A stretch of DNA of 60,949 nucleotides, taken from positions 1 to 60,949 of the forward strand of contig WBUR01000026.1 of assembly GCA_008933615.1 (NCBI GenBank), given 5' to 3'. Within the stretch, counting starts at the first letter, position 1. Every line of letters starts with the position of its first letter. The notes beneath the pieces were generated by a model. The model saw only the letters and a list, made by a program, of their open reading frames with translations. It made no database searches and was not told the DNA's origin. Both the position numbers and the translations under genes were made by a program. This document shows, piece after piece, positions 1 to 60,949 of this stretch. This stretch comes from a bacterium. Its GTDB lineage: Bacteria; CLD3; SB21.

Positions 1-1
1 A

Positions 2-619
2 AAAGCAAAAGTCAAAGAGAATCTCGAATTTTATAGTACACTACGCACCATCAAGTCGATACAGGAATGCGACGTTGCCGTACTATTGATCGATTCTATT
101 GAAGGTTTAGCCATGCAGGATATCCATGTGCTCGAAGAAGCGCGGCAATTAAAGAAGGGACTTGTGATCGCGATCAATAAATGGGACCTCGTGGACAAGT
201 CAAGCACGACATACCTTGATTTTGAAAAATATCTCACCCGCTCGCTTGGATCGACCGGTTACGTGCCTTACATTTTTATTTCGGCTACCGGTAAACAGCG
301 TGTCGTCAAGGTTTTGGAGTTGGCCCACAAGGTGTTTGAAGAGCGAAACCGGACCATTTCCACGTCGGCTTTGAATGCTTTCCTGGAAAAAGCAATTGAG
401 AAGAATCATCCGCCTGCTGTGCAGGGAAAAGATCTCAGAATCAATTATGTCACTCAGGTTAAATCCCGACCGCCTGTATTCGCTTTCTTTTCAAATGCGC
501 CGGAACTCATACCGGCTAATTATCGGCAGTATCTGGAAAAACAAATGCGGGAACAATTCGGATTTGAAGGCGTTCCCCTCTCACTCACTTTTCGCAAAAA
601 AAGTAAGGATCGACATTAA
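2..619 (+). CDS. der: Ribosome biogenesis GTPase Der (EngA), 3' part only
   Basis: The reading frame is already open at the left edge, so only the C-terminal ~205 residues are present. They cover the end of the second GTPase domain, with the G4 specificity motif NKWD and a following SATG (G5-like) motif, and then the KH-like domain that distinguishes Der from other Era-type GTPases (NYVTQVKSRPPVFAFFSN, then a YLEKQMREQFGFEG stretch). Der binds the 50S subunit and acts in its late assembly. The C-terminus ends in the usual basic tail (FRKKSKDRH). The TAA stop overlaps the ATG of the next gene by one base, suggesting co-transcription. The internal ATG at 86 lies inside the second G domain and is not a real start. 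Confidence 0.93.
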   Translation, partial: KAKVKENLEFYSTLRTIKSIQECDVAVLLIDSIEGLAMQDIHVLEEARQLKKGLVIAINKWDLVDKSSTTYLDFEKYLTRSLGSTGYVPYIFISATGKQRVVKVLELAHKVFEERNRTISTSALNAFLEKAIEKNHPPAVQGKDLRINYVTQVKSRPPVFAFFSNAPELIPANYRQYLEKQMREQFGFEGVPLSLTFRKKSKDRH

Positions 620-2373
620 TGAGATTTTTGATTGCAATCGTAGTTCTATTTCTGCTATTGGCCAACCCGGTTTTTGCGCAGAAAGATGAAGCCCGAAACT
701 CGTTACACATGATTAACGAAGCGCTCGAAACCGGATCAATTAGTGCAGACGAGGCGATGGATCTGAAAATAAAAATATTGAGGGGTGAGGCGCTTCCGGA
801 GACCTTTCGTTCCGTTATTCCTATTAAATGCGCTTTCGGTATATCAGCTGAAGTGCAGGGTTACTTAAAGACCCGCCCGGAAAAGAGAATCCGCTTAGAA
901 AAACAAGCGATGCAAGCAGTTTATGAGCACGATTTCACAAACAAAAATGCTCAGACGAAAACTTTTCGTATAAATTATGACGTTACAGGTCCTGACGCTG
1001 TTCCCCCGGAAAATCTTAATGCGAATAGCCTGCCGGATTGGATCGAGGAAACGGCCATCGCGCTGGAACATTCCTATCGACTGGAAGTTGACACCATGGG
1101 TTACCGAGAACCTCTTTCTTTTTCGTCCTTCGGATATTACGAAGTATTTATTCTGGATTTAAACGACACCTATGGATACACGGAAACCGTTACTCAAATT
1201 TCTACAACTCCCGACACGTACACTTCAGCTATTTATCTGGAAAATGATTACGTCGAAGGATTTGCCACGCACGGCTATGATGCTTTACGAGTAACGGTCG
1301 GCCATGAATTTTTTCATGCTATTCAATTCAGTTATAATTTCCGATTCTCCGACGCCTGGTATTACGAACTTTCATCGACATGGATGGAAGACGTGACCTA
1401 TGACTATGTAAATGATTATTATGCTTACCTTCCCGGATATTTCAACAGTCCCCATATTTCACTTGACGCAACGGACGGATATTCGGCAGCGCACTGGAAT
1501 CACATGATCGAAAAAAAATACGGACGAGGTGTCATTAAGAAATCATGGGAATTTATGCCTACGCGAAATGCCATTACGTCCATCGACGATGCGATCAAAG
1601 ACAACTCCAGTTCAAACTTAACCAAAAACTTCTCTGAATTTACCGTTTGGAATTATTACACCGCCGGACGAGCAGACAGTATCAATTATTTTCCTGAAGC
1701 CGTAAACTATCCCAAGATAAAACTTTTAGCCAATCGCCTGATACTAGATACACTAATCCAACGCAGTGTGCCGACGCTGGCCGCAAACTATTACAGCTTC
1801 TATGTTTTGGATACAACCCATTGCGAAATTAAGTTTAACGGCGCTCAGTCAAACAATTATTTCGATGTTTATACGATTGAATATAACAAAGCTTCGGGAA
1901 AGAACTTTTTCATTAACCACAGCAGTTCATCCGTAATTGCTATTAATAATATTCTGCCGGGAGATACGCTGTTATGCCTGGTAATAAATAAAGTAATCGA
2001 CAAAAATCTTAACAATAATTACAATTACAATTTGAGCTTGTCCATTAAGCAAACTGCAATCACTCCTGATCCGCTTACTAATTTCCATTTTTATCCGAGT
2101 CCATTCGTTCTTAAATCCGGTAGCGATAAAATGAATTTTAAGTTCGTATTGGGCAAAACCTCAAAGATCGAATTCAAGGTATATACGATCTCGGGCAAAC
2201 TCTTACGAAAGATCAATTATGGAGAATTCGTGGAAGGCCCGTATGACGGAAACAGCGGATTATATTGGGACGGCAGAGATACAGACGGGCATTTGGTTCC
2301 AAGCGGTGTATATATTTACCAATTTACGGGAAACGGTTTCAAGAAAACCGGTAAGATCGCGGTTGTAAGGTAA
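619..2373 (+). CDS. Secreted MXAN_6640-type putative metalloprotease with C-terminal FlgD/T9SS-like domain
   Basis: The 584-residue protein starts with a clear Sec signal peptide (cleavage after VFA, residue ~20). It carries a zinc-protease motif HEFFH at residues 229-233, and a Glu at 257 (STWMED) is a plausible third ligand, as in gluzincins. This region matches what I know of the MXAN_6640 family of putative metalloproteases. The last ~90 residues (from FYPSPF, residue ~495) form a FlgD-like Ig fold with the pattern KVYTISGKLLR, WDGRD, GVYIYQF, which in FCB bacteria often serves as a secretion or surface-attachment domain. The protein is likely exported to the surface or medium. Its ATG overlaps the der stop. 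Its stop lies 3 bases from that of the convergent pyruvate kinase gene. Confidence 0.85.
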   Translation: MRFLIAIVVLFLLLANPVFAQKDEARNSLHMINEALETGSISADEAMDLKIKILRGEALPETFRSVIPIKCAFGISAEVQGYLKTRPEKRIRLEKQAMQAVYEHDFTNKNAQTKTFRINYDVTGPDAVPPENLNANSLPDWIEETAIALEHSYRLEVDTMGYREPLSFSSFGYYEVFILDLNDTYGYTETVTQISTTPDTYTSAIYLENDYVEGFATHGYDALRVTVGHEFFHAIQFSYNFRFSDAWYYELSSTWMEDVTYDYVNDYYAYLPGYFNSPHISLDATDGYSAAHWNHMIEKKYGRGVIKKSWEFMPTRNAITSIDDAIKDNSSSNLTKNFSEFTVWNYYTAGRADSINYFPEAVNYPKIKLLANRLILDTLIQRSVPTLAANYYSFYVLDTTHCEIKFNGAQSNNYFDVYTIEYNKASGKNFFINHSSSSVIAINNILPGDTLLCLVINKVIDKNLNNNYNYNLSLSIKQTAITPDPLTNFHFYPSPFVLKSGSDKMNFKFVLGKTSKIEFKVYTISGKLLRKINYGEFVEGPYDGNSGLYWDGRDTDGHLVPSGVYIYQFTGNGFKKTGKIAVVR

Positions 2374-2376
2374 ACC

Positions 2377-3816
2377 TTAAGCCATTTCCTCTACACGCAT
2401 GCTGTTGGTAGGGCCGCGAGACCCAAATGGAAGGCCGGCGGTAATGACGAATCTATTTCCTTTTTTTAGAAATCCGGATTCGAGAAGAGCTTTCTTAACT
2501 TCATTGACGCTGTCATCAATATTGTTTTTCAGATCGGGAAGAATCAACCCCTGAACGCCCCACACCAGATTCAACTGCCTCAAAACTCTTTCACTGTGCG
2601 TGACCGCAATAATGGGTATTTTCGGACGATATTTGGCGATGAGCCGTGACATCGCTCCTGTGAGCGTGATACTGACGATTGCATTTACATTCAATATCTC
2701 GGCAAGATTACAGGAAACGCCCGCAATACCGTCCTGTAATAGCATTTGTTCGCTCGTAAGACGGCGGCGGCGGACATAATCCACCGGCGTTTCTTTTTCC
2801 ATCAATTTTATGATGCGTTTCATCACAGTTATCGTTTCTATCGGATAATTTCCGGAAGCAGTTTCCGCAGATAACATAACCGCGTCGGTTCCATCGAGAA
2901 TCGCATTTGCGACATCGGAGGCCTCTGCTCGCGTCGGACGCGGATTTTGCACCATCGAATCAAGCATCTGTGTTGCGGTGATGACCGGCACGCCGGCTTT
3001 ATTACACAAGCCGATCAGACGTTTTTGAATTGGCGGAACTTCTTCCGTTTTCATTTCCACACCAAGATCGCCCCGCGCAACCATGATGCCATCGCTTATT
3101 GCAATGATGCGGTCAATACATTTTAGCGCCTCTGGCTTCTCGATCTTTGCAATAACCGGAGTATCTTTTTGATTGGATCGAATGATTTCCTTAACGTGCA
3201 GAATGTCTTCCGGTTTACGAACAAAAGAAAGCGCTACATAATCCACTTCGTTTTGCAGGCCAAACAGTAAATCTTCCGTATCTTTCTCAGTCAAAGATGG
3301 TGCGCTAACATGGACTCCGGGTAAATTGATACCCTTATTATTCTTTATTTTACCGCCGTTAACAACTTCGCATACGACGTCTTCACTTGTTTTCTTGACC
3401 ACCACGACTTTCAACAGGCCGTCATCAATCAGCAATTCGTCCCCAATCTTAACGTCATGAGACAGAGCGTGGTACGTTGTTGACACGATTTGCTCGTTGC
3501 CTTCCACTTCACGGCTTGTGATAGTAAATGTTTTTCCATCAATCAAATCGACTGAGCCGTCCTTAAAAGTACCGACACGAATCTTTGGGCCTTGCAGATC
3601 CTGTAAAATGGCGACGTGCCTGCCTGATTTTTTTGCGGCTTCACGTATATTACTTATAACTATTTGGTGAGCGTCGTGGGTTCCGTGAGAGAAATTGAGC
3701 CGGGCAATGTCCATGCCTGCTGCGATCATCTTTAATATAGTTTCATAATTACTGGATGCAGGGCCTATCGTGCAGATTATTTTAGCGCGGGTTTCAAAAA
3801 AACTACTTTTTGACAA
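2377..3816 (-). CDS. pyk: Pyruvate kinase
   Basis: This 479-residue enzyme converts phosphoenolpyruvate and ADP to pyruvate and ATP in the last step of glycolysis. The N-terminal KIICTIGPAS and GMDIARLNFSHG motifs are present, as are the active-site segment VIAKIEKPEAL (catalytic Lys224) and the Mg/PEP signature GIMVARGDLGVEM (243-255). The C-terminal domain ends shortly after the allosteric fold, with no extra PEP-utiliser domain. The start codon is TTG at 3816, because no in-frame ATG or GTG lies between it and the conserved N-terminus, and an AAAGAA stretch upstream could serve as a weak ribosome site. It lies 30 bases downstream of the TPR lipoprotein gene on the same strand. Confidence 0.96.
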   Translation of the reverse strand: MSKSSFFETRAKIICTIGPASSNYETILKMIAAGMDIARLNFSHGTHDAHQIVISNIREAAKKSGRHVAILQDLQGPKIRVGTFKDGSVDLIDGKTFTITSREVEGNEQIVSTTYHALSHDVKIGDELLIDDGLLKVVVVKKTSEDVVCEVVNGGKIKNNKGINLPGVHVSAPSLTEKDTEDLLFGLQNEVDYVALSFVRKPEDILHVKEIIRSNQKDTPVIAKIEKPEALKCIDRIIAISDGIMVARGDLGVEMKTEEVPPIQKRLIGLCNKAGVPVITATQMLDSMVQNPRPTRAEASDVANAILDGTDAVMLSAETASGNYPIETITVMKRIIKLMEKETPVDYVRRRRLTSEQMLLQDGIAGVSCNLAEILNVNAIVSITLTGAMSRLIAKYRPKIPIIAVTHSERVLRQLNLVWGVQGLILPDLKNNIDDSVNEVKKALLESGFLKKGNRFVITAGLPFGSRGPTNSMRVEEMA

Positions 3817-3846
3817 AATAAAAAATTCTTTCTATTTGGGTTGAAC

Positions 3847-4362
3847 TTACTTTAGAGGGATGCTCTTGTTTTTTTCCAGAATCATCTTTTCTAGATCTTC
3901 ATCGCTTACGCCGAGAAGATCCAGCGCGCCTTTTACTCCGGGAACCAACTCATGACTCGGATATTTTTCCAGGAACTGCTCATAAGCCTGACGCGCTTTT
4001 TCTATATCTTTAATCTCATTTTCATAAGTGACCGCAATAATGATAAGGCTTTTTGCTGTCAGCGGATAATCCGGATACGCATCGATTATTCTCTGATGGA
4101 TATCAATTGCTTTGGTAAAATCCCTTAGATCGGCTCCGTAAATGTCAGCCATTCCCGTCAGAGATTTAATTACGTTCAGAGTATCCGTTGGAAATTTTTC
4201 CGCAATTTCGCCTAGCTTTTTAACGGCTTCGGTCAATTTTCCTTTTACGCGAAGACTATCCGACTGCGCGAAGTACTCGTCCACTGTTTCTTTTTTACCG
4301 CAACCGGCCCCGCACATAATGAGAAACGATAAAACAAATAAATGAATCCATTGCTTTCTCAT
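3847..4362 (-). CDS. TPR-repeat lipoprotein
   Basis: The 171-residue protein has a lipoprotein signal (hydrophobic residues 6-19, then CGAGC, acylated Cys at 21). The rest is helical with two or three TPR-like units, for example AVKKLGEIAEKFPTD and AIDIHQRIIDAYPDYP, and AYEQFLEKYPSHELVPG. The short inter-repeat signature (FP/YP after a helix) resembles YbgF/BamD-type periplasmic TPR proteins. It is probably tethered to the outer membrane as an interaction scaffold. It is upstream of pyk on the same strand, but no functional link is evident. The specific partner is unknown. Confidence 0.75.
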   Translation of the reverse strand: MRKQWIHLFVLSFLIMCGAGCGKKETVDEYFAQSDSLRVKGKLTEAVKKLGEIAEKFPTDTLNVIKSLTGMADIYGADLRDFTKAIDIHQRIIDAYPDYPLTAKSLIIIAVTYENEIKDIEKARQAYEQFLEKYPSHELVPGVKGALDLLGVSDEDLEKMILEKNKSIPLK

Positions 4363-4460
4363 GAAAAAACCTCTTTAAAAATAATGTTAGTTCATATTTT
4401 TTTCGGTGGTCAATTTACAAATTAAAAATTCGCCATGCAAGATTTTATGCATGCACTAAT

Positions 4461-4490
4461 AAAAAAGTCCCGTAATGGCTTACGGGACTT
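4461..4490 (-). terminator. Rho-independent terminator of the redox operon
   Basis: A perfect 11-bp stem (4465-4475 with 4480-4490) closes a 4-base loop. It is followed on the minus strand by a run of six T (complement of 4461-4466). It sits 29 bases past the stop of the cupredoxin gene, so it ends the minus-strand transcript coming from 8094. Confidence 0.88.
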
Positions 4491-4518
4491 AAACTAAATA
4501 ATAATTGAACATAAATTG

Positions 4519-5259
4519 TTAAAATGAAAAATCAAGATTAACGTGTTCTCCGCTCCCAACTGTTATTTTTTGAATTTTGTTTCCGCCGTTTTCCTGCCAC
4601 GCCGCAACTTCATAATTGCCCGGAGGAACGCCGCTGATAGTATAACTGCCGTCAATACCGACGGCGGTAAAATACGGATTTTGCAGTACCAGAATAACTC
4701 CGCCCATCTGGGAATGAATGTCGCAGAAAACCTTGACAGTACCTAATGTGTTAAATGTCACCGATTTAGATTTTCCTTTGGAATACCGGCCAAGATCAAA
4801 AGTTTTAGTTTCAGAAAGCGAAAAGATGTTGTGATAAATTTCATCTTCGTTTGGAAAATCAACGGTCGTACCAAGTAAAACAGGTAAGACATGCGGCACA
4901 ATGGCTATGTTTTTCTGGCGCATCACCGGCCTGCTTTGCGGTAGAGGATATTTGCCGGGCGCTTTCACGATAAAGACAATGGCTTTCTTATCAACACTGC
5001 CGCTCTTACTCAGCCGCGATGTACTTTTTCCGTATAATCCCTTGGTTGACCTGGCTGCAGTTCCTCCGGATTTGCTCACAAACACTTTCCCGGTGATTTT
5101 CCCTTCCGCCGGTAAAGCCGGCAGGTTTTCAATTGATTCCGATTCAGCGTATTTAATCAATCCTGAATCCGACATCTTTTGGAAGAACTTGACATCCTCG
5201 CCCAAAAGCGTAAATATAAGCGCCGTTGCAAAACTAACTAACATAATTACAATTTTCAT
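4519..5259 (-). CDS. Periplasmic cupredoxin with carboxypeptidase-regulatory-like domain
   Basis: The 246-residue protein has an N-terminal signal/anchor segment (MKIVIMLVSFATALIFTLL). Residues ~120-190 form a plastocyanin-like domain with a complete type 1 copper set: His143 (YHNIF), Cys179, His182 and Met185 in the C-x-x-H-x-x-M loop. The C-terminal ~45 residues (GSYTISGVPPGNYEVAAW) are a carboxypeptidase regulatory-like beta fold. This arrangement matches cupredoxins annotated as methylamine-utilisation-like proteins. The role is probably a mobile electron carrier for the cytochromes of the same operon. I chose the second ATG at 5259 because GGAGG lies 9 bases upstream; the longer frame from 5283 would put charged residues before the signal. 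The terminator at 4461-4490 follows. Confidence 0.82.
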   Translation of the reverse strand: MKIVIMLVSFATALIFTLLGEDVKFFQKMSDSGLIKYAESESIENLPALPAEGKITGKVFVSKSGGTAARSTKGLYGKSTSRLSKSGSVDKKAIVFIVKAPGKYPLPQSRPVMRQKNIAIVPHVLPVLLGTTVDFPNEDEIYHNIFSLSETKTFDLGRYSKGKSKSVTFNTLGTVKVFCDIHSQMGGVILVLQNPYFTAVGIDGSYTISGVPPGNYEVAAWQENGGNKIQKITVGSGEHVNLDFSF

Positions 5260-5287
5260 GATTTTATTCCTCCGAAATCTCAATCAG

Positions 5288-6511
5288 TTAAAATGGAACA
5301 GACAATTGTGCCGCTGTGAACCGGATGCTCTTAATAGTCGACTTTTTATCAAAAACAGTCCATTGCTCGACCAACTTAAGCGTTGCGTCAGCAGTAATTC
5401 TAAATCCCAACCCGGCTTCATATCGTTTCACGTCATAATCCCAACTTTCATTGGCGGCCGTCGCAGGATTTTTGATCTTGCTGAAATTCATCATGTCATA
5501 CCGCGCTGCGACGTAGAGCTTGGGATGCAGCTTATATTTGGCATCTACATACCAACTCCAATTAGATAATTCTCCTTCATCCACCGACGCGTCCCAGGTG
5601 CTTTTAACAAATTCACTGAAAACGATCAGGTATCTGTAGCTTGCCTCTAAGTCCACCCCATAAGCCCTTTGCCGATATTCTCCCTTTCCTTTCCCCTCTT
5701 CCAGCAGCCTTTGAGGATCGGCACTTGACAAATAAGGATTGCTTGCGCCTGAAAAACCAAATTTTAATCCCGCAGCAGGTGCAAAACCTAAACGACCTAA
5801 AAATTGCTTTCCTTTGTTTTGATTCGCATCAGGATTTGAAATGGACCCTTCAGTAACGGCTATTTGGTACTCCACAAAGGAAATATTTCCAAATAACTCT
5901 ACTCCAAAATCCCAACGTGCGTCGTAAACAGTTGGCGTTGCCCCGGCTAATACATTAACGGGTAGGTTCCCTTTATGAGCTTTTCTTCTGTTCTTTAAAA
6001 TAAGTTGTTCCTGATTATTCCACAGATTATTCCAATCCAGGCTGGTTCGATATTGCCGCATGAGCGGTTGACCTATCAGAGGGTTGACATCTGAAAATTC
6101 ACGTTTACCAAAATTTCCGAAAAGATTGGGAATTTTCCCAATCATAAAATTGATTTTTTCGTTGGGAACATCGAAGATGGTAATAAAGGCGCCCTGAAGC
6201 CGGACTTTTTCTGCCGAAGCATCATCAAATAGAACTTCTACATCCGCCCGTAATTTTTCTTTATGCTGAAAGCGGAAATTTAAGAGTGCGCGGATATTAT
6301 TAAAATTATTATCATTCAGCGTATTGGCGTTGAGATGTGGTTTATTCCCGAAAGTAGTAACGGCATCGACAATACCGCCAATGCCGGTAGTGTTTTCCGA
6401 AGTCTCCGTCATTTCGCCAAACTCATCCGGCAGAGACTCATCCTGAGCCCACACACTTTCGCATGCGGCTAAAGCTAAGATCAGAAGAAGGGTTGTCAAT
6501 GTCTTTTTCAT
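5288..6511 (-). CDS. Outer-membrane beta-barrel porin-like protein
   Basis: The ~407-residue protein has a Sec signal peptide (MKKTLTTLLLILALAACESVWA, cleaved before Q). The mature part alternates hydrophobic and polar residues in many short strands, with aromatic girdles (YEAGLGFRITADATLKLVEQW). It ends in Phe (QLSVPF), the usual beta-barrel assembly signal. A central stretch (KIPNLFGNFGKREF, then RQYRTSLDWNNLWN) recalls phosphate-selective or DcaP-type porins, but I cannot assign a substrate. It sits between the diheme cytochromes and the cupredoxin in a tight minus-strand operon, so it probably brings in the substrate or ion for that redox module. The start at 6511 is preferred over 6535 because the signal peptide begins there. 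Confidence 0.75.
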   Translation of the reverse strand: MKKTLTTLLLILALAACESVWAQDESLPDEFGEMTETSENTTGIGGIVDAVTTFGNKPHLNANTLNDNNFNNIRALLNFRFQHKEKLRADVEVLFDDASAEKVRLQGAFITIFDVPNEKINFMIGKIPNLFGNFGKREFSDVNPLIGQPLMRQYRTSLDWNNLWNNQEQLILKNRRKAHKGNLPVNVLAGATPTVYDARWDFGVELFGNISFVEYQIAVTEGSISNPDANQNKGKQFLGRLGFAPAAGLKFGFSGASNPYLSSADPQRLLEEGKGKGEYRQRAYGVDLEASYRYLIVFSEFVKSTWDASVDEGELSNWSWYVDAKYKLHPKLYVAARYDMMNFSKIKNPATAANESWDYDVKRYEAGLGFRITADATLKLVEQWTVFDKKSTIKSIRFTAAQLSVPF

Positions 6512-6542
6512 AGTACAAATCCTGATGTATGGCACGTTAATA

Positions 6543-7322
6543 CTATAACGTTTTTAAATATTCGATTAAATCGGTTTTTTCCTGTTCAGTTAAACTAATA
6601 TCGTAAATGCCCAATGTATTCCATCCCCATGTTGTCATTTGTACCGTCTGAACCGAATCTGCGTAATGATTAACTACATTCCACAAAGTGGCCGCAGAAT
6701 GGTCTCTGAAATACGGCGCCGTAGCAAATACCCAGCGAAGTGATGGCACGTCAACTTGCGGATTTAATTTTTTTATTTGAATTTTAAACTTTCCTGTAAG
6801 CGCTTCCCCTGAATGGCACACGTTGCATTTTCCCTGCCCTTCAAAAACCGTCTTTCCTTTTTGTTGTTGTGTTGTCAGCGAGCCGTCGGAATTTCTCCAT
6901 GGATTCGCCGGAACCGCCAGCGATAATTGATAGGCGGTTAGGGCGTCCAGTTCTTCCTCTGTCGCCGATCCGTGCAGAACGCTGTCTATGACCACGCGTG
7001 TAACTGTTTTAATTTCACTCCCACCCTCACCGAACCACAAATACGGGGGCGTATCAACAACTCCAAACAACGTCGGTGTTGCAATGGAGTCTGTAGAAAT
7101 TGGCGGTAATAACCACTTCTTGTGGTCCATGTCGCCGCTAGGATGGCACGTTGCACAGCTATACGTTTGACCGGCAATATTGTCAAATTTAGTATCATTG
7201 AAAAGTTGCCGGCCTAATGTAATCTGAGGATCTTCACTTATTTTTTCTTTGTCACATGCCATTAGACTTAATAAAGCGACGAAAACGCATCCATTCAAAA
7301 AACTGTAGAAAATCTGTTTCAT
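6543..7322 (-). CDS. Diheme cytochrome c lipoprotein of the CCP/MauG family (copy 1)
   Basis: The 259-residue protein has a lipobox (LLSLMAC, acylated Cys23) and two haem-c sites, CATCH (56-60) and CNVCH (166-170). The overall pattern (ITLGRQLFNDTKFD, then HP and W after haem 1, TPSL/VPSLRWVFATAPYFRDHSAATLWNVVNHY after haem 2) is that of the bacterial cytochrome c peroxidase/MauG family. At ~237 mature residues it is clearly shorter than the ~300-330 usual for these enzymes. It may reduce peroxide or catalyse oxidative chemistry with the cupredoxin as partner; the substrate is unknown. It is a tandem paralogue of the next gene upstream, 13 bases away, and the DKEKISED stretch after the lipobox is identical in both. 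Confidence 0.85.
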   Translation of the reverse strand: MKQIFYSFLNGCVFVALLSLMACDKEKISEDPQITLGRQLFNDTKFDNIAGQTYSCATCHPSGDMDHKKWLLPPISTDSIATPTLFGVVDTPPYLWFGEGGSEIKTVTRVVIDSVLHGSATEEELDALTAYQLSLAVPANPWRNSDGSLTTQQQKGKTVFEGQGKCNVCHSGEALTGKFKIQIKKLNPQVDVPSLRWVFATAPYFRDHSAATLWNVVNHYADSVQTVQMTTWGWNTLGIYDISLTEQEKTDLIEYLKTL

Positions 7323-7335
7323 AATATTATTAGAA

Positions 7336-8094
7336 TTAAAAGGTTTTCAAATATTCGATCAGATCGTCAATTTCTTGATCAGTTAAATTAATTATAAAAT
7401 CATGATCCTGTAACTTATGTTCCGGATCTGCAATGTAAAAATCAATCACGTCGCGAAGCGTTTTAGCTCGGCCATCATGAAAAAAATCCGATTTCGAATA
7501 CATAGCGATCAGACTTGGTGTTTTGAAAAAACCGCCGGTACCGATATCTTTAACAAAACCGTTAGTACCGGTTGGAGCGGGATGGCACGGAGAACAGAAG
7601 CCCTTTGTTTCATAAATTTTTTTTCCTCTTTTTTGTTCCATGGTCAGATCGCCGTCGCTCTGAATCCATGGATTTGATGGAGCAATTAAAGATTTCTGAT
7701 ATGCCACCAAAGCTTCGAGTTCCTCATGGGTCGCCAGACCGCCCATGATCGTATCTGTGTAAAGTTTGGTAATTTCGTAAAGGCCTGTAGTTCTTCCCGA
7801 CCATAAATAGGGCGGGCCGGTTTGTGCAACGCCCCATAACGTCAGGGTTTTTAACGAATCGGGTTTGCCGTTGGATGAGTCGTGAATTGAAGGGAAATGC
7901 CATTTTCGATTATCTGTATGGCCGTCAGGATGGCAAGTTGCGCAACTCTGCTCACCAGAAGAGGAGAACCGCTTATCATGAAATAATTCTCGACCGAGTG
8001 CGATCTGGGCGTCTTCGCTGATCTTCTCCTTATCACACGCGGAAAAAATTGCGGAAATTAAAAACAAGGATACGCAAAATACTATTTTTTGCAT
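7336..8094 (-). CDS. Diheme cytochrome c lipoprotein of the CCP/MauG family (copy 2)
   Basis: This 252-residue protein is the first gene of the redox operon. Its lipobox is FSAC (Cys20). The haem-c motifs are CATCH (51-55) and CSPCH (167-171). Downstream TPSLIAMYSKSDFFHDGRAKTLRDVIDFY matches the CCP/MauG motif in which the distal-side residues of the peroxidatic haem lie. It shares long stretches with copy 1 (LGRELFHDKRF, EELEALVAYQKSL, LTDQEIDDLIEYLKTF at the end), so the pair arose by duplication. The two may be divergent subunits or isozymes. Transcription probably starts in the 247-bp divergent region shared with the rhodanese gene. Confidence 0.85.
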   Translation of the reverse strand: MQKIVFCVSLFLISAIFSACDKEKISEDAQIALGRELFHDKRFSSSGEQSCATCHPDGHTDNRKWHFPSIHDSSNGKPDSLKTLTLWGVAQTGPPYLWSGRTTGLYEITKLYTDTIMGGLATHEELEALVAYQKSLIAPSNPWIQSDGDLTMEQKRGKKIYETKGFCSPCHPAPTGTNGFVKDIGTGGFFKTPSLIAMYSKSDFFHDGRAKTLRDVIDFYIADPEHKLQDHDFIINLTDQEIDDLIEYLKTF

Positions 8095-8138
8095 AAGAAA
8101 TTAGTGACGAAATGTAACAAGTTTGAATCAAGATATAA

Positions 8139-8185
8139 CGACGACATGTAAGAATATATTCCTTTTTAAATTACATGAATCGTCG
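8139..8185. promoter_or_regulatory. Inverted repeat in the divergent region, possible operator
   Basis: Between the divergent cytochrome and rhodanese genes, 8139-8151 and 8171-8185 are inverted copies (cgacga..catgtaa, with two extra bases in the right arm). A further pair of acatgt words lies near 8286 and 8317. The position, about 45 bases upstream of the cytochrome start, suits an operator, but no regulator is encoded nearby and the functional reading is a guess. Confidence 0.3.
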
Positions 8186-8341
8186 AAGGAACTCAAGCAC
8201 AAAAGATTTACAGATCGGACACGGGCTTCACTAAGTGACGAAATTCACTTGAGATTTACTTGTATTTTGAACCTGCGCTCATTAACATGTAAATAATTTT
8301 GGCACATGTACCGATTTTTCTAATTATTTCAAATCATTAAA

Positions 8342-8854
8342 ATGAAATCCTTACTCAAATCATTGATCATTGCATTTTTCCTCAGCGTCACGCTTCATGC
8401 CCAAGATACCGGATATCATGTTTTCCTTAAAGCGTTGTATGAAAAATTCAATGTCGATCATATTTCAGCTGATTCGCTATCCAAGCTACTGACATTCGAT
8501 TCCGTCGTTGTTCTTGACACACGCTCAGAGAACGAATATTTGGTTAGTCACATTCATAACGCCCGTTGGATAGATTTTGACACGTTTGATTTCGCCAAGA
8601 TGCATGATATTTCCAAGTCATCTCGTATAATTACGTATTGCTCGGTCGGCTATCGAAGTTCCGTCATTGCAGAACGACTAACATCGTTGGGATACCTAAA
8701 CGTGCAAAACCTTTTTGGCGGAATATTTGAATGGGTTAATCAGGAATACCCGGTCTTTCGTGAAGGAACTGAAACGACAGATATCCATCCGTATAACAAC
8801 TTCTGGGGAAAATGGCTACGGCACGGAAATAAAGTTTCCAAACCACGGAAATAA
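8342..8854 (+). CDS. Periplasmic rhodanese-like sulfurtransferase
   Basis: The 170-residue protein has a Sec signal peptide (cleavage after LHA, residue 20) and one rhodanese domain from ~38 to ~150. The domain shows VVVLDTRSENEYLVSHIHNARWID, then the active-site loop YCSVGYRSS with the persulfide-forming Cys100, and a final GGIFEWVNQEYPV. It may move sulfane sulfur or cyanide-reactive sulfur in the periplasm. It is transcribed away from the cytochrome operon from a shared intergenic region. A terminator follows directly. Confidence 0.85.
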   Translation: MKSLLKSLIIAFFLSVTLHAQDTGYHVFLKALYEKFNVDHISADSLSKLLTFDSVVVLDTRSENEYLVSHIHNARWIDFDTFDFAKMHDISKSSRIITYCSVGYRSSVIAERLTSLGYLNVQNLFGGIFEWVNQEYPVFREGTETTDIHPYNNFWGKWLRHGNKVSKPRK

Positions 8855-8880
8855 AAAAGCCCCTAAAAGGGACTTTTTTA
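8853..8880 (+). terminator. Rho-independent terminator after the rhodanese gene
   Basis: A/T-flanked hairpin: aaaaag-c-ccct, loop aaa, aggg-a-cttttt, with one internal mismatch. It ends in a T run on the plus strand and an equivalent A run on the other side, so it may work in both directions. It begins inside the stop codon of the rhodanese gene. Confidence 0.75.
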
Positions 8881-8906
8881 TTTCACGTTTTTTTACGTTT
8901 TTTTCA

Positions 8907-9356
8907 TTAATTTGCCGCGGTGCTCGTGCTGCTCGAAACGCTAAATGGAACGCCTAATCTCTGCAGGAAGTCAACACCCTGCCCTATTCGAATTTTTTCA
9001 CCGTCATAGTTGATACTTTGTGCGTTGACGTAAGTCGTTATAAAGAAAATGCAGCGCGTGGACCACCAGTTATTTCCATCAATGTAGATATCCGCAACGT
9101 CATCGCCTTGTTCCGATCGCTTATAACTCCATCGAACCACTTTGCCAAACATATCGACGTCACTTTTATCGTTCTTCTTGAAGACAATCCGGATGGGAAC
9201 CGTTCCGCTTATTTCTCCTTCTTTAGAGAATCCACCGGTGCCAACCGGAGTACATTTAATTTCAATCCGCTCATTGCCTGCTGTGATCGTATGTTTCTCC
9301 TGCGCAAACAGATGAGAACTCAAAAGAATGAATATAACCACCACGAAGCTTTTCAC
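8907..9356 (-). CDS. Small secreted protein of unknown function
   Basis: I do not recognise this 149-residue protein. It has a Sec signal peptide (MKSFVVVIFILLSSHLFAQ) and a beta-rich mature part with KCTPVGTGGF, IPIRIVFKKNDKSDVDMFG-like strands and a WWSTRC segment. The start is GTG at 9356, with AGGAGG six bases upstream, which decides it against internal codons. The gene stands alone between two terminators and the hbd gene, with its own upstream region (9357-9498). It ends in a Ser/Thr-rich tail (VSSSTSTAAN). Confidence 0.65.
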   Translation of the reverse strand: MKSFVVVIFILLSSHLFAQEKHTITAGNERIEIKCTPVGTGGFSKEGEISGTVPIRIVFKKNDKSDVDMFGKVVRWSYKRSEQGDDVADIYIDGNNWWSTRCIFFITTYVNAQSINYDGEKIRIGQGVDFLQRLGVPFSVSSSTSTAAN

Positions 9357-9498
9357 GGGATACCTCCTGAAAAATAAATGTTAGGAACACACCTTAATTA
9401 TTAGTTTCAAAATACACATAAATCGTCTGAAATTCTACAAAAATTTTCAAGTTTTTTGTCAAACTAATTTATGGTTTACCAAATTCAGTTTCCGTGCA

Positions 9499-10356
9499 CT
9501 ATTTTTTGGAGTATTCATAAAAACCGCGGCCGCTCTTGAACCCGAGGTATCCGGCATTTACCATTTTCTTTAGCAGCGGGCATGGGCGATACTTATCATC
9601 GCCAAGACCTTCGTGCATCACATTCATGATGAATAGGCACACGTCCAAACCGATAAAATCAGCTAGCTGGAGCGGCCCCATCGGATGATTCATCCCCAAT
9701 TTCATAACTGAATCAATCGACTCTTTAGTAGCGACACCTTCCATCAAACAAAAAATGGCTTCATTTATCATCGGCATGAGTACACGATTTGAAATAAAGC
9801 CAGGATAATCATTGACTTCTACCGGAGTTTTTTCAAGTTTTTCAGTCAATGATTTTACCGCAGCATAAGTCTCGTCACTAGTTGCCAGTCCACGAATAAT
9901 CTCCACCAATTTCATCACTGGCACCGGGTTCATAAAATGCATGCCGATTATCCTGTCGGCACGTTTAGTAACCCCGGCAATTTGCGTAATAGATATGGAA
10001 GACGTATTGGTAGCCAATATCACCTCCGGCCTGCAAGCCGAGTCCAGAGTCTTGAACAACTGTGTTTTAATTTCAAAATTCTCGGTTGCAGCTTCGATGA
10101 CCAGATCGCTGGAGCCTGCGTCCTTGATCTCCGTAGAAAGTCCAATCCGTGAAAGCGCTGCCTGCTTTAAATCCTCCGTTAAAGTCCCTTTAGTAACCTG
10201 CCTGGTAAGGTTCTTCTCAATAGTTGCTTTGGCTTTGTCCAGGAAAACCTGACTGATATCGATAAGTTTCACTTGGTACCCGTATTGGGCAAAGACATGG
10301 GCGATACCATTTCCCATGGTTCCGGCGCCGATGACGGCTACTTGTTTAATTTCCAT
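9499..10356 (-). CDS. hbd: 3-hydroxybutyryl-CoA dehydrogenase
   Basis: The 285-residue length is normal for the short, single-function enzyme. It oxidises (S)-3-hydroxybutyryl-CoA with NAD(P)+, or runs in reverse, in butanoate or fatty-acid metabolism. The Rossmann motif GAGTMG spans 10-15. The catalytic residues fall where expected: Ser119 (NTSS), His140 ([11 protein letters not shown]) and Asn190 (FISNR). The C-terminal domain has the conserved [13 protein letters not shown] and FYEYSKK ending. No thiolase or crotonase gene is next to it, so the pathway direction cannot be read from context. It could equally be called paaH/fadB-like; the family is certain, the exact role less so. Confidence 0.93.
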
Positions 10357-10433
10357 TTGACTTCTCCGATTTATTTTCTGTCATCTGTATTTAGAATTGC
10401 GTGGCAATGTACTTTTTTTGAATTTGAATAACA

Positions 10434-10466
10434 ATAAAAAAAGCCTGTGCATATTAGCACAGGCTT
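10434..10466 (-). terminator. Rho-independent terminator after the response regulator
   Basis: A perfect 10-bp stem (10441-10450 with 10457-10466) around loop atatta is followed on the minus strand by seven T (complement of 10434-10440 region). It lies 26 bases past the stop of the minus-strand response regulator gene. Confidence 0.88.
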
Positions 10467-10492
10467 CGTTTAAAGGACATAAACACGGTCAA

Positions 10493-10864
10493 CTAGACCG
10501 TGGCCATCTGACTCTTGTCAAGGACCTTGTGAATTTCCGTCTTCAGTTCAGTCATGTCGGACGATTTGACTACATACGCTTCGGCCGCCCAACTCATGAA
10601 ATCATTCTTGTAGTGTGAATAAGCAGAATTAATTATCACAGGAATATCCATACGATGATCCAGCATTTTTGTAAGAAATTCCATACCGTCACCTTCGGGC
10701 ATCATGATATCCAACACGATCAGATCCGGCTGATCCTCTCTCAGTTTCGATATCGCTTCCCGGCCATTGGATAAACAGGTCACATCATGACCCATACCTT
10801 CCAATTCAGTACGATACAAAAGTCTTAAGCTTGGCTCATCTTCTATAACATAGATTTTAGCCAT
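10493..10864 (-). CDS. Single-domain response regulator (CheY-like)
   Basis: The 123-residue protein is a lone receiver domain: acidic pair Glu8/Asp9 (IEDE), phosphoacceptor Asp52 (LIVLDIMMPEG), Ser80 in place of the usual Thr/Ser switch residue (INSAY), and Lys100 (YVVKS). There is no output domain, so it must act by protein contact or in a phosphorelay. The start at 10864 is set by GGAG seven to eight bases upstream; the frame can be extended to 10960 but that part is unlike a receiver. The gene has its own terminator and a 488-base upstream region, so it is a stand-alone transcript. Its partner kinase is unknown; the hybrid kinases at 14.5-21.4 kb are possible. Confidence 0.88.
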   Translation of the reverse strand: MAKIYVIEDEPSLRLLYRTELEGMGHDVTCLSNGREAISKLREDQPDLIVLDIMMPEGDGMEFLTKMLDHRMDIPVIINSAYSHYKNDFMSWAAEAYVVKSSDMTELKTEIHKVLDKSQMATV

Positions 10865-11352
10865 CTCAGACTCCTTCCTTCTTTGTAAACAAAATATAAA
10901 TAACGGTCGTGACTGCGCAGAATTGAACAAGAGTAGAAGAACCTTATATTTTAACTGCACCAGATCATATAAAGTTCCAATTATATAGACTTCATAACAA
11001 CTTTTTCACCTAAATGATTCAAAAACCATGATAGTCTCACGTGATGAAACCAACATCGCTTATTATTTCAACATACCGTGACCTGATCAAAGTCATAGTT
11101 TTTTATTTCCAAAAAACTTACATTTCTAATGGGCAGAATAACCTTCACTTGAATCTGCACTTGAATGTTCTGGTATAACAGTTTAGATTACTATGCATAT
11201 CCGGTTCGATAATATTTATGAACGAAAACCGTGATGCCCATGTATGTTAGAGAAAGTCCTGTGTTTTTTCTTCATTCTCAATCTCAGGTGCAAATTAAAT
11301 ATCCAACCTGTAAACAAGATACTATTATCATAAAACGAATCTGCATAACATT
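10865..11352. other. 488-bp divergent intergenic region
   Basis: AT-rich region between the minus-strand response regulator and the plus-strand nfeD gene. It should hold both promoters, but I see no convincing -35/-10 pair. It contains the word agaaccttatat at 10938-10949, which recurs upstream of the hybrid kinase operon, and a short direct repeat of cacttgaat near 11146 and 11159. No coding frame looks protein-like. Confidence 0.5.
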
Positions 11353-12636
11353 ATGAAAACACTCGTCACTTTATTCATCCTGCTTCTTGCGCAACCTTCT
11401 CTTGGGCAGAATAAAATATATCGCATGTCGATCGACGGCGTTATCAATCCGGCATCGGCTGAATTTATTAATAAAACGATCGCAAAAGCCAATGAGGACC
11501 GTGCCATGTGTTTGGTTATTGAATTAGACACACCGGGCGGACTAATGAAATCGATGAATCTTATCGTAAAAGATATTCTTGCATCTGAAGTGCCCGTGAT
11601 CGTTTATGTGTCACCGGGAGGTTCTCATTGCGCATCGGCAGGCGTTTTCATTATGATGGCGGCTCATATATCCGCCATGGCTCCAGGAACTAATATCGGA
11701 GCGGCCCACCCGGTCAATCTCGGCGAAGGTAAGACAGACAGTTTATCTCAGGTGATGATGGAAAAAGTGACCAACGACGCTGTGTCCTATATTCGCAGTA
11801 TCGCAGAAAAGAATAAACGTAATCCGGACTGGGCTGAAGAGGCCGTTCGTAAAAGTGTGTCTATCACGGAAACACAGGCCCTGGAAATAAACGTGATCGA
11901 TATGGTGGCGAAATCATTCGACAGCCTGCTCGTCCAAATTGATTCTATGATAGTAGAAACGGTCGTGGGGAAAAAGACGATAGTTACTAACGGCGCTCAA
12001 ATCGAAAAGATAGAACGTAGCTGGCGATTTGGACTTCTCGATATATTAACCGACCCTAATATCGCATATATCCTGATGATGCTGGGCATGTATGGCCTTT
12101 TCTTTGAGTTTTATAATCCCGGATCAATTTTTCCGGGCGTGGTTGGAGGCATTTGCATCATTCTTGCGTTTTATTCCTTTCAGACATTACCTATCAATTA
12201 TGCAGGTTTGGCGTTGATCCTGTTTGGCCTCATCCTATTTTTACTTGAAATCAAAGTCACGAGTTATGGCGCTTTGTCTATAGGCGGCGTCATTTCGCTT
12301 TTTCTAGGCTCCATAATGCTAATTGATTCTCCAGAAGATATGGTTCGAATTTCCTGGGGCGTGATTATTCCCGTCGTTCTGATCACTTTGTTGTTTTTTC
12401 TGTTCGTAGTAGGTTTTGGAATCAAGGCGCAAGGCCGCAGAGTCACTACCGGCATGGAAGGCATGATCGGCGAAACTGGAATCGTCATTGATGGAATTAT
12501 TGCCGGCAAAACAGGAAAAATTCGTGTACATGGAGAGATATGGAATGCAGAAAGCGATCAAGTAATCGAGACGGAAACCCGCGTTAAAGTGGTAGGCATT
12601 GATAACCTGACCCTAAAAGTGGTTAAATTGTTCTAA
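11353..12636 (+). CDS. nfeD: NfeD-family membrane-bound serine protease (long form)
   Basis: The 427-residue protein has a signal peptide (to ~residue 19), an N-terminal ClpP-like protease domain, a run of four membrane helices (~235-360) and a C-terminal OB-fold NfeD domain (from ~370, with GETGIVIDG and KIRVHGEIWNA). The Ser-Lys catalytic dyad is visible: Ser95 in GGSHCASAG and Lys138 in MMEKV, as in the archaeal 1510-N protease. These proteases cut the C-terminal hydrophobic part of stomatin-like partners. The stomatin gene follows 51 bases downstream, the classical nfeD-slipin pair, thought to serve membrane-domain quality control. Confidence 0.92.
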   Translation: MKTLVTLFILLLAQPSLGQNKIYRMSIDGVINPASAEFINKTIAKANEDRAMCLVIELDTPGGLMKSMNLIVKDILASEVPVIVYVSPGGSHCASAGVFIMMAAHISAMAPGTNIGAAHPVNLGEGKTDSLSQVMMEKVTNDAVSYIRSIAEKNKRNPDWAEEAVRKSVSITETQALEINVIDMVAKSFDSLLVQIDSMIVETVVGKKTIVTNGAQIEKIERSWRFGLLDILTDPNIAYILMMLGMYGLFFEFYNPGSIFPGVVGGICIILAFYSFQTLPINYAGLALILFGLILFLLEIKVTSYGALSIGGVISLFLGSIMLIDSPEDMVRISWGVIIPVVLITLLFFLFVVGFGIKAQGRRVTTGMEGMIGETGIVIDGIIAGKTGKIRVHGEIWNAESDQVIETETRVKVVGIDNLTLKVVKLF

Positions 12637-12687
12637 ATTAGTTATATTGTTTTACGAAGAATGGTGAAATAAACATAAGGAGCCGTT

Positions 12688-13440
12688 ATGAATTTTCAAT
12701 TTATATTCCCCTTCCTGGTATTTATTGCTATTTTCTTTTTAGCGAGCGCCATAAAAGTATTGCGCGAATATGAGCGTGGCGTGGTTTTCCGCCTAGGACG
12801 ATTGATTGGCCTCAAAGGACCGGGTCTGATCATACTTATTCCCATCGTTGATAAAATGGTTAAGGTCAGCTTGCGTACCGTCGTCATGGACGTGCCCCCG
12901 CAGGACGTCATTACGCGGGATAACGTTTCCGTTCAGGTCAACGCCGTTATCTATTTTCGTGTTGTCGCTGCGGATAAAGCCATCGTCGATGTCGAAAATT
13001 ATCTTACGGCAACTTCGCAATTGTCGCAGACCACGCTGCGGAGCGTCTTGGGAGAATGCGAGCTTGACGATCTTTTAGCGGAGCGCGAAAAGATCAATAA
13101 ACAACTTCAGCAGATCATTGATAACCAGACGGAACCTTGGGGGATTAAAGTGTCGGCAGTAGAGGTTAAACATATCGATTTACCCCAGGAAATGAAACGC
13201 GCGATGGCAAAGCAGGCTGAAGCGGAACGCGAGCGACGCGCTAAAGTTATCGCGGCAGACGGTGAATATCAGGCGGCTACTAAGTTATTTGAAGCCTCGG
13301 AAATTATCAGTAAATCCCCCGCGGCATTACAACTTCGTTATTTGCAAACGCTGTCTGAAATAGCAACTGAAAACAATTCCACGACGATCTTCCCTATTCC
13401 GATCGACTTTATTAAAGCATTTATGCCGAAGGAAAAATAA
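12688..13440 (+). CDS. SPFH/stomatin-family membrane protein (slipin)
   Basis: The 250-residue protein starts with one membrane helix (residues ~4-22) followed by the SPFH domain: [15 protein letters not shown]-like opening, [49 protein letters not shown] charged coiled-coil ([23 protein letters not shown]) and a short hydrophobic end with KAFMPKEK complete it. Slipins form oligomeric membrane scaffolds and are the substrate or partner of the NfeD protease encoded immediately upstream. AAGGAG lies about eight bases before the ATG. Confidence 0.93.
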
Positions 13441-13452
13441 ATACTTGAGTAT

Positions 13453-14088
13453 ATGTCTATGTTGAACCCATGGACAGAGATCCCGATCGAAGACTATGAA
13501 AAGCATATGTCAGATCGCAACGTTTATCAGTTACAGACGTTGAGCGCTATTCTTAAATCCAAACTAAACAAATACAAACCCTCTTCTCTTGCAGTGTTAG
13601 GCGTAGGTTCTGGTAACGGATTGGAACACGTCGATCAACGTGCAACGCCTGAAATCTACGGAATTGACATTAATGAATCTTACTTAAGGATATGTGAGAA
13701 CAGGTATCAAAAGGTTTTGCCTGGCTTGCATTTGCACAGATGTGACATCCAGAATGATGAGATTCCAATTCCAAGAGTTCAAATGATAGCCTGTAATTTG
13801 ATATTTGAATATGTCCATGCGGGGATTGTGATTGACAAGATTTGTAAGAAGGTAACGGCCGAAGGGGTGATCACTGTTGTAATTCAGAATAGCAACGGCA
13901 TAAGCAGTATAAGCAAAACGGGTATCCAAAGCCTAAACAGCCTAGCTTCCATATTCAAAGAAGTATTAATTGATGATCTGATTTCTAAGTTTGACCGTGT
14001 TGGCTTTCAAAAAGCTGAACAAGAAGCAATGGAATTACCCAATGGAAAAAATTTTACAATCGCTGACTTTAAAAACATTGTTTTCTGA
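13453..14088 (+). CDS. Class I SAM-dependent methyltransferase
   Basis: The 211-residue protein has a Rossmann-type SAM site: motif I LAVLGVGSGNGLEHV (from ~46), an acidic end of strand 2 (YGIDINESYL) and a motif II/III-like RCDIQND. The rest of the fold is present though divergent. The substrate cannot be told. It begins 13 bases after the slipin gene, so it is probably the third gene of the nfeD operon. It ends 7 bases from the convergent response regulator gene. The C-terminus (NGKNFTIADFKNIVF) is complete. Confidence 0.75.
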   Translation: MSMLNPWTEIPIEDYEKHMSDRNVYQLQTLSAILKSKLNKYKPSSLAVLGVGSGNGLEHVDQRATPEIYGIDINESYLRICENRYQKVLPGLHLHRCDIQNDEIPIPRVQMIACNLIFEYVHAGIVIDKICKKVTAEGVITVVIQNSNGISSISKTGIQSLNSLASIFKEVLIDDLISKFDRVGFQKAEQEAMELPNGKNFTIADFKNIVF

Positions 14089-14095
14089 GATCGAG

Positions 14096-14473
14096 TTATT
14101 TTTTTTCAAATAAAAATGATTTTACCAAACCTCTGAATTGACTGGTGTCAAGGGGCTTGCTCACGTAAGCGTTACATCCCGCATTGAGCACGCGTTCCTC
14201 GTCCCCTTTCATCGCATGCGCGGTGAGGCCGATGATCGGGATGTGTTTAACTGATTCCGTGTTTTTCAGAGTTCGTGCAACCTCATATCCATCCATTTTC
14301 GGAAGTTGAATATCTAATATGATCAGATCCGGTTTTAGTTCTTCCGCAAGATCGATCGCGTCCTCACCGTTACTTGCTTCAATGAAGTCGTAGTCCTGAT
14401 TTTTTAATGTCAGCTTGACAAGCCGCATATTGACCTCGTTGTCTTCCACCAATAGGATCTTTTTTGATTCCAT
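14096..14473 (-). CDS. DivK-like single-domain response regulator
   Basis: The 125-residue receiver domain has acidic residues Glu10/Asp11, phosphoacceptor Asp54 (LIILDIQLPKMDG), the switch Thr in GLTAHAMKGDEE and the conserved Lys in YVSKPLD. The NEVNMRLV and AHAM segments are those of the DivK/CheY-like relay receivers that work with hybrid kinases. It is the last gene of a three-gene minus-strand operon, 12 bases after the propeller kinase, so it is likely the terminal acceptor of the two hybrid kinases upstream. Confidence 0.9.
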   Translation of the reverse strand: MESKKILLVEDNEVNMRLVKLTLKNQDYDFIEASNGEDAIDLAEELKPDLIILDIQLPKMDGYEVARTLKNTESVKHIPIIGLTAHAMKGDEERVLNAGCNAYVSKPLDTSQFRGLVKSFLFEKK

Positions 14474-14485
14474 GATTTTTCCCTT

Positions 14486-17400
14486 CTATCCGATTACACG
14501 CTTTATTTCGTACAAAAGATCGTCGGTACTGTATGATGCTTTCTGCATGAGGCAGCGAACTTGTCCGCTGAGAATATCTTTTTCTTTTCTCGTTAGTTCT
14601 TTAGCGGTGAGTATGATGATCGGAATTTCCTTCAGATTAGGATCCTGCCGCATCACGTCCACCACTTCGAAGCCGCTCATCTGAGGCATCATCAGATCCA
14701 AAATCAACAGATCGGGCTTGCTGTTAGTAATTTTCCGCAGTGCTTCTACGCCATTTTTAGCGCGATCAACGTCAAATCCCTCTTTCTCAAGAAATGTTCC
14801 TGTCAAAATTAACGCCTTCTCATCGTCATCTACGACTAATATTTGAGATACATTTTTCTTACGCTTTTTCGACTTTTTTAGCTTGTTAATTTTCTCGATC
14901 AGCAAGTCGCGATCAAGCGGCTTAATAAAATAATCATCCGCATGCAGGCTGTATGCCAAGTCTTTATTGTCAGTTACGGAAACGATAAATACTGGAATTC
15001 CCCGCGTCACAGGATCGGATTTTAATTCCTGCAATACTTCCCACCCGTCCTTACCCGGCAGCATGATATCCAGCGTAATCGCCAAGGGCCGTACTTTTCT
15101 GGTCTCGGCGAGCGCGTCAATACCGTTATTTATGTGAATTGTCCTGTATCCTTCCAATTCCAGAAAGCGTTTGATCAGGTTCGCCGACTGCAAGTCATCT
15201 TCGATAATTAATATGATATTACTGTCAAACACATCTCCTTTTTCGATCGTATGTTTAAGAACTGTTTCATCGCCGTTGGGACGTTGTGGAATGATGAAAA
15301 TGAATTTGCTTCCTTTGTTCAATTCACTTTCAACCCATATTTTCCCGCCGTGCATTTCAATCAGTCTGCGGCACAAAGCAAGGCCAAGGCCCGTTCCCTG
15401 ATCTTCCCGTGTACTACTCCCGTCGACCTGGCGAAATTCGTCGAAAATTACATCGTGAAATTCCTTCGGAATACCTCGGCCGTTATCCTTTACAGCTAAT
15501 TGAAAAACCGGTTGCCGGCCGTTATGAAGAATAATGGATTCTATTCCGATCACGGTGCCTGGAGAAGAAAACTTGATCGCGTTACTTAGCAAATTGATAA
15601 TGACTTGTTTAATTTTATTCGGGTCGGCAAAAATTTTCATTTCTCCATCGACCCGTATTTCCAGCGTCTGGCTCTTCTTATCCAATAACGGCGCGACGGT
15701 ACGTTTGATTGTGTCGAGTAACTGCGGTACTTCAAAATACTCCTGATTTAATTCCATTTTGCCCGCCTCGATCTTAGACAGGTCTAGAATATCATTAATC
15801 AGCTGTAAAAGATGTTTACCGCTGTGGTGAATGTCCTGCAAACTTTGCATTTGATCCGGCGTCACGCTTTCTTTCATTTCATCCTGAAGCAATTCAGAAA
15901 AACCGATGATCGCATTCAGCGGTGTGCGAAGTTCGTGACTCATATTGGCGAGAAATTCTGACTTTAGCCTGTCCGTTTCTATGATTTTAGAGTTCATTTC
16001 GCGAAGCGATTTCGTGCGTTCCTCCACTTTTATTTCGAGAATTTCATTTTGCTTCTGAACCGCAGTTACCCTGGAGCGGTAATACCCTACGACCGCCCAA
16101 CCGATCAACAATACAACCGATACCCTGAACCACCAGGTATTCCAAAAAGCAGGAGTGATCACGATCGTAACGGCAGCGCCGGTTTCATTCCATAACCCGT
16201 CGTTATTCGTGCCTTTGAATCTAAACGTGTACGTCCCGCCGTCCAGATTGGTATAGTTCGCATAACGGCGTGAACCGGAGTATATCCAGTCATTGTCGAA
16301 GCCCTCCATTTTATAAGCGTATTGATTTTTCTCCGGCCTAGTAAAATCAAGAGCGGCAAATTCAAAAGAAAAAACATTTTCCTTATAAGACAATTTAATT
16401 TCTTTGATTTCAGAAACGGAGGTCTCCAGTTTTTGAATTCGGTCAAATTTCTTAAATGCAGTCAGAACCATGGGCGGTATATGCGAGTTGTCTTTCACCT
16501 CTTCCGGAAGAAATACATTAAAACCATTCACTCCGCCGAAAAACAGTTCACCTTTGCGGTCTTTATAATAAGCGCCGCCGTTAAATTCGTCGCTTTGCAA
16601 ACCGTCATGCAGATCGTAGTTGCGTATTTCCAGATTGTCTGAAGCAAGGTCGTACCGAATACGGGATAACCCCTTATTAGTGCTGATCCACAGGAAACCC
16701 TGATTATCTTCAAGTACAGCATACACGACCTCGTTAGGTAATCCTGCTTCCCGTGAATAATGTGCGAAAGTACCTTTCTCCCGGTCTAATTTATTTAACC
16801 CGCCGTTCTGAGTTCCAATCCAAAAATTTCCGCTTTTGTCTTCGCACATACTGAGGATGCCGTTGGAACTGATCGAGTTCGGATCCTTAGTATCGTTTTT
16901 ATAAACTGTAAATTTCCCTGTTTTACGGTCAAACCTATTAAGACCTCCGCCAAAAGTGCCAACCCATATAATACCGTCGCGATCTTCAAATAATGAATAA
17001 ATATCGTTACTACTGATGCTATTTGGATTCAATGGATCATTCATATAGGATTCAAATGCTTCAGACACCGGATCAAGCTTGTTAAGCCCACCGGCGCGCG
17101 TACCAATCCAAATAATACCGTCCCGACTCTTCAAAAGAACTTTGACGCGGTTATCGCTTAAGCTTTTCTGATTTGCGGGATCCTTGCGGTATCTGGAAAA
17201 GATTCCAGTAGTAAGATTCATCTTATTTAGTCCGCCGCCATTGGTTCCGATCCAAAGCGATCCATTATCGTCCTGCAGAATGGACCAAACGCGGTCTTCG
17301 CTGATGCTCTGGCTATTCCTCGAATCGTTACGGTAAAATGAAAAGGTGTTGTTTTTCCTGTCGAAACGATTCAATCCCCCGCCATTGGTTCCGATCCAAA

Positions 17401-18574
17401 GAATGCCGTCATGATCTTCAAAAAAACACCATACTTCGCTCACGTTAAGACTGTTGGGGTTGTATGGCTCCGTTTTAAAATGTCCAAATTTTTTCGGCTT
17501 TCGGTCAAACTTACTTAATCCTCCGCCTGTCCCGATCCACAATGTTCCGGATTTGTCTTCGAGGAGACTGTAGACGCGGTTTTCACTAAGACTATTTAGG
17601 TTAATCGGATCTTGATGATAACTAACGAACTTATTTCGCGATGGATCACGCGGGTCAAAACAATTAAGCCCTCCGCCGTCCGTGCCTATCCAGAGTATGC
17701 CAAGTCGATCTTCAAAGATCGTCTGAACGCGATCAAACGACAAGCTTGCAGGGTTTTTATCGTCATTCTTAAATGAAATAAAACTGCCGGTCTCTTCAGA
17801 AAGCAATTTATTAAGCCCGCCCGCTGTACCGACCCAAATGGTCTTATTTTTGTCCTGATATATTGCGTTTACAAAATCATTACTTAAACTATTTGCAAAA
17901 TTTGCTTGATGTGTATAATGCAGAATAGTTCTGCGATTCCGTTGGTTTGTAAGTTTATACAACCCGGATCCCTGCGTACCAAACCAGATTTGTCCGATCC
18001 GGTCCTCAAAGATCGTGGAAACGTAGGCCTGTTCGATGCCGTTCTCCCCTGCCAAACGTTGAAATTTACCCGTTCGGCGGTCAAAAGTACAAGCGCCCAT
18101 CCCGGTGCCGATCCAAAAAGTTCCGCCCTTATCTTCGTACACCGACCGCACGTCATTACTTATTAGACTGGCCGGGTCGTTTTCATCGTGCATATATGAA
18201 ACAAATTTTTCTGTAAACCGGTCAAATCTATTTAAACCGCCGCCTTGGGTGCCTATCCATATCGTACCGGACACATCTTCAAATAAGGAAGTAATCCAGT
18301 TGCTTGATATCGTGAAAGTGTCCAGAGAACTGCGTTTATACACGATAAAATTATATCCGTCATACCGATTCAATCCGTCTTGTGTGCCAAACCACATGAA
18401 TCCGCGGCTGTCCTGAATGATGCAATTGATACTACTTTGTGAAAGTCCCTGTTCAATCGTTATTCTTTCAAAGTCGATTTCAAGTTCTTGCGCCGGGCAT
18501 ACCGACCCGAAGCCAAAGCTCGCAATAACCGGTAAAATGGATCGGAGTAACCGTTTTTGGATGGTCAATTTCAT
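14486..18574 (-). CDS. Hybrid histidine kinase with two-component propeller sensor and two receiver domains
   Basis: This 1362-residue protein begins with a signal sequence (cleaved near PAQ, residue ~28). Thirteen propeller repeats ending in [IL]W[IFV]GT-x-GGLN follow (to ~690), which should fold into two seven-bladed beta-propellers. A Y_Y_Y beta-sandwich (ending ~800) and one membrane helix (~815-835) come next. The cytoplasmic part has HisKA with His880 (NMSHELRTPLNAIIGFSEL), a HATPase with N box (LLSNAIKFSS) and G boxes (DNGRGIP, GTGLGLALC), then two receivers (TLDIMLPGKDG and ILDLMMPQMSG). It resembles the periplasmic glycan-sensing hybrid kinases of Bacteroidota but lacks an AraC output domain. 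It starts one base after the GAF kinase gene ends. Confidence 0.93.
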   Translation of the reverse strand: MKLTIQKRLLRSILPVIASFGFGSVCPAQELEIDFERITIEQGLSQSSINCIIQDSRGFMWFGTQDGLNRYDGYNFIVYKRSSLDTFTISSNWITSLFEDVSGTIWIGTQGGGLNRFDRFTEKFVSYMHDENDPASLISNDVRSVYEDKGGTFWIGTGMGACTFDRRTGKFQRLAGENGIEQAYVSTIFEDRIGQIWFGTQGSGLYKLTNQRNRRTILHYTHQANFANSLSNDFVNAIYQDKNKTIWVGTAGGLNKLLSEETGSFISFKNDDKNPASLSFDRVQTIFEDRLGILWIGTDGGGLNCFDPRDPSRNKFVSYHQDPINLNSLSENRVYSLLEDKSGTLWIGTGGGLSKFDRKPKKFGHFKTEPYNPNSLNVSEVWCFFEDHDGILWIGTNGGGLNRFDRKNNTFSFYRNDSRNSQSISEDRVWSILQDDNGSLWIGTNGGGLNKMNLTTGIFSRYRKDPANQKSLSDNRVKVLLKSRDGIIWIGTRAGGLNKLDPVSEAFESYMNDPLNPNSISSNDIYSLFEDRDGIIWVGTFGGGLNRFDRKTGKFTVYKNDTKDPNSISSNGILSMCEDKSGNFWIGTQNGGLNKLDREKGTFAHYSREAGLPNEVVYAVLEDNQGFLWISTNKGLSRIRYDLASDNLEIRNYDLHDGLQSDEFNGGAYYKDRKGELFFGGVNGFNVFLPEEVKDNSHIPPMVLTAFKKFDRIQKLETSVSEIKEIKLSYKENVFSFEFAALDFTRPEKNQYAYKMEGFDNDWIYSGSRRYANYTNLDGGTYTFRFKGTNNDGLWNETGAAVTIVITPAFWNTWWFRVSVVLLIGWAVVGYYRSRVTAVQKQNEILEIKVEERTKSLREMNSKIIETDRLKSEFLANMSHELRTPLNAIIGFSELLQDEMKESVTPDQMQSLQDIHHSGKHLLQLINDILDLSKIEAGKMELNQEYFEVPQLLDTIKRTVAPLLDKKSQTLEIRVDGEMKIFADPNKIKQVIINLLSNAIKFSSPGTVIGIESIILHNGRQPVFQLAVKDNGRGIPKEFHDVIFDEFRQVDGSSTREDQGTGLGLALCRRLIEMHGGKIWVESELNKGSKFIFIIPQRPNGDETVLKHTIEKGDVFDSNIILIIEDDLQSANLIKRFLELEGYRTIHINNGIDALAETRKVRPLAITLDIMLPGKDGWEVLQELKSDPVTRGIPVFIVSVTDNKDLAYSLHADDYFIKPLDRDLLIEKINKLKKSKKRKKNVSQILVVDDDEKALILTGTFLEKEGFDVDRAKNGVEALRKITNSKPDLLILDLMMPQMSGFEVVDVMRQDPNLKEIPIIILTAKELTRKEKDILSGQVRCLMQKASYSTDDLLYEIKRVIG

Positions 18575-18575
18575 A

Positions 18576-21389
18576 TTAGCCCACTACTCTTTTAATTTCA
18601 TACAGCAGGTCATGAATACTGTACGATGCTTTCTGCATAAATTTCTTAACCTGACCGCTCATGTGTTCACGGTCTTCCGGAGTTAATTCCTTCGCTGTCA
18701 GAACAATCACGGGAATATCCTTAAGTTCGTTTTCATTACGCATGATCTCCATCATTTCAAAGCCGCTCATATTCGGCATCAGAAGATCGAGGATGACCAG
18801 ATCCGGCCTATCCATCCGGATCATATCAAGCGCCTTTCTCCCGTCCCGGGCATTCATCACTATAAATCCCTCTTTCTCCAAAAAAGAGGTTGTCAAGAAA
18901 AGAGCATTGTCGTCATCGTCCACGACCATAATGCGGTCGATTTGATTTTTAGCGCCGTTACGTTTCTTTAATGCTCCGATACGGTTCAACATTTGTATTC
19001 GATCCAGGGGCTTGACAAAATAATCATCGGCGTGCAGACTATACGCCTTGTCTTTTTTGTCCATAACGGATACAATAAATACGGGAATAGCCTGGGTGAC
19101 GCTGTCGGACTTCAATTCCTGCAAAACGTCCCAGCCGTCTTTGCCGGGGAGCATGATGTCTAAAGTGATGGCGAGCGGCCTTATTTTTTTTGCTTCGGTC
19201 AGAACTTCGTTACCGTTCCGTACATTCACCACGCGATACCCTTCGAGTTCTAAAAATCTTTTCATCAAATTTGCCGATTGAAGGTCGTCTTCGACGACCA
19301 GAATGAAATCACTGGAATACGACCCTCCCTGATGAAGATTTCCAATAACTTCTTCCATTTTCAATTGACTCTGCGGAATACGAACTTTGAAAGCGCTCCC
19401 TTGTCCGTATGTGCTTTCGACCCAAATCCTGCCGCCGTGCATTTCGACGAGTCTGCGGCAAAGTGCAAGGCCGAGGCCTGTGCCCTGATCTTCACGCGTT
19501 GTGCTCCCATCGACCTGACGAAATTCATCAAAAATAATCTTTTGGTCCTCTTCACGTATGCCTCGGCCATGATCGGCCACGACAATCTCAAACGCATTGC
19601 CTTTTTTTTCCTCATGATAAGATGACGTCACGCAAATATCGGTTTGACTGGGCGAAAACTTAATGGCATTACTTACCAAGTTCAACATCACCTGCCTTAT
19701 TTTCTTGGGATCGGCAAATATCACAGGGAAGTCCTTCGGAATTTCGATTTTCAATTTCTGCGCTTTCTTGTCGAGTAAAGGCGTTACCGTTCTTTGAACG
19801 GAATATATAAGATCCGTGAATATGAAATTCTCAAGATGCAGTTCCATTTTGCCCGCTTCGATTTTTGAGAGATCCAGAATGTCATTGATCAACTGAAGCA
19901 GATGTTTTCCGCTTTGGTGAATATCAATGAGACATTCGCGTTTGTTTTTGACTTCTTCCTCTTGTGTTTCATCAAGCAATAATTCTGAAAAGCCGATGAT
20001 TGCATTCAGCGGTGTGCGGAGCTCGTGACTCATATTGGCAAGAAATTCAGATTTTAGGCGATCGGCCTCGACAATTTTCATGTTCATTTCACGAAGTTTG
20101 AACGTTCGCTGTTCGACTTCCTTTTCCAAAGTCTCATAGAATTTAGCGTTTTCAATTGCCATCGCGGCCTGCGAAGCAAATGACGTAAGAATTTTAAGAT
20201 CGTTCTCTTTAAAAACATCCGATTCATGTGGATTTTCAAGAGAGATAGTGCCGATCAATTTATCTTTGACCTGCAATACAGCCGTCATCGCCGACCGTAT
20301 CTTCATCGGTGCAGATTGCTCCTCCTTAAGCCAAAATTTTTTGTATAAGGGCAAACTCAAATCAGAAATGATAAAATTTTTTCTTTGGGATACTGCAACA
20401 CCCGAAAAGCCTTTACCCACGGGCAAAACGAATCCTTTCAAAACTTCCGGATCGTATCCCCGAAACGCTTTAACTACAAGATTTTTATTTTCTTCATCCA
20501 AAAGAAGAACGGTGCCCATTTTTGCTTTTGGAATGGCCGTAATGGCTGAATCAATAACCTTTTGCAGAACCGTCTGCAGATCAAGAGATTGGATTAGATC
20601 AAAATTAACCCTATTAAGCATTTCAAGTTCACGGGAATGTTTGCGGACGCTCTCATACAACATGGCGTTCTCGATGGCCAATGAAGCCGGTGAAGCCAAA
20701 GACGCCAAAAGTTTGAGATCATGTTCTGTAAAGGCATGAGTGACTGTGCCGTTTTCCAAAGATATCGTTCCGACGAATCTATCTCTTATCTTCAAAACGC
20801 TGGTCACTGCGGATTTAATACGCGGTCGATTTGAAGCAAAGGACTTGATCGTTCTCAATCTTGCGTCTTCTTTGTCGAGATCGTGAATAAGAAAATTCTT
20901 TCCTTGCGATACGGCCTCGCCCCCATATCCTTCTCCGAGTTTGATATGAAAATTTGCCGGTAGGTCATCATATCCTTTTTGAGCCCTGACCTCTAAATAA
21001 CGTTTCTCTTCATTCAAAATAAGTACACAGCCTTTTTCAGCCGCCGGTATCGCCTTGATGGCCAGTTCAATTATTTTTTCCAATACCTTTTCCAGTTCGA
21101 TTTCCCGTATGAGGGTTTCATGAATAGCGTTAAGAAGGTCGAATTGCTGTGATTTCTTTGTGACTTCGTGTTTTTTGATCAGTGATTGCAGGTTAATTAT
21201 CAGTAAAAAAACACCGGCGGCCACACAAAACATCCATATGCCCAATCTTACGGTCAGCGATTGGAGGTTTAACAAAGCCGGTTCAGGCAATTGAAATGGC
21301 AAGAGGAAAACCAACGACGGAACCGCTATGGCCACAATAAGAAAAACGGCGACAACGACCCTGAATTGCCAGTTATCAATCAGCTTCAT
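18576..21389 (-). CDS. Hybrid histidine kinase with two GAF domains and two receiver domains
   Basis: The 937-residue protein has two N-terminal membrane helices (~10-30, ~45-65), two GAF domains in tandem (~85-235 and ~260-405, each with the AIPAAEKG/AIPKAKMG, GEGYGG/GKGFSG pattern), and a HisKA with His455. The HATPase follows with NLVSNAIKFSP, ADHGRGIREED and GTGLGLALCRR, then two receivers (TLDIMLPGKDGWDVL, ILDLLMPNMSGFEMM) and the same C-terminal LLYEIKRVVG as the propeller kinase. GAF ligand unknown. It is the first gene of the operon; the kinase and receiver halves of both proteins are close copies, so one module has been fitted to two sensors, one periplasmic and one cytoplasmic. Confidence 0.93.
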   Translation of the reverse strand: MKLIDNWQFRVVVAVFLIVAIAVPSLVFLLPFQLPEPALLNLQSLTVRLGIWMFCVAAGVFLLIINLQSLIKKHEVTKKSQQFDLLNAIHETLIREIELEKVLEKIIELAIKAIPAAEKGCVLILNEEKRYLEVRAQKGYDDLPANFHIKLGEGYGGEAVSQGKNFLIHDLDKEDARLRTIKSFASNRPRIKSAVTSVLKIRDRFVGTISLENGTVTHAFTEHDLKLLASLASPASLAIENAMLYESVRKHSRELEMLNRVNFDLIQSLDLQTVLQKVIDSAITAIPKAKMGTVLLLDEENKNLVVKAFRGYDPEVLKGFVLPVGKGFSGVAVSQRKNFIISDLSLPLYKKFWLKEEQSAPMKIRSAMTAVLQVKDKLIGTISLENPHESDVFKENDLKILTSFASQAAMAIENAKFYETLEKEVEQRTFKLREMNMKIVEADRLKSEFLANMSHELRTPLNAIIGFSELLLDETQEEEVKNKRECLIDIHQSGKHLLQLINDILDLSKIEAGKMELHLENFIFTDLIYSVQRTVTPLLDKKAQKLKIEIPKDFPVIFADPKKIRQVMLNLVSNAIKFSPSQTDICVTSSYHEEKKGNAFEIVVADHGRGIREEDQKIIFDEFRQVDGSTTREDQGTGLGLALCRRLVEMHGGRIWVESTYGQGSAFKVRIPQSQLKMEEVIGNLHQGGSYSSDFILVVEDDLQSANLMKRFLELEGYRVVNVRNGNEVLTEAKKIRPLAITLDIMLPGKDGWDVLQELKSDSVTQAIPVFIVSVMDKKDKAYSLHADDYFVKPLDRIQMLNRIGALKKRNGAKNQIDRIMVVDDDDNALFLTTSFLEKEGFIVMNARDGRKALDMIRMDRPDLVILDLLMPNMSGFEMMEIMRNENELKDIPVIVLTAKELTPEDREHMSGQVKKFMQKASYSIHDLLYEIKRVVG

Positions 21390-21689
21390 AAACGATTAGT
21401 TGTTGGTACAAATTATCAATAAAAGAAATGAAGAACAGATTAGATTATAAATCACAAAACACAAGGATGTGTCAGATTAAAGAAAAAACAGGTATAATGG
21501 CAAGAACCTTATATCCAATATAAGATTATCTATGCGTTTTTCAAATAAATATTTCTGAATAATATCATATCCGAACCGTGCCCAGTTCTATCCAAGCAAA
21601 TGCTTTGTGCAATCATTTTAAACTTGTGTTTTTTGTCATTAAAATGTATGTTTTTTCCGATTTAATCCCCAACTAAACATAAGATATTT
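21390..21689. other. 300-bp divergent intergenic region
   Basis: AT-rich region between the hybrid kinase operon and the cyclase gene. It must carry promoters for both. The only structured element is the short inverted repeat at 21508-21524. I see no coding frame of interest. Confidence 0.5.
21508..21524. promoter_or_regulatory. Short inverted repeat, possible operator
   Basis: cttatat-cca-atataag is a perfect 7-bp inverted repeat. It is preceded by agaac, giving agaaccttatat, the same 12 bases found 75 bp upstream of the response regulator start (10938-10949). Its place ~120 bp upstream of the kinase operon would suit a regulator, but evidence is only the match itself. Confidence 0.25.
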
Positions 21690-23420
21690 ATGACCCTCAA
21701 ATTCAGAGACAAGCTCATACTACTTGTTCTGGTTATATTGATCATAGCCGGAACATCTTATTTCTTCGTATCCGTGCAGTTGGCTAAGCGCATTGAAAGC
21801 GACATTGTCGACCGGCTTTCCCGCAGCAATGTTACCTACGAAGAATTTAACAACAGCTATTTCAATCAGCTTATTCTGCAATCCCGCAGCGTGTCCGACA
21901 ACCCGAAATTCGCCGCTCAGCTCAGCACCGGCGATAAAGCCACGGTACAACAGGGTCTTGATGAAACCAACAGGATTAATGGTTTTAATTCGGATATCTT
22001 TGTTGCGCTAAGTCCCTCCGGAGAGGTGTTGGCGTACGTAGGAACTGAGATGAAGTCGAATATAAATCTGTCACAGCGACCTGAAATCAGCGGCGCCCTC
22101 AGCGGAATTGACAACGGCGGTTTTTGGGAGGAAAACGGAAAATTGATTCGCGTGGCCGCATCGCCGACCATAGCCAACGATCAGGTTCTTGGCGCTATCG
22201 CATTGGGCTATGAGGTCTCCGATACGGTAGCTGCTGTCATTTCAAAAGTAACAACCAGCCATATCGCATTCCTTGTCAGCAACAAAATTGTTGCAACCAA
22301 TATGTATGATAAACGACAAGAATTATTTGACCAATTCCAGCAGCATAAATCCGAACTGGATCACGCGATGATCAAAAAAACATCCAGTTCTGCATTTAAA
22401 TTTATGGTCGGCGAAGAAAAATATTTGGGGGTAGCTTCCCCGGTATTTGCATCGCCGGGTACCGAAGGCGAAGATAAGAAAGTTATCGCAACTTACGTGT
22501 TCTTTAATTCTCTCGACAAAGCGCTCGAACCGCTGGTTGATTCGCGGAAACTGATGCTCATAATCGGATTGGGCGTTGCTGCTATTGCATTATTTATCGG
22601 CATCGTTATTTCACATGGCGTAGCGCGCCCCGTGGCCTTACTTGCGAATGCGACCCGGGAAATTGCAGCCGGGAACTTAGATTTCGAAGTAAAAGTAAAA
22701 AGCAAGGATGAGATCGGGCTTCTGGCTTCGTCATTTAATGAAATGACCAAAGGACTGAAACAAAAGAAACGCGTCGAAGGACTCTTCGGGAAATATTTAT
22801 CGCCTGACGTGGCAAAAAAAGTATTGGCGGAACAATCCATCGACGGCATTTTGAAGGGCGAAAAAGCCATGCTGAGCGTTTTGTTTACAGATATTCGCGG
22901 TTTCACGCCAATGTCGCGCGGCATGGACCCTCAGGCGCTGATCAATTTACTCAATTCCCATTTCGACGAAAGCATCGATATTATCGATCGTTACGGAGGC
23001 ACGTTAGACAAATTCATCGGCGATGCGATCCTGGCTTTTTTTGGCGCGCCGGTTCACTATGACGATTTTTTTATGCGTGCAATTAATGCCGCCGTGCAAA
23101 TGCAACGCGCAGTCGAAAAATTTAATTTCCAGCGTAAAATCGAAGGAAAAGATCCCATTCATATCGGTATCGGCATTAATTCCGGCGATGTCATTGTCGG
23201 AAATATCGGTTCAAATAAGCGGCTGGAATATACGGTCATTGGCGAAACGGTGAATATTGCCAATCGTCTTTGCAGTGTTGCAAAGAAGGGACAAATCATC
23301 ATCAGCCAGTCGACGTATGATCTTCTGCCGAACAAAGAAATCGCTTCCGCCATTGAACAGGTCGTTTTGAAGGGCGTAACGGAACCGGTCACGGTGTATG
23401 AGATCTTATGGAAAGGTTGA
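21690..23420 (+). CDS. Membrane-bound class III adenylate/guanylate cyclase with HAMP
   Basis: The 576-residue protein has a first membrane helix at 8-27, a periplasmic sensor of ~260 residues (dCACHE- or CHASE-like), a second helix (~289-311), a HAMP domain (~312-365) and a class III cyclase domain (~395-576). Metal-binding aspartates are Asp401 (LFTDIRGFT) and Asp445 (GDAILAFFG). The transition-state segment VIGETVNIANRL is present, and the substrate-specifying Lys appears as TLDKFIGD. These residues favour ATP over GTP, though I cannot prove it. It should convert an outside signal to cAMP. It is transcribed away from the hybrid kinases and stands alone. Confidence 0.92.
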   Translation: MTLKFRDKLILLVLVILIIAGTSYFFVSVQLAKRIESDIVDRLSRSNVTYEEFNNSYFNQLILQSRSVSDNPKFAAQLSTGDKATVQQGLDETNRINGFNSDIFVALSPSGEVLAYVGTEMKSNINLSQRPEISGALSGIDNGGFWEENGKLIRVAASPTIANDQVLGAIALGYEVSDTVAAVISKVTTSHIAFLVSNKIVATNMYDKRQELFDQFQQHKSELDHAMIKKTSSSAFKFMVGEEKYLGVASPVFASPGTEGEDKKVIATYVFFNSLDKALEPLVDSRKLMLIIGLGVAAIALFIGIVISHGVARPVALLANATREIAAGNLDFEVKVKSKDEIGLLASSFNEMTKGLKQKKRVEGLFGKYLSPDVAKKVLAEQSIDGILKGEKAMLSVLFTDIRGFTPMSRGMDPQALINLLNSHFDESIDIIDRYGGTLDKFIGDAILAFFGAPVHYDDFFMRAINAAVQMQRAVEKFNFQRKIEGKDPIHIGIGINSGDVIVGNIGSNKRLEYTVIGETVNIANRLCSVAKKGQIIISQSTYDLLPNKEIASAIEQVVLKGVTEPVTVYEILWKG

Positions 23421-23494
23421 TATTACAAATTTGTTACAATATTTCATTGATAAAACATGATGAATATCATTTTTTTTACCTGCAAAAATAGTTA

Positions 23495-23506
23495 TATAGC
23501 GCTATA
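23495..23506. promoter_or_regulatory. 12-bp perfect palindrome upstream of ccmF
   Basis: tatagcgctata is a perfect palindrome 29 bases before the ccmF start. The tatact and tataaa words around it could be part of a promoter. It may be an operator, but the evidence is limited to symmetry and position. Confidence 0.2.
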
Positions 23507-23534
23507 CTTAACCGTATAAAATGAAAGGAATTTC

Positions 23535-25571
23535 ATGGAATTTATAGATAAATATGCCGGACCTATCGGTAATTTCGCCCTTATTTTGGCTATCGTAATG
23601 GCCGGATTTGCGGTGATTACCTCGATCTGGGGCATAAAACAAAAACGAGGCGATCTGATACGCGTCGCTCAACGCTCTGTTTATATGGTATTCGGAAGCG
23701 TGGTGTTTGCATCACTCTGCCTTATCTATTTACTCGTAACGAGCAATATGAATATCGAATACGTTGCCTCGTACACCAACCATGATCTGCCATACTTTTT
23801 TAAATTTACATTCTGGGCAGGACAGGCAGGCTCATTACTTTTGTGGTCTCTGCTGCTTGCCGGTTACAGTTTTGCCGTTACGTATAGGTACCGTAACACC
23901 CATGGGGAATTGATTCCTTATGTTATCATGACCACGATGGCCACTCAAATATTTTTTCTGTCCCTTAATTTGTGGTCTGCAAATCCGTTCAGCGAATTGG
24001 TAACCGTTCATGCGGACGGTTCGACAACTCCATTTTTTCCCGTTGACGGACGCGGACTAAATCCGCTGCTTCAGCATCCTGCGATGATCATTCACCCGCC
24101 TACTCTGTTTTTTGGTTATGTCGGCTTTGTCATTCCGTTTGCATTTGCTATTGCCGCCCTATTGAGCGGACAATTAGACGACCAATGGATTAAGTTATCA
24201 AGACGTTGGACTCTTTTCGCATGGCTATTCCAAAGCGCCGGCATTATGATGGGCGGCTGGTGGGCTTATGAAGAACTCGGTTGGGGCGGTTATTGGGCTT
24301 GGGATCCAGTTGAAAACGCATCTCTGATGCCGTGGCTGACCGGAACGGCATTTCTTCATTCCGTGATGATCCAGGAAAAGAAAAATATGTTCAAAGTTTG
24401 GAATGTAACGCTTATCATCGCGACCTATCTGCTATGCCTTTTCGGAACTTTCCTAACCCGCTCCGGCGTGGTTTCATCCGTCCACGCTTTCGCTGAGGGA
24501 TCCATCGGCATATTCTTCATGACGTTCATTATCATTGTCCTGGCATTCTCGGTTGCCTTAGTCATATACAGACTCCCCCAGTTGAAGAGCGAAGGCAAAC
24601 TCGATTCCGCATTGTCACGCGAAAGCAGTTTCTTATTCAACAATCTTGTACTATTAATTTCCTGTTTTGCCGTTCTATGGGGAACCATATTTCCTGTGAT
24701 TTCGGAAGCAGTTACCGGAGAAAAGATTGTTGTTGGAGCTCCTTTTTTCAATAAGGTAAATGTTCCGATTGCATTATTCTTACTTTTTCTTACCGGCGCC
24801 GGTCCTCTTTTTGCATGGCGAAAAACTTCGCTCGCAAGTTTGAAAAAAGCATTTCTCTATCCGGGTCTCATCGCGTTAGCCGGCGGTATTGCAGTCTTTA
24901 TCTTTCTCACCCAGCATCTTTACGGACTCATTTCATTTACGTTGTCCATTTTTGTTACGGCCGTCATTGTAATTGAATTCATGAAAGGTACGGCAGCGCG
25001 AATGCATTCAACCAAAGAAAATTTTCTCGTCGCGCTTAAAAATTTGACCTGGAAAAATAAACCCCGTTACGGAGGCTATATTGTTCACTTCGCCATGGTG
25101 ATCATTTTCGTCGGTATTACCGGGGTTATTTTCAACTTCGAAACCAAAACGGAATTGGGCGAAGGGCAATCCTTTCAGGTAAAAGACTATACCTTGAAAT
25201 GTGACAAAATCGGTTTTGAATCCAACGCTAACTATGAATCTTCTTTCAGTGTTCTCGGCGTTTACAGAGACGGACGCAAAGTTCATGAGTTAAAACCGGA
25301 ATACCGAATGTATAAAGCCAGCCAACAGCCCACTACCGAAGTGGCTTTGTATAAAACGATTCAGGAAGATCTGTATGTGGTATTTACCGGGCTGGATAAG
25401 ACGGAAAAAAAAGCCGTGTTGCAGATATACGTGAACCCTCTGGTCTCATGGATCTGGTTTGGAACGGAAATATTGGTATTCGGAACGATCATTTGTTTAT
25501 TGCCCGCCTATACTGAAGACCGCAAGGAAGTCAAAGTTCGCAGAAAGGAAAATATCGGTGAAAAAATATAG
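23535..25571 (+). CDS. ccmF: Cytochrome c haem lyase subunit CcmF
   Basis: The 678-residue polytopic protein has about 14-15 membrane helices and the tryptophan-rich haem-handling signature WGGYWAWDPVENASLMPWL (250-268). Conserved LLQHPAMIIHPPTLFFGYVGF and FGTFLTRSGVVSSVHAF blocks are also present. CcmF ligates haem to apocytochromes c in System I maturation, together with CcmH. The C-terminal periplasmic domain (~540-640, YTLKCDKIGFE onward) is the beta-rich part common to CcmF. AAAGGA lies seven bases upstream of the ATG. Its end overlaps the ccmH start by 14 bases. It would serve the diheme cytochromes at 6.5-8.1 kb among others. Confidence 0.95.
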   Translation: MEFIDKYAGPIGNFALILAIVMAGFAVITSIWGIKQKRGDLIRVAQRSVYMVFGSVVFASLCLIYLLVTSNMNIEYVASYTNHDLPYFFKFTFWAGQAGSLLLWSLLLAGYSFAVTYRYRNTHGELIPYVIMTTMATQIFFLSLNLWSANPFSELVTVHADGSTTPFFPVDGRGLNPLLQHPAMIIHPPTLFFGYVGFVIPFAFAIAALLSGQLDDQWIKLSRRWTLFAWLFQSAGIMMGGWWAYEELGWGGYWAWDPVENASLMPWLTGTAFLHSVMIQEKKNMFKVWNVTLIIATYLLCLFGTFLTRSGVVSSVHAFAEGSIGIFFMTFIIIVLAFSVALVIYRLPQLKSEGKLDSALSRESSFLFNNLVLLISCFAVLWGTIFPVISEAVTGEKIVVGAPFFNKVNVPIALFLLFLTGAGPLFAWRKTSLASLKKAFLYPGLIALAGGIAVFIFLTQHLYGLISFTLSIFVTAVIVIEFMKGTAARMHSTKENFLVALKNLTWKNKPRYGGYIVHFAMVIIFVGITGVIFNFETKTELGEGQSFQVKDYTLKCDKIGFESNANYESSFSVLGVYRDGRKVHELKPEYRMYKASQQPTTEVALYKTIQEDLYVVFTGLDKTEKKAVLQIYVNPLVSWIWFGTEILVFGTIICLLPAYTEDRKEVKVRRKENIGEKI

Positions 25572-26094
25572 TCGGACAAGGTTTTTTATCTTAGTTGGAT
25601 TTGCTTTTATAGGCTCTGTGGGATTCGCATATGCCCAAGGATCGGCGCATTCATCCAAACTTAGCGGCGAACAGGCGGTTTTATTTTCCGAGATTTCCGA
25701 AGAACTGATGTGTCAGTGCGGTTGCAATCTTGTTCTGGGACAATGCGGACATGTCAATTGCCCGTCAGCTGTTCCCATGCGCGAGAAGATCGAGGAGATG
25801 ATTCTCGCTCAAAAAACCAGAACTGAAATAATGGGTTATTTCCTGAATGAATATACTTTTCGCGGGAAAGGGCCATTTGGCAAGGTGATTTTGTCACAAC
25901 CAGGAACCAAAGGATTTGACCTCATGGCGTGGGTCTTACCTTTCATCCTATTTGCAGTATTCTCGGTGGTTCTGTTCGTTGTAGTTAAGCACGCAACACG
26001 CGCCAGCAAGGCTTTGGAACATGATGCCCCGGCGCCGACGCCCTCGTCGGATGTTGACCGGCGCATCGAAGAAGATTTAAAAAAATTGGAATAA
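25558..26094 (+). CDS. ccmH: CcmH-type cytochrome c biogenesis protein
   Basis: The 178-residue protein has a signal peptide (cleavage after AYA, residue ~26) and a CcmH domain with a cysteine-rich active loop: LMCQCGCNLVLGQCGHVNC, cysteines 52, 54, 56, 63 and 68. The classical motif is LRCxxCQNQ; this CxCxC variant occurs in other CcmH-like proteins. A membrane helix (~130-152) and a cytoplasmic tail follow. CcmH keeps the apocytochrome CXXCH reduced and hands it to CcmF. The start is GTG at 25558, with AGGAAA upstream; earlier in-frame codons run far into ccmF and lack a signal. Confidence 0.88.
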   Translation: MKKYSRTRFFILVGFAFIGSVGFAYAQGSAHSSKLSGEQAVLFSEISEELMCQCGCNLVLGQCGHVNCPSAVPMREKIEEMILAQKTRTEIMGYFLNEYTFRGKGPFGKVILSQPGTKGFDLMAWVLPFILFAVFSVVLFVVVKHATRASKALEHDAPAPTPSSDVDRRIEEDLKKLE

Positions 26095-26114
26095 CGATTT
26101 GGAGTAAGGACCGT

Positions 26115-26594
26115 ATGTTAAGTTTTATTATCATATCAATCGGATTGATCGCGCTTGCGTTCGTTCTGAAACCACTTATCGCAAAAGAGTATATTGCACT
26201 TGACCACCGTGATGAAAAAACAGTCAAGTTGGACGCGCTGATAGCAAAAAAAAATAAGATATACATGGATATCAAGGATCTTGATTTTGAATTTGGTATC
26301 GGAAAAATGGCTGAAGACGACTATCGATCATTACGCAAACAATCCATGGCTGAAGTGGCAGATGTGATCCGCCAGATCGATATCGGCGGCGGCGAATCGT
26401 CTGAAGGTAATGGAAAAATCACCGATGAGTATATCGAAAAATTGATTGCTGCAAAGCGAAAGAAGAAAATTGCGCCGGACGAAATTGTAATAGAATCGCA
26501 TCCTGAAATACTCACCTGTTCGCAATGCGGGCAAGTAAATAACATAGAGGCCAAATTTTGTTCCGAATGCGGAACAAAACTGGTTAAGGATTAA
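26115..26594 (+). CDS. Membrane-anchored zinc-ribbon protein, CcmI-like N-terminus
   Basis: The 159-residue protein has one membrane helix (2-20), a helical stretch with IYMDIKDLDFEFGIGKMAEDDYRSLR (50-75) that closely resembles the start of the cytoplasmic arm of CcmI/CycH proteins, and a C-terminal zinc ribbon C135-x2-C138 / C149-x2-C152. The full TPR part of CcmI is missing. It lies 20 bases after ccmH. A reasonable reading is a short, zinc-binding CcmI-like assembly factor, but this has not been shown. The zinc ribbon would face the cytoplasm if the first helix is an uncleaved anchor. Confidence 0.7.
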   Translation: MLSFIIISIGLIALAFVLKPLIAKEYIALDHRDEKTVKLDALIAKKNKIYMDIKDLDFEFGIGKMAEDDYRSLRKQSMAEVADVIRQIDIGGGESSEGNGKITDEYIEKLIAAKRKKKIAPDEIVIESHPEILTCSQCGQVNNIEAKFCSECGTKLVKD

Positions 26595-26615
26595 TTTAAA
26601 CAAACGGATGATATC

Positions 26616-27827
26616 ATGATACGTCGAGTCAACATACTTACTGCAGTCTTTCTTATTTTTGCTTTGTATAGTCATGAAGCCGATGCGCAAAGCGGCGCCT
26701 CGATCATCGGCAAAGTCTACGATAAAACGATCAATAAAAAAGTCAGCGCGGACTGGGTTGTGCTAGTAAAAACAGGGCAAGGCCTCGAAACCGTAAAACA
26801 ATTCGATCGGGTTTCCGATTATGAATTCTCAAATATACCTGTTCTGCCCAATGCACCCTATCTCCTGCGCGCTTCTTATAAAGGCGTCGTATATACGCAA
26901 AACCTTATGATCCAAGAGAACAAGAGGTATAATGTCGATTTAGTTGTGTATGAAGCAACCGATCGATGGCAAAATATTTCCGTGCGTATTCCGCACATGG
27001 TTGTTCTTCGTAACGGGGATCAGCTTGAAATTCAACAAACCTTTGAAATCAATAATTCAGGTCAAACAGCTTACGTACTTTCGGATGTTAATAAACCTAC
27101 ATTCCGATTTAAACTGCCGGAACGAACTCAATTCCAGAATGCGCAGACGTCTCACAACCAGAGTATGCCGGTTACCGCTACGGCTTTTGCGTATGAGGAC
27201 GGTATGGGAATTAATCAGCCGCTGCGGCCAGGCCTGACCCAGATACAGATCACGTACACAGCGGACTATTCCGCGAATACATTTGAATTAAATTCCCAAT
27301 GGTATTACGATATTGATGAATGCAATGTGTTCATTTCCCCTAAGGATATTGAACTTGTATCCGATAAATTAACCCATGTTCACGATGAACGCATGGAGGC
27401 AAATAACTTTTCAATTTACGCTGCTTCCGGAATTAAGGCTAATGAAGTCATTGCCATGAAATTGTCCGGCGGCGGTACTCGCCAGACAGAACAAAATAAC
27501 GAGTCGATCGCAGCATCCGATAATATGGTTCAGAAAAAGGCTTTTGTCTGGATATTTCTTATGTTGAGCATATTATCATTCGCATTGTTTTTCGGGTTGA
27601 ACCGGAAAGCCGCCGCGAAACCGTATCAACCAGCGACAGGCCAGAAGAAACAAAACAAACAGCAACGAAACGAATTGTTAAAAAAACGGGACGCGCTGGC
27701 TCAGCAGATCGCACAACTGGACGACACTTTCGATGAAAAAGAAATGGATTCCCCTACATATCAGAAACGCCGCGATAGCCTGAAATCGCAATTACGAAAG
27801 GCGGCGGAAGATATTCATGCTCTCTAG
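26616..27827 (+). CDS. Unknown secreted/membrane protein with C-terminal helix and coiled coil
   Basis: I do not recognise this 403-residue protein. It has a signal peptide (to ~residue 24, ADAQ), a beta-rich periplasmic part (starting with a carboxypeptidase-regulatory-like segment GKVYDKTINKKVSADWVVLV), a membrane helix (~310-331) and a charged coiled coil to the C-terminus. The end (KEMDSPTYQKRRDSLKSQL) resembles the helix of the zinc-ribbon protein encoded before it. Such proteins sit next to ccm genes in several genomes of this type, to my recollection, which suggests a helper role in cytochrome maturation. It is 21 bases after the zinc-ribbon gene, in the same operon. Confidence 0.6.
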   Translation: MIRRVNILTAVFLIFALYSHEADAQSGASIIGKVYDKTINKKVSADWVVLVKTGQGLETVKQFDRVSDYEFSNIPVLPNAPYLLRASYKGVVYTQNLMIQENKRYNVDLVVYEATDRWQNISVRIPHMVVLRNGDQLEIQQTFEINNSGQTAYVLSDVNKPTFRFKLPERTQFQNAQTSHNQSMPVTATAFAYEDGMGINQPLRPGLTQIQITYTADYSANTFELNSQWYYDIDECNVFISPKDIELVSDKLTHVHDERMEANNFSIYAASGIKANEVIAMKLSGGGTRQTEQNNESIAASDNMVQKKAFVWIFLMLSILSFALFFGLNRKAAAKPYQPATGQKKQNKQQRNELLKKRDALAQQIAQLDDTFDEKEMDSPTYQKRRDSLKSQLRKAAEDIHAL

Positions 27828-27885
27828 TGATTAAGCTAAGATGGCTGAGCTATAAATTACACTCAATGACTGCATCATTTTCATT

Positions 27886-28581
27886 ATGATCGATATCGTT
27901 AATATCACTAAACTCTACGGACGATTCCGCGCCCTCGATAACCTCGATCTGAAGATAAGCGCAAACGATTTCGTTGCTATTCTCGGTCGGAACGGAGCCG
28001 GAAAAACGACTTTGCTGAAAATTATCGCTACTCTTCTGAAGCCCACCGGCGGTGAAGTACACATCAACGGACATAATATCCGCAAAGATTCCTTTGTGAT
28101 CTTACAGCAGATGGGCATGGTTTCTCATCAAACATACATATACAGCGATCTGACCGCCAAAGAAAATCTATCATTTTATGCTAAATTCTATGATGTAGAA
28201 AACCCTGCCGCGCGCATACAAAACCTGTTAGAAAAAGTAGGACTTGCTCATAGATCCGATGAATCGGTTCGCCGTTTTTCACGCGGCATGCAACAAAGAT
28301 TGTCGATCGCCCGAGCGCTCCTTCATAATCCGAAGATATTATTGCTCGATGAACCCTACACCGGTCTCGATCAAAAAGCCTGTGAGTTTCTCGATACAAT
28401 TCTGCTCGACTATCATCAAGCCGGCAATTGTATTCTCGTCGTGACCCACGACATAGAACGGATTGCCGGTATTGCCAAACGCGCAGTCGTATTTGACAAA
28501 GGAAAAGTCGCGTGGGATCAAACGATTATTAATTTGGCCCCACAGAATTTTCTGCAACGTGTCAAACCTTTCATGTCCTAA
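27886..28581 (+). CDS. ccmA: ABC transporter ATP-binding protein, probable CcmA
   Basis: The 231-residue ABC ATPase shows Walker A GRNGAGKTT (34-42), the Q loop in LQQMGMVSHQTYIYSDLTAKENLSFYAKFY, signature FSRGMQQRLSIARAL, and Walker B with Asp155 (LLLDEP). Length, the LTAKENL segment and the place after ccmF/ccmH point to CcmA, the motor of the CcmABCD complex that releases holo-CcmE. No ccmB or ccmC follows: the next gene is a sugar isomerase. So either the membrane subunits are elsewhere or this ATPase serves another exporter. There is no clear Shine-Dalgarno sequence before the ATG. Confidence 0.75.
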   Translation: MIDIVNITKLYGRFRALDNLDLKISANDFVAILGRNGAGKTTLLKIIATLLKPTGGEVHINGHNIRKDSFVILQQMGMVSHQTYIYSDLTAKENLSFYAKFYDVENPAARIQNLLEKVGLAHRSDESVRRFSRGMQQRLSIARALLHNPKILLLDEPYTGLDQKACEFLDTILLDYHQAGNCILVVTHDIERIAGIAKRAVVFDKGKVAWDQTIINLAPQNFLQRVKPFMS

Positions 28582-28593
28582 TCCGAACGTATT

Positions 28594-29640
28594 ATGAATA
28601 AGCCCCTAATTGAAAAATATGACAAACAAAATTACCTGAAGGTGTTGCTGTCCTTTCACGAACAGTTACTTTCAGCAGAAAATAATATTTCGAACTATTA
28701 TTCCCAATTGACCGGTTTGAAAAGCTCTACGACCGACGTTCGCAATATCGTTATCTGCGGCATGGGCGGATCTGCGATAGCTGGAGATTTTGTCAAACAG
28801 ATTTTTGCCGGCAGTCTTTCCATTCCCATTATAGTTAACCGCGATTATAGCCTGTCGTCGTATGTCAACGAACAGACGCTGGTCATCCTGTCAAGCTATT
28901 CCGGCAATACGGAAGAAACCATTTCCGCTTTTCATGATGCGGCAACGCGAAACGCAAAAATGATCACAATTTCAACGGGCGGAGATATTGAAGTATTATC
29001 GAAAAGAAACACTGTCCCCCACATTCTCATTCCAAAAGGATTTCAACCGCGGCAGGCGATCGGATTTTCATTGGTTACGCTATTCAGGATTATGGAACAT
29101 TTGTTTCAAGATTTCCACGACGCTCATCTGATTAGCAGGAACATCGGATGGATAAAAGAAAAACAAAAACTGTGGACTTCTCCTGTAGATAATGAGCTCT
29201 GGAATCTGGCGGAACAGTTGTGCGCTCACCCGGTTATAATATATTCATCAGAAAAAATGTTTCCTGCCGCGCTTCGATTCAAAGGTCAGATTTGCGAGAA
29301 TGCCAAATTGCTCGCATTCGCCAACACCATTCCTGAAATGAATCACAACGAGATCGTCGGCTGGGATGGAATTCAATCCAACGCGCCGTTTTCAGTCCTG
29401 TTGATTCGAGATGCGGACGACCATTCGCAAATTCAAAAACGATTTGATATACTTAAAAACATCCTGTCAAAAAAAACGGCGTTATACGAAATTTACTCGG
29501 AAGGATCCGATTCCTTCAGCAAATTTATGTCGCTAATATACTGGGGTGATTGGCTGAGCTACTTTATGGCAATAGTGCGTAAAACCGATCCGACACCGGT
29601 TGACATCATTACGCATTTCAAAAACGAGTTATCCAAATAA
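28594..29640 (+). CDS. Bifunctional phosphoglucose/phosphomannose isomerase
   Basis: The 348-residue SIS-domain protein is of the archaeal/bacterial PGI/PMI type, which interconverts fructose-6-phosphate with glucose-6-phosphate or mannose-6-phosphate. Two SIS halves are visible: IVICGMGGSAIAGDF (~50-65) with SSYSGNTEETISAFHDA (~105-120), and the second half with AALRFKGQICENAKL and the conserved EMNHNEIVGW. It starts 12 bases after ccmA and probably shares its transcript. The convergent outer-membrane protein gene follows, separated by a hairpin. Confidence 0.9.
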   Translation: MNKPLIEKYDKQNYLKVLLSFHEQLLSAENNISNYYSQLTGLKSSTTDVRNIVICGMGGSAIAGDFVKQIFAGSLSIPIIVNRDYSLSSYVNEQTLVILSSYSGNTEETISAFHDAATRNAKMITISTGGDIEVLSKRNTVPHILIPKGFQPRQAIGFSLVTLFRIMEHLFQDFHDAHLISRNIGWIKEKQKLWTSPVDNELWNLAEQLCAHPVIIYSSEKMFPAALRFKGQICENAKLLAFANTIPEMNHNEIVGWDGIQSNAPFSVLLIRDADDHSQIQKRFDILKNILSKKTALYEIYSEGSDSFSKFMSLIYWGDWLSYFMAIVRKTDPTPVDIITHFKNELSK

Positions 29641-29661
29641 CGATTTACAAGCACCGAGAAC

Positions 29662-29727
29662 ACCAGGAACACAAAGAATTAACTCTTTCCCGCACATTTT
29701 TAGCGATTTCTTTTTGTGATCTTTGGT
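29662..29727. terminator. Imperfect inverted repeat between convergent genes
   Basis: The arms accaggaacacaaagaa (29662-29678) and ttctttttgtgatctttggt (29708-29727) pair with a few mismatches and a three-base bulge. It lies between the stops of the convergent isomerase and outer-membrane protein genes, so it may end both transcripts, but it lacks a clean T run. It may also belong to a dispersed repeat family. Confidence 0.35.
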
Positions 29728-29744
29728 AAGTAACATTATATATC

Positions 29745-32700
29745 TCAGAAAAACGCTCTGAACTCAGCGCTCCCCAGGTGAATCACATCTTGCTTTGGCT
29801 CCTTCCTCCCTGAATAATTCAACGATGCCGACACGTGATTATTGATCCTATAATCCATCGTTAACAGCCAGCTTGAGTTCCATCCTTTTTTTAACCCATT
29901 CAGCATTTCAAACGGAACAAAAATATCTTTTGAAAGAAAGACTCTTGATACATCGAATGACAGCGCCGCCCGGCCTTTATTTTTGAATGAATAGATCAAT
30001 TCAGGCGCATAGGAAAGGCTGCGCGCGGTCAGGCGTGAAAACCCGTCCTTCGAGTAAATCAGAATCCCTTTATTGATCCATTCAATCTCGTATATCGGCG
30101 TATAGGTGATTTGCGGAATCCATTTTATTTTATAGAAATCAAAATCTCTGTTAAATCCTGTAACCGAAATGGTCGAGCGTTTCAGGTTTGTTTCGTATTC
30201 TAATTCGCTCTCAAAGGCCGTTTTTTCAAACGGCTGCGTGCGAATACGCAGGTTCTCAAGTTCTCTGCGCCTGCGTTCATTTCCATCGGTCAGTAATCCA
30301 GATATGTTCTTTTGCAGTTCATACCTCAATCTGACCGAAACGCGGCGTTCGTTGTCCGACGATAAGACGTCCTGCCTGAAAAAGAGTGAACCGCGCAACG
30401 TATTACCGCTGTTCTGATACTTTCGCAGGTTGATAAAATAAACAGATAGATCCGGTTCTTTCTGATTTTCTTCGATTCTGAAAATTGTCTCAGTCGACAT
30501 TTTTTTTAACAAACCTGTGAAACCCTTTTCCGTTTTCTCTCTGACCGTATCTACACTTTCCTTATTCCTGTACAGTCTTGAAAACTCAAATCGGACACGG
30601 ACACCGAATTTTATTTCCACGATGGGCGTGAATCCGTCTACGCGTACCGTACTTTGGATCCAGTCGCCTTGTCCCTGCGGCACCTGAATAAAACTGTCCG
30701 GCGCGGACTGAATAAAGTTACCCGTATTCGCCTGTACCGGAACAAATATAAGCTTGCGATCCTGCAAACTTTGTTCGGACACCTGATAATTTATACTGGT
30801 AGTCATGGCGCGATTCCACCGGTGGTAATCTACAGTTGAATTGATCAGATGTGAGGTGTTATCCAGGTTTTCCACCGTGCGAAACTTACCATGATATTCC
30901 TTTAGGCGCCGGACGTATTCGACGGTAGAATTGATATTATTCCAATCAAGCATGTTCCAGTAATACCTTTGAGTCGTTGCTGTTGAAACACGTCCGTCAA
31001 GCGAATCCACCAGTGAGTTCCGGTTTTCGTCTAGACGTGTCTCCAGCATAATACCGAACTGCATCTTGTTAAACCCGTTAAAATCAATGCGCGGACGGTA
31101 AGTGAAATACGCAGTACCAAAACCGGAATCTGCGGAGGCAAAGCGATTGCGCACGTTTTCGTCTTCATAATCAAATCCCGGTTTCAATTTCCACAGTTGA
31201 TAACTGCTGAGAAAAATCTGCCGCGCCACATCGCTATGATACGTATCGGACGAATTCCGAATATCCGAATTTATTTTTTCAATGGAATAATTTATCTGCG
31301 GCAATTTATGAAAGGAGGCCTGCACACCGCCGCCATATCGGACAGACTTGAATACATTATTTCCCCGTTTAAGATCTCCGTAGAATCCTGCAAATTGCAG
31401 TTCTCCCACCGGCCTGTACGCCGATTGAATTTCCTTGAGATTCTCTTCGACGCCCAGGGAACTTAAAGGAGCTCCGTATGTGCCCTGAATATTCCATGAA
31501 CGATTAAACTCCGGATCATTGATGCGATCGATTTCTTTAAACGTGCTGTCAATATGACGAATACGGGCGTTCAGGTCAAATTCACCCAGTTTCTTCCCAT
31601 GCCATCCAATTTTTTGTTTTTGAATATTTGCCTTCAGGTGATACGCTTTCCCATTGATATCCTCAGGTGAAAATGAATTTTTATCAAATGTCGAAAAGGC
31701 AACTTCGCTGCCAAATACCATGTTCTTCATTGGCCGCGTTTCGAGAAAGAAACTTGCCAATTGCGTACGCGTCGGCAGAGGCAATGCAACCAAAGGTAAA
31801 AAGCTGCCGTTGTTTTTTCCGGCATAAATGAATTCGCCTAAAATGTTGCCGCGAACATAATCGCCATTGCCTGCGCCAAAATCCGTAAAACGCACATTGT
31901 AGTCACCGGAGCTGTCGGCGCCAACGTATAAGAAAATGCTGTCATTCGCCGTTAAGTCAAATACCTTGATGTACGCACCTCGCCCGAAATCAACGCGTCT
32001 CGCCCCGTCAACATACACCGTTGTTCCCTGCGAGTTGATTTGGTCATCGTCAATTTGAGATAACGAATCGATCGTTTTGTCGGAGAGAAATAAATTTATT
32101 GGATTATTTTTGTCGTCCGATTCATTGATAAAAACTCCGCCGAATGAAACCTGTTGATCGAACCAATTAGTTCTAATACCGCTAGCAAAAGTGTTGCGCT
32201 TAAAAACATCATCGGCATATTCAAAGTCAACCGTAACGCGCGATTCCGGTGTGATCAGCCGTCTGCGTGTAAATGTTATCTGCCCCGAGTTGTAGTCAAT
32301 AACAAAATCGTTATCCTCCCCGCGCCTAAGCTGAACACCGTTTAACCAAACCTTTTCCGTTCCGGCGATTACAAGAATATTCGTTTCACCGTTCGAACCC
32401 GACAATGCATACGGCCCTTGATTGCCTTCAATGATCGCAAGAGTATTAGACGAAAATTTACCTTTGGTGGATGCATACGCTATGTCGGCTGTAACCGCGT
32501 CAGTTCGCACAGCGCCCCTTACGCCCTGCAGTTTTCTTGAATATTCACCAAACTCCGTTCCGCTCAGACTCACCTCAAAATCGCCAAACGTAGCGATGTA
32601 ATTATCGGCTTTATTAACTTCAACAAATATTTTATCTATCTCCTGCAGTTTTTCCGTGTTGCCTTCCGGCTGAATCGGAATATTTTCATCGGTTAGCGAC

Positions 32701-33323
32701 GCTTCCATTGTCACGTCGTCACTGATTCTGCCGGATATCTGCACATTCAGGCCTGAATTTAGGGTGAAGTCCTGGTTGGAGCCAACGGTAAACCCACGAG
32801 TGATGCTCCCCGTTCCTACCATTTGCGATGATTCAAACACATTATCCTGCGAAGGAACAGAAGATTGAAAACCGTTCTCCTTGATACTTACCCTCCCGGA
32901 ATCATCGACGGTCCATTTTTGTATTTGACGATGGGCGTATTCCGTGCGCAAGTTAAAAGGCAGGATGTTGTATTGAATCGTAATTTTTAGGTCTTCAGTC
33001 AGGATCGATGAAAAATGAATTTCACCGCGGCGGTACCGTATGGAATAGTCGGAGCCTCGGTACAAACGCATCATGCCCGCGTTGACCGTTTCACTCTCGA
33101 CGGCAATCAGTTCGTCCGGAAGTTGGTAAACGGTGTCCACACCCGCACCATAAAAGGAATACGTGCGGGTCCAGAGGCTGATTGAATTCGGATTTTCAAA
33201 ATGCCGGCTGATCGTGGAATCGATGATCAGCCTTGTAAACACTGTGTCGGGTCCGTCTTGTGCAGATGCAGAATAAAACTGGCATAACATCATAAGCAGA
33301 GCCGCAGGTATACAGCGCTTCAT
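29745..33323 (-). CDS. Large SprA-like outer-membrane protein
   Basis: The 1192-residue protein starts with a signal peptide (cleaved after ASA, residue ~21). An N-terminal segment with DSIISRHFENPNSISLW-like and SDYSIRYRRGEIHFSS strands is followed by a conserved block (GSITRGFTVGSNQDFTL, SGRISDDVTMEASLTDENIP, QEIDKIFVEVN, ATFGDFEVSL). The remaining ~900 residues are beta-rich and end in FRAFF, with a C-terminal Phe typical of barrel proteins. This conserved block is common to large surface proteins of FCB-like bacteria and recalls SprA, the giant T9SS translocon, though it is much shorter. The role may be in export or surface attachment. Its ATG touches the stop of the NHL-repeat gene, so both are co-transcribed. 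Confidence 0.65.
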   Translation of the reverse strand: MKRCIPAALLMMLCQFYSASAQDGPDTVFTRLIIDSTISRHFENPNSISLWTRTYSFYGAGVDTVYQLPDELIAVESETVNAGMMRLYRGSDYSIRYRRGEIHFSSILTEDLKITIQYNILPFNLRTEYAHRQIQKWTVDDSGRVSIKENGFQSSVPSQDNVFESSQMVGTGSITRGFTVGSNQDFTLNSGLNVQISGRISDDVTMEASLTDENIPIQPEGNTEKLQEIDKIFVEVNKADNYIATFGDFEVSLSGTEFGEYSRKLQGVRGAVRTDAVTADIAYASTKGKFSSNTLAIIEGNQGPYALSGSNGETNILVIAGTEKVWLNGVQLRRGEDNDFVIDYNSGQITFTRRRLITPESRVTVDFEYADDVFKRNTFASGIRTNWFDQQVSFGGVFINESDDKNNPINLFLSDKTIDSLSQIDDDQINSQGTTVYVDGARRVDFGRGAYIKVFDLTANDSIFLYVGADSSGDYNVRFTDFGAGNGDYVRGNILGEFIYAGKNNGSFLPLVALPLPTRTQLASFFLETRPMKNMVFGSEVAFSTFDKNSFSPEDINGKAYHLKANIQKQKIGWHGKKLGEFDLNARIRHIDSTFKEIDRINDPEFNRSWNIQGTYGAPLSSLGVEENLKEIQSAYRPVGELQFAGFYGDLKRGNNVFKSVRYGGGVQASFHKLPQINYSIEKINSDIRNSSDTYHSDVARQIFLSSYQLWKLKPGFDYEDENVRNRFASADSGFGTAYFTYRPRIDFNGFNKMQFGIMLETRLDENRNSLVDSLDGRVSTATTQRYYWNMLDWNNINSTVEYVRRLKEYHGKFRTVENLDNTSHLINSTVDYHRWNRAMTTSINYQVSEQSLQDRKLIFVPVQANTGNFIQSAPDSFIQVPQGQGDWIQSTVRVDGFTPIVEIKFGVRVRFEFSRLYRNKESVDTVREKTEKGFTGLLKKMSTETIFRIEENQKEPDLSVYFINLRKYQNSGNTLRGSLFFRQDVLSSDNERRVSVRLRYELQKNISGLLTDGNERRRRELENLRIRTQPFEKTAFESELEYETNLKRSTISVTGFNRDFDFYKIKWIPQITYTPIYEIEWINKGILIYSKDGFSRLTARSLSYAPELIYSFKNKGRAALSFDVSRVFLSKDIFVPFEMLNGLKKGWNSSWLLTMDYRINNHVSASLNYSGRKEPKQDVIHLGSAEFRAFF

Positions 33324-34289
33324 TTAATCGCCGCTTTCAAGGATATTGAAAACAATGATCGAAGCTGCTTTGCCGTCGAGAACATATAATTTGTTGTGTG
33401 AATAATCAACAGAGACGGGGCTCTCAAAAGTAAACGACATGAGCGATGTCATAACTTTTCCAGCAGAATCAAAAACCACGATTGTCCGCAATTCCTTTTC
33501 AGCTATGTAAATACGGTCCTTATGATCGATTGTGATGTCCGCCGGTTTTTTCAAAACATTCGCGCCGATGTCGCGGATATAATTACCGTAATAATCGAAC
33601 ACGATAACCCGATTTTCATCAATCACGTAAACAAACCTGCTTGTGACAAACACTTTTCCCGGACTTCTTAGGGTGCCCCTGCCCTCAGAAAACCCGCCAA
33701 AGGCAGTTTCTTTTTTTCCGAACCGATTGATTTTGACGATCTGATCGTTTTCGCTGTCTGAATAAAATAAATCTCCCTGGGACGAGACCGCAAGACCCGA
33801 AGGAAATCCAAGCGGTTCCGTGGATGTCCTGGATGCGTCAATACTGAGTTCCGTCAGTTTCGATTCGCCAAATGATGAAATATATTCTAATTTTTTGCTG
33901 TACCGCTGTATACGCTGATTATTTAGATCGGCTACGTAAATATTCAGGCCATCGACGGCAAAAATATCTACCGGGGAGTCAAACTGGTTATTCTTCCAGC
34001 CGAATCCGCCGACATGGTTGATATACTTGCCTTTCGTATCTAATTTGACAATACGGTTATGTCCTGTATCCGCAATATAAATATCGCCCATCATACTTAC
34101 GGACATTGACTGCGGATTTTCCAATTGGCTAATGCCCTCGCCGCTTAGGTCTATCACCGTTTGAACTTCAAACGTCAGCCTCGTTTTTTCCTGTGACGAT
34201 AGAATGATAGCGGGTATAATGAAAGGCAGAAAACAAAAATAGAAAAATTTATTTTTGAAATTTATGGTCGAAACGAGTATATTTTTCAC
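33324..34289 (-). CDS. Secreted NHL-repeat (six-bladed propeller) protein
   Basis: The ~321-residue protein has an N-terminal hydrophobic segment (FFYFCFLPFIIPAIILS) and then NHL-type repeats such as MGDIYIADTGHNRIVKLDTKGKY, LNIYVADLNNQRIQRYSKK, GDLFYSDSENDQIVKINRFG, RFVYVIDENRVIVFDYYG and DRIYIAEKELRTIVVFD. These form a beta-propeller used for protein or ligand contact. I prefer GTG at 34289 with GGAAA ten bases upstream; the frame extends to 34355 but the added residues do not improve the signal. It is the first gene of a two-gene unit with the large outer-membrane protein and probably acts with it in the periplasm or on the surface. Confidence 0.75.
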   Translation of the reverse strand: MKNILVSTINFKNKFFYFCFLPFIIPAIILSSQEKTRLTFEVQTVIDLSGEGISQLENPQSMSVSMMGDIYIADTGHNRIVKLDTKGKYINHVGGFGWKNNQFDSPVDIFAVDGLNIYVADLNNQRIQRYSKKLEYISSFGESKLTELSIDASRTSTEPLGFPSGLAVSSQGDLFYSDSENDQIVKINRFGKKETAFGGFSEGRGTLRSPGKVFVTSRFVYVIDENRVIVFDYYGNYIRDIGANVLKKPADITIDHKDRIYIAEKELRTIVVFDSAGKVMTSLMSFTFESPVSVDYSHNKLYVLDGKAASIIVFNILESGD

Positions 34290-34388
34290 GTTTAACAATT
34301 TCCGTTTGCAGTCATTGTAGGATAGATTCACTTTCTTTATACAAGGATATATCACTAAAGAACAGTCTTTTACTTATTTCCCACGAAA

Positions 34389-34449
34389 CACGAAATACAC
34401 TAAAAAAATATGAAGTCCTAAATTTTCGTGTCATTCCGTGTATTTCGTG
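34389..34449. repeat. Inverted repeat cacgaaatacac
   Basis: A perfect 12-bp inverted repeat (34389-34400 with 34438-34449) lies in the divergent region between the NHL-repeat gene and the cyclophilin gene. The left arm is preceded by a partial copy (cccacgaaa). Related cacgaaatacac words are common intergenic repeats in environmental bacteria. It may form a hairpin in the 5' leader of either gene. Confidence 0.5.
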
Positions 34450-34512
34450 GGCTGATATTTAGCTACGTCATTAGGTTATTCACTTCAAATAAACATACTA
34501 AAGGAGGCTCCA

Positions 34513-35256
34513 TTGTTCAAGTCAAATTTGACGCCGCAGTCACGGATGATCATGCAAGTGATGCTTGCACTGCTCTTGCTTGGCCTGTTCACACTCAGCG
34601 CCTGCGCGCAGGCAAAAAAGGAAAAGAAAAAAGTGCAAGGCGAAGTGGCCGTACTGGAAACGCAATTCGGTAAGATTATTTTGCAGTTATATGATGCTGA
34701 CGCGCCGAAACATACCGCCAATTTCAGAAAACTGATTCGCGAAAAATTTTACGACAGCACCACGTTCCACCGTGTGATACCCAACTTCATGATCCAGGGC
34801 GGCGACCCCAATTCCAAAGATAATGATCCGAATAACGACGGCATTGGCGGGCCGGGCTACACGACTCCTGCGGAGATCAAACGTATCCACAAACGCGGGG
34901 CATTAGCCGCGGCGAGGCAGGGCGACCAGGTCAATCCGCAAAAAGCGTCCAGCGGCAGTCAGTTCTATATCGTCCACAACGGGCCTTTGACACCTGAACA
35001 ACTTAACCGAATGGAATCGCAGATGAAAATGCAGGGCAAACCCGATTTTGCATTTACGGAAGAACAAAGAACCGTTTATACCACTATCGGCGGCACACCT
35101 TTTTTGGATGGCGAATACACGGTATTCGGCGAAGTAATATCCGGAATGGATGTCGTGGACAAAATTGCCCAGGTTCAGCGTGGGCCGCGTGACCGGCCTC
35201 TTGAGAATGTTTTGATACTCAAGACAAGTATTGAGACGATGGAGATTGAAGAGTAG
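34513..35256 (+). CDS. Cyclophilin-type peptidyl-prolyl isomerase lipoprotein
   Basis: The 247-residue protein has a lipobox (TLSAC, Cys31) and a cyclophilin domain from ~48 to the end: FRKLIREKFYDSTTFHRVIPNFMIQGGDP with the catalytic Arg in FHRV, SSGSQFYIVHNG and LDGEYTVFGEVISGMDVVDKI. It should speed proline isomerisation of periplasmic proteins at the membrane. The start is TTG at 34513, preceded by AAGGAGG at five bases, the strongest ribosome site nearby. The next ATG (34548) is possible but would lack a site. An insert with NRMESQMKMQGKPDF (~residues 165-180) is not in short cyclophilins but is common in this subfamily. Confidence 0.92.
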   Translation: MFKSNLTPQSRMIMQVMLALLLLGLFTLSACAQAKKEKKKVQGEVAVLETQFGKIILQLYDADAPKHTANFRKLIREKFYDSTTFHRVIPNFMIQGGDPNSKDNDPNNDGIGGPGYTTPAEIKRIHKRGALAAARQGDQVNPQKASSGSQFYIVHNGPLTPEQLNRMESQMKMQGKPDFAFTEEQRTVYTTIGGTPFLDGEYTVFGEVISGMDVVDKIAQVQRGPRDRPLENVLILKTSIETMEIEE

Positions 35257-35313
35257 AACCAACTTCGGCCTCGACCACCGCACGCTTGTTTGTTGAATAG
35301 TATTTTTGGCCTT

Positions 35314-35454
35314 GGAAAAACGCCGAGAATGAACCGGAGTTCGCACTTAATTATCAGCAGAAAACGTGAAGAAAACTTTGTGTGGGCGACAAATCTGAAT
35401 ATTGGAACTGTTTTCTGCCACTAGACGGGCGAACTCTGGTTCCGGCGTTTTTCC
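35314..35454. repeat. Palindromic MITE-like element, copy 1
   Basis: Outer arms: 35314-35344 and 35427-35454 pair as ggaaaaacgccg then gaacc and gagttcgc, with a 5-base insertion (agaat) in the left arm. Inner arms: gcagaaaac (35357-35365) and gttttctgc (35410-35418). The whole could fold into one long stem-loop. Size and layout match copy 2. It has no coding capacity, so it would be a non-autonomous mobile repeat or a structural RNA element. Confidence 0.65.
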
Positions 35455-35476
35455 ATAGCCATCGTGCTTTTCTTTG

Positions 35477-35508
35477 TTTCTTTCTTTTGCACGAGCAAAA
35501 GAAAGAAA
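35477..35508. repeat. Hairpin with perfect 14-bp stem
   Basis: tttctttcttttgc (35477-35490), loop acga, then its exact complement (35495-35508). It lies between the two longer palindromic elements and could be a terminator-like or repeat-family hairpin. The pyrimidine/purine arms make it distinct from those elements. Confidence 0.6.
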
Positions 35509-35606
35509 ATGGTTTTCAAATATACACACATTATATATTATAATCTCATAATCTTGTGTCCGCTTTCTTTTTAAAAAAGAAAGCTCCAAAGAAAATTTCG
35601 GCTGTG

Positions 35607-35746
35607 ACAAAAATGCCTAAACCCTCGTTCGCAGAACGGTTGCGAAAAACGATTATCAATCTTGACGATCCGTTAAATCAGAACGTTTATGAAAGCCGTT
35701 TTTCGCAGAAACATAAAACGAACTCGGGTTTTACAGGCATTTTTAT
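35607..35746. repeat. Palindromic MITE-like element, copy 2
   Basis: Outer arms: aaaaatgcct-aaaccctcgttcg (35609-35631) and its near complement cgaactcgggttttacaggcattttt up to 35745. Inner arms: gcgaaaaacg (35642-35651) and cgtttttcgc (35697-35706), perfect. The arm consensus aaaaayGCC...gagttcg is shared with copy 1, as are the total length and the spacing of inner and outer arms, while the loop sequences differ. Confidence 0.65.
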
Positions 35747-35834
35747 CAAGGCCGGAAATACCAAAGCATGAACTCCTAAGCATATTTGAAAACATTATGA
35801 CATATTAAAACAACCTCTTTAACAGGAAGGGGAT

Positions 35835-36263
35835 TTAGGGAGTGGTTCCCCTATCCTTCACCGGTATTACCAACTTCAATCCCGACCACTGTTCATCCAC
35901 CGCGCAGACCTTCACATCGACCAACCCGATCTTCAGAGCAACCGCGCGAATGATATCCTCGGTAATATCCGTCGGCATTTTCGCCGATTTCTTATACCAG
36001 GAAACCCAGATCATGCCATCGGGCTGCAGTTTTTTTTTCAGAGCCGGTAACTCTTTCTTTAGTACCGCCGCCTCGACAACAAAATAATGGATCAGGTCTT
36101 TTTTGCTTTTGGTTTCCTTCACGAACTCCACCGTCGGTGGCAGGTCGGAAAAGAGATTCAAATAATGTGACGGGGCGCCGATGAGACGAACTTTAAAACG
36201 GTCCTTATAGCCCAGCTTCTTAGCTAAGGGTGTGCCGGAATATCCGACATTGGGTTTGCTCAT
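35835..36263 (-). CDS. DUF3052 family protein
   Basis: The 142-residue protein matches the DUF3052 family: GYSGTPLAKKLGYKDRFKVRLIGAP at the start, then DLIHYFVVE, LPALKKKLQPDGMIWVSWYKK, and TEDIIRAVALKIGLVDVKVCAVDEQWSGLKLV at the end. The function of the family is unknown; it is widespread as a small cytosolic protein. Its ATG overlaps the TGA of a 30-codon upstream ORF (ATGA), which implies translational coupling. Confidence 0.88.
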   Translation of the reverse strand: MSKPNVGYSGTPLAKKLGYKDRFKVRLIGAPSHYLNLFSDLPPTVEFVKETKSKKDLIHYFVVEAAVLKKELPALKKKLQPDGMIWVSWYKKSAKMPTDITEDIIRAVALKIGLVDVKVCAVDEQWSGLKLVIPVKDRGTTP

Positions 36264-36352
36264 ATGGTCTTTCTGATAAGATCCTCTGTCGCTATCTCGC
36301 TCTTCCCCCCAACCCCCTTCACGGCGATCCGTGCGTAGGTCTTGCGGGTCAT
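36260..36352 (-). CDS. 30-residue small ORF coupled to the DUF3052 gene
   Basis: An ATG at 36352 has GGAG eight bases upstream and opens a 30-codon frame (MTRKTYARIAVKGVGGKSEI then ATEDLIRKTI) that ends in TGA. The stop overlaps the DUF3052 start in the ATGA manner. The peptide is basic and soluble and is not recognised. It may be a real small protein, a leader peptide that controls DUF3052 translation, or the stub of a longer gene. The clear ribosome site and exact coupling are the evidence for translation. Confidence 0.5.
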   Translation of the reverse strand: MTRKTYARIAVKGVGGKSEIATEDLIRKTI

Positions 36353-36431
36353 ATTCTTTTCTCCTGCTTCTTGATGTGATTCTAGCTAAACGGCCAGAGA
36401 AGAGTCTCTGTTTTAAATGTTAACAGATCGT

Positions 36432-37250
36432 TTAGTGGTGTTGTCTTATTGAAAAGCGCTTGACATCATCAGCACTAAGGATGATATTCGTTGAATCCTT
36501 CAAAGATCGAAAAAAAATGTAACCATTTGTACGACCGACGTACACGGTGTCAATATTAGTTCTAAAATTTCCATTTGATGTTTCAACGGAAACATCGGTT
36601 CTTGAACTGCCAGAAAGAAGTTTTTTTGCCTGTTGATTGTTTGAAATAGCACCAATTATAAAAAAAACAATTACCCAATAAACACTAAGAATCCAATGCA
36701 TCTGAAGTTGAACATAACGAATTAGTCGTGTAAGTAAAAACTTCGAAATCGTCTTTGCACAAAAAAGAGATACAAGAAACATGGGGATAGTAAGAGATGG
36801 CCACACTTTAAAGAACGGAGCTGGCGGATCAGCAAATAAAGGCTCCACCGTCTTCCATACGTAGTAGCTGATCAAAATGAGAATCATAAACGACATTGTA
36901 AATATCGAGTGAAAGAAAATACAAACAAGATGTGACCTAGGAAAAAAACGACGCTTTCTTGGATTTAGGATAAAGCTGAGATAGAATCCCCCTGTCCTGA
37001 ATGCGTTCTTAACCCCGGCATCTTTAAGGTATGGACGCGAACTTGATTTAGTTGTGAATCTATACAACACAATAAAAGCTAGAATGAGAATTCCATAGGT
37101 ATGGGGCAGAAATGAAAGCAACAGTTCGCTTGTGTCGAGATACTGATAAATCGCAATGCCGAATGCGGTATAAAAAAAATGATAGCTAGAGTAACTCCAA
37201 AAAATAAGAAATATATAGTACGCAGGAGTATATTTGAGAAGTGATTGCAT
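36432..37250 (-). CDS. Unknown multi-pass membrane protein with C-terminal soluble domain
   Basis: I do not recognise this 272-residue protein. It has about five or six hydrophobic segments (~12-35, 45-65, 105-130, 150-170, 180-205). It closes with a ~60-residue soluble tail whose last part reads TVYVGRTNGYIFFRSLKDS and ADDVKRFSIRQHH. Such a tail resembles the end of the next upstream gene product. No ribosome site is clear before the ATG. Base composition is visibly more AT-rich than the flanking housekeeping genes, as in the rest of this island. Confidence 0.6.
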   Translation of the reverse strand: MQSLLKYTPAYYIFLIFWSYSSYHFFYTAFGIAIYQYLDTSELLLSFLPHTYGILILAFIVLYRFTTKSSSRPYLKDAGVKNAFRTGGFYLSFILNPRKRRFFPRSHLVCIFFHSIFTMSFMILILISYYVWKTVEPLFADPPAPFFKVWPSLTIPMFLVSLFCAKTISKFLLTRLIRYVQLQMHWILSVYWVIVFFIIGAISNNQQAKKLLSGSSRTDVSVETSNGNFRTNIDTVYVGRTNGYIFFRSLKDSTNIILSADDVKRFSIRQHH

Positions 37251-37291
37251 TGTACACTTATTAAATCGAAGAGTTAATTAATTCTTTTCCC

Positions 37292-37495
37292 TTATTTCAA
37301 ATGCATCCATTGTTTCTTATTTAACGCAGCTGTCTTATGACACTGCGAGATCTCAGTAATTGCTTGCGTAATTGCTATTATACCGCCGGAAACAATGCAT
37401 CCTATGAGGCCTTGCTTACTGCGATCAATTTGAACAAATACTAGGTGCGCTTTTGACCGTTTGACATAATCAATGTTTATCGAAGAACAGAACTC
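37292..37495 (-). pseudogene. 67-codon open frame without start codon, possible gene remnant
   Basis: In the gap between the two membrane protein genes, and overlapping the end of the upstream one by 26 bases, a frame is open for 67 codons. It reads like protein (DYVKRSKAHLVFVQIDRSK, then GLIGCIVSGGIIAITQAI, SQCHKTAALNKKQWMHLK). The first ATG is five codons from the end, and there is no GTG or TTG before it. It may be the 3' remnant of a gene, or a gene read by frameshift from the upstream one, or chance. I see a possible membrane segment in the middle. Confidence 0.3.
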
Positions 37496-38282
37496 TTATT
37501 GCATTTCGATTTATCGCGAAGCTTCGTCCTCCTGCAATGGAATCGTGACGAAAATAAAAGAGATCATTAATAACCGCCACTAACTGTACTGATAAGTTCG
37601 AATCACTGTTACAAATGGATTCTGTCTGAGTAGTAAGATTGGAATCGGCCTTTCCACCAACAACTGGGATAATTGCCTGTCGAATTTCCTTATCAAGAAT
37701 CACTTCAACAGAAATTGGTTTACCTCCTCCAACATTAGCCGGAATTGTTTTGTATATTGAACTACCAAACCCCAATAAATACCCGGTTATTAAGAATACG
37801 ATAAAAATAATTATTGGTGCCTCGTCGATTGGTTCATCCTTCCATTTGGCCTTTACAAATTCCATAATTTTTCCATTCATCAGTAAATATAAGAAAACAC
37901 CTCCCAACAGAATTAATTTCCATTGCCCTTGCATGTTAATTTCAATGTCAAGACGTACGGCAATACCATGTAATACATAAATTGACATCCCCAAAAGGAA
38001 GACATAATTAAAAAATACTAAAAATTTCCACCCAATTCCTTGTGCGTGCATAACTCGTCGGATCGAATGAAATGTGAATTCAACGATTAGTGCCGTGCTT
38101 CCAAAGACAGTAAGACACCAAATCCCGGCAAAAATATAATTTAACTGAAGTAATTCAAACGAATAGAAACCGAATTGACTGAAATGTAAATTCAAGACTA
38201 TGAGGCCAATAACATAACAGACTGAAGTAACACTTAATAGTGCTTTAGCAGTGCTTTCGACTCTTGAATATAGTGAATTCAT
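37470..38282 (-). CDS. Unknown multi-pass membrane protein
   Basis: This 270-residue protein is not recognised. It has about five membrane segments (~15-32, 44-67, 85-105, 120-135, 155-175). The ~90-residue C-terminal part is soluble and ends in VQLVAVINDLFYFRHDSI and NRNAIRVLFFDKH, a layout like the tail of the downstream membrane protein (a V-x-V-x(2-3)-[YF]-[IF]-[FY]-[FY]-R core and a final aromatic/His end). It belongs to the AT-rich island. The pair could be sensors or pore-forming partners; nothing decides this. Confidence 0.6.
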   Translation of the reverse strand: MNSLYSRVESTAKALLSVTSVCYVIGLIVLNLHFSQFGFYSFELLQLNYIFAGIWCLTVFGSTALIVEFTFHSIRRVMHAQGIGWKFLVFFNYVFLLGMSIYVLHGIAVRLDIEINMQGQWKLILLGGVFLYLLMNGKIMEFVKAKWKDEPIDEAPIIIFIVFLITGYLLGFGSSIYKTIPANVGGGKPISVEVILDKEIRQAIIPVVGGKADSNLTTQTESICNSDSNLSVQLVAVINDLFYFRHDSIAGGRSFAINRNAIRVLFFDKH

Positions 38283-38351
38283 GCATCGAATCCTTGTATT
38301 GACATCAAATATTCATAACTCTAGGCGGCTACACGATATCCTCGCCATTGC

Positions 38352-39215
38352 TTATGGGCCGGTGTTAGCTTTTGTTTTTATTATTTTTCCAACTTGTAGT
38401 ATATCAACAATATGGTTAGCAGTCGATATAAATTTTGCCTTGTCAACCGCTTTGGGAAACACTTGAGGCTCCTTAGTAAACAAGTAAATAATCCCAATGA
38501 CTTCACTATTAGATTTAAAAGGAGCTGCAAAATATGATCGAGCACTAAATGTATGTTTTTCTATTTCATCCTTCGAAAACCCAAACTCATTTACCATTCT
38601 GAAATTGTATTCATCTACCGTGGCAAAATTTACAGATTCAATATTTTCTGTTCTCATACATCTTCCAATAATCCCTTTGTATCCATGCAAAATCCTACCA
38701 CTTTTTTCTTTTGAAGAGACAAACTCCTGATGGAGCATTCCAATTTGGAAATAAGGAAAAATTTGTAGCAAACCAAACACTTGAATTCTATCCTCTTTGC
38801 TAATAGTGACATTAACTTTTAAGTGGATTGTAGCCAGAACAAGGGTTTTGTCACATCCACGTAAATCTTCAATAACGGTTTTTAGACAATTTAATAAACC
38901 ATTAGAAACCTCTTCAGGCATTTTATCTACTGCATCCATAATTTTCCTTGTTTCTGAGGGATAGCTTTTTTCAACTATCATTTCGCCAAAAACAAATTCA
39001 AAAAGAGTGAAAATCAAAGCACATCCGCCAGGAATCATTGCATAATAATATAGTCTCTCTTCTAACAATACTGACATAATATAAACTGCAATGAAGCCTA
39101 ATATCAAAAACGTAGCACGATAAATCATGCGATAAGTCTTTATTTCAATAGACCTGAACAAATGATGTATAGTGTTACTTGTTGGCATAGAATAGGTGTA
39201 TAAGTTCAATGTCAT
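38352..39215 (-). CDS. Membrane-anchored GAF-like protein
   Basis: The 287-residue protein has two close membrane helices (~34-50 and ~56-77) and then a cytoplasmic region. A helical linker (~85-120) leads to a GAF-like domain (~120-280): VLATIHLKVNVTISKEDR, GYKGIIGRCMRTENIESVNF, SARSYFAAPFKSNSEVIGIIYLF and a final helix. The ligand is unknown, and there is no output domain. The first ATG (39215) makes a 41-base overlap with the upstream methyltransferase gene; the ATG at 39188 gives a 14-base overlap. Neither has a Shine-Dalgarno sequence. The overlap implies joint expression with the methyltransferase. Confidence 0.65.
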   Translation of the reverse strand: MTLNLYTYSMPTSNTIHHLFRSIEIKTYRMIYRATFLILGFIAVYIMSVLLEERLYYYAMIPGGCALIFTLFEFVFGEMIVEKSYPSETRKIMDAVDKMPEEVSNGLLNCLKTVIEDLRGCDKTLVLATIHLKVNVTISKEDRIQVFGLLQIFPYFQIGMLHQEFVSSKEKSGRILHGYKGIIGRCMRTENIESVNFATVDEYNFRMVNEFGFSKDEIEKHTFSARSYFAAPFKSNSEVIGIIYLFTKEPQVFPKAVDKAKFISTANHIVDILQVGKIIKTKANTGP

Positions 39216-39885
39216 AAGGGGGTTTTTTTTGGCTTTCAGAAGACGCGACGATATCTTTTGAAATCTTTTCTATATTTTTGGGGAGAGTCAAAATTTTTTG
39301 TTTGATACTATTTCCTAGAAATCCAACATGTTCAATCATCTCAATTATTTGCTCCGTTTTTATCAGGATGGATGGTACTTTCACAATATTATTCTCTTTA
39401 TTAATGAACCTAGTTTCATTGATTTCAATACCTATTTTGTCTCTTAAGGCTTTTCCCCAAGAATAACTTGGGGTTGTAAATAGAAGCATGCCTTCCTTTC
39501 TCAATACTCGATATGCCTCTGACAAAAACTCAAGACCCAAAAAAGGGTCACATAAGAATGAAGTAACTAAGTTAAAAGTGTTGTCCATAAAAGGCATATC
39601 GATTGCATCGGCATGGATTCTCAATAGAGATTCTTCTCTAGGAGTTAACTCTAACATTAATTTACTACTATCTAACTGAATAATCCTTTTTGACTCAATT
39701 GATAAATACTCAATGGTTCTTCCTTTTCCAGCACCAACTTCAAGCACTGATCCCTCTTTTGGAATTATATTTTCAAACCCTTTGAAACCAAGTTTTTGCG
39801 AATCGTCAAAATTGCGTGATGTGATATGGATCTCATCATAATATTCGTTCGCAATTCTGTCATATGGTGAAATAATTTTATTCAT
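39175..39885 (-). CDS. Class I SAM-dependent methyltransferase of the accessory island
   Basis: The 236-residue protein has a clear SAM-binding core: motif I VLEVGAGKGRTIEYL (from ~47), the acidic strand-2 end IIQLDSSKLMLEL, IHADAIDMPFMDNTFNLVTS and the EAYRVLRKEGMLLFTTPSY post-core motif of UbiE-type small-molecule methyltransferases. The C-terminal part (KVPSILIKTEQIIEMIEHVGF) is normal. Substrate unknown. It is the first gene of the overlapping pair with the GAF protein and is AT-rich like its neighbours, so the pair was probably acquired together. Confidence 0.75.
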   Translation of the reverse strand: MNKIISPYDRIANEYYDEIHITSRNFDDSQKLGFKGFENIIPKEGSVLEVGAGKGRTIEYLSIESKRIIQLDSSKLMLELTPREESLLRIHADAIDMPFMDNTFNLVTSFLCDPFLGLEFLSEAYRVLRKEGMLLFTTPSYSWGKALRDKIGIEINETRFINKENNIVKVPSILIKTEQIIEMIEHVGFLGNSIKQKILTLPKNIEKISKDIVASSESQKKPPYDIELIHLFYANK

Positions 39886-40155
39886 ACCATCAGTTTTTTC
39901 TTAAATTGTATTGCAAAATGGCAAATATCCTATCAAATTGAACAAATAGACACTACTGTGCGGTGACAGAGCTCCATATTTATTTCCAAAAATATCCATA
40001 TCAGATTCCATATTTCAAAAAGAACTATTGAAATATTCTACGATAAGAAAGAACTACGATAAGACGCTTAAATGTACTCTGTGAAAAGGCGTTTGTCAAT
40101 GACTTTGGTCATGTTTTGCGGGAATTCTGGTGGGTTGTAACATCAGGCCAGGATG

Positions 40156-41736
40156 TCAACAGATCTTATAAAATGTCTTGTTCATTTTCTCTTCCAGCGC
40201 TTTTGACGTTTTGGTGGTCGAAAGCCCGCCAAGCGAAGTGCACCGGAGCGTATTGGGTATCGCATTACCAACCTCATTCATCGCCTGTATGACTTCATCC
40301 AGCGGAACTACATGATCATAATCGGCCAGCGCCATATTAGCGCAGGAAAGCGCGTTCGTTGCAGCCATGACGTTTCTTCCAAGGCACGGCGCTTCCACAC
40401 GGTTGGCCACCGGATCGCAGATCATACCGAAGGAATTCTGAAGCGCAACCGATGCCGCGGATATTGATTGTTCAAGAGTGCCATGGACGAGGGACACAAT
40501 CGCAGCAGCAGCCATCCCTGACCCTGAACCGCATTCCGCCATACATCCGCCTACTTCCGCGGCAAATGTGGCGTGCGCGGAGATAAATACACCGATCAAG
40601 CCTGCTACGAGCATAGCTTTCACGATCTCATCTTCCGTTTTTCTCAGGCCCTTGGCCGTACCGATGATCGCTCCGGGAACAACCCCGCAGGATCCGGCCG
40701 TCGGCGCGGCAACGATGACGCCCATGGAACTTTTGACTTCCAGGACGGCCGATACGTACATGATGATCAGATTATTGATATCCCCGCCGATCAGCTTATG
40801 ATCTTCAAATTGTTTTTTGAAATTCACCGACTGCGCGCCCAGAATTCGCGCTTCATACTTCGTTCCTCTCAGTCCTGTATCGACTGCGTCCTGCATGATC
40901 TGAACGATCTGCCTCATCTTACGAAAGACTTCATCTGCGGAAATTCCTCCCCGCGCGCTTTCATAGTGTGCGGCCAGCTCCCACAACGGGAGACGCTTGT
41001 CCTTATTGTAGGCCAGCATTTCTTCGCATGTAATGAAAGGTACGGCCAGATCTTTCCTTGACAGTATCGGCAGAACCGGATGGATCCGCTTCATCGCCGA
41101 AAAACCCTCAGATGCTTTTATTAATTCACAGAGATCAGCATCCGGAAATTTCTGCGCTTTTATTTCAACAAATGGTGTTTCGCCTTCATACAGGTTTATT
41201 TCGTCGACGGGGAAGCCCTGCTCAAGAATAAATTTTTTGATATCTGCAAGATCACTCGTTGATTTGACGTAGATAACCGTCTCAAAAAAATCTCCCGCCA
41301 TGGAAACCTTGCTGCCGTCAATGGCTACAACCTCGATCATCCCTCCGCCGGTTGATATAGCGGTGATCCTGCGTGTTTCTTCGGCATTCGTTAGCGTAAG
41401 CTGATACGTATTCGGATGATCGGCTTTGATATCGGTAATTTCAATTTCAACACGGATCCCGGCGGCTTCAAGCGCGCTTTCAGATTTCGCCAGGCGCGCG
41501 TCGTCGGCTTCCCATCCGAGAAAACCTCCGAAAAGACCCATGTCCGATCCCTGGCTTTTGTGGGTGGTCGCAAGAGAGCCATTCGGATCGAATTCGATGA
41601 GAATACGGTCCAGTTTCTGATCTGCTAGGTCGCGGCATATCCGGCCGATTCGAAGCGAAGCGGCGCAGTGCGAACTTGAAGGGCCTCTCATCACCGGACC
41701 CATGACGTCATTGAAAATACTCGGGTATTGGCTCAT
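40156..41736 (-). CDS. sdaA: L-serine ammonia-lyase, iron-sulfur dependent, single chain
   Basis: The 526-residue protein fuses the beta and alpha parts of the Fe-S serine dehydratase. The N-terminal part starts SIFNDVMGPVMRGPSSSHCAASLRIG and includes an ACT-like segment; the C-terminal alpha part has AAPTAGSCGVVPGAI, GGCMAECGSGSGMAAAA and ICDPVANRVEAPCLGRN, whose cysteines hold the 4Fe-4S cluster. It turns serine to pyruvate and ammonia, feeding central carbon metabolism. It is somewhat longer than the E. coli enzyme (~454), chiefly in the first domain. It stands alone, with 138 bases to the upstream miaA gene. Confidence 0.93.
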   Translation of the reverse strand: MSQYPSIFNDVMGPVMRGPSSSHCAASLRIGRICRDLADQKLDRILIEFDPNGSLATTHKSQGSDMGLFGGFLGWEADDARLAKSESALEAAGIRVEIEITDIKADHPNTYQLTLTNAEETRRITAISTGGGMIEVVAIDGSKVSMAGDFFETVIYVKSTSDLADIKKFILEQGFPVDEINLYEGETPFVEIKAQKFPDADLCELIKASEGFSAMKRIHPVLPILSRKDLAVPFITCEEMLAYNKDKRLPLWELAAHYESARGGISADEVFRKMRQIVQIMQDAVDTGLRGTKYEARILGAQSVNFKKQFEDHKLIGGDINNLIIMYVSAVLEVKSSMGVIVAAPTAGSCGVVPGAIIGTAKGLRKTEDEIVKAMLVAGLIGVFISAHATFAAEVGGCMAECGSGSGMAAAAIVSLVHGTLEQSISAASVALQNSFGMICDPVANRVEAPCLGRNVMAATNALSCANMALADYDHVVPLDEVIQAMNEVGNAIPNTLRCTSLGGLSTTKTSKALEEKMNKTFYKIC

Positions 41737-41874
41737 ACAAAAAAACCTAATGTTAGTGTTTTTTGATTTTGCAATAGTCTCAGCTAAAAGTCTAATCTAT
41801 TTATAGATCAGTTGCATACGCCCGGTACTGCAAACGGAAATAGAAAATGTTATAACACATAGACTGAAAATTAG

Positions 41875-42822
41875 TCACTGACTTTCTAAAGACCGGAAAA
41901 ACACAATCACTTCGTCAACCAGTTCCACGACTGTATATTTCGTCACATCAAGCCACCGCACACGTTGATCCCGACGAAACCATGTCAGCTGGCGTTTCGC
42001 ATAGTTGCGGGAACCTTGTTTGAAGAGTTCGATCATCCGGTCGTAACTGATCTCGCCCCGAAGATGTGCGACGATCTCACGGTATCCGAGGCTTTCCATC
42101 GAGGTTAATGACGGTGAATACCCCCTTTCCAGGAGGCGCTTTGTTTCTTCAATAACGCCCTGCCGGATCATGTAATCCACGCGCGCTTCGATACGGCGAT
42201 AGAGTTCCTCCCGCTCGCATGTAAGCCCGATTATCACCGGCGTGAAATTTATTTCAACAACTTGTTCCGCATGTTTCTCGGATATCCTTTTGCCCGTGAT
42301 TTCAAACACTTCCAATGCGCGCTCAATCCTCTTTGCATCGTTGGGATGAATTTTAGACGCGGCCAACGGATCAACTATTTCCAATTCATGATAAACCGAT
42401 TGCAAACCAAGCCGTGCGATTCGCTCCCTAATTTCCAGTCGAACCGATTCGTTCTTCTCACCTTCACCTATAAATCCGTCGATCAGCGCTCGAATGTAAA
42501 GGCCAGACCCGCCTACAACAACCACTTCTTTGTTGCGCGCCCAAATCTCTTCGATTACTACCCGTCCGTCTGCGCCATATTGCCCGGCATTGTAATATTG
42601 ATCGGGATCGATGTGATCGATAAAATGGTGTGGAATAGAACCGCGTTCCTCTAAGGTAGGCTTCGCAGTACAAATATCCATAAATCGGAATATTTGCCTC
42701 GAATCGGCGGAAATGATTTCAGCATTGATTGCTTTTGCAACGGCAACCGATAGGGATGTTTTTCCGATAGCGGTCGGTCCGACGATGACCGGTATTTTTC
42801 GTTTATTTTCTGGAATAGGCAT
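41875..42822 (-). CDS. miaA: tRNA dimethylallyltransferase
   Basis: The 315-residue length is usual. The P-loop GPTAIGKTS lies at 15-23, followed by ISADSRQIFRFMDICTAKPT, FIDHIDPDQYYNAGQYG, VGGSGLYIRALIDG and the tRNA-contact regions. MiaA puts a dimethylallyl group on A37 of tRNAs that read U-starting codons. The C-terminal KQGSRNYAKRQLTWFRRDQRVRWLD is the family signature. It lies 105 bases downstream of mutL on the same strand, the mutL-miaA order found in many bacteria. Confidence 0.96.
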   Translation of the reverse strand: MPIPENKRKIPVIVGPTAIGKTSLSVAVAKAINAEIISADSRQIFRFMDICTAKPTLEERGSIPHHFIDHIDPDQYYNAGQYGADGRVVIEEIWARNKEVVVVGGSGLYIRALIDGFIGEGEKNESVRLEIRERIARLGLQSVYHELEIVDPLAASKIHPNDAKRIERALEVFEITGKRISEKHAEQVVEINFTPVIIGLTCEREELYRRIEARVDYMIRQGVIEETKRLLERGYSPSLTSMESLGYREIVAHLRGEISYDRMIELFKQGSRNYAKRQLTWFRRDQRVRWLDVTKYTVVELVDEVIVFFRSLESQ

Positions 42823-42927
42823 ATGGCGCGCCCGACATTTTGACTGTATAAAAGCAAGTCAATGTAAACCTGTCTAACAATATTAATATAAATAGATAAT
42901 ATTATTACGATGAGATAAAATTAGAAG

Positions 42928-44727
42928 CTAAATACGCATAAAACGTTTGTCCAACTCCTCTAATGACAGTTGTATGATGATCGGCCTCCCGTGAGGGCAG
43001 ACATACGGGAATTTACATGCGAAGAGTTGATCGATCAGACTGTTCATCTCCTCAACCGTCAAAGGATCGCCGGATTTGATAGCGGATTTGCAGGAAAATG
43101 ATTTTGCCAAATTATCCCTCGGATCCAGGTCGTTATAACTGTTAATTTTATACTCGTTGATCATCTCGGTGAGAATTTTTTGTTCATTTCCAAGCCGCAC
43201 ATCTGCAGGTACGGCCTCTACCACTACCGTTCGTTTGCCGAACTTCTTGATTACAAAACCCAGTTTTTCCACCAATGGCAGAAATTCCTCTAAAATAGAA
43301 AAATCCTCAGCAGAAAACTCCAGCGTTTGCGGGAAAAGCAATTGCTGAGAAAAAATCGGATTCTTTTCAAAAGCATCCAAAGCTCTTTCATATAAAATAC
43401 GTTCGTGCGCAACATGCTGGTCGATGATCGCGAGGCCGCTCTTAATCTGCGAAATAATATACCTATTATGCAGCTGCCAGACCAAACTGCTCAAATTCAC
43501 AGTCTGTTTAGGCTGAGTAAGCTGTGTTTGAATTGCTTTCTTTTCTTCTTCCGGCGATTCAAAAAAACGGGCAACGTCGTCCTCGTTTTGTGAACCGCTG
43601 TCTGAACTCTGACCCGAATTCTGCATCCCGGAGCCCAATGGCATCCGCAGATTTTCTTTTTGCGTATGTAATTCCAGAGACAGGTTAGACTGTTCCGAAT
43701 CATTTTCATTGGACGACGATCTTGTAAGCGAGGGAATCATAGAGTCCGTGCTCATAGAGTCACGTACCGCGTGAAACATAGTCCTATAGAGCAATTGCTC
43801 ATCTTTGAATTTCACTTCTGCCTTTGTTGGATGAACATTCACGTCAAAATCTTCCGGGTTACTTTCCAAAAACAAAACGAAAAATGGCTTATCCCCTTTC
43901 GGGATCGAATGTCCGTAGGCTGAAAATACTGCAAAATTAACGGTCCTGTTAACGATCGGCCGCCCGTTAAGAAACAGATACTGTTCCCCTTTCGTTTTGT
44001 AGGAAAAAGACGGCTTGCTCAAATACCCTTTGACATGCGTTCCAAACTGTTCCACATCCAGCGGCAATGTATACGACATGGTATCTTTTCCGATAACTTT
44101 TTCAAGCCGCGCCGGAAGATTGGCCTTGCGGAGCTGAAATATTTTTTCATCTTCATGAATCAGCGTAAATTCAACGCCCGGATAAGCCATGGCGAATTTC
44201 TTAATTACCGACGTAATGTGACGAAATTCGGTGTTGTTCGTTTTCAGGAAATTCCTTCGCGCGGGAACGTTATAAAACAGGTTTTTAACGGTAATCGTAG
44301 TCCCCTGCAAAGAAGCTTCTTTAGTCACTTCTGATATATTTCCGGCATGCATTCTGACGATTGTACCGACTTCCTCACTTTTTGTTTTAGTTTTCATTTC
44401 CACATCGGAAACGGAACTAATGCTCGCCAGAGCTTCACCACGGAAACCAAAACTTTTGACGCGCTGGAGATCCTCCCACGAACTGATTTTACTCGTTGCA
44501 TGCCTTTCAAAGCACAACACGGCGTCATCTGAATTCATCCCGCTTCCGTTATCAATGACCTGAATCAGCCCCTTGCCTCCGGACTTAACGGTTATTACGA
44601 TCTCGTCAGAGCCTGCATCGATGGAATTTTCAATGAGTTCCTTTACGACGGAGGCCGGCCGTTCAACCACTTCGCCTGCCGCAATCTTGTTGGCCACATT
44701 CTCAGACAATATTTTAATGGTAGGCAT
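42928..44727 (-). CDS. mutL: DNA mismatch repair protein MutL
   Basis: The ~599-residue protein has the GHKL ATPase part (NKIAAGEVVERPASVVKELIENSIDAG, DNGSGM, TSKI, FRGEALASI) and the C-terminal dimerisation domain with DQHVAHERILYE (starting near Asp436). That is the DQHA(x)2E(x)4E endonuclease motif with Ala changed to Val. CPHGRP, another metal-site motif, is also present. So this is probably the nicking form of MutL used by bacteria without MutH. I prefer the ATG at 44727 because MutL proteins begin MPxI and it follows the upstream stop by one base; 44751 is the longer option. Confidence 0.95.
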   Translation of the reverse strand: MPTIKILSENVANKIAAGEVVERPASVVKELIENSIDAGSDEIVITVKSGGKGLIQVIDNGSGMNSDDAVLCFERHATSKISSWEDLQRVKSFGFRGEALASISSVSDVEMKTKTKSEEVGTIVRMHAGNISEVTKEASLQGTTITVKNLFYNVPARRNFLKTNNTEFRHITSVIKKFAMAYPGVEFTLIHEDEKIFQLRKANLPARLEKVIGKDTMSYTLPLDVEQFGTHVKGYLSKPSFSYKTKGEQYLFLNGRPIVNRTVNFAVFSAYGHSIPKGDKPFFVLFLESNPEDFDVNVHPTKAEVKFKDEQLLYRTMFHAVRDSMSTDSMIPSLTRSSSNENDSEQSNLSLELHTQKENLRMPLGSGMQNSGQSSDSGSQNEDDVARFFESPEEEKKAIQTQLTQPKQTVNLSSLVWQLHNRYIISQIKSGLAIIDQHVAHERILYERALDAFEKNPIFSQQLLFPQTLEFSAEDFSILEEFLPLVEKLGFVIKKFGKRTVVVEAVPADVRLGNEQKILTEMINEYKINSYNDLDPRDNLAKSFSCKSAIKSGDPLTVEEMNSLIDQLFACKFPYVCPHGRPIIIQLSLEELDKRFMRI

Positions 44728-44728
44728 A

Positions 44729-45679
44729 TCAGGCTTTGATTTTGCGGACATAATACATTACAGATGAACCTCTTTTATTGTTCAGTCCAACAATCCACGA
44801 AATAAGAATAAGTAACTTCATTCGCAATAGAAAGAATGGAATCGTGTACCATGGCACATTTTCCATAATTTTTTTTTCGCTCATCAGGCAATTGAATACA
44901 GTATCCAGAGGCATTTGATGTTGCTTCACGATTTCCATACCGGCTTTATGTAAAATTGATTTTAACGTATCGGGTGTAAAATGCAGTAAGTGACGCGGCA
45001 CATCCAACGCAACCCAATCCTTTTTGTACGCGCCTGCATCAAATGACGATACATTCGGCAAGGCAATTATGAGCAAACCGTCAGCTGCGAGCAGAGTGCG
45101 AACTCTGTCCAGCGCTTCCAAAGGACTGTGAACATGCTCCAACACATGCCACATAGTTATAACGTCAAACCGGCTGATTGAAAATTCCATGTCTTTGTGA
45201 TCGATAAATCCGGTTTCAATTTCCAGGTGATACGTTTTCCTTGCAAATTCCGATGCTTCTTGCGACGGCTCCAATCCACATGTCGCCCATCCGTTTGACT
45301 GCATTTCAGACAAGAATTCACCCGTTCCGCAGCCAATGTCCAATATTGAACTGCCTGCCCTGAAGTGTTCAATTTTCTTTCGCTTCCAGCGAACGGAATA
45401 TTTTCTGATGGCGGTATATAAACGGCCAAATAGTGAAAAATCACTTCCCGAACTCAAAAACGGCGTATACTGACCGGCCTCATAATATATGCCAATGGTT
45501 GATTTTGTCGGCCTCGGATTCAAATAACTTAACTGACAATATTTACAGCGAACTAAATTATACGAACCGAACTTATCTGTAAATGTATATATCGATATAT
45601 TTTCTGCAAAAGCGCAATTCGGACAGACGGTGTTTTCAAATGCCACCAGTAAGGCAGCCGTATATTGTTCATCGATCAT
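44729..45679 (-). CDS. Methyltransferase with N-terminal zinc-binding motif
   Basis: The 316-residue protein has four Cys in two pairs (CPNCAF near 19, then CKYC at ~44-47) before a class I methyltransferase domain: SILDIGCGTGEFLSEM, GLEPSQEASEFAR, FDVITMWHVLEHVHSPLEALDRV and DGLLIIALPN. This is the Methyltransf_23 type with a small zinc knuckle, usually acting on sugars, lipids or polyketides. The C-terminus has hydrophobic stretches (TIPFFLLRMKLLILISWIVGL) that may attach to the membrane. It lies just upstream of mutL. Confidence 0.82.
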   Translation of the reverse strand: MIDEQYTAALLVAFENTVCPNCAFAENISIYTFTDKFGSYNLVRCKYCQLSYLNPRPTKSTIGIYYEAGQYTPFLSSGSDFSLFGRLYTAIRKYSVRWKRKKIEHFRAGSSILDIGCGTGEFLSEMQSNGWATCGLEPSQEASEFARKTYHLEIETGFIDHKDMEFSISRFDVITMWHVLEHVHSPLEALDRVRTLLAADGLLIIALPNVSSFDAGAYKKDWVALDVPRHLLHFTPDTLKSILHKAGMEIVKQHQMPLDTVFNCLMSEKKIMENVPWYTIPFFLLRMKLLILISWIVGLNNKRGSSVMYYVRKIKA

Positions 45680-45686
45680 TCGTTAC

Positions 45687-46058
45687 TCACTTACTTAAAA
45701 TAATATTAAGGAAAATAATAAGCCCGACGGTGACGGCAGTGAAAAAAATATAATTTGCAGTTTTCGCCCCGCTGAATGAAGTACTCTCAATGATCACTTC
45801 CTGCTTGTTAAATTTATAGTCAATAGGTTCAGACTTCTTTTTTTCCCAACAGCGTGCATAGATGAAATTGTCGTCCACCGTTATAACTTCCATTCTGTAA
45901 AATCCGAATGTTTTTCCGTCAATATGTGTGATGCGAACATTCTCTGCTTTTGACACGTCTTTATAAGTGTGATCGTTGTATATGACCGTTTTGTTTACCT
46001 GGCCGCAGCCGGCAATAAATAAAACGAACAAGCCCATAAGCGTAAGACCTAATCTCAT
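45687..46058 (-). CDS. Small lipoprotein of unknown function
   Basis: The 123-residue protein has a lipobox (LFIAGC, Cys ~18) and a C-terminal membrane helix (NYIFFTAVTVGLIIFLNIIL). Between them is a beta-rich stretch, VIYNDHTYKDVSKAENVRI and VITVDDNFIYARCWEKKK. The start at 46058 has AAAGGA six bases upstream and gives a proper signal sequence; the longer frame from 46103 adds a polar stretch and overlaps the next gene. Function not recognised. It follows the DUF1634 gene by 20 bases. Confidence 0.65.
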   Translation of the reverse strand: MRLGLTLMGLFVLFIAGCGQVNKTVIYNDHTYKDVSKAENVRITHIDGKTFGFYRMEVITVDDNFIYARCWEKKKSEPIDYKFNKQEVIIESTSFSGAKTANYIFFTAVTVGLIIFLNIILSK

Positions 46059-46078
46059 AGTATATCCTTTAATGTTAC

Positions 46079-46387
46079 TTAATGACCGGGATGAATTAGC
46101 CACGTTCCACCGATTAGTAAAACCAATAATGTGACAATAAGAAAAGCCATCGTAAATGCTCGCTGCCGGATACTAAAAACAAGAAAAGCCAGCAGGCCTG
46201 TTAACGGAGTAAGCAGCAGACTGACTATACCGATCATAAGATATACGTAACCGTTGCGCCACTCCCATACATGCGCCCCGTCGCTTGGCAGAACGGCATA
46301 TACCGTAAGGCCCAGTACAAGAAAAGACAAACTCAAAACCGATCCTGTCCGCATTAATATTCTGTAATTTTGGCTGATGTCCTGCAT
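46079..46387 (-). CDS. DUF1634 membrane protein
   Basis: The 102-residue protein has three membrane helices (~12-32, 45-70, 75-97) with the family pattern ILMRTGSVLSLSFLVLGL, a glycine-rich second helix and LLTPLTGLLAFLVFSIRQRAFTMAFL. DUF1634 genes are commonly coupled with TauE/SafE exporters, as here, where it starts three bases after that gene. It may be an accessory subunit of the exporter. Confidence 0.82.
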   Translation of the reverse strand: MQDISQNYRILMRTGSVLSLSFLVLGLTVYAVLPSDGAHVWEWRNGYVYLMIGIVSLLLTPLTGLLAFLVFSIRQRAFTMAFLIVTLLVLLIGGTWLIHPGH

Positions 46388-46390
46388 AGC

Positions 46391-47233
46391 TCAATTAAAT
46401 ACTTTCATGATCATGCGAAATGACGTATAGAGTAAAACGACCAATAAAACCATAATGAGAAACTTGGAGTTCACTTTCATTGCAATTTTAGATCCTAAAT
46501 AGGAACCGCCAATAATGCCAATGATCAAACCGGAGGTCATCACTACGTCAAATTGGTCATACATAAAATAAACGATCGCCCCGGCAAGCCCTGTAAAACC
46601 AATCATAAAACTGCTCGTTGCCGATGCGACTTTTATCGGAACACCTCCGATCAGGTGCATCATCGGAACTTGTATTACGCCGCCGCCGACGCCGAGCATG
46701 CCGGATATAGCGCCGGCAAATGTTGACAGCCCAATGTTCAAAGGAACGCGTCGTACTGTAAACCCCTGCACTTGATTGGATTTTTCAGATCGATATTTTC
46801 CGGTTATGCCAAAAAAACGGCCATCTTGTACATCCGTTCGTGATTCATAAACACCATCTTCAGCGTTTTTTTTCAAATTACGAATTAACATGATCGCGGC
46901 AAATATCATCAGCGCGGTAAATAACATCATCAGAATATTGGGGTCAAGGAAAACTCCGATGTAACTTCCACCAAACGATCCGACGATAGTCGTCGACACA
47001 AGAATTAAACCTAATTTAAAATGTACCAGTTCCTTCTTTGCAAAAACGGATACGGACATGATGGATGTGGCGACAAGCGAAATCAGGCTGGCGCTGATGG
47101 CGTTTTTTATGTCCACGCCGAGTAATATGGTTAATGCCGGAACCATAATGATCCCCCCGCCCAGGCCCACCATCGAACCGAGCGTCCCTGCGACGGCGCC
47201 AATCAGGATATAATATAAAATCGGATCGTGCAT
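46391..47233 (-). CDS. TauE/SafE-family sulfite/organosulfonate exporter
   Basis: The 280-residue protein has about eight membrane helices in two homologous halves, each with a glycine-rich opening: GTLGSMVGLGGGIIMVPALTI and AGAISGMLGVGGGVIQVPMM. These are the signature repeats of the TauE/SafE family, which exports sulfite or sulfoacetate across the inner membrane. A polar insert (NAEDGVYESRTDVQDG) lies between the halves. It overlaps neither neighbour but lies within 6 bases of the protease gene, so ctpA-tauE-DUF1634-lipoprotein is a likely operon. Confidence 0.88.
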   Translation of the reverse strand: MHDPILYYILIGAVAGTLGSMVGLGGGIIMVPALTILLGVDIKNAISASLISLVATSIMSVSVFAKKELVHFKLGLILVSTTIVGSFGGSYIGVFLDPNILMMLFTALMIFAAIMLIRNLKKNAEDGVYESRTDVQDGRFFGITGKYRSEKSNQVQGFTVRRVPLNIGLSTFAGAISGMLGVGGGVIQVPMMHLIGGVPIKVASATSSFMIGFTGLAGAIVYFMYDQFDVVMTSGLIIGIIGGSYLGSKIAMKVNSKFLIMVLLVVLLYTSFRMIMKVFN

Positions 47234-47239
47234 ATTTAT

Positions 47240-48991
47240 TTACTTCCCTGCGAGCACCTGTCGATATTTATCCTGATTTTTTAACAATGCGACCGCCGCC
47301 AGATACGGTTTGTCGTATTTGAAGCTGGTCAGAATACGCGCCCTATTGCCAAAATACCGCGATACAATTTCTTGTTCCAAAGTCATTGCAATAAAAGTTT
47401 TGCTGTTCTGAAAATCTTTTTGTTTCTCTGCGGTAAGCTCACCACGCAGGACGTCAATTTTGTCCATGGCCGTTGCGCCGTAATTATTCTTCTTTGCCAG
47501 CCGTTCAATTTCTTCCATTTGCTTTTCCGCTGCCGAAATATAATTGAAATTTCTAGTCTGCAAGTATTTTTCAAAATCGATTATTAAGTTTTCATCCACG
47601 GCAAAATCGGAATCTATTCGAGCGTGATGGGCTACGAAGTTCGTAGCGTAATCAAAGATCAGGCCGCGTTTTAATACCTCCCTGAAGTATACCGTATATT
47701 CGTGCGAGGCAATCTCAATATCCGGCGTAATGCCTCCATTCGCGTACACGCTTCGGCCTTTTGCAGTTTTGAAAACCTGCTTCTCATTTGACCTATCAGC
47801 CTGGGTTTTACTCGAATCAGAGCCTGTATCTCCGGAACCGAATGTGTCAAAAATGTCTCTTTCGCCGTCATCGCCGCGTTCCATTTTCCTTGTTCTGCGT
47901 GACGAGTAATCTTCCTTCTGAATACTGCGCCCGCTGGGCGTGTAATATTTTGCCGTTGTAATTTTAATGACGGCGTCTCTTTCCTGGAGCGGATATACGG
48001 TTTGAACCAATCCTTTTCCAAAGGTCGTTGATCCGATCACCACGCCGCGATCCAAATCCTGTAAAGCGCCACCTACAATTTCCGACGCGCTTGCGCTGCC
48101 GCCGTCAACCAATACCACTAAAGGCATATCCGGGAACATGGGATCGTTAATTGCATTGTAATTGCGTGATGCGTCGGCAATCCGCCCTTTGGTATAAGTT
48201 ATAGTCTCACCTTTTTTGACGAACTGATTGGTTACATCGATAGCCGCATCAAGCAGACCACCGGGATTCCCACGCAGATCCAATATTAAAGATTGCATGC
48301 CGCTGTTTTTAAGATCTTTTAGAGCTCGAACAAAATCAAAATTCGCAGTTTTTGAAAATTTTGTAATTTTGATATATCCGATACTGCCGTTCATCATCCC
48401 CGTATACGAAATATTTTCAACCGCTATCATCTCTCTTACTAATTCAAAATCCATACGATGATCCTGTCCTTCACGCAGTACCGTCAGCCGTACTTTGGTT
48501 CCCGGCTCACCTTTAACGAAGTTGGACATCTCCTGAAGTGAAATATCATGCGCAGTAAGGCCGTTGACCCCGACGATGCGGTCACCGGGTAAAATTCCTA
48601 CGCGCTGAGCCGGAGAGCCATCCATCGTGGTGATCACGGTAATAAATCCGTCTTTTATACCAACTGAAATTCCTACTCCGCCATATTTCCCCATCATGAG
48701 CGCGTCCAAATCCCCGCTTTCATCGCCTTCATAGTAAACGGTATACGGATCCAATGTCGCCAGGAGCCCGTCGATGCCGGTCCGCATGAAATCTTTTGGA
48801 GGAATTTCATCGACGTATTTTTCAGTGATTGTTTTATAAACATCGCCAAACAGGCGGATTCCGCGTTTTACTTCATAATAATAATCATCGCCAACCAGCG
48901 ATTCAGCGAACCACCCTCCGAAAAATGAAAAGGAGAGCAAAAGCACCATGAGAACGCCGATCGTTCGTTTGTGTAACCATGGATTTTTCAA
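47240..48991 (-). CDS. S41 family C-terminal processing peptidase (CtpA/Prc type)
   Basis: The 583-residue protein has a signal anchor (~10-30), a PDZ domain (~95-185, GGVGISVGIKDGFITVITT, GDRIVGVNG), and an S41 catalytic domain. The catalytic serine is Ser301 in GSASASEIVGG and the lysine is Lys326 in TFGKGLVQ, at the same 25-residue spacing as in Tsp. It cuts periplasmic proteins at their C-termini. The start is TTG at 48991 with AGGGGTG five bases upstream. The ~200-residue C-terminal extension (from ~370) is longer than in CtpA but common in this lineage. Confidence 0.93.
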   Translation of the reverse strand: MKNPWLHKRTIGVLMVLLLSFSFFGGWFAESLVGDDYYYEVKRGIRLFGDVYKTITEKYVDEIPPKDFMRTGIDGLLATLDPYTVYYEGDESGDLDALMMGKYGGVGISVGIKDGFITVITTMDGSPAQRVGILPGDRIVGVNGLTAHDISLQEMSNFVKGEPGTKVRLTVLREGQDHRMDFELVREMIAVENISYTGMMNGSIGYIKITKFSKTANFDFVRALKDLKNSGMQSLILDLRGNPGGLLDAAIDVTNQFVKKGETITYTKGRIADASRNYNAINDPMFPDMPLVVLVDGGSASASEIVGGALQDLDRGVVIGSTTFGKGLVQTVYPLQERDAVIKITTAKYYTPSGRSIQKEDYSSRRTRKMERGDDGERDIFDTFGSGDTGSDSSKTQADRSNEKQVFKTAKGRSVYANGGITPDIEIASHEYTVYFREVLKRGLIFDYATNFVAHHARIDSDFAVDENLIIDFEKYLQTRNFNYISAAEKQMEEIERLAKKNNYGATAMDKIDVLRGELTAEKQKDFQNSKTFIAMTLEQEIVSRYFGNRARILTSFKYDKPYLAAVALLKNQDKYRQVLAGK

Positions 48992-49014
48992 TCTATCACC
49001 CCTTTGGTTATTAT

Positions 49015-51648
49015 TTATTGAGATAATCCTAAGCCCGAATGTTTATTTTCCCACTGGCCGATGAATCGAACGGCATCAAAGGCAATAGTGCCCCTTGTTT
49101 GGCCAGTCACATTATCCAGCGCTATGTAAACGTTGTCGTTGGCATCAAATTCGTACGTACCAAGCGTCACCCATTCATCGGTAAATTTATTTTGATTGAC
49201 TTTAACTTCCTGGACGCCCGCTTTTGAATAAATGCGATATTTGGCCATACCGGTGGCGAATTTTTTCGGATTGTGAACCTGTACTTTATATACGCCGGAT
49301 CTGGGAAGTTTTGGTTTCCATGTTGCCTCCGTTGTCTTGGTGTTTTTCATAACGCCAACGTAACGATAACTGTGGTAATATCCGCGATAATCTCTGTACG
49401 TGTTGGGAATGTCTCCTTCATCGACTACAACGATATGCTCAGGCTGATATACATTGTCCGACCGAAAGGCAGATCCGTCACGAATACTCTGGACAACAGT
49501 CGAATCGTTTTCGAAAATCGGTTCCGGCGGCGTGCACTGATCGTCAATGCGTAATTCCCAGTGAATATGCGGCGCGCTGGATCGTCCGGTAGTTCCGCAT
49601 CCTCCGATCTCCTGGCCTTGCTTTACCTTTTCTCCGATATCAACCGATATGGTGGCCAGATGTGATACTAACGTAGTATATTTATGCCCGCCGTACATAT
49701 AATCAATTTTCACCATACGCCCGTATCCCCGCACATATCCCGCAAATGTAACAATTCCATCTGTAGATGCGCGAACCGGAATGCCGTAATCGCTGTCGCC
49801 GCCGTCTTGCCCTTCCTGATAATTCAAATCCAGCGCGTAACGAATTCCACGAATATGGTGTCCTCGGTTGTAATAACTTCCGCCCCCACCGGCCGACCAT
49901 AAACCGTCAAATGGAAATTTGTATTTCGGGAAATCGTCAACAATAACTTTAATAACCATCGGATCCGACCATCGTCCGCGGTCGTCCATAGCTTTGAAAA
50001 AGATGTAGTGCGTCCCTGCCACCAGTTGTTTCGGCGAGGTTGTGAACGCCGCTTGATTGCTTAATTCCCCATTGATGCTCGAGGACCAACTGTACCGCGT
50101 TACCGTCCGTCCGTTGGATGCATTCACTTTTCCAACCAGCCGAATCGTCTTATATTTACGGATGCGGATTTCGCCGGCAAAAGCTTCCTCTTTTATTAGG
50201 TCCCATGTTTGATGCTTGGAACCGTAGCGCACGCGTTTACTGAGAACTACGGCGCTGGAATAAGCCGAATCAATGCCAACGGCAAAATCCAAAGAGGTGT
50301 CTACTTTATATTTTTTGATATCGGTAATTTTGCTGAAATTTAATGCTAGCAGCGAGTCCGCCCTGTTTTCCCATTTGCTGGCATACGTCGTATCGTGATC
50401 TAATCCGAAATCCTCTTCTTCCATAAAAGTATATAAATTACCTAATGGGGATACAGATTCCGACACAGAGGGCTTATGAAAAACGTTCTTAAAATTGATT
50501 TCGGCCATATTCCATGTGATTCCGCCATTGTCTGATTTTTTTATTTCACCGTCCGAATTGCTACACACCGTTTTTTGCGCGCCAACAGCATGATAATCAA
50601 AAGTAAGATTGTCGATTTCAGAAATTTTTGCCCAGCTGCGCCCTTTATCCTGCGATCGGATCAGATTTGAATTAAACGGCAGGCCTTCACCGTATCCATC
50701 GTAATATAACTTATCGACCGCCGTTATACCCGATTCACTTATTGAAATATCATCAAGAAAGGTTTCACTGATTTTGCTTTCTTTCTCATAATCGATTTTA
50801 CTTGATGTATACGATACAAAACCATTGTTGGAGTAAATGACATCGGAGTGCGCCGTTTCAGGAGCCTCTGGATCATACGTTTTAGCCAGAACATAGATCT
50901 CGTTTTGGTTGGCATGAATTGCCATGCCTTCAACGATCTGACCGGTGTCAGGTTTGAACTCATTCGCAATGATCCATATCTGCCCTCCATCATTGCTCCG
51001 CAATATTGAACATACGGATGGATTTGATTTAAGGTTGGCAACAATATAACTGCTCTCTTGCGTAAACAATATGTCATGAAATTTCCCGGCGTAACCGATA
51101 TCGTATTCAAACCAATTTGCCCCGCCGTCCGCAGATCGAAATATTTTATCTTCACCAAATATTTCTTCTGCTATCAACCACCCGTTTCTTACATCCGTAA
51201 AAATTATTTTTTTAATCAATATTTCCGGATGGATAAAACTCATTGCTTTCCATGTGTTCCCGTCTTCCGTAGCAAGAATATAATCCTTATCGTTAAAATC
51301 TTGCCGGATAGCGATCCAGCAGTGCTGATTGTCCAGTGCATAAACGGCTCTCACTTCCGGAGCTTCGTCCCCGGATTGAATCACCGTTTGTAACTCCCAG
51401 GTCGCTCCGCCGTCATAGGTCTTGGCGATCATAGATTTATACACATTCTTACGCTGAGCATTTCTTGTAGAATCTTTGTAAACCATACCGCCCGTCTTGA
51501 CGTCGCCAACAGCCCAACCGACAAGAGAATCAGCAAAGCTAAAATGAATGGTCTTCATGCTGTGTTTTGGGTTTTCCTGTGCGGCCAACTGCATGATCAT
51601 AGAAGTAACTAAAAGACCTCTTAACACAATGCTATTAAATAAACTCAA
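49015..51648 (-). CDS. Secreted protein: YCF48/BNR-like propeller, M23 peptidase, golvesin-like domain
   Basis: The 877-residue protein has a signal peptide (cleaved after AQ, residue ~25). Residues ~30-400 have repeats like DSLVGWAVGD, YDGGATWELQTVI, VRNGWLIAEEI, DGGANWFEYDI and DNGGITWNMAEI, which form a YCF48/sialidase-like propeller. An Ig-like part follows (~500-570). The M23 domain (~585-720) has His597/598, Asp607 (YALDL) and His694/His696 (PHIHWEL), in the LasA-type spacing. The end (~735-870) is a golvesin C-terminal-like domain. It may bind and cut peptidoglycan or surface proteins. The start is TTG at 51648 with GAGG five bases upstream. Confidence 0.8.
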   Translation of the reverse strand: MSLFNSIVLRGLLVTSMIMQLAAQENPKHSMKTIHFSFADSLVGWAVGDVKTGGMVYKDSTRNAQRKNVYKSMIAKTYDGGATWELQTVIQSGDEAPEVRAVYALDNQHCWIAIRQDFNDKDYILATEDGNTWKAMSFIHPEILIKKIIFTDVRNGWLIAEEIFGEDKIFRSADGGANWFEYDIGYAGKFHDILFTQESSYIVANLKSNPSVCSILRSNDGGQIWIIANEFKPDTGQIVEGMAIHANQNEIYVLAKTYDPEAPETAHSDVIYSNNGFVSYTSSKIDYEKESKISETFLDDISISESGITAVDKLYYDGYGEGLPFNSNLIRSQDKGRSWAKISEIDNLTFDYHAVGAQKTVCSNSDGEIKKSDNGGITWNMAEINFKNVFHKPSVSESVSPLGNLYTFMEEEDFGLDHDTTYASKWENRADSLLALNFSKITDIKKYKVDTSLDFAVGIDSAYSSAVVLSKRVRYGSKHQTWDLIKEEAFAGEIRIRKYKTIRLVGKVNASNGRTVTRYSWSSSINGELSNQAAFTTSPKQLVAGTHYIFFKAMDDRGRWSDPMVIKVIVDDFPKYKFPFDGLWSAGGGGSYYNRGHHIRGIRYALDLNYQEGQDGGDSDYGIPVRASTDGIVTFAGYVRGYGRMVKIDYMYGGHKYTTLVSHLATISVDIGEKVKQGQEIGGCGTTGRSSAPHIHWELRIDDQCTPPEPIFENDSTVVQSIRDGSAFRSDNVYQPEHIVVVDEGDIPNTYRDYRGYYHSYRYVGVMKNTKTTEATWKPKLPRSGVYKVQVHNPKKFATGMAKYRIYSKAGVQEVKVNQNKFTDEWVTLGTYEFDANDNVYIALDNVTGQTRGTIAFDAVRFIGQWENKHSGLGLSQ

Positions 51649-51663
51649 TTCACCCTCACCTGT

Positions 51664-53931
51664 TTAATTCGACCGTTGTACCAACCAATTCAGAAGCGCT
51701 GTCTTTTGCGCTATTAATTCCAAATCCATTGAGCGAACACTCCACTTGTTTGCTTCCTCCAAGTTCATTTGTGCCTGTTCGTATTTCGCTAAACGTACAT
51801 AGGAATCTGCCATCATGACTGACCGCGCAAAGGCGACGGCCGTGTCCGTAACAGTGGTACTTGGATTTTCAATTAAGGTTACTACGTCTGCAAAAGCAGA
51901 GCGTTGGAAACATAACCGCGCCAGCCAGAATTGGCCGGCCCAGAAATTTGGTTTTTTTTCAAGCATCGTTCTTAATACCATTTCCTGCTTATTCGGGTTT
52001 AACGTCCCGGCAAGTTCTTTCAACGGATCGTTCAGTCCGTGACTTACAAAGTCCATTCGAAGAATTGCCGACATGTACACATAAGGAATATTTTTATAGT
52101 TTTTTTTCACCTGCTGATACGCAATCATTGCAGAATCTAAATTATCCATACTCAGTAAGATGTCACCCTCCAATAATCGAAGCATCGCCTTGACGGGATA
52201 GTTAATACTTTCATCTGCAAGTAACGAATCAAGTGAGTGCAATGCGGAATGAAGTTGTCCAGCATAAAAATCACTTCTAATGTGGGCAATTTGAATTCTG
52301 TAATTTTCCTTGTCCGTGTCAAGCGCCTTTTGATACAAAACCGCAGCGTCTGAAAAATGCTCATTCGAATATGCTGCGCCGGCTGCTTCGAGAATATCGG
52401 CAACATAGTGCGGGCATTTTTTTTGGAATAACGAAGGCCTAATTAGTAACCCGGCAAGTTGGATATCGTCATCGCGAATGGCCATACCGTCCAGAAATCG
52501 CATCCAGCGGCCGGCTAGTTCAGTTTTCGGTATACCGTATACGATTTCCACGTCCTCATCATAATAGGCTTTTTTGAACTTCGTAACGCCAAACGAATCG
52601 ATTAAGAAACGAGTAAATGATCCTGACACAATGTAACTCATACCTGAAGCGTTTTTTAAAAATCCGCTGCCGCCGATTAGAGAAAGAACGTCCGGCAATT
52701 TATTTTGTTGTTTTAATGCCGCTGCCCATTCATGCGGCGTAAAATAATTCTCGTTCCACTCTGCCGCTACCGCCAGTCCTTCCAAAAATCCTATGCGTGT
52801 TGTACTGTATACGTCATGGCCGAAGTCATTTGCAAGAACATGGGTCATCTCGTGTTTTAAAACGCCGTCGATATCTTCATAGTTAATATGGATCTCGTCA
52901 TTGATGATCTTTGCAAAATTGGTTACTCCGGCGCCCATTAACTTCTTCTTTTGATATTCATCTATGTATACGTAAATAGTAACCATACGGTTCGTCTTGA
53001 GACCCAAAAAATGACTGACCTGCTGATAATAAAACTCAGCCAAAACCTGTACCCACTTCATTTCCTGTGTGTCGATAGTTTTATCGAAAAATATGGATAT
53101 TTGATCCGACTTTAGTTCCGCGCCCAATTCCGACTTAAGTTCATCATACCCAGCGTCAAAACCAATTTTAAATCGCATGCCGTAAATGCTGAATAACAAC
53201 AATAGAATCGCCGCTAACGCTATTAGACGGTTTCGCGATAGAGCTGGCCATTGTTTCCATATCAAAGAGGAGACAATGAACAAAACCGCAAAACATAAAC
53301 TCCACAAACGGTGAATCCACAAAGTGAAAGTGACAGGAATCCATTCATCATACAGCGGCCCCGGAAAATAGCCCCAAAAAACACTATAAACATAGATCGG
53401 CACATGCCATTGTAACCAAAAAATATTCAGTATGGCGGAAAGAATGATAACAGACACAGCGGCTATCCAAACGCCTTTTCCGAACAATACGGCGAGGAGA
53501 TGCCCGACGCTCCAGCCGACCAACGACGCGCTTACAGGCAATAACAAAAATAATTGTAACCCTCTTGTCAAAGAACACGTTTCACAAAAAAATAAAAAAA
53601 ATAATACAATGATAAGCGGCGTTATAAGACTAAGACAAATTATGCACAGTGTGTATTTAAAAATATAGAGATTACTCTTTCGTATTTCAATAACAATCTC
53701 TTCCGTTCTGCCTGTAATTCCTGAAATCTGGACGCGTTCGACTGCGATTGAAATTCCCATTGCCGTCAGAAAAACAATTACCCCAAACGTCTCATTAAAT
53801 TCGTAGTCAAAGTCACGAAACAACGGAATAAACATCAACCCGGCGGCAACCACTGCAGGAAGCGCGCTTAAAACTAACAACACCTTGGATTTACGCAATA
53901 GGACCAGGCTATTTAGAAGTATCGGTCTCAT
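51664..53931 (-). CDS. Membrane peptidase of the MA (gluzincin) type with C-terminal TPRs
   Basis: The 755-residue protein has about eight membrane helices in its first ~255 residues, in the style of ABC-2 transporter parts. A peptidase domain follows with HEMTH (His360, His364) and a Glu384 in GFLEGLAVAAEW, a full gluzincin zinc set with 19 residues between the second His and the Glu. TPR-like helices (~515-740) end it. The active site should face the periplasm if the last helix is orientated that way. Substrate unknown. The ATG overlaps the upstream lipoprotein gene by 23 bases. Confidence 0.75.
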   Translation of the reverse strand: MRPILLNSLVLLRKSKVLLVLSALPAVVAAGLMFIPLFRDFDYEFNETFGVIVFLTAMGISIAVERVQISGITGRTEEIVIEIRKSNLYIFKYTLCIICLSLITPLIIVLFFLFFCETCSLTRGLQLFLLLPVSASLVGWSVGHLLAVLFGKGVWIAAVSVIILSAILNIFWLQWHVPIYVYSVFWGYFPGPLYDEWIPVTFTLWIHRLWSLCFAVLFIVSSLIWKQWPALSRNRLIALAAILLLLFSIYGMRFKIGFDAGYDELKSELGAELKSDQISIFFDKTIDTQEMKWVQVLAEFYYQQVSHFLGLKTNRMVTIYVYIDEYQKKKLMGAGVTNFAKIINDEIHINYEDIDGVLKHEMTHVLANDFGHDVYSTTRIGFLEGLAVAAEWNENYFTPHEWAAALKQQNKLPDVLSLIGGSGFLKNASGMSYIVSGSFTRFLIDSFGVTKFKKAYYDEDVEIVYGIPKTELAGRWMRFLDGMAIRDDDIQLAGLLIRPSLFQKKCPHYVADILEAAGAAYSNEHFSDAAVLYQKALDTDKENYRIQIAHIRSDFYAGQLHSALHSLDSLLADESINYPVKAMLRLLEGDILLSMDNLDSAMIAYQQVKKNYKNIPYVYMSAILRMDFVSHGLNDPLKELAGTLNPNKQEMVLRTMLEKKPNFWAGQFWLARLCFQRSAFADVVTLIENPSTTVTDTAVAFARSVMMADSYVRLAKYEQAQMNLEEANKWSVRSMDLELIAQKTALLNWLVQRSN

Positions 53932-54790
53932 TAATATCGTGCAGCCTCATGGTTTCAATAAAATTTATTATATTAAACAAACGTTTATCGGATAATTTGG
54001 ACGGCGCGTAAACTATAATAGAGTTGCTTCGAATACCTCTTTTTACAGATAGACGGTACTCCACCGGATATTTGGTTTCAAATTTTGTCATCGTCTCAAG
54101 ATTCCATATATGATTATTTTCCATAATCTGCCATAAGTCTATGTATTGGTTTTCCGTTAATCGAAATGGCCGCTGATTATATAAGGCTGTAATGGCATTG
54201 CCGGATTTGATAATTCGTATCTGTACCGAATCAATAGCGTTGGTAAGACGATCGTATTTTTTAAGACTAATTTCCGAATTAATTTCCATGACGGGAATGG
54301 ACGGAAAATGCAAATCAAATTGATCAAGGCAAAACGTTGCCAATTCCTGCATATACACATTCTCGGATACGCCCATAACAGAAAAAGAATGTTCTCGAAG
54401 GCTGTCTTTCACTGTAAACTGATAGGCATTGCCGTCGGTTCGCCGGCCAATCAAATTTTCCTGTTCCCATATATTTGCCTTCTTGATCAGCGATGCAAAT
54501 TCTGCGAACGCTTTCTTTTCAACCTGGACCGTATCCAACATCTGTCTTCGCACAACGCCGTTTTCACGATAGTCCGGAATGGACGAGTTTTCTTGAATCC
54601 GCTGAATATAAATCAGGCCGATTTGATCGGAATACGGATCACGACAAATGTTCAGGGATACTTTGAAGGGTTTCGCAGGATTATTGATGATAAGATTCAG
54701 ATGAAACGACGGGTCACCGATCGTTTCATCCGGGCCGCATGAATTGATAAGCAGTAAACTACATGAATAAATTAAAAAAACATTTTTCAA
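53909..54790 (-). CDS. Lipoprotein of unknown function
   Basis: The 293-residue protein has a lipobox (LLINSC, Cys18) and a mixed alpha/beta mature part without a motif I know. Two similar halves are hinted at: EKKAFAEFASLIKKANIWEQENL followed by GRRTDGNAYQFTVKD, and ENQYIDLWQIMENNHIWNLETM followed by TKYPVEYRLSVKRG-like text. So it may be a repeat of one ~100-residue domain. It overlaps the MA peptidase gene by 23 bases and touches the AhpD-like gene, so all three are expressed together. Confidence 0.65.
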   Translation of the reverse strand: MKNVFLIYSCSLLLINSCGPDETIGDPSFHLNLIINNPAKPFKVSLNICRDPYSDQIGLIYIQRIQENSSIPDYRENGVVRRQMLDTVQVEKKAFAEFASLIKKANIWEQENLIGRRTDGNAYQFTVKDSLREHSFSVMGVSENVYMQELATFCLDQFDLHFPSIPVMEINSEISLKKYDRLTNAIDSVQIRIIKSGNAITALYNQRPFRLTENQYIDLWQIMENNHIWNLETMTKFETKYPVEYRLSVKRGIRSNSIIVYAPSKLSDKRLFNIINFIETMRLHDINETDTSK

Positions 54791-55126
54791 TCAACGCTGC
54801 TCCAATACGTCATTAACCCAGCTTAACGCCGCCATCATGGAAGGAAATCCTATAGTGGTCAAAGATAGAATGACCGCTTGCCGTATTTCAACGGCTGACG
54901 CGCCTGCCTCTAATGACTTACGTGTATGGGAATGAACGGCCCCTTCGTGTTTAAGTCCGATGGAAATGCCCAATTTGATCAGCGCCCGTGTTTTGGGATT
55001 CAAGGGGCCTACTTTTTTTGCCTCGTTAGAGAGATTCGTATAATGCTCGGCTACCTCAGGATAATTTTTCAAGAATTTGGAATAATGTGAAGGTAATTTA
55101 GGTGACCGCGTTTTTTTCTTTTTCAT
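54791..55126 (-). CDS. AhpD/carboxymuconolactone decarboxylase-like protein lacking the CxxC
   Basis: The 111-residue protein has the fold pattern of the CMD family: LSNEAKKVGPLNPKTRALIKLGISIG, then HSHTRKSLEAGASAVEIRQAVILSLTTIGFPSMMAAL. In AhpD the second block begins with a CxxC followed by His; here the text is KHEGAVHSHTRK, with no cysteine at all in the protein. So it cannot act as a thiol peroxidase partner. It may be a decarboxylase-like or regulatory member. It ends directly at the start of the lipoprotein gene and lies 8 bases after the kinase gene. Confidence 0.85.
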   Translation of the reverse strand: MKKKKTRSPKLPSHYSKFLKNYPEVAEHYTNLSNEAKKVGPLNPKTRALIKLGISIGLKHEGAVHSHTRKSLEAGASAVEIRQAVILSLTTIGFPSMMAALSWVNDVLEQR

Positions 55127-55134
55127 AAATCCTC

Positions 55135-57285
55135 CTATTCAAATTTATAATCGATTTTTGTAGCCTGTTGCGCTTTGACTCGGACGGTAATTTCATAATA
55201 CTTTCGAAATTTGGAATGCACCAGCCTCACTTTATAAAATCCCGGCTTCACTTCTTTGAGCGCCGGGGTGATTTGTCCGTATTCTCTAACAGTATTCAAA
55301 TAAATATCAGCACCGGGCGGGTCGGTCGTCAGTTCTAAAAAACCGTTAGGGTATGAAAACACAACCGCGCTCTCGGTAGTGTCGTCCTTTGCTACTTTTA
55401 CAGTCTGAGTTTTCTTTTCATTTTTATAAACGGCTTTAATTTTATGCGAACTTGCTAATAAACCGTCAATTTGCAATGGCGTTTTCCCTTCGGCTTGTTC
55501 CTGCTCGTCCAAATACACATCGGCGCCTGACGGGTTTGATTTGATAAGAAGCGATCCATACGTCGGCTTCAACGAGTCAATGAGTTCTAGAGTCTCCTCA
55601 GCAGTGACAGTGATATTCTTAGCCCATTCTTCGTATCCGTCCGCGTGAATCAATATTTTCTTTTCACCAACATCCAGGCTGTACTTATTTTCTTTGTAAT
55701 TCCGGTTTAGCCTTTTTCCGTCCACGAGAATATACGCGTTTTCAGGATAGACTTTTTCGAGAGAAACAAATCCGCGCATTCTATCGAGAGTGAGATCCGT
55801 GCGGGTCAATCTGCTTTTCCTCAGCGAAACGTCTCTGCGTTTAATGAGATGATCTTCTTTCGAAAAAATAAAAGTATATTTCCCCGCAGGAAATATCAAA
55901 CTGTCAATCGGCGTATAACCTAGAAATTTGCCGTAACTGGTTTCAACCTTAACCATTGCTGGAACTGAAACAATGGAAACGTAGGATGTATCCACGCCGC
56001 TTGGAATTTCAACCGGCAGTAATTTCAAATGTGCATCAATGTTTTTGGTTTCGCCCTTTCCAAAAATAATTGCCGTCTCATACGGCTGGTAATTCTCGCG
56101 TGTCGCGTATACCCGGTGTTCCCCGACGCTGATACTGTCAATCTCCAAAATGGGACCGGACATATTGTATTGCTGATCATCGATGAGTACCGCCGCATCA
56201 GGAACGTTTAGTTTCATCCTCAAAGAGGCCGGCTTCTCATCGCTCAACGCTTTGGCTAGTTTGGACTCTCCGTTAGATTGTGTAAAAATCATGGAGAGGC
56301 ACACGATCGTGGCAATCACAGCCCAGAAAAAAGAAATCATTGAAAAGATGCGGTTGCCGAACCACTCGTAAAATTTTCCGAAAAGCGATTGTAAAATAAT
56401 TTGTTCGCCGGTGCGAAACAATAATTTGGTTCTGGAGAAGGCAACCGTACGATTTGCTTTGATATGCTTAAGGACTTCTTCCAATTCCCCTATATTTTGG
56501 AACCGGTCGTCCGGGTTTTTGGCCAGGCTCTTCAATATCACATCGTTCAGGCCGTCTTGTAATCCTGGATTTACAATGGAAGGCGGTATCGGATTTTCGT
56601 TGACAACCCGGTATAATATTTCTGTAAGATTCTTTCCGGGAAATGCCTTTTCGCTTGTAAGAAATTCGTAAAATACCGTCCCAAGAGAAAAAATATCGGA
56701 CCGGTGATCCACAGATTTTCCGGTTATCTGTTCCGGCGACATGTAGCCCGGCGTACCGAGGATCGTCCCCATGACGGTCGTTGTCGACGCCACGGCTTTT
56801 GCAATACCAAAATCAGTTATCTTCGGGTGTCCGTCCTGCGTGACTATGATGTTGCCCGGTTTGATATCCCGGTGAATAATCCCGTGCTTATGGGCATAAC
56901 TCAAACCGTCACAAATTTGAATGATAATATCTAATTTTTGCGCAGGCGTGTATTCAACCGATTTCTGGATAATTTCTTCGAGAGTTTTACCATTCACAAA
57001 TTCCATTGCAATATACGAAATTCCCTGATCCTCTTCCGCGTCGTATATAGCTACGATATTCGGATGCATGAGCTTTCCGGCCAGTTTTGACTCGTAGATA
57101 AAACGTTCCTGAAATTGCTTGGCCTGCTCTTCGCTGAGTCCGGAATGGATGTTTAATGCCTTAATCGCTATAGCGCGGTCGATTCTCGGGTCAACGGCCT
57201 TGTACACAATTGCCATCGCTCCTTGCCCAAGTACATCCTCTATTTGATAACGTCCGAGGCTTGATATTTTAGTTTCTGTGGTCAT
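55135..57285 (-). CDS. Ser/Thr protein kinase with PEGA domains
   Basis: The 716-residue protein has an N-terminal Hanks-type kinase (~12-270): glycine loop LGQGAMAIVYKA, ATP-binding Lys42, HRDIKPGNI with Asp140, DFG (TDFGIAKA), the activation loop with GTPGYMSPEQ. One membrane helix follows (~315-337). The outer part has four or five PEGA repeats (VPDAAVLIDDQQYNMSGP, YPENAYILVDGKRLNR, SNPSGADVYLDEQEQAEGKTPLQIDG, TDPPGADIYLNTVREYGQITP). PEGA repeats usually bind surface structures. It should phosphorylate cytoplasmic targets in response to an envelope cue; targets unknown. Upstream lies cmk, 5 bases away. Confidence 0.93.
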   Translation of the reverse strand: MTTETKISSLGRYQIEDVLGQGAMAIVYKAVDPRIDRAIAIKALNIHSGLSEEQAKQFQERFIYESKLAGKLMHPNIVAIYDAEEDQGISYIAMEFVNGKTLEEIIQKSVEYTPAQKLDIIIQICDGLSYAHKHGIIHRDIKPGNIIVTQDGHPKITDFGIAKAVASTTTVMGTILGTPGYMSPEQITGKSVDHRSDIFSLGTVFYEFLTSEKAFPGKNLTEILYRVVNENPIPPSIVNPGLQDGLNDVILKSLAKNPDDRFQNIGELEEVLKHIKANRTVAFSRTKLLFRTGEQIILQSLFGKFYEWFGNRIFSMISFFWAVIATIVCLSMIFTQSNGESKLAKALSDEKPASLRMKLNVPDAAVLIDDQQYNMSGPILEIDSISVGEHRVYATRENYQPYETAIIFGKGETKNIDAHLKLLPVEIPSGVDTSYVSIVSVPAMVKVETSYGKFLGYTPIDSLIFPAGKYTFIFSKEDHLIKRRDVSLRKSRLTRTDLTLDRMRGFVSLEKVYPENAYILVDGKRLNRNYKENKYSLDVGEKKILIHADGYEEWAKNITVTAEETLELIDSLKPTYGSLLIKSNPSGADVYLDEQEQAEGKTPLQIDGLLASSHKIKAVYKNEKKTQTVKVAKDDTTESAVVFSYPNGFLELTTDPPGADIYLNTVREYGQITPALKEVKPGFYKVRLVHSKFRKYYEITVRVKAQQATKIDYKFE

Positions 57286-57290
57286 GAAAA

Positions 57291-57959
57291 TTAGTCCTGT
57301 ATCAATCGAATAATATAATCTACCTGCTCTTCCGGTGTCATATTTGAATTATCAATTACCATCGCATCGGCAGGTTTGACAAGCGGGCTTTCATCGCGGT
57401 TTTCATCAAAAGAATCGCGGGCATTAATTTCTTCCGCCATTTTGTTAAAGGGAATGATTACATTATTTGCTTCCAGTTCCTTCTGACGTCGGCGGGCCCG
57501 CGTTTCAATATCTGCCGTCAAAAAAAATTTCTTATCTGCATCCGGGAAAATTACCGTGCCGGCATCGCGCCCGTCGATCACATATCCGCCCGGTTTGCCG
57601 ATAGCTTGTTGCTGCTTTACTAGAAATTGCCGCACCTCTCTGATGCTGGATATGGCGCTGACGTGTTTTGTCACCTCCACACCGCGAATATCTTCGGAAA
57701 CGTCTTTACCGTTTAAAATAGTTTTTTGTACTCCGTCTGCGTAGGTAAGATCAATTTGGATTTCTGGGAGCAAAGAAACAACATTAGTCGCGATGGAAGG
57801 ATCGATTTTTTTCAAAAGAACCATTAAAGTTATCGCCCTGTACATGGCTCCCGTGTCAAGATATGCGTAACCTAGGCGCTTTGCCAATTGTTTGGCCGTC
57901 GTACTTTTACCGGAGCCCGCAGGTCCGTCCAATGTGATAATAAGCTTTCGTGCAGACAT
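57291..57959 (-). CDS. cmk: Cytidylate kinase
   Basis: The 222-residue protein has P-loop DGPAGSGKST (11-20), LDTGAMYRA, a VIDGRDAGTVIFPDADKKFFLTA block and RARRRQKEL. It phosphorylates CMP and dCMP. Length and order of motifs are normal for the Cmk family. It lies between rluB and the PEGA kinase gene with only a few bases between, in what looks like a long operon that runs from scpB (rluB-cmk order is common). Confidence 0.96.
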   Translation of the reverse strand: MSARKLIITLDGPAGSGKSTTAKQLAKRLGYAYLDTGAMYRAITLMVLLKKIDPSIATNVVSLLPEIQIDLTYADGVQKTILNGKDVSEDIRGVEVTKHVSAISSIREVRQFLVKQQQAIGKPGGYVIDGRDAGTVIFPDADKKFFLTADIETRARRRQKELEANNVIIPFNKMAEEINARDSFDENRDESPLVKPADAMVIDNSNMTPEEQVDYIIRLIQD

Positions 57960-57965
57960 TTATTG

Positions 57966-58670
57966 TTAAGCTAAGCCAACCGCTTTCTTTAAAGCTTGAA
58001 CCTCCGGCGGGCGTAAATTTCTCCATTGCCCGTATTTAAGTTTGGCAAGATGAAGCGGACCGTATTGTGTTCGATGCAGTTCGCGGACTTTGAAGCCGAG
58101 TTTCCGAAACATCCGTTTGACTTGTTTATTTTTACCTTCATGAATCGTGATCTGAACAACTTCTTTACCAAGTTTAATCGCTTTGCAAGGCGCCGTTTTT
58201 CCGTCAATAAGAACGACCCCTTTTCGTAAATAACTGAGTTCTTGTTCATTGATCTTCTTGTTGAGCACCGCTACATACGTTTTTTCCACGCCAAATTTCG
58301 GATGAGAAAGTCGAAACGTCAGTTCACCGTCATTGGTCATCAAAAGTAATCCCGTTGTATCATAATCAAGGCGACCCACTGGAAATACACGATCGGATAT
58401 ACGAACAAGGTCAATGACGGAATCTCTTCCTTTTTCGTCTTTGACTGTTGTGACATAATTCAGCGGTTTGTGTAGGAGGATGTAAACATCTTTTGTCTTC
58501 ACATGAACGGGCCTCCCGTCCACCTCCACTTTATCCAGCTCAACGTCTACAAACGTAGACAAATCGCTTACCGTATTGCCGTTTACCGTAACACGGCCTT
58601 CTTTAATGACTTCATCGCAACTGCGCCGGCTGGCGACGCCGGCAGTTGCCAGATATTTATTTAATCTCAT
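57966..58670 (-). CDS. rluB: Pseudouridine synthase RluB/RsuA family
   Basis: The 234-residue protein starts with an S4 RNA-binding domain (MRLNKYLATAGVASRRSCDE) and continues with the synthase domain: LHKPLNYVTTVKDEKGRDSV, VGRLDYDTTGLLLMTNDGEL with catalytic Asp102, and KNKQVKRMFRKLGF. RluB makes pseudouridine in 23S rRNA helix 93; RsuA acts on 16S. The exact site cannot be decided here, but the neighbourhood (scpB upstream, cmk downstream) is that of RluB. Confidence 0.93.
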   Translation of the reverse strand: MRLNKYLATAGVASRRSCDEVIKEGRVTVNGNTVSDLSTFVDVELDKVEVDGRPVHVKTKDVYILLHKPLNYVTTVKDEKGRDSVIDLVRISDRVFPVGRLDYDTTGLLLMTNDGELTFRLSHPKFGVEKTYVAVLNKKINEQELSYLRKGVVLIDGKTAPCKAIKLGKEVVQITIHEGKNKQVKRMFRKLGFKVRELHRTQYGPLHLAKLKYGQWRNLRPPEVQALKKAVGLA

Positions 58671-58694
58671 AGTGTAACGCGTAAACTTTTTATT

Positions 58695-59528
58695 CTAAAA
58701 TTGATCTGCGGCAATCTTATTTTTTTCTGAGGTTTCAGGCTCCTTGCCTCCCGTTTTTGTGATTAACGTTCCCAGGTCCGGTTTGGCGGACAAGGCTTTT
58801 TTGAATGAATCCTGCCAGCGGAAACCAAATTCTGCAATCTCTCCGGGCTCCTTGATCGATTTGATATGTATAATACATTCCGTAAGAATTTCTTTCTGTG
58901 AAGCAGTATCAAAAGGCGCGCCGAATACCTGCCCGAATGGAAATCGAACTAATACGGTTCGCGGCGGTTTTACATTCTTCAATACCGTTCGCAATGATCC
59001 GATTACGATGGTGCTGATTTCCGCTTCTTCGATTTCGCGGGCTAACAGTCCTGCTGTTTGATGACTAAGAGGCCCGACTGCCGATATGATAACCACGTCG
59101 ACAAGAAATTTTTGCAGCGTTTTAATAATTCTGGGAACCGTTTCGTCGAGAAACCCTTTCGGATCTTTTATCTCGCCCATCACGCTGAAGTGAATCTCGG
59201 AAACGGAACTTATTCTTTTTTCCTTTTCCATTTCCAATAATCGGTCCAGGGGAAATATACAATTATAATCAAGTCCGGCGCCATTCTTTAACTCAATTAC
59301 TTTGTGAGAAACACGAATATCCTGCTGCGTGACGTCCTTCTTAATTTCACGGTACGATGCATCGCCGTTATCGTCGCCCAAATTATAGTGTTTCGTCAGC
59401 TTCCAGTTGTATAATCCGGCCGTCGTAATCAGAGCTACTTTGGCTTCGCTCAGATTCTTCGATAAATGTTTCCATGGTGCGTCATTATTGACGATCCATG
59501 TGTAATCTCTTAAAAATCTAGTGTCCAT
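58695..59528 (-). CDS. Glycine/sarcosine/betaine reductase selenoprotein B-family protein, redox pair lost
   Basis: The 277-residue protein has the family pattern: KVALITTAGLYNWKL, GDASYREIKKDV, HKVIELKNGAGLDYNCIFPLDRLLEM, IHFSVMGEI, and then VGPLSHQTAGLLAREIEEAEISTIVIGS. In related proteins the start of this last block carries UxxC or CxxC. Here it is Gly152 (GGG codon) and Ser155 (AGT codon). So neither selenocysteine nor cysteine is present and normal reductase chemistry is unlikely. No in-frame TGA is present. It is between scpB and rluB and in the same orientation, in a setting with no amino-acid reductase partners (no GrdA or TrxA), so it may have another role. Confidence 0.82.
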   Translation of the reverse strand: MDTRFLRDYTWIVNNDAPWKHLSKNLSEAKVALITTAGLYNWKLTKHYNLGDDNGDASYREIKKDVTQQDIRVSHKVIELKNGAGLDYNCIFPLDRLLEMEKEKRISSVSEIHFSVMGEIKDPKGFLDETVPRIIKTLQKFLVDVVIISAVGPLSHQTAGLLAREIEEAEISTIVIGSLRTVLKNVKPPRTVLVRFPFGQVFGAPFDTASQKEILTECIIHIKSIKEPGEIAEFGFRWQDSFKKALSAKPDLGTLITKTGGKEPETSEKNKIAADQF

Positions 59529-59554
59529 AATTGCCCCGCTTAGTATCTTGCAGT

Positions 59555-60298
59555 TTAGTGATTAGTGGGATCCGAATATTGTTCAGGATCAAATTTGTTT
59601 TCTTTTAACAAAGTATCTATTTCTTTAAAGTCTTCTCTGAGTGAATCATCCTTTGAATTCATATCGCTTTGCTTGCTACCATCATTCGTTAGCTGCTTCT
59701 CAGTGAAATCGAGTTCGAGAGTTTCTGCAAATTCCTTATCTTCTTTAAGGATGTCTTCAATTTCTTTTAATTTAGGAAGTTCTGCGATTTCAAACAAACC
59801 AAAGTGTTCCAAAAAAGCCTTCGTGGTACCAAAAAGCAAAGGCCTCCCAGGCGCATCTTCGCGGCCAACTACGGTAAGAAGATTTTTTTCCATTAACGAA
59901 CGCAATGTCCAGTCGGCGTTGACGCCGCGAATTTTTTCAATTTCTGCGCGTGTGATCGGCTGACGGTACGCCACGATGGCAAGTACTTCAAGCGAAGATT
60001 GTGACAGTTTTTTTTCTGCCTTCGCCTTAAACAGACGGCTCACCCATTTGTCAAACTGCGGATGGGTTGCATATTGATATCCCCCCGCTAATTTGACGAT
60101 GCGGAGCGTGTGATTGACGTTTTGATAATGTTTGTTCAGTTGGTCGATCGCCTCTTCGACGGATTTGGAGCCTATTTCATCTTTTTGAATACACTCGACA
60201 ATGCGCTCTATCGGCAAGGGCTCGGTTGATGCAAAAATGATCGCCTCAATGATGTTTTGTAAATCAATTCCATCAACAGTAATTTGTTCGGAACTCAA
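59555..60298 (-). CDS. scpB: Segregation and condensation protein B
   Basis: The 247-residue protein has two winged-helix domains typical of ScpB: LQNIIEAIIFASTEPLPIERI, then LSQSSLEVLAIVAYRQPITRAEIEKIRGVNADWTLRSLMEKNLLTVVGREDAPGRPLLFGTTKAFLEHFGL. A long acidic tail (~175-247) follows, usual in this family though its length varies. ScpB binds the ScpA kleisin in the SMC complex that organises the chromosome. ScpA is expected just upstream, but there an acidic protein is found (see next entry). Confidence 0.95.
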   Translation of the reverse strand: MSSEQITVDGIDLQNIIEAIIFASTEPLPIERIVECIQKDEIGSKSVEEAIDQLNKHYQNVNHTLRIVKLAGGYQYATHPQFDKWVSRLFKAKAEKKLSQSSLEVLAIVAYRQPITRAEIEKIRGVNADWTLRSLMEKNLLTVVGREDAPGRPLLFGTTKAFLEHFGLFEIAELPKLKEIEDILKEDKEFAETLELDFTEKQLTNDGSKQSDMNSKDDSLREDFKEIDTLLKENKFDPEQYSDPTNH

Positions 60299-60324
60299 CG
60301 TTTTTAGTACCTCCGTATTAGAAA

Positions 60325-60949
60325 CTATTTGGAAAATATCTTTCGTACTATCGACACGATCTTATGGAAAAAACTCCTCCATCGCGTCACTTTCTTTTCA
60401 GGCTCTTTTTCTTTTTTAACCACTGCCGGTTCTTCAGCAAACGAAACCTTGCCGGCGGTAGATTCCGTAAGCTCAGGTACAACCGTTTCATCTCGTACTG
60501 CCAGATTCTCAATTTCAGAAATTTCGGTTTCAAATCTATTTTGGTCCTCAGTAGGAGAGGTGGCAACTTCCGTTTTTCTAAAATCGCTTTCTTCTGTTTC
60601 TATATTTTTTTCGGGTATTGTTTTTTGGTTTACTTGCACGTCTGTGTCAGTTTGTTCTTCAGCATGCACTTCATAATGTTCAGTTTCAAAAACCTGTTTG
60701 TCTGCATTACCACTTTCATCTTGAGGCAGTGTTTCTTTAACATTTTCAGTGACGGATTCATCTTTCTTAAGATCACTCGGTATCTGATGATATATTTCGT
60801 CGCGATTAAGCTCTGTTAAATACACTTTTTCTTTATTAGCTGCGTTAGTTGTGGTTTCATCGTCTGAAGAGTTCTGGCCAAACTCCTGACCCTTTTCATT
60901 CGATATGTCATTAACAAGTACCCGTTCATCGTTTATTGGTTCAGTTACT
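60325..60949 (-). CDS. Acidic low-complexity protein, 3' part, runs off the right edge
   Basis: The frame is open to the last base of the window, so at least 207 residues are present and the start lies outside. The apparent start at 60825 is an internal GTG. The chain is rich in Glu, Asp, Thr and Val without a domain I know, and ends in a basic amphipathic helix (KKVTRWRSFFHKIVSIVRK) and FSK. It ends 26 bases before scpB, where scpA would be expected. It may be a tail fused to ScpA or a separate protein whose basic end contacts membrane or DNA. The window cannot tell. Confidence 0.6.
   Translation of the reverse strand, partial: VTEPINDERVLVNDISNEKGQEFGQNSSDDETTTNAANKEKVYLTELNRDEIYHQIPSDLKKDESVTENVKETLPQDESGNADKQVFETEHYEVHAEEQTDTDVQVNQKTIPEKNIETEESDFRKTEVATSPTEDQNRFETEISEIENLAVRDETVVPELTESTAGKVSFAEEPAVVKKEKEPEKKVTRWRSFFHKIVSIVRKIFSK

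Follow-up and report, generated by a model that had tools for sequence, protein, structure and literature searches.

Organization of the locus

The window analyzed here, a bacterial contig of 60,949 nucleotides, carries on its minus strand four closely packed genes that run from position 8094 down to 4519 in the order cyt1-cyt2-porin-cupredoxin, with gaps of 13, 31 and 28 bases between them. The first, cyt1 (7336..8094, minus strand), encodes a dihaem c-type lipoprotein of 252 aa that represents a compact form of the CCP_MauG superfamily without the peroxidatic Glu segment, and cyt2 (6543..7322, minus strand) encodes a paralogous dihaem lipoprotein of 259 aa. These are followed by the gene for an outer-membrane porin of about 16 strands and 407 aa (5288..6511, minus strand, ATG at 6511), and by that for an exported type 1 cupredoxin of 246 aa with a C-terminal carboxypeptidase-regulatory-like domain (4519..5259, minus strand, ATG at 5259). 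An intrinsic terminator-like hairpin of 11 pairs followed by a T run lies 3' of the cupredoxin gene on the same strand (4465..4490), although such sites number 4 in the whole region against 4.3 in shuffled sequence, that is, they are not in excess. The coordinates, the spacing and the hairpin all bear out the original prediction of a minus-strand four-gene unit closed by a terminator.

Gene order was intact in all six family genomes where it could be assessed, the unit of the seventh being cut off by the contig edge. Order and tight spacing recur across the other genera of the family, where porin and cupredoxin identity is 51-70%, and this recurrence is more than chance. Because the flanking genes for 3-hydroxyacyl-CoA dehydrogenase, pyruvate kinase and Der are also syntenic in two of these genomes (G004 and G005), shared location within the family carries little weight as evidence on its own. 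The unit is bordered by additional genes on both sides in G004, and G003 has some next to it, but none of them interrupts it.

The dihaem lipoproteins

Two CxxCH haem motifs are present in cyt1 and two in cyt2, and both proteins match CCP_MauG (PF03150) above its curated cut-off of 25.6 bits (68.7 and 30.2 bits, respectively), in agreement with the CCP/MauG-like identity first proposed for them. In all 11 family proteins that were aligned, the lipobox position holds a Cys, which likewise favors their designation as lipoproteins, and both would be anchored by lipid. An insertion with the motif QMTTWxWN, seen in the window's cyt2, is conserved in the cyt2 of five other family genomes. The structure model obtained for cyt1 was poor (pLDDT 61).

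Comparison with MauG of Paracoccus denitrificans is instructive in both directions. Like MauG, cyt1 has two CxxCH motifs, and in the alignment its Tyr220 and Trp98 match MauG Tyr294 and Trp93; the six-coordinate haem of MauG is Tyr-His ligated (PMC6405878). The mau cluster, furthermore, carries a cupredoxin gene (amicyanin). MauG, however, has 387 aa, whereas cyt1 is a much shorter lipoprotein, and all six family proteins aligned with MauG lack the segment that bears its Glu113. A scan of nine genes, those of the unit together with flanking ones, revealed no methylamine dehydrogenase gene, no gene in the examined Paracoccus mau cluster is named mauL, and the window's cupredoxin does not match amicyanin significantly (E 2.0). 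With classical bacterial CCP the family proteins share the fold superfamily and the dihaem layout, but Tyr220, invariant in the 11 family proteins, stands where CCP 3o5c has the Met of its six-coordinate haem, and the Glu segment, judged from the alignment with MauG, appears to be absent. This acid-base Glu has a role in classical bacterial CCP (PMC10094543), and because the segment that would carry it is missing, peroxide chemistry of the CCP/MauG type is unlikely in cyt1 and cyt2. An ordinary enzyme of the cytochrome c peroxidase or MauG type, with the cupredoxin as its electron donor and an unrelated porin beside it, could appeal to the CCP_MauG matches and to the Neisseria peroxidase, whose donor is a cupredoxin (PMC10094543). 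The missing Glu segment, the Tyr in place of Met and a score of 64.4 bits against the MauG equivalog cut-off of 443.85 nonetheless make such an enzyme very unlikely, and it was discarded as the main reading on account of that segment. The cytochromes are nonstandard, in line with the separation from standard CCPs that the original prediction had entertained.

Among the known systems closest to these lipoproteins are hydrazine synthase gamma, their nearest solved relative (5c2v, profile E 2.5e-26), and beta-gamma-like propeller/multihaem proteins. Scores for the NCBIfam equivalog of hydrazine synthase gamma (69.1 and 59.5 bits) remain below its cut-off of 625, and unlike that system the unit has no alpha or beta subunit, cyt1 and cyt2 being a free-standing pair of small lipoproteins; hydrazine synthesis was rejected for the lack of a partner subunit. 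Another possible function is copper handling, in which the cupredoxin and the haem proteins would store, oxidize or sense copper supplied through the porin. The copper protein is the set's most constant component, and MbnH-type dihaem enzymes are weak relatives of the cytochromes (TIGR04039, 58.8 and 61.9 bits); these scores are, however, far under the cut-off of 362.85, and no copper transporter or chaperone is found among the genes of the unit, so we regard this function as unlikely.

The porin

The AlphaFold model of the porin (pLDDT 86) contains about 16 long strands that form a barrel of porin size, and the C-terminal Phe is present, as expected from its first description as a beta-barrel ending in this residue. 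Its best VIA-align structural matches are the solute porins OprP and OprO (Z of about 27 over about 300 residues; Z 27 against 2o4v), from which it differs in sharing only 14-16% identity with them, and a Pfam scan returned no porin family above its cut-off. The protein can be modeled with good confidence as a solute porin of roughly 16 strands. DUF3034 was considered as the same porin family and dropped, as no Pfam link was found.

With its porin, its pair of haem lipoproteins and its copper carrier, the operon could also suggest a porin-cytochrome conduit that delivers electrons through the outer membrane to an acceptor beyond it. The barrels of Mtr-type conduits, which hold a multihaem cytochrome, are larger than this one, and each cytochrome of the unit has only two haem motifs. 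We rejected an Mtr-like conduit because the predicted barrel has only about 16 strands, and consider a conduit of any kind highly improbable.

Cupredoxin, porin and sensor in other lineages

Cupredoxin loci were chosen by cupredoxin similarity, and the best 80 of 89 were studied. The four copper ligands (His, Cys, His and Met), already proposed for the window's protein and present in it, occur in 79 of the 79 loci with all columns filled, although three of the four were built into the scan patterns. At 58 of the 75 loci outside the class, a relative of the porin is encoded on the same strand within 2.5 kb of the cupredoxin, and none elsewhere in the loci; the control with 7921 reversed sequences gave 0 matches. 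The 17 loci without a porin relative include several from Myxococcota. Cupredoxin and porin are the conserved core.

Beside these two, the third gene most often encodes a membrane sensor. Large neighboring ORFs were absent at 15 of the 75 loci, and of the 60 candidates found at the others we scanned 59, leaving out a 1403-aa ORF (L127) and, at three loci (L076, L086 and L088), taking a farther ORF of 748-758 aa in place of the nearest; with the sensor of the window the set has 60 members. At least 52 of the 59 neighbors are membrane sensors, and a histidine-kinase ATPase domain was found in 49, HAMP in 46, a cyclase in 2 and an HD domain in 1. A dCache_3 domain was called in 14 of the 60 members, and TPRs take the place of Cache in 9, among them the kinase of a Saprospiraceae locus (L128), because of which the input domain cannot be called uniform. 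A Caballeronia protein beside the cupredoxin has the architecture dCache_3-HAMP-GGDEF-EAL, and in a genome of the sister family (G001) the gene order is cupredoxin-HAMP/cyclase-porin. Flavilitoribacter nigricans (L136) is a cultured organism in which the trio is intact. At a Myxococcota locus (L116) the cupredoxin adjoins an AMP-binding enzyme, one of 2 such among the 60 members. The Sinorhizobium cupredoxin has oxidase, SCO and sox genes in its vicinity but neither a porin nor a sensor by annotation, and the one in Comamonas is preceded by a DUF4394 protein and followed by an EAL protein with no porin annotated.

Proteobacterial clusters of DUF3034, truncated haemoglobin, cupredoxin (annotated "methylamine utilization protein") and GGDEF/EAL genes resemble the unit in having a cupredoxin with the same type of C-terminal domain whose neighbors include a haem protein as well as a membrane sensor, but differ in the haem protein itself and in the GGDEF/EAL output. 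In the literature searched, at the level of titles and abstract openings, we found no description of a cupredoxin-porin-sensor operon.

The small dihaem lipoprotein pair, on the other hand, was seen in the window's family only, among the genomes sampled. A search covering 50 of the 80 scan loci, one of them that of the sister genome, gave 25 matches at 1e-15 in 11 of the 50 genomes, 24 of them in open frames of at least 606 aa and the remaining one in a frame of 335 aa (G046). A match at 1e-20 was present in 1 of 296 genomes from the phylum of locus L063 (with scoring limited to 8 candidates in each), and one at 1e-15 in 3 of 199 genomes from that of L073 (at most 13 scored). In these two phylum samples the nearest relatives outside the family are dihaem modules inside larger proteins of 677-968 aa. 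Matches on an Aureibacter plasmid were set aside, being lone cytochromes about 570-600 aa long near which neither a cupredoxin nor a porin is annotated. Taken together with the loci above, this suggests that the haem proteins are a local addition to the cupredoxin-porin set. The co-occurrence of the four genes first claimed holds inside the family but not outside it, where cupredoxin and porin occur without these cytochromes; there they accompany a membrane sensor, and a basic unit of all four genes is not supported.

The sensor and the cytochrome c maturation genes

The window encodes a Cache-like sensor-HAMP-adenylate/guanylate cyclase of 576 aa (21690..23420, plus strand), an orthologue of the sister family's operon sensor. 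It is the reciprocal best match of the G001 sensor, is 30% identical over its full length to a Bacteroidetes operon cyclase, and resembles in its sensor part a Marinimicrobia operon kinase (E 4e-30). Directly after it, also on the plus strand, lies the gene for the cytochrome c maturation protein CcmF (23535..25571); the same strand further carries an ORF with a CxxC motif and an uncertain start codon that we take from its sequence to be CcmH-like (25459..26094), and an ABC ATPase (ABC_tran, 27886..28581) that, judging from its position, is probably CcmA. All seven family genomes have exactly one long homologue of the sister-family sensor, and in all seven its gene directly precedes ccmF, which is not so in G001 or G002. 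Of 9 genomes of the phylum, 8 have a porin, a long homologue of the sensor and a cupredoxin of the operon type; G002 has neither porin nor sensor. In the window the cupredoxin adjoins the porin and the sensor is about 13 kb away. Because the sensor is outside the operon, its present tie to the four genes is one of ancestry and phyletic pattern (n=9, one without).

The unit was originally read as a substrate-specific uptake-and-oxidize/reduce module. On such a reading the porin would import a specific substrate for the haem lipoproteins to oxidize or reduce, electrons would travel by way of the cupredoxin, and signaling would no longer be involved here. A single tight unit without a sensor, the predicted solute-porin fold and the retention of two residues of the dihaem layout, Trp and Tyr, speak for it; against it are the absence of the catalytic Glu, the retention of the sensor in 7 of 7 family genomes and the fact that elsewhere cupredoxin and porin accompany sensors, not enzymes. 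As the primary role it is not supported, and we consider it doubtful.

A redox-sensing interpretation

The occurrence of a cupredoxin and a pore beside a membrane sensor in many lineages suggests that such a set serves to detect something in the cell's surroundings. We propose, with a probability of about one half, that this family has in the operon its own form of a widespread envelope redox-sensing module, made of a periplasmic type 1 cupredoxin, an outer-membrane porin with about 16 strands and a transmembrane sensor whose output domain can be exchanged, a reading that builds on gene anatomy, conservation, homology, sensor orthology and the sensor's place beside ccmF. The sensor would have moved away, in this direction rather than the reverse, to head the cytochrome c maturation operon, and the two dihaem lipoproteins would fill its slot. 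The porin would let in a small solute, which the haem lipoproteins might bind, or exchange electrons with, at an open haem; the cupredoxin would carry the electron or redox state, and the Cache sensor would respond to this state, or directly to the solute, by making a cyclic nucleotide that adjusts the supply of c-type cytochromes.

More tentatively, cupredoxin and porin may constitute the input half of a still undescribed, general type of envelope sensor, in which the pore would feed the copper protein, a membrane receptor would read its redox or ligand state, and the output of the receptor (kinase, cyclase, HD, GGDEF/EAL) would be swappable. The family studied here would then have been rewired, with the haem lipoproteins joining the input and the receptor governing cytochrome c maturation. 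In many genomes a cupredoxin labeled "methylamine utilization protein" or "carboxypeptidase regulatory-like" has an outer-membrane barrel and a sensor as neighbors, and we could find no role assigned to them. Their pairing over many lineages with changing outputs would turn three orphan annotations into one hypothesis, that of a copper-redox or porin-fed sensory input, of which the window's family, with its receptor sitting at the cytochrome c maturation genes, may be a natural rewiring.

The four-gene unit and its conservation

The unit consists of four minus-strand genes, which encode two dihaem lipoproteins (cyt1, 7336-8094; cyt2, 6543-7322), a porin (5288-6511) and, as the last gene, a cupredoxin (4519-5259). 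Between them lie 13, 31 and 28 bases; a terminator-like hairpin of 11 pairs lies 3' of the cupredoxin gene. The window itself is a single contig from a genome of 3.8 Mb. Upstream of the unit lies a divergent rhodanese gene (8342-8854) that scores above the NF045521 cut-off; among the family loci inspected, synteny extends to this gene only in the window's own genus.

Conservation was assessed in nine genomes of the phylum, and the order cyt1-cyt2-porin-cupredoxin was kept in all six assessable genomes of the window's family (the window's and five others), with between-genus identities of 64-70% for the porin and 51-64% for the cupredoxin. In G006, a family genome that is 85% complete, a contig end falls within the porin so that order could not be assessed, and the remainder of the genome yielded no cytochrome match. 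Additional genes adjoin the unit in G003 and G004, none of them within it. Because the housekeeping genes flanking the unit are also syntenic in G004 and G005, its conservation in the family is, alone, no proof of joint function.

Cupredoxin loci in other lineages

A cupredoxin profile scan returned 89 loci, and the best 80, from many lineages, were retained; setting aside those of the window's family (4 loci) and of a sister-family genome, G001 (1 locus), left 75 for comparison. A porin relative was encoded on the same strand within 2.5 kb of the cupredoxin in 58 of these 75, within 300 bases in 50 of the 58, and no porin matches were found beyond 2.5 kb within the loci; reversed sequences used as a control gave 0/7921. 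Among 59 large neighbouring ORFs scanned, at least 52 encode a sensor (a histidine kinase in 49 cases, a cyclase in 2 and an HD protein in one), the remainder including two AMP-binding enzymes. The four-gene layout originally described holds within the family but not outside it. The dihaem profile matched in 6 of the 80 loci, three from the window's family and three from Myxococcota, the latter being larger proteins or scattered matches.

In Proteobacteria, where the cupredoxin often carries the label methylamine utilization protein, it adjoins an EAL-domain protein; in Caballeronia Sq4a this neighbour, when scanned, read dCache_3-HAMP-GGDEF-EAL. Genes for DUF3034 and truncated haemoglobin adjoin in three of the four EAL-type plasmids examined (two Caballeronia, one Novosphingobium), and in two Ignavibacteria the gene before that of the cupredoxin encodes a single-haem PSCyt1 lipoprotein (L063, 7220-7624; L081, 7354-7800). 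Given these truncated haemoglobin, PSCyt1 and dihaem neighbours, the cupredoxin is therefore joined by different kinds of haem protein across lineages. On the proteobacterial plasmids L165, L206 and L207, the DUF3034, truncated haemoglobin, cupredoxin and EAL-domain genes stay together.

A probably displaced sensor gene

In G001, cupredoxin, HAMP-cyclase and porin share one operon. With the G001 cyclase as query, a single long homologue was recovered in each of the seven family genomes, that of the window lying at 21690-23420 (+), and the reverse search returned the G001 operon gene as the sole long match there. In all seven, ccmF lies directly 3' of the sensor gene on the same strand, an arrangement not found in G001 or in G002, a phylum genome outside the family. 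Neither porin nor sensor was found in G002, whose cupredoxins are others, the best adjoining an apparent cytochrome oxidase cluster. The window's protein shares its sensor part (E 4e-30) with a Marinimicrobia kinase whose gene lies between cupredoxin and porin, and over its whole length it matches a Bacteroidetes cyclase (30%) encoded at the equivalent position. Elsewhere in the window, the gene at 14486-18574 joins a hybrid kinase to regulator-propeller repeats and a Y_Y_Y domain in one protein, and is adjoined by that of a second hybrid kinase with GAF domains.

Under the simplest history, the common ancestor of the class would have had cupredoxin, sensor and porin genes in one operon, in that order. 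Within the window's family, the sensor would then have relocated to the operon for cytochrome c maturation, and the unit would have gained two dihaem lipoproteins. We infer the direction of the sensor's move from the arrangement in other lineages.

Cytochromes, porin and cupredoxin

Both cytochromes score above the curated CCP_MauG cut-off, and hydrazine synthase gamma is their closest relative of known structure. Tyr220 aligns with Tyr294 of Paracoccus MauG and Trp98 with Trp93, whereas the Glu113-bearing segment of MauG has no counterpart in any of the six aligned family proteins; the CCP 3o5c has Met where the window cytochrome has Tyr. Excerpts of two articles (PMC6405878, PMC10094543) describe the six-coordinate haem as Met-His in CCPs versus Tyr-His in MauG, and cleavage of the O-O bond by the Glu. 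With that segment missing and Tyr in place of the CCP Met, the established kind of peroxide chemistry is unlikely for cyt1 and cyt2. The N- and C-terminal halves of the family alignment match each other (hhalign probability 97.5, E 6e-12), and the halves of each cytochrome look like copies of a single cytochrome domain. The AlphaFold model of cyt1 was of too low quality for use. The nearest dihaem relatives (L208, L209, L210, L167, L120) are C-terminal modules of larger multihaem or propeller proteins; PMC12758564 describes hydrazine synthase beta-gamma homologues of this kind. In G001, an MbnP gene is flanked by two MauG-like dihaem genes (L052, 6398-10791), likely an MbnP/MbnH-type pair.

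The porin model (pLDDT 86) forms a barrel of about 16 strands, and OprP/OprO head its list of structural matches (Z about 27, the next porins reaching 23-24). The cupredoxin has the full set of four type 1 ligands, its C-terminal domain is carboxypeptidase-regulatory-like, and it matches PDB sequences weakly (best E 0.005). Other cupredoxins of G001 and G002 (L049, 14170-14976; L050, 9042-9836) adjoin apparent cytochrome oxidase gene clusters and probably represent a separate subfamily.

The main rival reading, that originally predicted, is of a substrate-specific module for uptake and oxidation or reduction. We consider it most likely that the unit serves in sensing a small solute or the redox condition in the envelope, where haem lipoproteins and cupredoxin would form the redox-active input side; what is proposed here for ligand, electron flow and output is putative. 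No description of the cupredoxin-porin-sensor trio was found in the literature searched, which covered few subscription journals. The parts and their folds are already known; their combination in the window's family is a new variation on them.
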